Shown here piece after piece: positions 1 to 11,671 of a DNA stretch of 11,671 bases. Position 1 is the first letter of the stretch. Every line of letters starts with the position of its first letter. The DNA lies in NCBI GenBank assembly GCA_031280855.1, contig JAITGH010000141.1, positions 1 through 11,671 on the forward strand, given 5' to 3'. The position numbers and the translations under genes are program-made. The notes under the pieces are model-generated. The model did no database searches. It had not been told where the DNA came from and saw only the letters and a program-made list of their open reading frames with translations. This DNA comes from Oscillospiraceae bacterium (lineage in GTDB: Bacteria > Bacillota > Clostridia > Oscillospirales > Oscillospiraceae).

Positions 1-743
1 TCGAAACTACGAAAGATTACGGTTTCTACGTTAGGCTTACCGAGTACGAAATCATCGTAAGCTTTGAACGTATATGTCCGAGCGTCCGCGTTGTAGCTGT
101 CGAACTTATACGGACCGCAGCCGATTACCTGTTGCTCGAGCGGCGCGGTAGTGTAGTCGTCAATGCCCTCGAAGATGTGCTTCGGCATAAGCCGGAGCGT
201 CGTGAGGCTCGACAGATGACGTACGTTCGCGGCGGGCAATATAAGCTCAACCGTCGAAGCGTCGACCACGTTGATCGCATCGTAGGTCTTTTGAGGCTCG
301 CCGGTAGACTGGAGCGCGTTGTATTCGACGGTGAACTTGATGTCGTCAGCGGTAACGGGAGTGCCGTCATGCCATGTCAAACCGTCAATGACAGTCAGCC
401 TCCACGTCTTGTAGTCGGTTGTCTCGAACGTCGCCGCAAGCGGCTTAACCTCCGCGTTTTCGTCTATGTACACCGGCGCGAGCTGCGACAGAGTTCCGCT
501 GTACACATCGAAGTTGTAGACTGCGCGGCTCGGGACTTCGAGATCGGCGGCAGTGCCGATGATGAGGCGCTCGATTCGAGGCTCCGGCGTAGGTTCGGGA
601 GTTACGGACTCCGTTACGGACGGAGCCGCGGACGCGGGTTGAGTCGCGGTAGGAGTCGCGCTCGGGGTCGGCGTAGTCGTACACCCTGCGAACAGCGCGA
701 ACGACAGCGCCAGTGCGAGGATTAGCGATAGCGGTTTCTTCAT
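1..743 (-). CDS. ABC transporter solute-binding lipoprotein, family 5 (peptide/nickel type), partial
   Basis: This is the extracytoplasmic binding protein of an ABC importer, truncated by the window edge, with 247 codons visible. The start is the ATG at 741-743, with AGGAG seven bases upstream. The N-terminus is a lipoprotein signal: MKK, a hydrophobic stretch, then FAGC, with the lipidated Cys at residue 21. A Thr/Pro/Ala-rich tether follows (about residues 22-55). The folded domain then shows the family-5 (SBP_bac_5) hallmark around residues 119-141, reading D-G-L-T-W-H-D-G-T-P-V-T-A-D-D-I-K-F-T-V-E-Y. The GCGPYKF segment near residue 212 also fits the family. It is the last visible gene of a minus-strand operon, 20 bp after the second ATPase, and the missing permeases probably follow off the left edge. 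Family assignment is firm. The ligand (oligopeptide, nickel or metallophore) cannot be read from this half. Confidence 0.9.
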   Translation of the reverse strand, partial: MKKPLSLILALALSFALFAGCTTTPTPSATPTATQPASAAPSVTESVTPEPTPEPRIERLIIGTAADLEVPSRAVYNFDVYSGTLSQLAPVYIDENAEVKPLAATFETTDYKTWRLTVIDGLTWHDGTPVTADDIKFTVEYNALQSTGEPQKTYDAINVVDASTVELILPAANVRHLSSLTTLRLMPKHIFEGIDDYTTAPLEQQVIGCGPYKFDSYNADARTYTFKAYDDFVLGKPNVETVIFRSF

Positions 744-763
744 TGGGGTATCTCCTATGTTGG

Positions 764-1450
764 TTATAGTATAAATATCTTGCCGCCGGACAGCGTGTAC
801 ACGCGGTCAGCGACAGAATTCACAAGTTCGAGGTCGTGCGAAATCAGCAGTATCGAGATTCCGCGAGTTCTGACCAGCGTTTTCAGCAGTGAGATCACTG
901 TGGCTTGCGATACGGGATCGAGCATACTTGTCGCTTCGTCCGCGATCAGCAAACGAGGTCGAATGCCGAGAGCTCGAGCAATCGCGGCGCGTTGAGCCTG
1001 TCCGCCGGACACTTGCGACGGCAACCGCGTCAGCAACTCTGTGTCGAGCGACACCTCGCGGAATAGCTCATCCGCTTTGCGCTCCGCGTCTGCGCGCGAT
1101 TTTGCGATTTTGCGGCACAGCAGAGGTTCAGCTACTGCGCTGCCAAGTCTCTGCCGAGGGTCGAACGCCGCGTACGGTTGCTGCGGAATCAGCGCGATCG
1201 ATGCACCGGTTGCTCGATTGTAAATCCCGCCGTTGAACAACTCAGAACCACCGAACTCTGCCGCACCCGAGTCCGCACGGAGCGTTCCGCACAGCAGCCG
1301 AGCAATTGTGGATTTGCCCTCACCGCTGTTACCCATCAGCGCGGTAATCTCAGACTCGCCAACAGACATACTAACGCTGTCGAGCGGCTTGTCCAAAGCT
1401 TGCGAGCCCGGTCTGCGGAACGTTTTCACTACGTTCGCAACCTCAAGCAT
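764..1450 (-). CDS. ABC importer ATPase, DppF/NikE-like (second ATPase)
   Basis: A 228-residue nucleotide-binding subunit of the Dpp/Opp/Nik importer class, energising uptake with its partner ATPase. Visible motifs are Walker A GNSGEGKST (40-48), Q-loop Gln90/91 in IPQQPYAAFDP, signature VSGGQAQR (147-154), Walker B LLIADE with Asp171-Glu172, D-loop Asp178 and the switch His205 in LISHD. All catalytic residues are intact. The protein stops soon after the H-loop and lacks the C-terminal oligopeptide/dipeptide extension of full-size DppF/OppF, so its size is closer to NikE. The ATG at 1448-1450 lies inside the end of the upstream ATPase gene (8-bp overlap), with GGAGG nine bases before it, implying translational coupling. 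Substrate is not determinable here. Confidence 0.9.
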   Translation of the reverse strand: MLEVANVVKTFRRPGSQALDKPLDSVSMSVGESEITALMGNSGEGKSTIARLLCGTLRADSGAAEFGGSELFNGGIYNRATGASIALIPQQPYAAFDPRQRLGSAVAEPLLCRKIAKSRADAERKADELFREVSLDTELLTRLPSQVSGGQAQRAAIARALGIRPRLLIADEATSMLDPVSQATVISLLKTLVRTRGISILLISHDLELVNSVADRVYTLSGGKIFIL

Positions 1451-2117
1451 TAGCGCATACCTCCAAAATCAAGTTGCAGCGCTCCGCGATCGCTCGGTCG
1501 TGTGTGATGACGATGACCGCGCTGTCCACGAACGCTGACTCGAACAGTGTCATGAACTCCAAAGCCGCGTCGCGGTGAAGACCTCGGGTCGGCTCATCGG
1601 CGATGACGAGTTTCGGCTTTACCGCGAGAGCAAGCGCGAGCAGCACTCTCTGCGCCATGCCGCCGGATAGTTGGAATGGGTACTTGCGCAACACCGAATC
1701 CGGCTCGGTAAATCCGGCGCGTTCAAGCAACTTGTTCATCGCGGAAACTCTTGCTGAGCGCTCATACCCTAGCCGAGCAAGCGTCTCCGCTAAGTGCGCC
1801 CGCACTGTCATCGACGGGTTCAAATAGTCCGCACCGCTTTGTGGCATGTAGATGATAGTGCGCCCGCGCAGTCTGCGGAGTTCTCTCTGACTCAGCGTCA
1901 GCAGATTCACACCGTCGAGCGCCGCTGATCCCTCGGCACGGCAGTTTTCCGGCAGCAACCCAATCAGCGACAGAGCGGTCATCGTTTTGCCGCTGCCGGA
2001 TTCGCCGACTATGCCGAGCTGCGATCCGGCTTCGACACAAAACGACATATTATCGACGATCGTAGAGCCGCCACGCTCAAAGCTTGCACGTATTGTGAGG
2101 TTTTCAACGGTTAACAT
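1443..2117 (-). CDS. ABC importer ATPase, DppD/NikD-like (first ATPase)
   Basis: A 224-residue nucleotide-binding subunit, the presumed heterodimer partner of the downstream ATPase. Motifs are Walker A GESGSGKT (38-45), Q-loop Gln93 in IYMPQSGADYLNP, signature LSGGMAQRV (150-158), Walker B LVIADE with Asp174-Glu175, and H-loop His206 in VITHD. The D-loop reads GLH: His181 stands where Asp is usual, whereas the partner keeps Asp. The pattern resembles asymmetric ABC heterodimers, although both canonical catalytic glutamates are present. Like its partner it has no C-terminal peptide-transporter extension, so its length is NikD-like. The ribosome site before ATG 2115-2117 is weak. A 6-bp inverted repeat (TCCGCT/AGCGGA) sits in the 54-bp gap upstream and may affect expression from the preceding membrane-protein gene. 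Confidence 0.88.
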   Translation of the reverse strand: MLTVENLTIRASFERGGSTIVDNMSFCVEAGSQLGIVGESGSGKTMTALSLIGLLPENCRAEGSAALDGVNLLTLSQRELRRLRGRTIIYMPQSGADYLNPSMTVRAHLAETLARLGYERSARVSAMNKLLERAGFTEPDSVLRKYPFQLSGGMAQRVLLALALAVKPKLVIADEPTRGLHRDAALEFMTLFESAFVDSAVIVITHDRAIAERCNLILEVCANA

Positions 2118-2171
2118 TCTTACAACCCGCTAAAGTATCCGCTTCCACTTGCATAACAGCGGAACTATATC

Positions 2172-2492
2172 CTATTCCGCGTTCTTTCTGAACAGTACCG
2201 CTTTGACTTTACCGCCGGGATCTTTTATAAGCAGGATTATCAGCCAGATAATCAGTCCAAGTGCAACGACCGACAGTCCCAGGTACAGGTCGTTCAGCAT
2301 ACTCAGCGGGGCGGGCTCGAAGAACTCCGCGCCGACTTCAATGTACTCTGCGACCGCGTCCACAAGCCACATCAGCGACGCTCCCCAGAACATCAGCGAC
2401 AGAACGCCCGTCATCATTTTGCTTTCCGGCGCGTGTTTGTACCATATTATGGTACAAATGACCGCCGCGAAAACCGTTGTAAGTAAGGTCAT
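2172..2492 (-). CDS. Small integral membrane protein, unidentified, about three TM segments
   Basis: A 106-residue protein that I cannot assign to a named family. Hydrophobic stretches at about residues 2-18, 26-46 and 69-90 suggest three membrane spans. A short acidic loop (EYIEVGAEFFEP) lies between spans two and three, and the C-terminus is basic (KDPGGKVKAVLFRKNAE), probably cytoplasmic. The start ATG 2490-2492 has AGGAGG five bases upstream, overlapping the stop codon of the previous gene, so the two are almost certainly cotranslated. Its position between another small membrane protein and the ABC ATPases suggests a role with the transporter or with the Cys-rich protein at the head of the operon. 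It is not a canonical DppB/DppC permease, being far too short and lacking the EAA loop. Confidence 0.72.
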   Translation of the reverse strand: MTLLTTVFAAVICTIIWYKHAPESKMMTGVLSLMFWGASLMWLVDAVAEYIEVGAEFFEPAPLSMLNDLYLGLSVVALGLIIWLIILLIKDPGGKVKAVLFRKNAE

Positions 2493-2501
2493 TGCTGCCT
2501 C

Positions 2502-2882
2502 CTATTCCGGAATGTGCGGCGACAGCCGCTCGCGTCTCTCCATTGCGCTCGTCACCGCGACGACTCCGAGCCAGACTACTGTCGTCAGGACTGCCATCGC
2601 GACTCCTGAGGTCGCCATTTCGTGCAGCATCTCCGCCGCGTCTTCAGGGTTAGCAGCGTTCGTCAGGAACGGGAACCACGGCGTAACCTCGCCGTGCCAA
2701 ACGTGCTCGAACGCCAGCAACGCGCTCCCGCCCCAGAGCATATTGTTCAGCCACTTCAGCTTGCGCGTGAACGGGATTTTCGCGCCGTCGACACTAACCG
2801 AGTCAGCGTCCGGTTTGCACAGCACCTTTCTTGCGATCGTTGTGATGATTGCCTCCGTTGTCGGCACCAGAAAACATGCCAT
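2502..2882 (-). CDS. Small conserved-looking membrane protein (MACFLVP N-terminus), function unknown
   Basis: A 126-residue protein. An upstream in-frame ATG exists at 2895-2897, but that codon overlaps the GGAGG that sits eight bases before the ATG at 2880-2882, so I chose the inner start, giving MACFLVP. Residues 1-22 are moderately hydrophobic. A basic stretch (FTRKLKWLN, 38-46) precedes a first likely membrane span (about 46-60), and a second lies at about 92-112. Between them, EHVWHGE (59-65) and LHEM (86-89) place three histidines and several glutamates near the membrane interface, which could bind a metal or haem; this is inference. From memory, similar MACFLVP proteins occur in anaerobic Firmicutes beside Fe-S proteins, but I know of no assigned function. 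The stop codon abuts the ribosome site of the next gene. Confidence 0.75.
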   Translation of the reverse strand: MACFLVPTTEAIITTIARKVLCKPDADSVSVDGAKIPFTRKLKWLNNMLWGGSALLAFEHVWHGEVTPWFPFLTNAANPEDAAEMLHEMATSGVAMAVLTTVVWLGVVAVTSAMERRERLSPHIPE

Positions 2883-2924
2883 TGTTTTTTCCTCCATATA
2901 TGATGTTTTACTTAGCAGGTTGTA

Positions 2925-3293
2925 CTACTCAATAATCTCCGCGTCGAGAATGATATTAGTATAGTTAACAGGTATGTCTTTGCTGCTTTGCCGAACGGCG
3001 TTCGCGACGATGCTCCACATCTCACGGCAGCAGTCTGCATCGGTTTTGACGAGTGACACGCTCAAGACTTCGTTGTTACGGAGTATATCCTCGAGCTGTT
3101 CGCCGAGCCTGAAGTCATGCTTAGGGCAGCCGATCAGCAACACTCTTCCGCCAGTGAACGCGGCGTGAAAGCCCGGGTGTGCATATGCGGCGCAGTCGCC
3201 GACAAGCAAAAGCTCCGCTCGGTGGAAGTATGGTGAATTCACCGAAACATCGCGTATTTTTATCGGAAATTGGCGCAACGTAGGCTCGTTCAT
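2925..3293 (-). CDS. Stand-alone C-terminal-like domain of a 4Fe-4S/ferredoxin-type protein
   Basis: A 122-residue soluble protein, first gene of the minus-strand operon. Start ATG 3291-3293 has GGAG six bases upstream. It resembles, from memory, the C-terminal half of an anaerobe protein annotated '4Fe-4S ferredoxin'. Shared features are the N-terminal QFPIKIRDVSVNSPYF, then GDCAAYAHPGFH (Cys34), a GRVLLIGCPKHD segment (Cys56), and a late Cys pair DADCCREM (Cys88-Cys89) where those relatives carry PCCGG. No CxxCxxC ferredoxin motif precedes it, and the upstream DNA in any minus frame does not supply one, so the Fe-S half is absent. The four retained Cys and three His (24, 39, 43) could still ligate a metal or cluster. 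The function is unknown; a redox or metal-handling role linked to the downstream importer is inference. Confidence 0.7.
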   Translation of the reverse strand: MNEPTLRQFPIKIRDVSVNSPYFHRAELLLVGDCAAYAHPGFHAAFTGGRVLLIGCPKHDFRLGEQLEDILRNNEVLSVSLVKTDADCCREMWSIVANAVRQSSKDIPVNYTNIILDAEIIE

Positions 3294-3321
3294 ATGCTTC
3301 TCCGTTCATTCGTTTGAAGAT

Positions 3322-3350
3322 ATTATACACCCGTTCGAGCGCATATGGAA
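3322..3350 (-). promoter_or_regulatory. Candidate promoter of the Fe-S-like/ABC importer operon
   Basis: On the minus strand TTCCAT (3345-3350) is followed after 17 bases by a perfect TATAAT (3322-3327), 29 bp before the first start codon. The -35 box is weak. A second TATAATATC lies at 3366-3371 plus flank and could be an alternative promoter. Confidence 0.5.
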
Positions 3351-3390
3351 GCCCCCGCAGGGGATATTATAACCTCCGGCAGGGGATAAA
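3351..3390. repeat. 22-bp-spaced direct repeat, possible operator
   Basis: GCAGGGGATA occurs at 3357-3366 and again at 3379-3388, exactly 22 bp apart, about two helical turns. Each is preceded by a C-rich run (CCCCC and CCTCCG) that could pair with the following GGGG. The repeats overlap the region of the operon's two TATAATATC boxes, as expected for a repressor or activator site. No regulator gene is adjacent except the sigma-like remnant. Confidence 0.45.
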
Positions 3391-3468
3391 ATACTGTACG
3401 AAATTTCGAGCAGATGCGCGAATATCTTTGTGAGTATCGCCGAATCTACTGTATACTGGCAGCAGCGT

Positions 3469-3836
3469 TTACCGCCGGATGTCGCGCTCACAGCAGACGT
3501 TCAGACCGCACATCCCGACGGGCTCGAGTTCGTAGTGCTTGTACATCTCGCCGAACACCTAAATTGCAACGCGGTCGTACTCGAGTCCGGGTGCTCTCGT
3601 AGCGCCCATAGCAGGATGCCCCGTCGGTCTCCGGCAGCACCCATCGCGATTGCTTGCGTTTTTCGCCAATCAGCGCGTTTTTCGCGGTTCGATACAACCA
3701 CGATTTTACAGAACGCTTCGGCAGCTGCTCCGCAACGCCGCTTGTCAGCGCGGACAAGAACGCTTGCTGCACCGAGTCCTCCGCCGCGTCGGGCAAGGGC
3801 TCGGTACAGGGTTGCTATCAGAACCTTCGTATCGGC
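3469..3836 (-). pseudogene. Frameshifted ECF sigma factor remnant (region 2)
   Basis: Three minus-strand frames together spell a damaged gene. Starting near 3836, one frame reads ADTKVLIATLYRAL. A +1 shift then gives LPDAAEDSVQQAFLSALTS and, after a gap, KRSVKSWLYRTAKNALIGEKRK, matching the sigma-70 region 2 pattern of ECF factors (AEDAVQ-AF-RAL ... SWLY-IA-N). This frame decays into an Arg-rich tail ending at 3488. In a third frame a different plausible segment reads VFGEMYKHYELEPVGMCGLNV and then a Cys pair, but it follows an in-frame TAG and ends at 3469. No start codon precedes the first segment (TGA lies directly upstream) and no sigma region 4 HTH is visible. I call it a decayed regulator gene. 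Sequencing or assembly errors are the alternative, though at least two independent lesions would be needed. Confidence 0.55.
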
Positions 3837-3872
3837 TCACTGAAATGGCAAAAATTTCCCTTAAAAAACCTC

Positions 3873-3901
3873 TTGCATTTGTGGAAGATGTATGCTATAA
3901 T
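3873..3901 (+). promoter_or_regulatory. Strong promoter of the 6S RNA gene
   Basis: TTGCAT (3873-3878), 17-base spacer, TATAAT (3896-3901). An A/T-rich tract (3844-3870) upstream could act as an UP element. Transcription would start near 3906-3909, exactly where the terminal stem of the RNA begins. Confidence 0.8.
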
Positions 3902-3907
3902 GCGGAT

Positions 3908-4132
3908 TGTAAGTGAATGACCCTGCGGGGTTCGTGATGTGTCTTTTATGTACCACAAATAGTAATATGGGACGCCGGAACAACTCTTACCGTGAATTGC
4001 AGGCCTCCCGCCCGGCTTAAACGTGTTGGTGCGGATGTTGGAAGCAGCGAAGCGGCGAGGAGGCGACCCACCTGCCTTTCGGCGGGTTACTAACGGGCGC
4101 ACACGGCGTTGCGGGGTCTGCGCCGCTTCAAG
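3908..4132 (+). ncRNA. ssrS: Probable 6S RNA
   Basis: 6S RNA binds the housekeeping RNA polymerase and mimics an open promoter. The assigned transcript begins just after a strong promoter and can fold into one long rod. GACCCTGC (3919-3926) pairs with GCGGGGTC (4111-4118), and the stem extends through AAGTG (3911-3915) with CGCTT (4124-4128) and TTG with CAA. The GTTCGTGA motif after the closing stem corresponds to GUUCG in known 6S RNAs. CCGGCTTAAACGTG (about 4013-4026) resembles the GCCTTAAAACTG of E. coli 6S. A GC hairpin (CCACCTGCC TTTC GGCGGG) is followed by GGGTTAC and then CGGCGTTGCGGGG, in the same order as GGGTTACAG...CGGCATCTCGGAG in E. coli. Length, about 225 nt, is at the high end for the family. 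No T-run terminator is seen at the 3' end, so the end is approximate. Confidence 0.8.
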
Positions 4133-4198
4133 TGCTACGCGCACTACGCGCCGTTGCGGGATTGCCGCGCAATGTGCCGATATGCCTGAGATTACCGT

Positions 4199-5209
4199 AT
4201 GAGAAGAAAGCTTACCGCGCTCGCGTGCGCCGCGATTGCGGCCGCGCTGTTAGTCGTATCGCCCTCCGGCGCAGTGACGGAGGTCTATTTCACGTCGGTC
4301 GGCGATCGCCTGTTGCCGCTTACCGCCGCCGATATGCCGGTCAACCTGAACGGCGTGATGTACGTGCCGTACACCGTGTTCAACGCGTCCGCGCTGGGTA
4401 CCAGCGTGTTCTTCTCCCAAAGCTCCCAGATTGTTCAGATTCTGAATAGCTCGAAGGAGCTGAAGTTCAACCTTCAAACGATGCAGACCGAGGACGCGAA
4501 CGGTCGGATCTATACGAACAGTCCGCCAATCATACGCAACGGGAAAGCGTACGTGCCCGCGTCGTTCGTAAGCGGGTTCTTCGGGCTGAAGTACAGCTTC
4601 ATCTCGAACACGGGCGTAGAGAGCATCGTGCGGATCTACACCGCGGACTCGCTGTACCCGACAGACGGCGAGTTCGTCGCCGCTGCGTATACTCGCATGA
4701 AGCTGTACCTCAACGACTATCTGACGTACACGCCGCCGTCCAGCTCTCCGTACACGCCGCCGTCTAACTCCCCGACTCCGTCGCCGACGCCGAACTACTC
4801 GGACATTCAGGTGTCGCTCGTCTTCATCGGTGCAGAGCGCGGCTATGACATACTTACGACGCTGGGAGCGTTGCCGTCCGCGTTCTACCTGACGGCGGAC
4901 GAGATACGCTTGAATGACGATTTCGTGCGAAGGCTTATCGGGGTCGGCAAGCAGATCGGGCTCGTCGAGCTTGAGGGTTCCGCCGTTACCGCCGCCGAGT
5001 ACCTGCGCGAGGTCGCCGTATATCGCTCCGAGCTTATCCTTACGGAGGTGCCGGATACCATCGCGGTAGCCGACGCGTACGAGCTTCTTGCCTCCGCGAG
5101 GCGCAACTCCTCAATAACGTTCGAGTTCGCCGCCGACGCCGATACTGCGGAATCGCTCGAGGCGTTCCTTACGGAGCTCAAGCGCGGGCAGTACTTTGTC
5201 AGCAATTAG
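4199..5209 (+). CDS. Secreted protein: copper amine oxidase-like N-domain plus degenerate deacetylase-like C-half
   Basis: 336 residues. The start is forced: TGA lies four codons upstream in frame, and MRRK plus a hydrophobic Ala/Leu/Val run to SPSGA makes a clear signal peptide. There is hardly any Shine-Dalgarno sequence (only GAG eight bases upstream). Residues about 30-150 follow the copper amine oxidase N1 (Cu_amine_oxidN1) pattern, a wall-associated module common in Clostridia. Examples are NGVMYVPYTVF with a following LG, and GKAYVPASFVSGFFGLKY. A Pro/Ser/Thr linker spans about 176-200. The C-half resembles a NodB polysaccharide deacetylase strand order (SAFYLTADEIRLNDDFVRRL, then GVGKQIGL). 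However, where HxxxH should follow IGL it reads VELEG, so the metal site is missing and catalysis is unlikely. The stop codon lies in the edge of the adjacent palindromic element. The N-domain call is fairly firm; the C-half call is tentative. Confidence 0.8.
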   Translation: MRRKLTALACAAIAAALLVVSPSGAVTEVYFTSVGDRLLPLTAADMPVNLNGVMYVPYTVFNASALGTSVFFSQSSQIVQILNSSKELKFNLQTMQTEDANGRIYTNSPPIIRNGKAYVPASFVSGFFGLKYSFISNTGVESIVRIYTADSLYPTDGEFVAAAYTRMKLYLNDYLTYTPPSSSPYTPPSNSPTPSPTPNYSDIQVSLVFIGAERGYDILTTLGALPSAFYLTADEIRLNDDFVRRLIGVGKQIGLVELEGSAVTAAEYLREVAVYRSELILTEVPDTIAVADAYELLASARRNSSITFEFAADADTAESLEAFLTELKRGQYFVSN

Positions 5210-5261
5210 GGGAACGCTTCCACGCGAGCGCTTCATTGGTTACTATTTCCCGGCAACTACT

Positions 5262-5290
5262 ATTATACCATACTTTGACGTAAATGTCAA
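5262..5290 (-). promoter_or_regulatory. Leftward consensus promoter in the palindromic element
   Basis: Minus strand: TTGACA (5285-5290), 17-base spacer, TATAAT (5262-5267), all twelve positions consensus, with the spacer ending TATGG. It faces the 3' end of the secreted-protein gene on its antisense strand. Confidence 0.75.
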
Positions 5291-5317
5291 GTGCTTTCTC
5301 GCATTTTTGCAAAGTTT

Positions 5318-5351
5318 GTGCACCATGTACAGGTATGAGTACATGGTGCAC
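5318..5351. repeat. Perfect 13-bp inverted repeat at the centre of the element
   Basis: GTGCACCATGTAC (5318-5330) and its exact complement (5339-5351) flank an eight-base loop AGGTATGA. CAAAG/CTTTG continues the symmetry outside with a four-base insertion on the left. It could form a hairpin or cruciform or bind a dimeric protein. No T-run follows, so it is not a classic terminator. Confidence 0.9.
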
Positions 5352-5400
5352 TTTGGATTTGTGAGTATGTACCAAAGATGAGAAACTCCGCAGAAAACAC

Positions 5401-5429
5401 TTGACTTTTGCGCTAAAGTGTGGTATAAT
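5401..5429 (+). promoter_or_regulatory. Rightward promoter in the palindromic element
   Basis: TTGACT (5401-5406), 17-base spacer, TATAAT (5424-5429). The block AAAGTGTGGTATAATA (5415-5430) is identical to the rpmG promoter at 9244-9259. It reads through the right terminal repeat, which can fold as GGAACGC/GCGTTCC, into the 3' end of the permease gene antisense. Confidence 0.75.
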
Positions 5430-5500
5430 AGCAGTAGTCAGAGTTCAGGTGGACGGGGGAACGCTCGCGTGGAGGCGTTCCACTAATTACTAACTCCTAA

Positions 5501-7087
5501 CTACTGCGCGATGTCTCGACGGCGATAGCTCACGTAGCCCACTATGCCGAGAGCAACCGCAATCGCGCTCAGGATCGCAAGCGGAGCGGCGGCGAGCTCC
5601 TCGATTGGAATCTGCGGTACGTTGCCGTACGGCGAGATTCGCACAGCCCAGTCCGGCATGTCGAACAGTCGGCTGAAATACAGCGAGATGAACGAATAGC
5701 CGAACAGTGCCCAGACTAAGCCGACAAATTTCGGAGCAACTCCAACCAAGAACGCCGTCAAGCCCGCGAATACCAGTATTGCCGGGATATGAGAGAATCC
5801 GGAGGCAGCGATTGCCTCGAAGCTCAGGATATTCGTACTTGCCGACGCCGAGTATAGCCCGAGCGCGGTCAACCCCGTCAGCACGACGGTCTCAACGACG
5901 GCGATCAGCGTAATGCTTGCGAACATCTTACCACGCGGAACCGCGCACGCGTAGATCTGCTCCAGCCGTCCGCGCTTCTCCTCCGTGCGAAGCCGAGTGA
6001 ATACGCCGATTACGGGTACGGTGATGATCATCGCCATGATACCGCTGAGCATCGGCAAGAAGCCCTCCGCAAGTGAAGCCGCGCCCGAGCCTTGCAACAC
6101 TTGCTTGATCATGTCGTTGCCCTCTACGAACGAATCCAACTGCCCGATTACGGAGCCGTAGGATGAGCCGAGCACGAACATCGCAATCGCCCACGTAATG
6201 AACCCGCGCTGCACCAGTCGACGGCACAATCCCAACGGACTGCGCATGAACGCTGACGCGCCGTCGCGCCCCTTGCGGGCGGCGAAGACTCCCGCGCCGA
6301 CGTCGCGGCGTGAGTTAACCAGCATCGCGATCGCCCCGATCACTACGCTTTCCGTGAGCAGGATTACGATCGGCGCAAACGCGTTCGTATAGAACGCCTC
6401 GACCCGCAATCCCAATCCGAGCGGTGAAATCAGCGAGAGATCGCTTCCCTTCATGTCCCCGATCGCACGCACGATGTAGCTTGCCCCCATCAGCCCGAAC
6501 GCGAATCCGAGACTTCCGTGCGCCGTGGAGAACAGCTGCGCCATCAGCAGCGTTATCGCCGCGAATACGAAGCCCTGCATACCAATCGACAAGCCATAGC
6601 AGAACGCGCCCGCAACTGTCGTGCCCTCCACGTTCACCGCAAGCGTCAGTAACGCGATGACTACCGCGATTATCATGTCAAGCGCGAACGCGCTTACCAG
6701 CGTCGACGCGCTGCCTGTCAATCGCCCTACCGGAAGCGATGCGAGCATCTCGTGCCGCCCCAGTTCCTCATCAACCCGAGTGTGGCGATTCACAAAGAAG
6801 ATGTTCATAACGATAGCCGCGATTCCGAACCACAGCAAGCACTGCTGCGCCATTGCGATTGCGGTGGTCATTGCATCAGTCCCATAGACGGGTCCGAGCA
6901 TAGCCAGCATCGACGGCGTGGTCAGCGTCGCGGTAAGACTGTACAGCGACTCTTTCGTCGGGAACATTCCGGGATACATAACGCTCAGCAGCAACGCGAA
7001 TCCGGTCAGCGACACGAACCACACTACGCTTACCACGCGCTCCCGCCGAATGATGAACAGTTTGTACTTCAAGAAGTTCGCGAACAT
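5501..7087 (-). CDS. ABC-2 type exporter permease (two-half, about 12 TM)
   Basis: 528 residues from ATG 7085-7087. A longer reading from 7186 is rejected because it lies inside the ATPase gene and encodes no sensible N-terminus, whereas GGGGAGGG precedes the chosen ATG. The protein starts MFANFLKYKLFIIRRERV, a cytoplasmic amphipathic segment, followed by about six membrane spans. A soluble stretch comes near residues 275-300 (RRDVGAGVFAARKGRDGAS). A second six-span half then begins MRSPLGLCRRLVQRGFITW, echoing the first half's start, so the gene looks like an internal duplication. RTEEKRGRLEQIYACAVPRGKM parallels RVDEELGRHEMLASLPVGRLTG in the first half, a repeated cytoplasmic motif of this ABC-2 exporter type. 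It lies one base after the ATPase stop and must act with it, probably in export of drugs, antibiotics or lipids. The substrate is unknown. Confidence 0.85.
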   Translation of the reverse strand: MFANFLKYKLFIIRRERVVSVVWFVSLTGFALLLSVMYPGMFPTKESLYSLTATLTTPSMLAMLGPVYGTDAMTTAIAMAQQCLLWFGIAAIVMNIFFVNRHTRVDEELGRHEMLASLPVGRLTGSASTLVSAFALDMIIAVVIALLTLAVNVEGTTVAGAFCYGLSIGMQGFVFAAITLLMAQLFSTAHGSLGFAFGLMGASYIVRAIGDMKGSDLSLISPLGLGLRVEAFYTNAFAPIVILLTESVVIGAIAMLVNSRRDVGAGVFAARKGRDGASAFMRSPLGLCRRLVQRGFITWAIAMFVLGSSYGSVIGQLDSFVEGNDMIKQVLQGSGAASLAEGFLPMLSGIMAMIITVPVIGVFTRLRTEEKRGRLEQIYACAVPRGKMFASITLIAVVETVVLTGLTALGLYSASASTNILSFEAIAASGFSHIPAILVFAGLTAFLVGVAPKFVGLVWALFGYSFISLYFSRLFDMPDWAVRISPYGNVPQIPIEELAAAPLAILSAIAVALGIVGYVSYRRRDIAQ

Positions 7088-7088
7088 A

Positions 7089-7799
7089 CTAAGCCCTCCC
7101 CTTGTACTCTGACAGGAACAGTTCTTCAAGCGTCGCGCCTCTCTCTCGAATCTCCGGCATTGTACCGTTAAGCACGATCGCGCCATCTTTGATGATACTG
7201 ACGCAATCGGCGAGCTTCTCGACCTCGCTCATAATGTGACTGGAAAGCAGCACAGTCTTGCCCTCGCGCTTGACTTCACCGACGCAATCTTGGAAGACTT
7301 TCTCAAGCAACGGGTCGAGCCCACTTGTCGGCTCGTCAAGCACGAACAACTCCGCGTCAGAGGCGAATGCCGCAACCAGCGCGACTTTCTGACGGTTACC
7401 CTTGGAGTATGTGCGGCACTTCTTGCCTGGGTCGAGTTCAAACTGTGAGAGGAATCGCTCGCGCCGCTTCGCGTCCGGTTTGGAGCCTCGGAACGCCAGG
7501 AACAGATCGACGACCTCGCCGCCTGTAAGGTTATCCCAAAGGTTGACGTCGCCGGGAACGTAGGATAGCCGCTTGTGAAGCTCGACCGCATCCGTCCACG
7601 CGTCACGGTCAAAGAGTCGCAGCGTGCCGGAGTTCGACTTAAGTATACCAAGCAAGCACCGAATCGTGGTGGATTTGCCTGCGCCGTTCGGGCCGAGGAA
7701 TGCGTGCACTTCGCCTTGATTCACCGTCAGATTGACTCCTGACAATGCGTTGACCCTTCCGAAGCGTTTCGTCAGATTGCTGATTTCGATGATGGCCAT
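7089..7799 (-). CDS. ABC-2 exporter ATPase
   Basis: 236 residues, start ATG 7797-7799 with AGGAGGG seven bases upstream, overlapping the TetR stop codon. Walker A is GPNGAGKST (36-44), Walker B LFVLDEPTSGLD (Asp155, Glu156, D-loop Asp162) and the switch is His188 in SSHIMSEVE. The signature is the atypical YSKGNRQKV (131-139) and the Q-loop region reads YVPGDVNLWDNLTGGE without a Gln, both usual in the drug/bacteriocin exporter ATPase group related to CcmA/DrrA-type proteins. The C-terminus ATLEELFLSEYKG is the typical ending of these subunits. It powers the adjacent 528-residue permease, and together they form a two-gene exporter under the TetR regulator. Confidence 0.92.
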   Translation of the reverse strand: MAIIEISNLTKRFGRVNALSGVNLTVNQGEVHAFLGPNGAGKSTTIRCLLGILKSNSGTLRLFDRDAWTDAVELHKRLSYVPGDVNLWDNLTGGEVVDLFLAFRGSKPDAKRRERFLSQFELDPGKKCRTYSKGNRQKVALVAAFASDAELFVLDEPTSGLDPLLEKVFQDCVGEVKREGKTVLLSSHIMSEVEKLADCVSIIKDGAIVLNGTMPEIRERGATLEELFLSEYKGRA

Positions 7800-7811
7800 G
7801 CGTTAGCCCTC

Positions 7812-8453
7812 CTACTTGTAGAATAGTTTGCGTAAGTCTTTGATGAAGCTATCGTAACGCGTCCACTCCGCCGTTATGACGTCTTCGCTGTCAACGGTCA
7901 GTTCGCCGCTTCGGAATCGGTCGGTTACCTCTTGCGAATACGAGTCAAACAGCCACGTGATGTACTTCACGATATGCTCGCCGTCCATATCGTCGCGGAA
8001 CAAAGAGTAATCGATGCCGTCGGTCAGCTCGGCGATAATCCGCGAGCGGATCTCGGTCGTCTCCGCCATGTATTTCTCGAGGGACTCAGCGCTCCAATCT
8101 TGATAGAAGCTTTCGAAGAATGCGGCGAACTTCGGGTGCTCGGCGATCGTCTTGCGCTTGATCTCGGTTAGCCGCTGATACCGCAGCAGGAAATCGTTGG
8201 TATCAAGCTCGTGCGTGCGGAGATACTTGTCTTTCGCGAACGCGATAGCGTACTGGCAGAGGAAATCGAACAGTTCCTCCTTGTTACCGAAGTAGTAGAA
8301 GAGCATACCCTTGCCAATCTGCGCATTCTCCGCGATTGCATTCGTGGAGGCTCGCTTGAAACCCTTGACGGCGAACTCGTCGAGAGCGGCGTCGATGATG
8401 CGCTTTTGCTTTTCCGGATCCAGCGAGTGAAAAACGTCGAATCGACCGGACAA
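7812..8453 (-). CDS. TetR/AcrR family transcriptional regulator
   Basis: 213 residues from a TTG start (8451-8453) with AGGAG eight bases upstream. No ATG is better placed. The N-terminal HTH spans about residues 14-62: KRIIDAALDEFAVKGFKRAS, then IAENAQIGKGMLFYYFGNKEELF, with the family's Y-Y-F-x-N-K-E-E-L recognition helix end. The C-terminal ligand domain (65-213) is rich in aromatic and acidic residues and not assignable to a ligand. It is the first gene of the TetR-ATPase-permease operon and is followed with overlap of stop and ribosome site. By family logic it represses this operon until an inducer, probably the exporter's substrate, binds. The GACC array in its own leader is the likely operator, and the divergent DUF1905 promoter may also be affected. 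Confidence 0.92.
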   Translation of the reverse strand: MSGRFDVFHSLDPEKQKRIIDAALDEFAVKGFKRASTNAIAENAQIGKGMLFYYFGNKEELFDFLCQYAIAFAKDKYLRTHELDTNDFLLRYQRLTEIKRKTIAEHPKFAAFFESFYQDWSAESLEKYMAETTEIRSRIIAELTDGIDYSLFRDDMDGEHIVKYITWLFDSYSQEVTDRFRSGELTVDSEDVITAEWTRYDSFIKDLRKLFYK

Positions 8454-8476
8454 TTAACCAACTCCTTTCGTGTGTA

Positions 8477-8562
8477 GACCGTGCGCTTGACCATATCGTT
8501 ATGTGCACAGACCATATGCTTGACCGTTGCGAACTTATTATAGACCATACCGGTCGACTTGT
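8477..8562. promoter_or_regulatory. Phased GACC array, likely TetR operator
   Basis: GACC begins at 8477, 8489, 8510, 8522 and 8543, giving spacings of 12, 21, 12 and 21 bp, which is a 33-bp tandem unit. Two full units match GACC[AG]T-x-x-GCTTGACC (8477-8492, 8510-8525). The third is changed to GACCATACCGGTC (8543-8555) and lies between the -10 and -35 of the regulator's promoter. Occupancy should block initiation and elongation. The family of the adjacent regulator makes it the natural binder (inference). Confidence 0.6.
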
Positions 8563-8565
8563 CAA
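8537..8565 (-). promoter_or_regulatory. Promoter of the TetR-exporter operon
   Basis: Minus strand TTGACA (8560-8565), 17-base spacer, TATAAT (8537-8542), fully consensus. The start of transcription would be near 8530, giving a leader of about 75 nt that contains the GACC repeats. Confidence 0.85.
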
Positions 8566-8613
8566 GCACTTTTTTCAACTTTTGCTAAATTTTTGGTAAA
8601 AGCGTAAAAAGAC

Positions 8614-8642
8614 TTGACAAATCGGGCAAATTGTGGTACACT
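8614..8642 (+). promoter_or_regulatory. Promoter of the DUF1905 gene, divergent from tetR
   Basis: TTGACA (8614-8619), 17-base spacer ending TTGTGG, then TACACT (8637-8642). Its -35 is 48 bp from the -35 of the divergent regulator promoter. The leader to the start codon is about 130 nt. It opens GGTGGTGAGCGG and contains CCCACC 40 bases later, so a long-range stem is possible. I recognise no riboswitch class in it. Confidence 0.7.
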
Positions 8643-8780
8643 GCTCCGGTGGTGAGCGGCTTACCGAGCTCGAATGGCAAATCGGACAGTTGCCCACCTC
8701 AAGAGATACACGAACTCGTACTTGACGATATGCGGTTGCGCAACGATATTTGTTGGAATATGTTTACGAGAGGCGAGTCT

Positions 8781-9068
8781 ATGAAAACCTATGAATACGA
8801 CGCGGTTATCCAAGCGTCCGAAGCCGGCAAGGGCGGAGCGTTCGTCGAGTTCCCCTATAACGTTCGCGCCGAGTTCGGACGCGGGCGCGTCAAAGTTCAC
8901 GCCACGTTTGACGGCGAACCGTATGACGGCAGTATCGTGAACATGGGCGTGAAAAACGCGGACGGTTCCGTGTGCTACATAATCGGCGTGTTGAAGGATA
9001 TTCGCGCCAAAATCGAGAAACAGGTCGGCGATAGCGTTCGCGTTACCATCGCAGAAAAAGAGCACTAA
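8781..9068 (+). CDS. DUF1905 domain protein
   Basis: 95 residues from ATG 8781-8783, with AGAGG about eight bases upstream. In-frame upstream codons reaching 8631 are rejected because they overlap the promoter. The whole protein is a DUF1905 domain: YEYDAVIQ at the start, GKGGAFVEFPYNVRAEFGRG, then VKVHATFDGEPYDGSIVNMG, IIGVLKDIRAKIEKQVGDSV and the end VRVTIAEKE. Each block matches the family's small beta-barrel pattern. The biochemical role of the family is not established to my knowledge; members are often stand-alone or fused to other small domains. It is monocistronic here, with its own promoter shared back to back with the TetR operon, so it might be coregulated with the exporter. Confidence 0.88.
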   Translation: MKTYEYDAVIQASEAGKGGAFVEFPYNVRAEFGRGRVKVHATFDGEPYDGSIVNMGVKNADGSVCYIIGVLKDIRAKIEKQVGDSVRVTIAEKEH

Positions 9069-9229
9069 ACCGGGCGGGCGGCGTGACGCCGACCTCACGT
9101 TAGCCTTCGCGGCCGTAGGATTCAGCACTCAATGCAAAAGTTTGCGTTCCACTCCCCGTACCCCCGCGTCTCAGCATATTTTCAGCTCGAACTCAACCTC
9201 CGCGTGCGAAAAAGTTGTGAAAAAAGTAC

Positions 9230-9258
9230 TTGACAAACGGGAAAAAGTGTGGTATAAT
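9230..9258 (+). promoter_or_regulatory. Strong promoter of the rpmG-secE-nusG-rplK-rplA cluster
   Basis: TTGACA (9230-9235), 17-base spacer ending GTGTGG, TATAAT (9253-9258), fully consensus as expected for a ribosomal operon. The leader to rpmG is about 88 nt. The preceding 160 bp after the DUF1905 gene hold only GC-rich short palindromes (for example CGGCGTGACGCCG at 9079-9091) without a T-run. Confidence 0.88.
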
Positions 9259-9352
9259 ATAAAAACCTGTGGCTGAGCATGGCGGGATTCCGCGTGCGAG
9301 GTACGTCAGGGAGGCAACCGTAACAACTACAACATCAGGAGGAGCCGCCATT

Positions 9353-9502
9353 ATGCGCGTTCGCATTACTCTACGCTGCGGGACATGCAAGCAGCGTAAC
9401 TACAACACCACGAAGAACAAGAAGAACACACCGGATCGACTGGAGATGAACAAGTATTGCCGCTTCTGCCGCAAACACACGCTCCACACAGAGACGAAGT
9501 AA
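9353..9502 (+). CDS. rpmG: 50S ribosomal protein L33
   Basis: 49 residues, start ATG 9353-9355 with AGGAGGAG eight bases upstream. [17 protein letters not shown] followed by [19 protein letters not shown] is diagnostic of bacterial L33. Both zinc-knuckle pairs are intact, Cys9-x2-Cys12 and Cys36-x2-Cys39, so this is the zinc-binding C+ form rather than the Cys-less form some bacteria switch to under zinc limitation. It leads the cluster, 18 bp before secE, the usual Gram-positive order. The tRNA-Trp gene that often sits between rpmG and secE is absent. Confidence 0.97.
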
Positions 9503-9520
9503 CGGAGGGAGACGCAAGGT

Positions 9521-9811
9521 ATGGACAAGTCCAAGTCACTCGAGAAGTCGAAGCCGAAGCGATCGCTGAAGTCCGCTAGTGACTCCGTTGTAAGATGGTT
9601 TCGCGAAATGCGCAGCGAGCTTAAAAAGGTCGTATGGCCGACGCGGAAGCAGTTGGTTCGCAACTGCATGGTTGCGATCGCGATGATGGTCGTATGCGGG
9701 ATCGTGTTCGGAGCGTTCGACCTGCTTGCACAAGCGGTCGTGTTCCGATTCCTGATAGGCACGCTGGGTACATTGCTGACGGGCGGCGCGGTCGCGCCGG
9801 TCGCGACGTAA
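9521..9811 (+). CDS. secE: Preprotein translocase subunit SecE
   Basis: 96 residues of the single-span bacterial SecE type. SecE clamps SecY in the Sec translocon of the plasma membrane. A charged Lys/Ser-rich N-terminus (1-20) precedes the conserved amphipathic helix and hinge WFREMRSELKKVVWPTRKQL (about 26-45). One membrane span (about 48-70, MVAIAMMVVCGIVFGAFDLL) and a short hydrophobic tail follow. GGAGGGAG nine bases before ATG 9521-9523 starts translation. The tail after the span (VVFRFLIGTLGTLLTGGAVAPVAT) is somewhat longer than in minimal SecE proteins. Confidence 0.96.
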   Translation: MDKSKSLEKSKPKRSLKSASDSVVRWFREMRSELKKVVWPTRKQLVRNCMVAIAMMVVCGIVFGAFDLLAQAVVFRFLIGTLGTLLTGGAVAPVAT

Positions 9812-9935
9812 CGTCAGGCGCGAGACGACGGCACGGACGCAGTTCCCCGGTCTTTTGCCGAGATTCAAGCGCCATTGAGGCGTGAGCGGCAGAGACTATG
9901 CGGGTTCGGCGTTACGCCGGTAAGAGGGAGCGTAA

Positions 9936-10460
9936 ATGAACGATGCGAAGTGGTACGTGGCTCACACGTACTCCGGGTATGAGCGGAACGTCTCCGGCGC
10001 GGTGCTTAAGGCCGCCGATACCCGCAAGATGAGAGAGCTTATCCAGGAGACGACGATCCCGACCGAGCAAGTGACGGAGATCGGTCAAGACGGGAAGAAG
10101 CGGACGATTGAACGCCTGATCTATCCGGGCTACGTGTTCATCAAGATGGTCGCAACCGACCCTCAGGCGTGGCACCTTGTGCGGAACGTTCGCGGTGTCA
10201 CCGGATTCATCGGGGAGCAGAACAAACCCGTACCGCTGACCGACTCGGAGATTGAGTCTCTGGGCGTTGAGCGCAAAGGCGGGGTTCAGCTGACGTACGA
10301 CATCGGCGATGAAGTCAAGGTTATCGACGGACCCTTGGAAGACTTCACGGCGAAAGTTGTAAGCATCAGCGCAGAGGACGGCCGAGTGAAAGTGCTCGTC
10401 CCGATGGCGGGGCGTGATATTGAGGCAGAGCTGGATCTCGACCAAATCATTAAACTGTAG
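9936..10460 (+). CDS. nusG: Transcription termination/antitermination factor NusG
   Basis: 174 residues, normal family length. NusG binds the RNA polymerase clamp, modulates pausing and couples to the ribosome or Rho. The NGN domain (about 1-110) opens KWYVAHTYSGYERNV and contains RLIYPGYVFIKM and WHLVRNVRGVTGFIG, all diagnostic. The KOW domain (about 123-174) begins GDEVKVIDGPLEDF and ends DLDQIIKL. Start ATG 9936-9938 has GAGGGAG five bases upstream. The 124-bp gap from secE contains only a small GGCGTTACGCC palindrome and no extra gene that I can support. The spacer is longer than usual for this tight gene pair. Confidence 0.97.
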   Translation: MNDAKWYVAHTYSGYERNVSGAVLKAADTRKMRELIQETTIPTEQVTEIGQDGKKRTIERLIYPGYVFIKMVATDPQAWHLVRNVRGVTGFIGEQNKPVPLTDSEIESLGVERKGGVQLTYDIGDEVKVIDGPLEDFTAKVVSISAEDGRVKVLVPMAGRDIEAELDLDQIIKL

Positions 10461-10515
10461 TAATCACGTAAGGCTCGCGGTGCGCATTGGCGCGTCTGCG
10501 AATAGCCGTAAATCA

Positions 10516-10566
10516 GTGGGAGGCGTGAAGCCGGCGTACGTCGGTAATCGCGCCGAGAATAACCAC
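10516..10566 (+). promoter_or_regulatory. Ribosomal protein L1 binding leader (23S rRNA mimic)
   Basis: GTGGGAGGCGTGAAG at 10516 onward and CGCCGAGAATAACCAC ending 10566 reproduce the two strands of the L1-binding helix of 23S rRNA, which in E. coli reads GTGGGAGGCTTTGAAG and GCCGACCTTGAAATACCAC. A variable stem-loop joins the halves. The element ends two bases before the rplK ribosome site AGGAGG (10569-10574). Known biology: free L1 binds such a leader and represses translation of the L11-L1 genes. Confidence 0.85.
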
Positions 10567-10582
10567 ATAGGAGGAAACACGC

Positions 10583-11008
10583 ATGGCACTGAAAGTGACC
10601 GGGATGATCAAGTTGCAGATCTCGGCAGGAAAAGCGACGCCCGCGCCGCCCGTCGGACCCGCGCTGGGTTCGCACGGCGTTAACATCCCTCAGTTCACCA
10701 AGGAGTTCAACGAGCGCACGAAGAACGACGTCGGGTTCACCATCCCCGTCGTGATAACCGTGTACTCGGATCGAAGCTTCTCATTCATCTGCAAACAGCC
10801 GCCGACTCCTGACCTGCTGCGTAAAGCCGCGGGAATCGAGAAGGGCAGCGGAGTTCCGCAGCGCGACAAAGTCGCGACGCTTAACTCGGAGCAGATTCGC
10901 AAGATCGCCGAAACCAAGATGGCCGACTTGAACGCGAATGACATCGACGCCGCCATGAAGATGGTCGCCGGTACCGCACGTTCCATGGGCATCGTGGTTA
11001 ACGACTAG
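10583..11008 (+). CDS. rplK: 50S ribosomal protein L11
   Basis: 141 residues, the standard length. L11 sits at the GTPase-associated centre of the 50S subunit with 23S helices 43-44 and takes part in factor binding and the stringent response. The N-domain contains the diagnostic [20 protein letters not shown] and [13 protein letters not shown]. The C-domain, the rRNA-binding half, carries [18 protein letters not shown] and ends [17 protein letters not shown]. Start ATG 10583-10585 follows AGGAGG by eight bases. The L1-binding leader immediately upstream implies translational control by the product of the next gene. Confidence 0.98.
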
Positions 11009-11021
11009 AGGGAGGTTCGTC

Positions 11022-11671
11022 ATGTTTAGAGGCAAGAAATACAAGGACGGCGTTAAGCAAATCGATCGCTCCTTACAGTACGACGCTCGCGACGCGTTCG
11101 AGTTGCTGTGCACGCTTCCGAAAGCGAAGTTCGACGAGACCGTGGAGCTTCACGTGAAGCTTGGCGTCGACAGCCGTCACGCCGATCAACAAGTACGCGG
11201 AGCAATCGTACTGCCGCACGGTACAGGCAAAATCGCGAGAGTGCTGGTACTGTGCAAGCCGGAGCGTGAGCAGGAGGCTAAGGACGCGGGCGCGGACTTC
11301 GTCGGGCTTGAGGATATGGTCGACAAGATCCAAAAGGAGAGCTGGTTCGATTATGACGTCGTAGTTGCGACTCCGGACGTTATGGGAATCGTGGGACGCT
11401 TGGGACGAGTGCTCGGGCCGAAAGGCTTGATGCCGACTCCGAAGGCGGGCACGGTCAGCGCGAACGTCGGACAAGCGGTCACCGAGGTCAAGGCCGGTAA
11501 AATCGAGTACCGCTTAGATAAGACGAACATCATTCACTGCCCGATCGGCAAAGCGTCGTTCGGGGTCGACAAGCTGTTCGACAACTATGCCGCGTTGATC
11601 GACGCGATCATTCGCGCTAAGCCCGCCGCCGCGAAGGGGCAATATATACGAAGCTGTGCCACGGCGTCGAC
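11022..11671 (+). CDS. rplA: 50S ribosomal protein L1, 3' truncated by window
   Basis: 216 codons are visible and continue past the right edge; the family is about 230 residues, so little is missing. L1 forms the mobile stalk that helps release E-site tRNA, and it is also the repressor of its own operon. The start [17 protein letters not shown] is typical, with GAGGGAGG six bases before ATG 11022-11024 and 13 bp after rplK. The motif [20 protein letters not shown], followed by [12 protein letters not shown] and then [19 protein letters not shown], is the diagnostic L1 core. The last visible residues [12 protein letters not shown] match the usual C-terminal approach. Confidence 0.97.

Follow-up and report, generated by a model that had tools for sequence, protein, structure and literature searches.

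The palindromic element between the two convergent genes in the window is probably one member of a family of non-coding repeats that is interspersed in the genome and restricted to the species. Each unit is a palindrome of about 168 bp with a promoter at both ends (double-headed) and short leaders outside them, and has probably spread in a MITE-like manner. The window is the whole stretch of 11,671 nucleotides analyzed here, which is contig C79 of an assembly of 1,284,567 bases in 212 contigs with a completeness of 64.37%. The units form a family of fixed length with conserved promoters; they are indifferent to gene orientation and absent from the relatives searched. We propose that each end of the unit acts as a near-consensus housekeeping promoter of the stock form of the genus, firing outward. 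The segment between the two promoters holds a pair of inner dyads and a palindromic centre of weak conservation. The copies would most likely have spread via transposition or recombination acting on non-autonomous DNA. Each copy is predicted to start transcription into both flanks, providing an added promoter for a gene that it faces and antisense RNA at a 3' end that it faces.

The window copy is flanked by an upstream gene on the plus strand (4199..5209), which encodes a copper amine oxidase N-terminal domain (PF07833, E 1.6e-10), and by a gene on the minus strand (5501..7186), which encodes a hydrophobic membrane protein for which Pfam gave no match at 1e-4. We call the latter a putative ABC permease, solely from an adjoining ATPase-like frame judged by eye. 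The core of the repeat unit, from the outer T of one TATAAT to the outer T of the other, spans 168 bp (5262..5429). It is bounded by two outward promoters, the left one TTGACA-17-TATAAT on the minus strand (5262..5290, 12 of 12 consensus letters) and the right one TTGACT-17-TATAAT on the plus strand (5401..5429, 11 of 12), each with a TG before the -10 hexamer; the shuffle mean for this region is 0.5 consensus promoters, compared to the two found. Both promoters reside in an inner inverted repeat of 44 nt (5256..5299 and 5392..5435, 84% complementary), in agreement with the inner inverted copies of about 40 bp with outward promoters proposed in the preliminary description. In the family alignment, the left inner dyad TTTGTGCACCATGTACAG lies at 5315..5332 on the plus strand, with the family consensus TTGTGCA-N3-TGCACAA, and the right inner dyad, at 5358..5377 on the minus strand, is degenerate in the window copy. 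The right transcribed leader starts with AGCAGTAGTCAG (5430..5441, plus strand), which is loosely common to other arms. As single-stranded DNA, the segment 5244-5448 has a folding energy of -44.8 kcal/mol, whereas shuffles average -19.3 (z -8.5); none of 200 shuffles was as good. Each of the two promoters points at the 3' end of one of the convergent genes (4199-5209 or 5501-7186), so that antisense RNA into both neighbours, as suggested beforehand, is the output to be expected from the sequence.

The boundaries of the element differ from those initially assigned. The palindrome had been drawn at 5209-5484; it is indeed multi-copy with shared ends, but the repeated unit in the window is the inner core alone, about 5256-5440. 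The inverted copies of 31-33 bp that had been taken as the termini are present as an outer inverted repeat of 33 nt (5198..5230 and 5462..5494, 88%), yet they lie outside the repeated unit, and are neither the ends of the element nor part of the family. BLAST against the own genome found no other place that matches the left outer arm; a single promoter on C105 matches query positions 188-279 at 72%, running into the right outer arm. An outer 20-mer, with up to three substitutions allowed, was found in the window only, among 50 own-genome stretches (150 kb with overlaps counted, C105 included). The perfect 13-bp inverted repeat described at the centre also exists (5318..5351, with arms 5318-5330 and 5339-5351, 100%), but it is displaced by about 11 bp from the core's axis of symmetry and occurs in the window copy only. 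As for the pentamer AATTA, it occurs at both positions noted, 5204-5208 and 5485-5489, the left one overlapping the stop codon of the upstream gene (5207-5209). Its interpretation as a target duplication is rejected, as no direct repeat of 2-9 bp recurs at flank offsets 0-44 over the 15 complete copies, although old copies could have lost such a duplication.

A BLAST search with 5204-5488 against the own genome, in which 40 of 96 candidates were scored, yielded at least 59 matches at E up to 0.001, mostly short matches that cover one promoter only, the long ones spanning about query 44-240. Fourteen copies with both arms were aligned, and a sequence-only model, termed R1, was built on 31 arms; with 150 of 511 candidates scored, its search of the own genome gave at least 147 matches at E up to 0.01. 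With a complete unit defined as paired arms whose model match takes in the inner dyad, there are 15 complete copies (C3, C50, C79, C91, C99, C104, C114, C118, C124, C137, C139, C140, C142, C168 and C179) in many unrelated intergenic sites, which agrees with the earlier reading as a multi-copy element. The distance from TATAAT to TATAAT is 168 bp in nine of them, 169 bp in five and 167 bp in one. Four further copies are damaged or cut: C138 runs into a contig end, C8 has one promoter gone, and C136 and C171 have one dyad-bearing arm each. These last two lie in a non-coding segment of about 1 kb that is present twice and holds half an element and a promoter (C136:1-967 and C171:4236-5290; L052 and L050), with 87% over 608 bp plus further pieces. 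We considered this segment as a larger parent element and rejected it: each of its two copies has a single intact arm with the dyad and a plain promoter, with no predicted gene between, and other widely spaced pairs of intact arms were not found. The single-arm model matches on C185, C131, C89, C46 and C56 were set aside as plain promoters without the inner dyad, as judged by eye; the one at C103:938 retains part of the dyad. In addition, two double-headed units of 114 bp (C13:9373-9486 and C103:7013-7126; L053 and L054) have the same promoter heads and another palindromic centre, GAGCCTC..GAGGCTC.

From the centre outward, an arm consists of the dyad TTGTGCA-N3-TGCACAA, a weak TTGCG-N4-CGCAA dyad, the -35 hexamer with TTGAC, a spacer of 17 or 18 nt ending in TGTGG, the -10 hexamer TATAAT and a AGCAGTAGTCAG-like leader. 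Mean pairwise identity over 30 arms is 99.2% in TTGAC and TGTGGTATAAT combined, a value that partly reflects ascertainment, since 14 of the 15 copies were first listed via near-consensus promoter matches. The spacer reaches 53.7%, the stretch between -75 and -30 (numbered from the TATAAT end) 50.3% and the leader (+1 to +12) 40.0%. The model search, which did not demand a promoter, gave one inner arm without a promoter, the left arm of C8, with 150 of 511 candidates scored.

The promoter sequence by itself is not special to the element. The pattern TTGAC-N13-TGTGGTATAAT with at most one mismatch occurs at 138 places in the own genome, against none for the reversed control; at 93, 119, 96, 29 and 36 places in five congeners; and at 0-51 places in 34 other relatives. 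It is unusually stereotyped, frequent within the genus and seldom seen in most of the other genera searched. From these counts, the element is assembled around a type of promoter that is characteristic of the genus. The same abundance favors an explanation by native divergent promoters, in which each pair is there for the two genes beside it and the copies resemble one another simply through the stock promoter of the genus. A search of the own genome for divergent promoter pairs found 18 places, 15 of which are the repeat family at 167-169 bp. Some divergent pairs (C54, C82 and C90) have no palindromic centre in common with the family, a point for the native explanation, as are the gene starts faced on both sides by C99, C137, C179 and C3. 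Against it, the spacing is constant, and the copies have in common their inner dyads as well as some 45 bp ahead of the -35 hexamer, which are not seen in plain promoters.

The orientation of the neighboring genes weighs further against native promoters. Gene contexts were assigned with a simple codon-based gene finder together with tRNA genes. Over 14 copies (28 arms), the start of a gene or tRNA is faced by 14 arms and a gene end by 13 (two of them, C114 right and C139 left, by weak gene calls), and one arm has no gene in reach; C50, inspected by eye, has one arm toward a gene start and one toward a gene end. The contexts include convergent, co-directional and divergent genes. As the arms face gene starts about as often as gene ends, they are not simply native divergent promoters, and the copies between convergent genes (C79, C124 and C168) largely refute this explanation, which we consider improbable. 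In C168, the frame of a queuine tRNA-ribosyltransferase (L045:899-1921) ends inside an arm, the -10 region supplying its last codons and stop, as expected for an insertion at the end of the gene.

The flanking genes are of unrelated kinds, including an FtsQ-type POTRA protein, trigger factor, HisZ/HisG-like, fumarase, GGDEF, ATP synthase D, tRNA-ribosyltransferase and SpoIIR proteins. A Pfam scan of 20 proteins encoded by these genes, three of which had no Pfam match, revealed no common function. This finding bears on a second explanation, that of a dispersed regulatory site in which two operator dyads (TTGTGCA-N3-TGCACAA) and two promoters answer to one regulator, the regulon having been scattered by selection rather than by movement. 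Such a site would fit the recurrence of the dyad letters in most arms and the retention of the hexamers; nevertheless, it is at odds with the lack of a common function, with the copies between convergent genes and with the five congeners, where dyad-bearing arms were not found (150 candidates scored each). We therefore regard a scattered regulon as unlikely.

The core folds beyond shuffles in all 15 copies (mean z -8.2), and the middle 67-69 nt do so in 12 of the 15. It is conceivable from these results, and from the 114-bp units on C13 and C103 that keep two heads around a different palindrome, that the palindrome is kept for a DNA or RNA fold, as a topological or processing site, with the promoters being secondary. 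However, no part is less conserved in sequence than the palindrome, whereas the hexamers barely vary. Moreover, much of the folding of the core arises because the two promoters are inverted copies of each other. Compensation from arm to arm is weak or absent: within copies, the uncorrected p values for coordinated change in five segments are 0.023, 0.051, 0.80, 0.024 and 0.049, no coordinated change appears in the fixed alignment, and the covariation term is almost nil (-0.04). A flank signal in the arm-to-arm test (p 0.0035) is due mostly to C79 and C99, which have matching inverted modules in their flanks. With three unconvincing tests, wide covariation was rejected as proof that a hairpin is under selection, and a fold as the reason for the family appears very unlikely. 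The search against Rfam gave two matches below the gathering score (29.5 of 101 and 26.6 of 60 bits), both to animal or plant microRNA hairpins, which we took as chance.

Among relatives, model R1 detected no arm in any of the five congeners at E 1e-9 (150 candidates scored each) and none in 100 other genomes of the taxonomic family at 1e-11 (39 candidates each, with stricter filters). BLAST against 39 other genomes gave promoter-length matches only, in two of them. Divergent promoter pairs occur at nine places in four of the 39 other genomes with spacings of 143-171 bp, none at 167-169 bp. The one-arm pattern matched seven stretches in seven records (two near-identical) of the genome_contigs collection, and had no match in viral contigs, either of which collections may omit the own genome; the seven stretches were rejected as relatives of the family, all being single ordinary promoters as judged by eye. 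The open-licence literature searched holds no description of this double-headed repeat family.

The congener G002 carries a separate, single-headed promoter repeat (for example L093:1481-1586, L095 and L099-L124). It begins with GTTCACAAA, runs for about 66 bp to the end of the -10 hexamer and continues into a leader of about 40 bp. With 40 of 130 candidates scored, it was found at no fewer than 40 places at E up to 0.001; apart from the query itself, these are at least 39 places with 83-95% identity. In 27 copies it shows no orientation preference, with 14 facing a downstream gene start, 12 a gene end and one no gene. The 100-350 bp past the repeat (L095-L124) are mosaics of short modules, differently shuffled at each site, which include a GGGGCGAGCA..TGCTCGCCC hairpin and TCCACTGTCTACTCACGAC-like pieces.

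The dispersal of the double-headed unit to unrelated sites, its absence from relatives and the apparent insertion in C168 together suggest that it has moved. In four of the five congeners, the 317-400 bp downstream of the TGT gene hold no element, as judged by eye; the neighboring sequence is not shared, and hence these loci do not provide a two-sided empty site. The Y1 transposase (PF01797) had no match in the 64%-complete assembly, and the control was found in five of 14 named genomes. Neither a target duplication nor a two-sided empty site nor a Y1 transposase was found; mobility is a likely reading of the distribution, and the term MITE denotes a resemblance rather than an assignment to MITEs proper. 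The copies are about 50% diverged outside the hexamers, and thus no recent movement is seen.

A speculative and rather improbable extension is that divergent transcription drives negative supercoiling into the palindrome and extrudes a cruciform, in which the element is kept or copied. If true, it would account for near-perfect promoters even where they face only gene ends, with the rest drifting; it would also mean that the genus repeatedly breeds promoter-headed repeats, one per species, double-headed here and single-headed in G002. Whatever the mode of spread, if the promoters fire, this genome would contain at least 15 built-in double promoters, with more in its missing third, that read into unrelated neighbors, about half of them in antisense; in the window, both outputs would be antisense. 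The contrast with the G002 repeat lets one ask whether the promoters themselves are propagated. With the present family, promoter-bearing MITE-like repeats, described from Neisseria, Acinetobacter, Porphyromonas, Coxiella and Shewanella, would extend to a further bacterial lineage.

Comparison with known systems places the family next to several classes of short repeats. As in MITEs generally, the units are short, non-coding and present in many copies with shared inverted ends (15 copies of 167-169 bp). REPINs and RAYT-linked REPs are paired inverted palindromic units, interspersed and species-restricted, and the present repeat resembles REPINs in all these respects; it differs in being longer and promoter-headed, and the RAYT-type Y1 transposase is the one for which the 64% assembly gave no match. 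The preliminary description knew of no named family with this layout, which does not hold, since Correia elements and MITEAba12 both have two outward promoters. The Correia elements of Neisseria (CREE, NEMIS) are non-coding repeats of 107 and 155 bp with many intergenic copies and subtypes reported to have two strong promoters (PMC2229807, PMC10969869); they have putative divergent promoters, 24-bp terminal inverted repeats, a target duplication with terminal TA and a long form with an IHF site (PMC2229807). The present repeat is likewise small and non-coding, with inverted ends, many intergenic copies and two outward promoters, here predicted from sequence. Unlike Correia elements, its promoters themselves are the arms, its sequence is unrelated as judged by eye, and Correia-type terminal repeats with a TA-ending target duplication were not found over the 15 copies. 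MITEAba12 of Acinetobacter has palindromic ends and putative outward sigma-70 promoters in both directions, with transcripts from one; it measures 111-114 bp, has 9-bp target duplications and near-uniform sequence, and has a parent, ISAba12, with matching ends (PMC6382973). Both are short palindromes with putative outward promoters in both orientations, whereas for the present repeat we found no 9-bp duplications, no parent with matching ends and no near-uniform sequence. Putative mobile promoters (Matus-Garcia 2012; van Passel 2014), as cited in PMC8049555 and PMC4596501, are near-identical promoters reused before unrelated genes; the present family shares with them a promoter sequence repeated before unrelated genes of one genome, but differs in being double-headed, with a conserved non-promoter interior, a fixed length and gene ends faced as often as starts. 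Altogether, the layout is already known, and what is new is the sequence family, its species restriction and its arms made from the stock promoter of the host.
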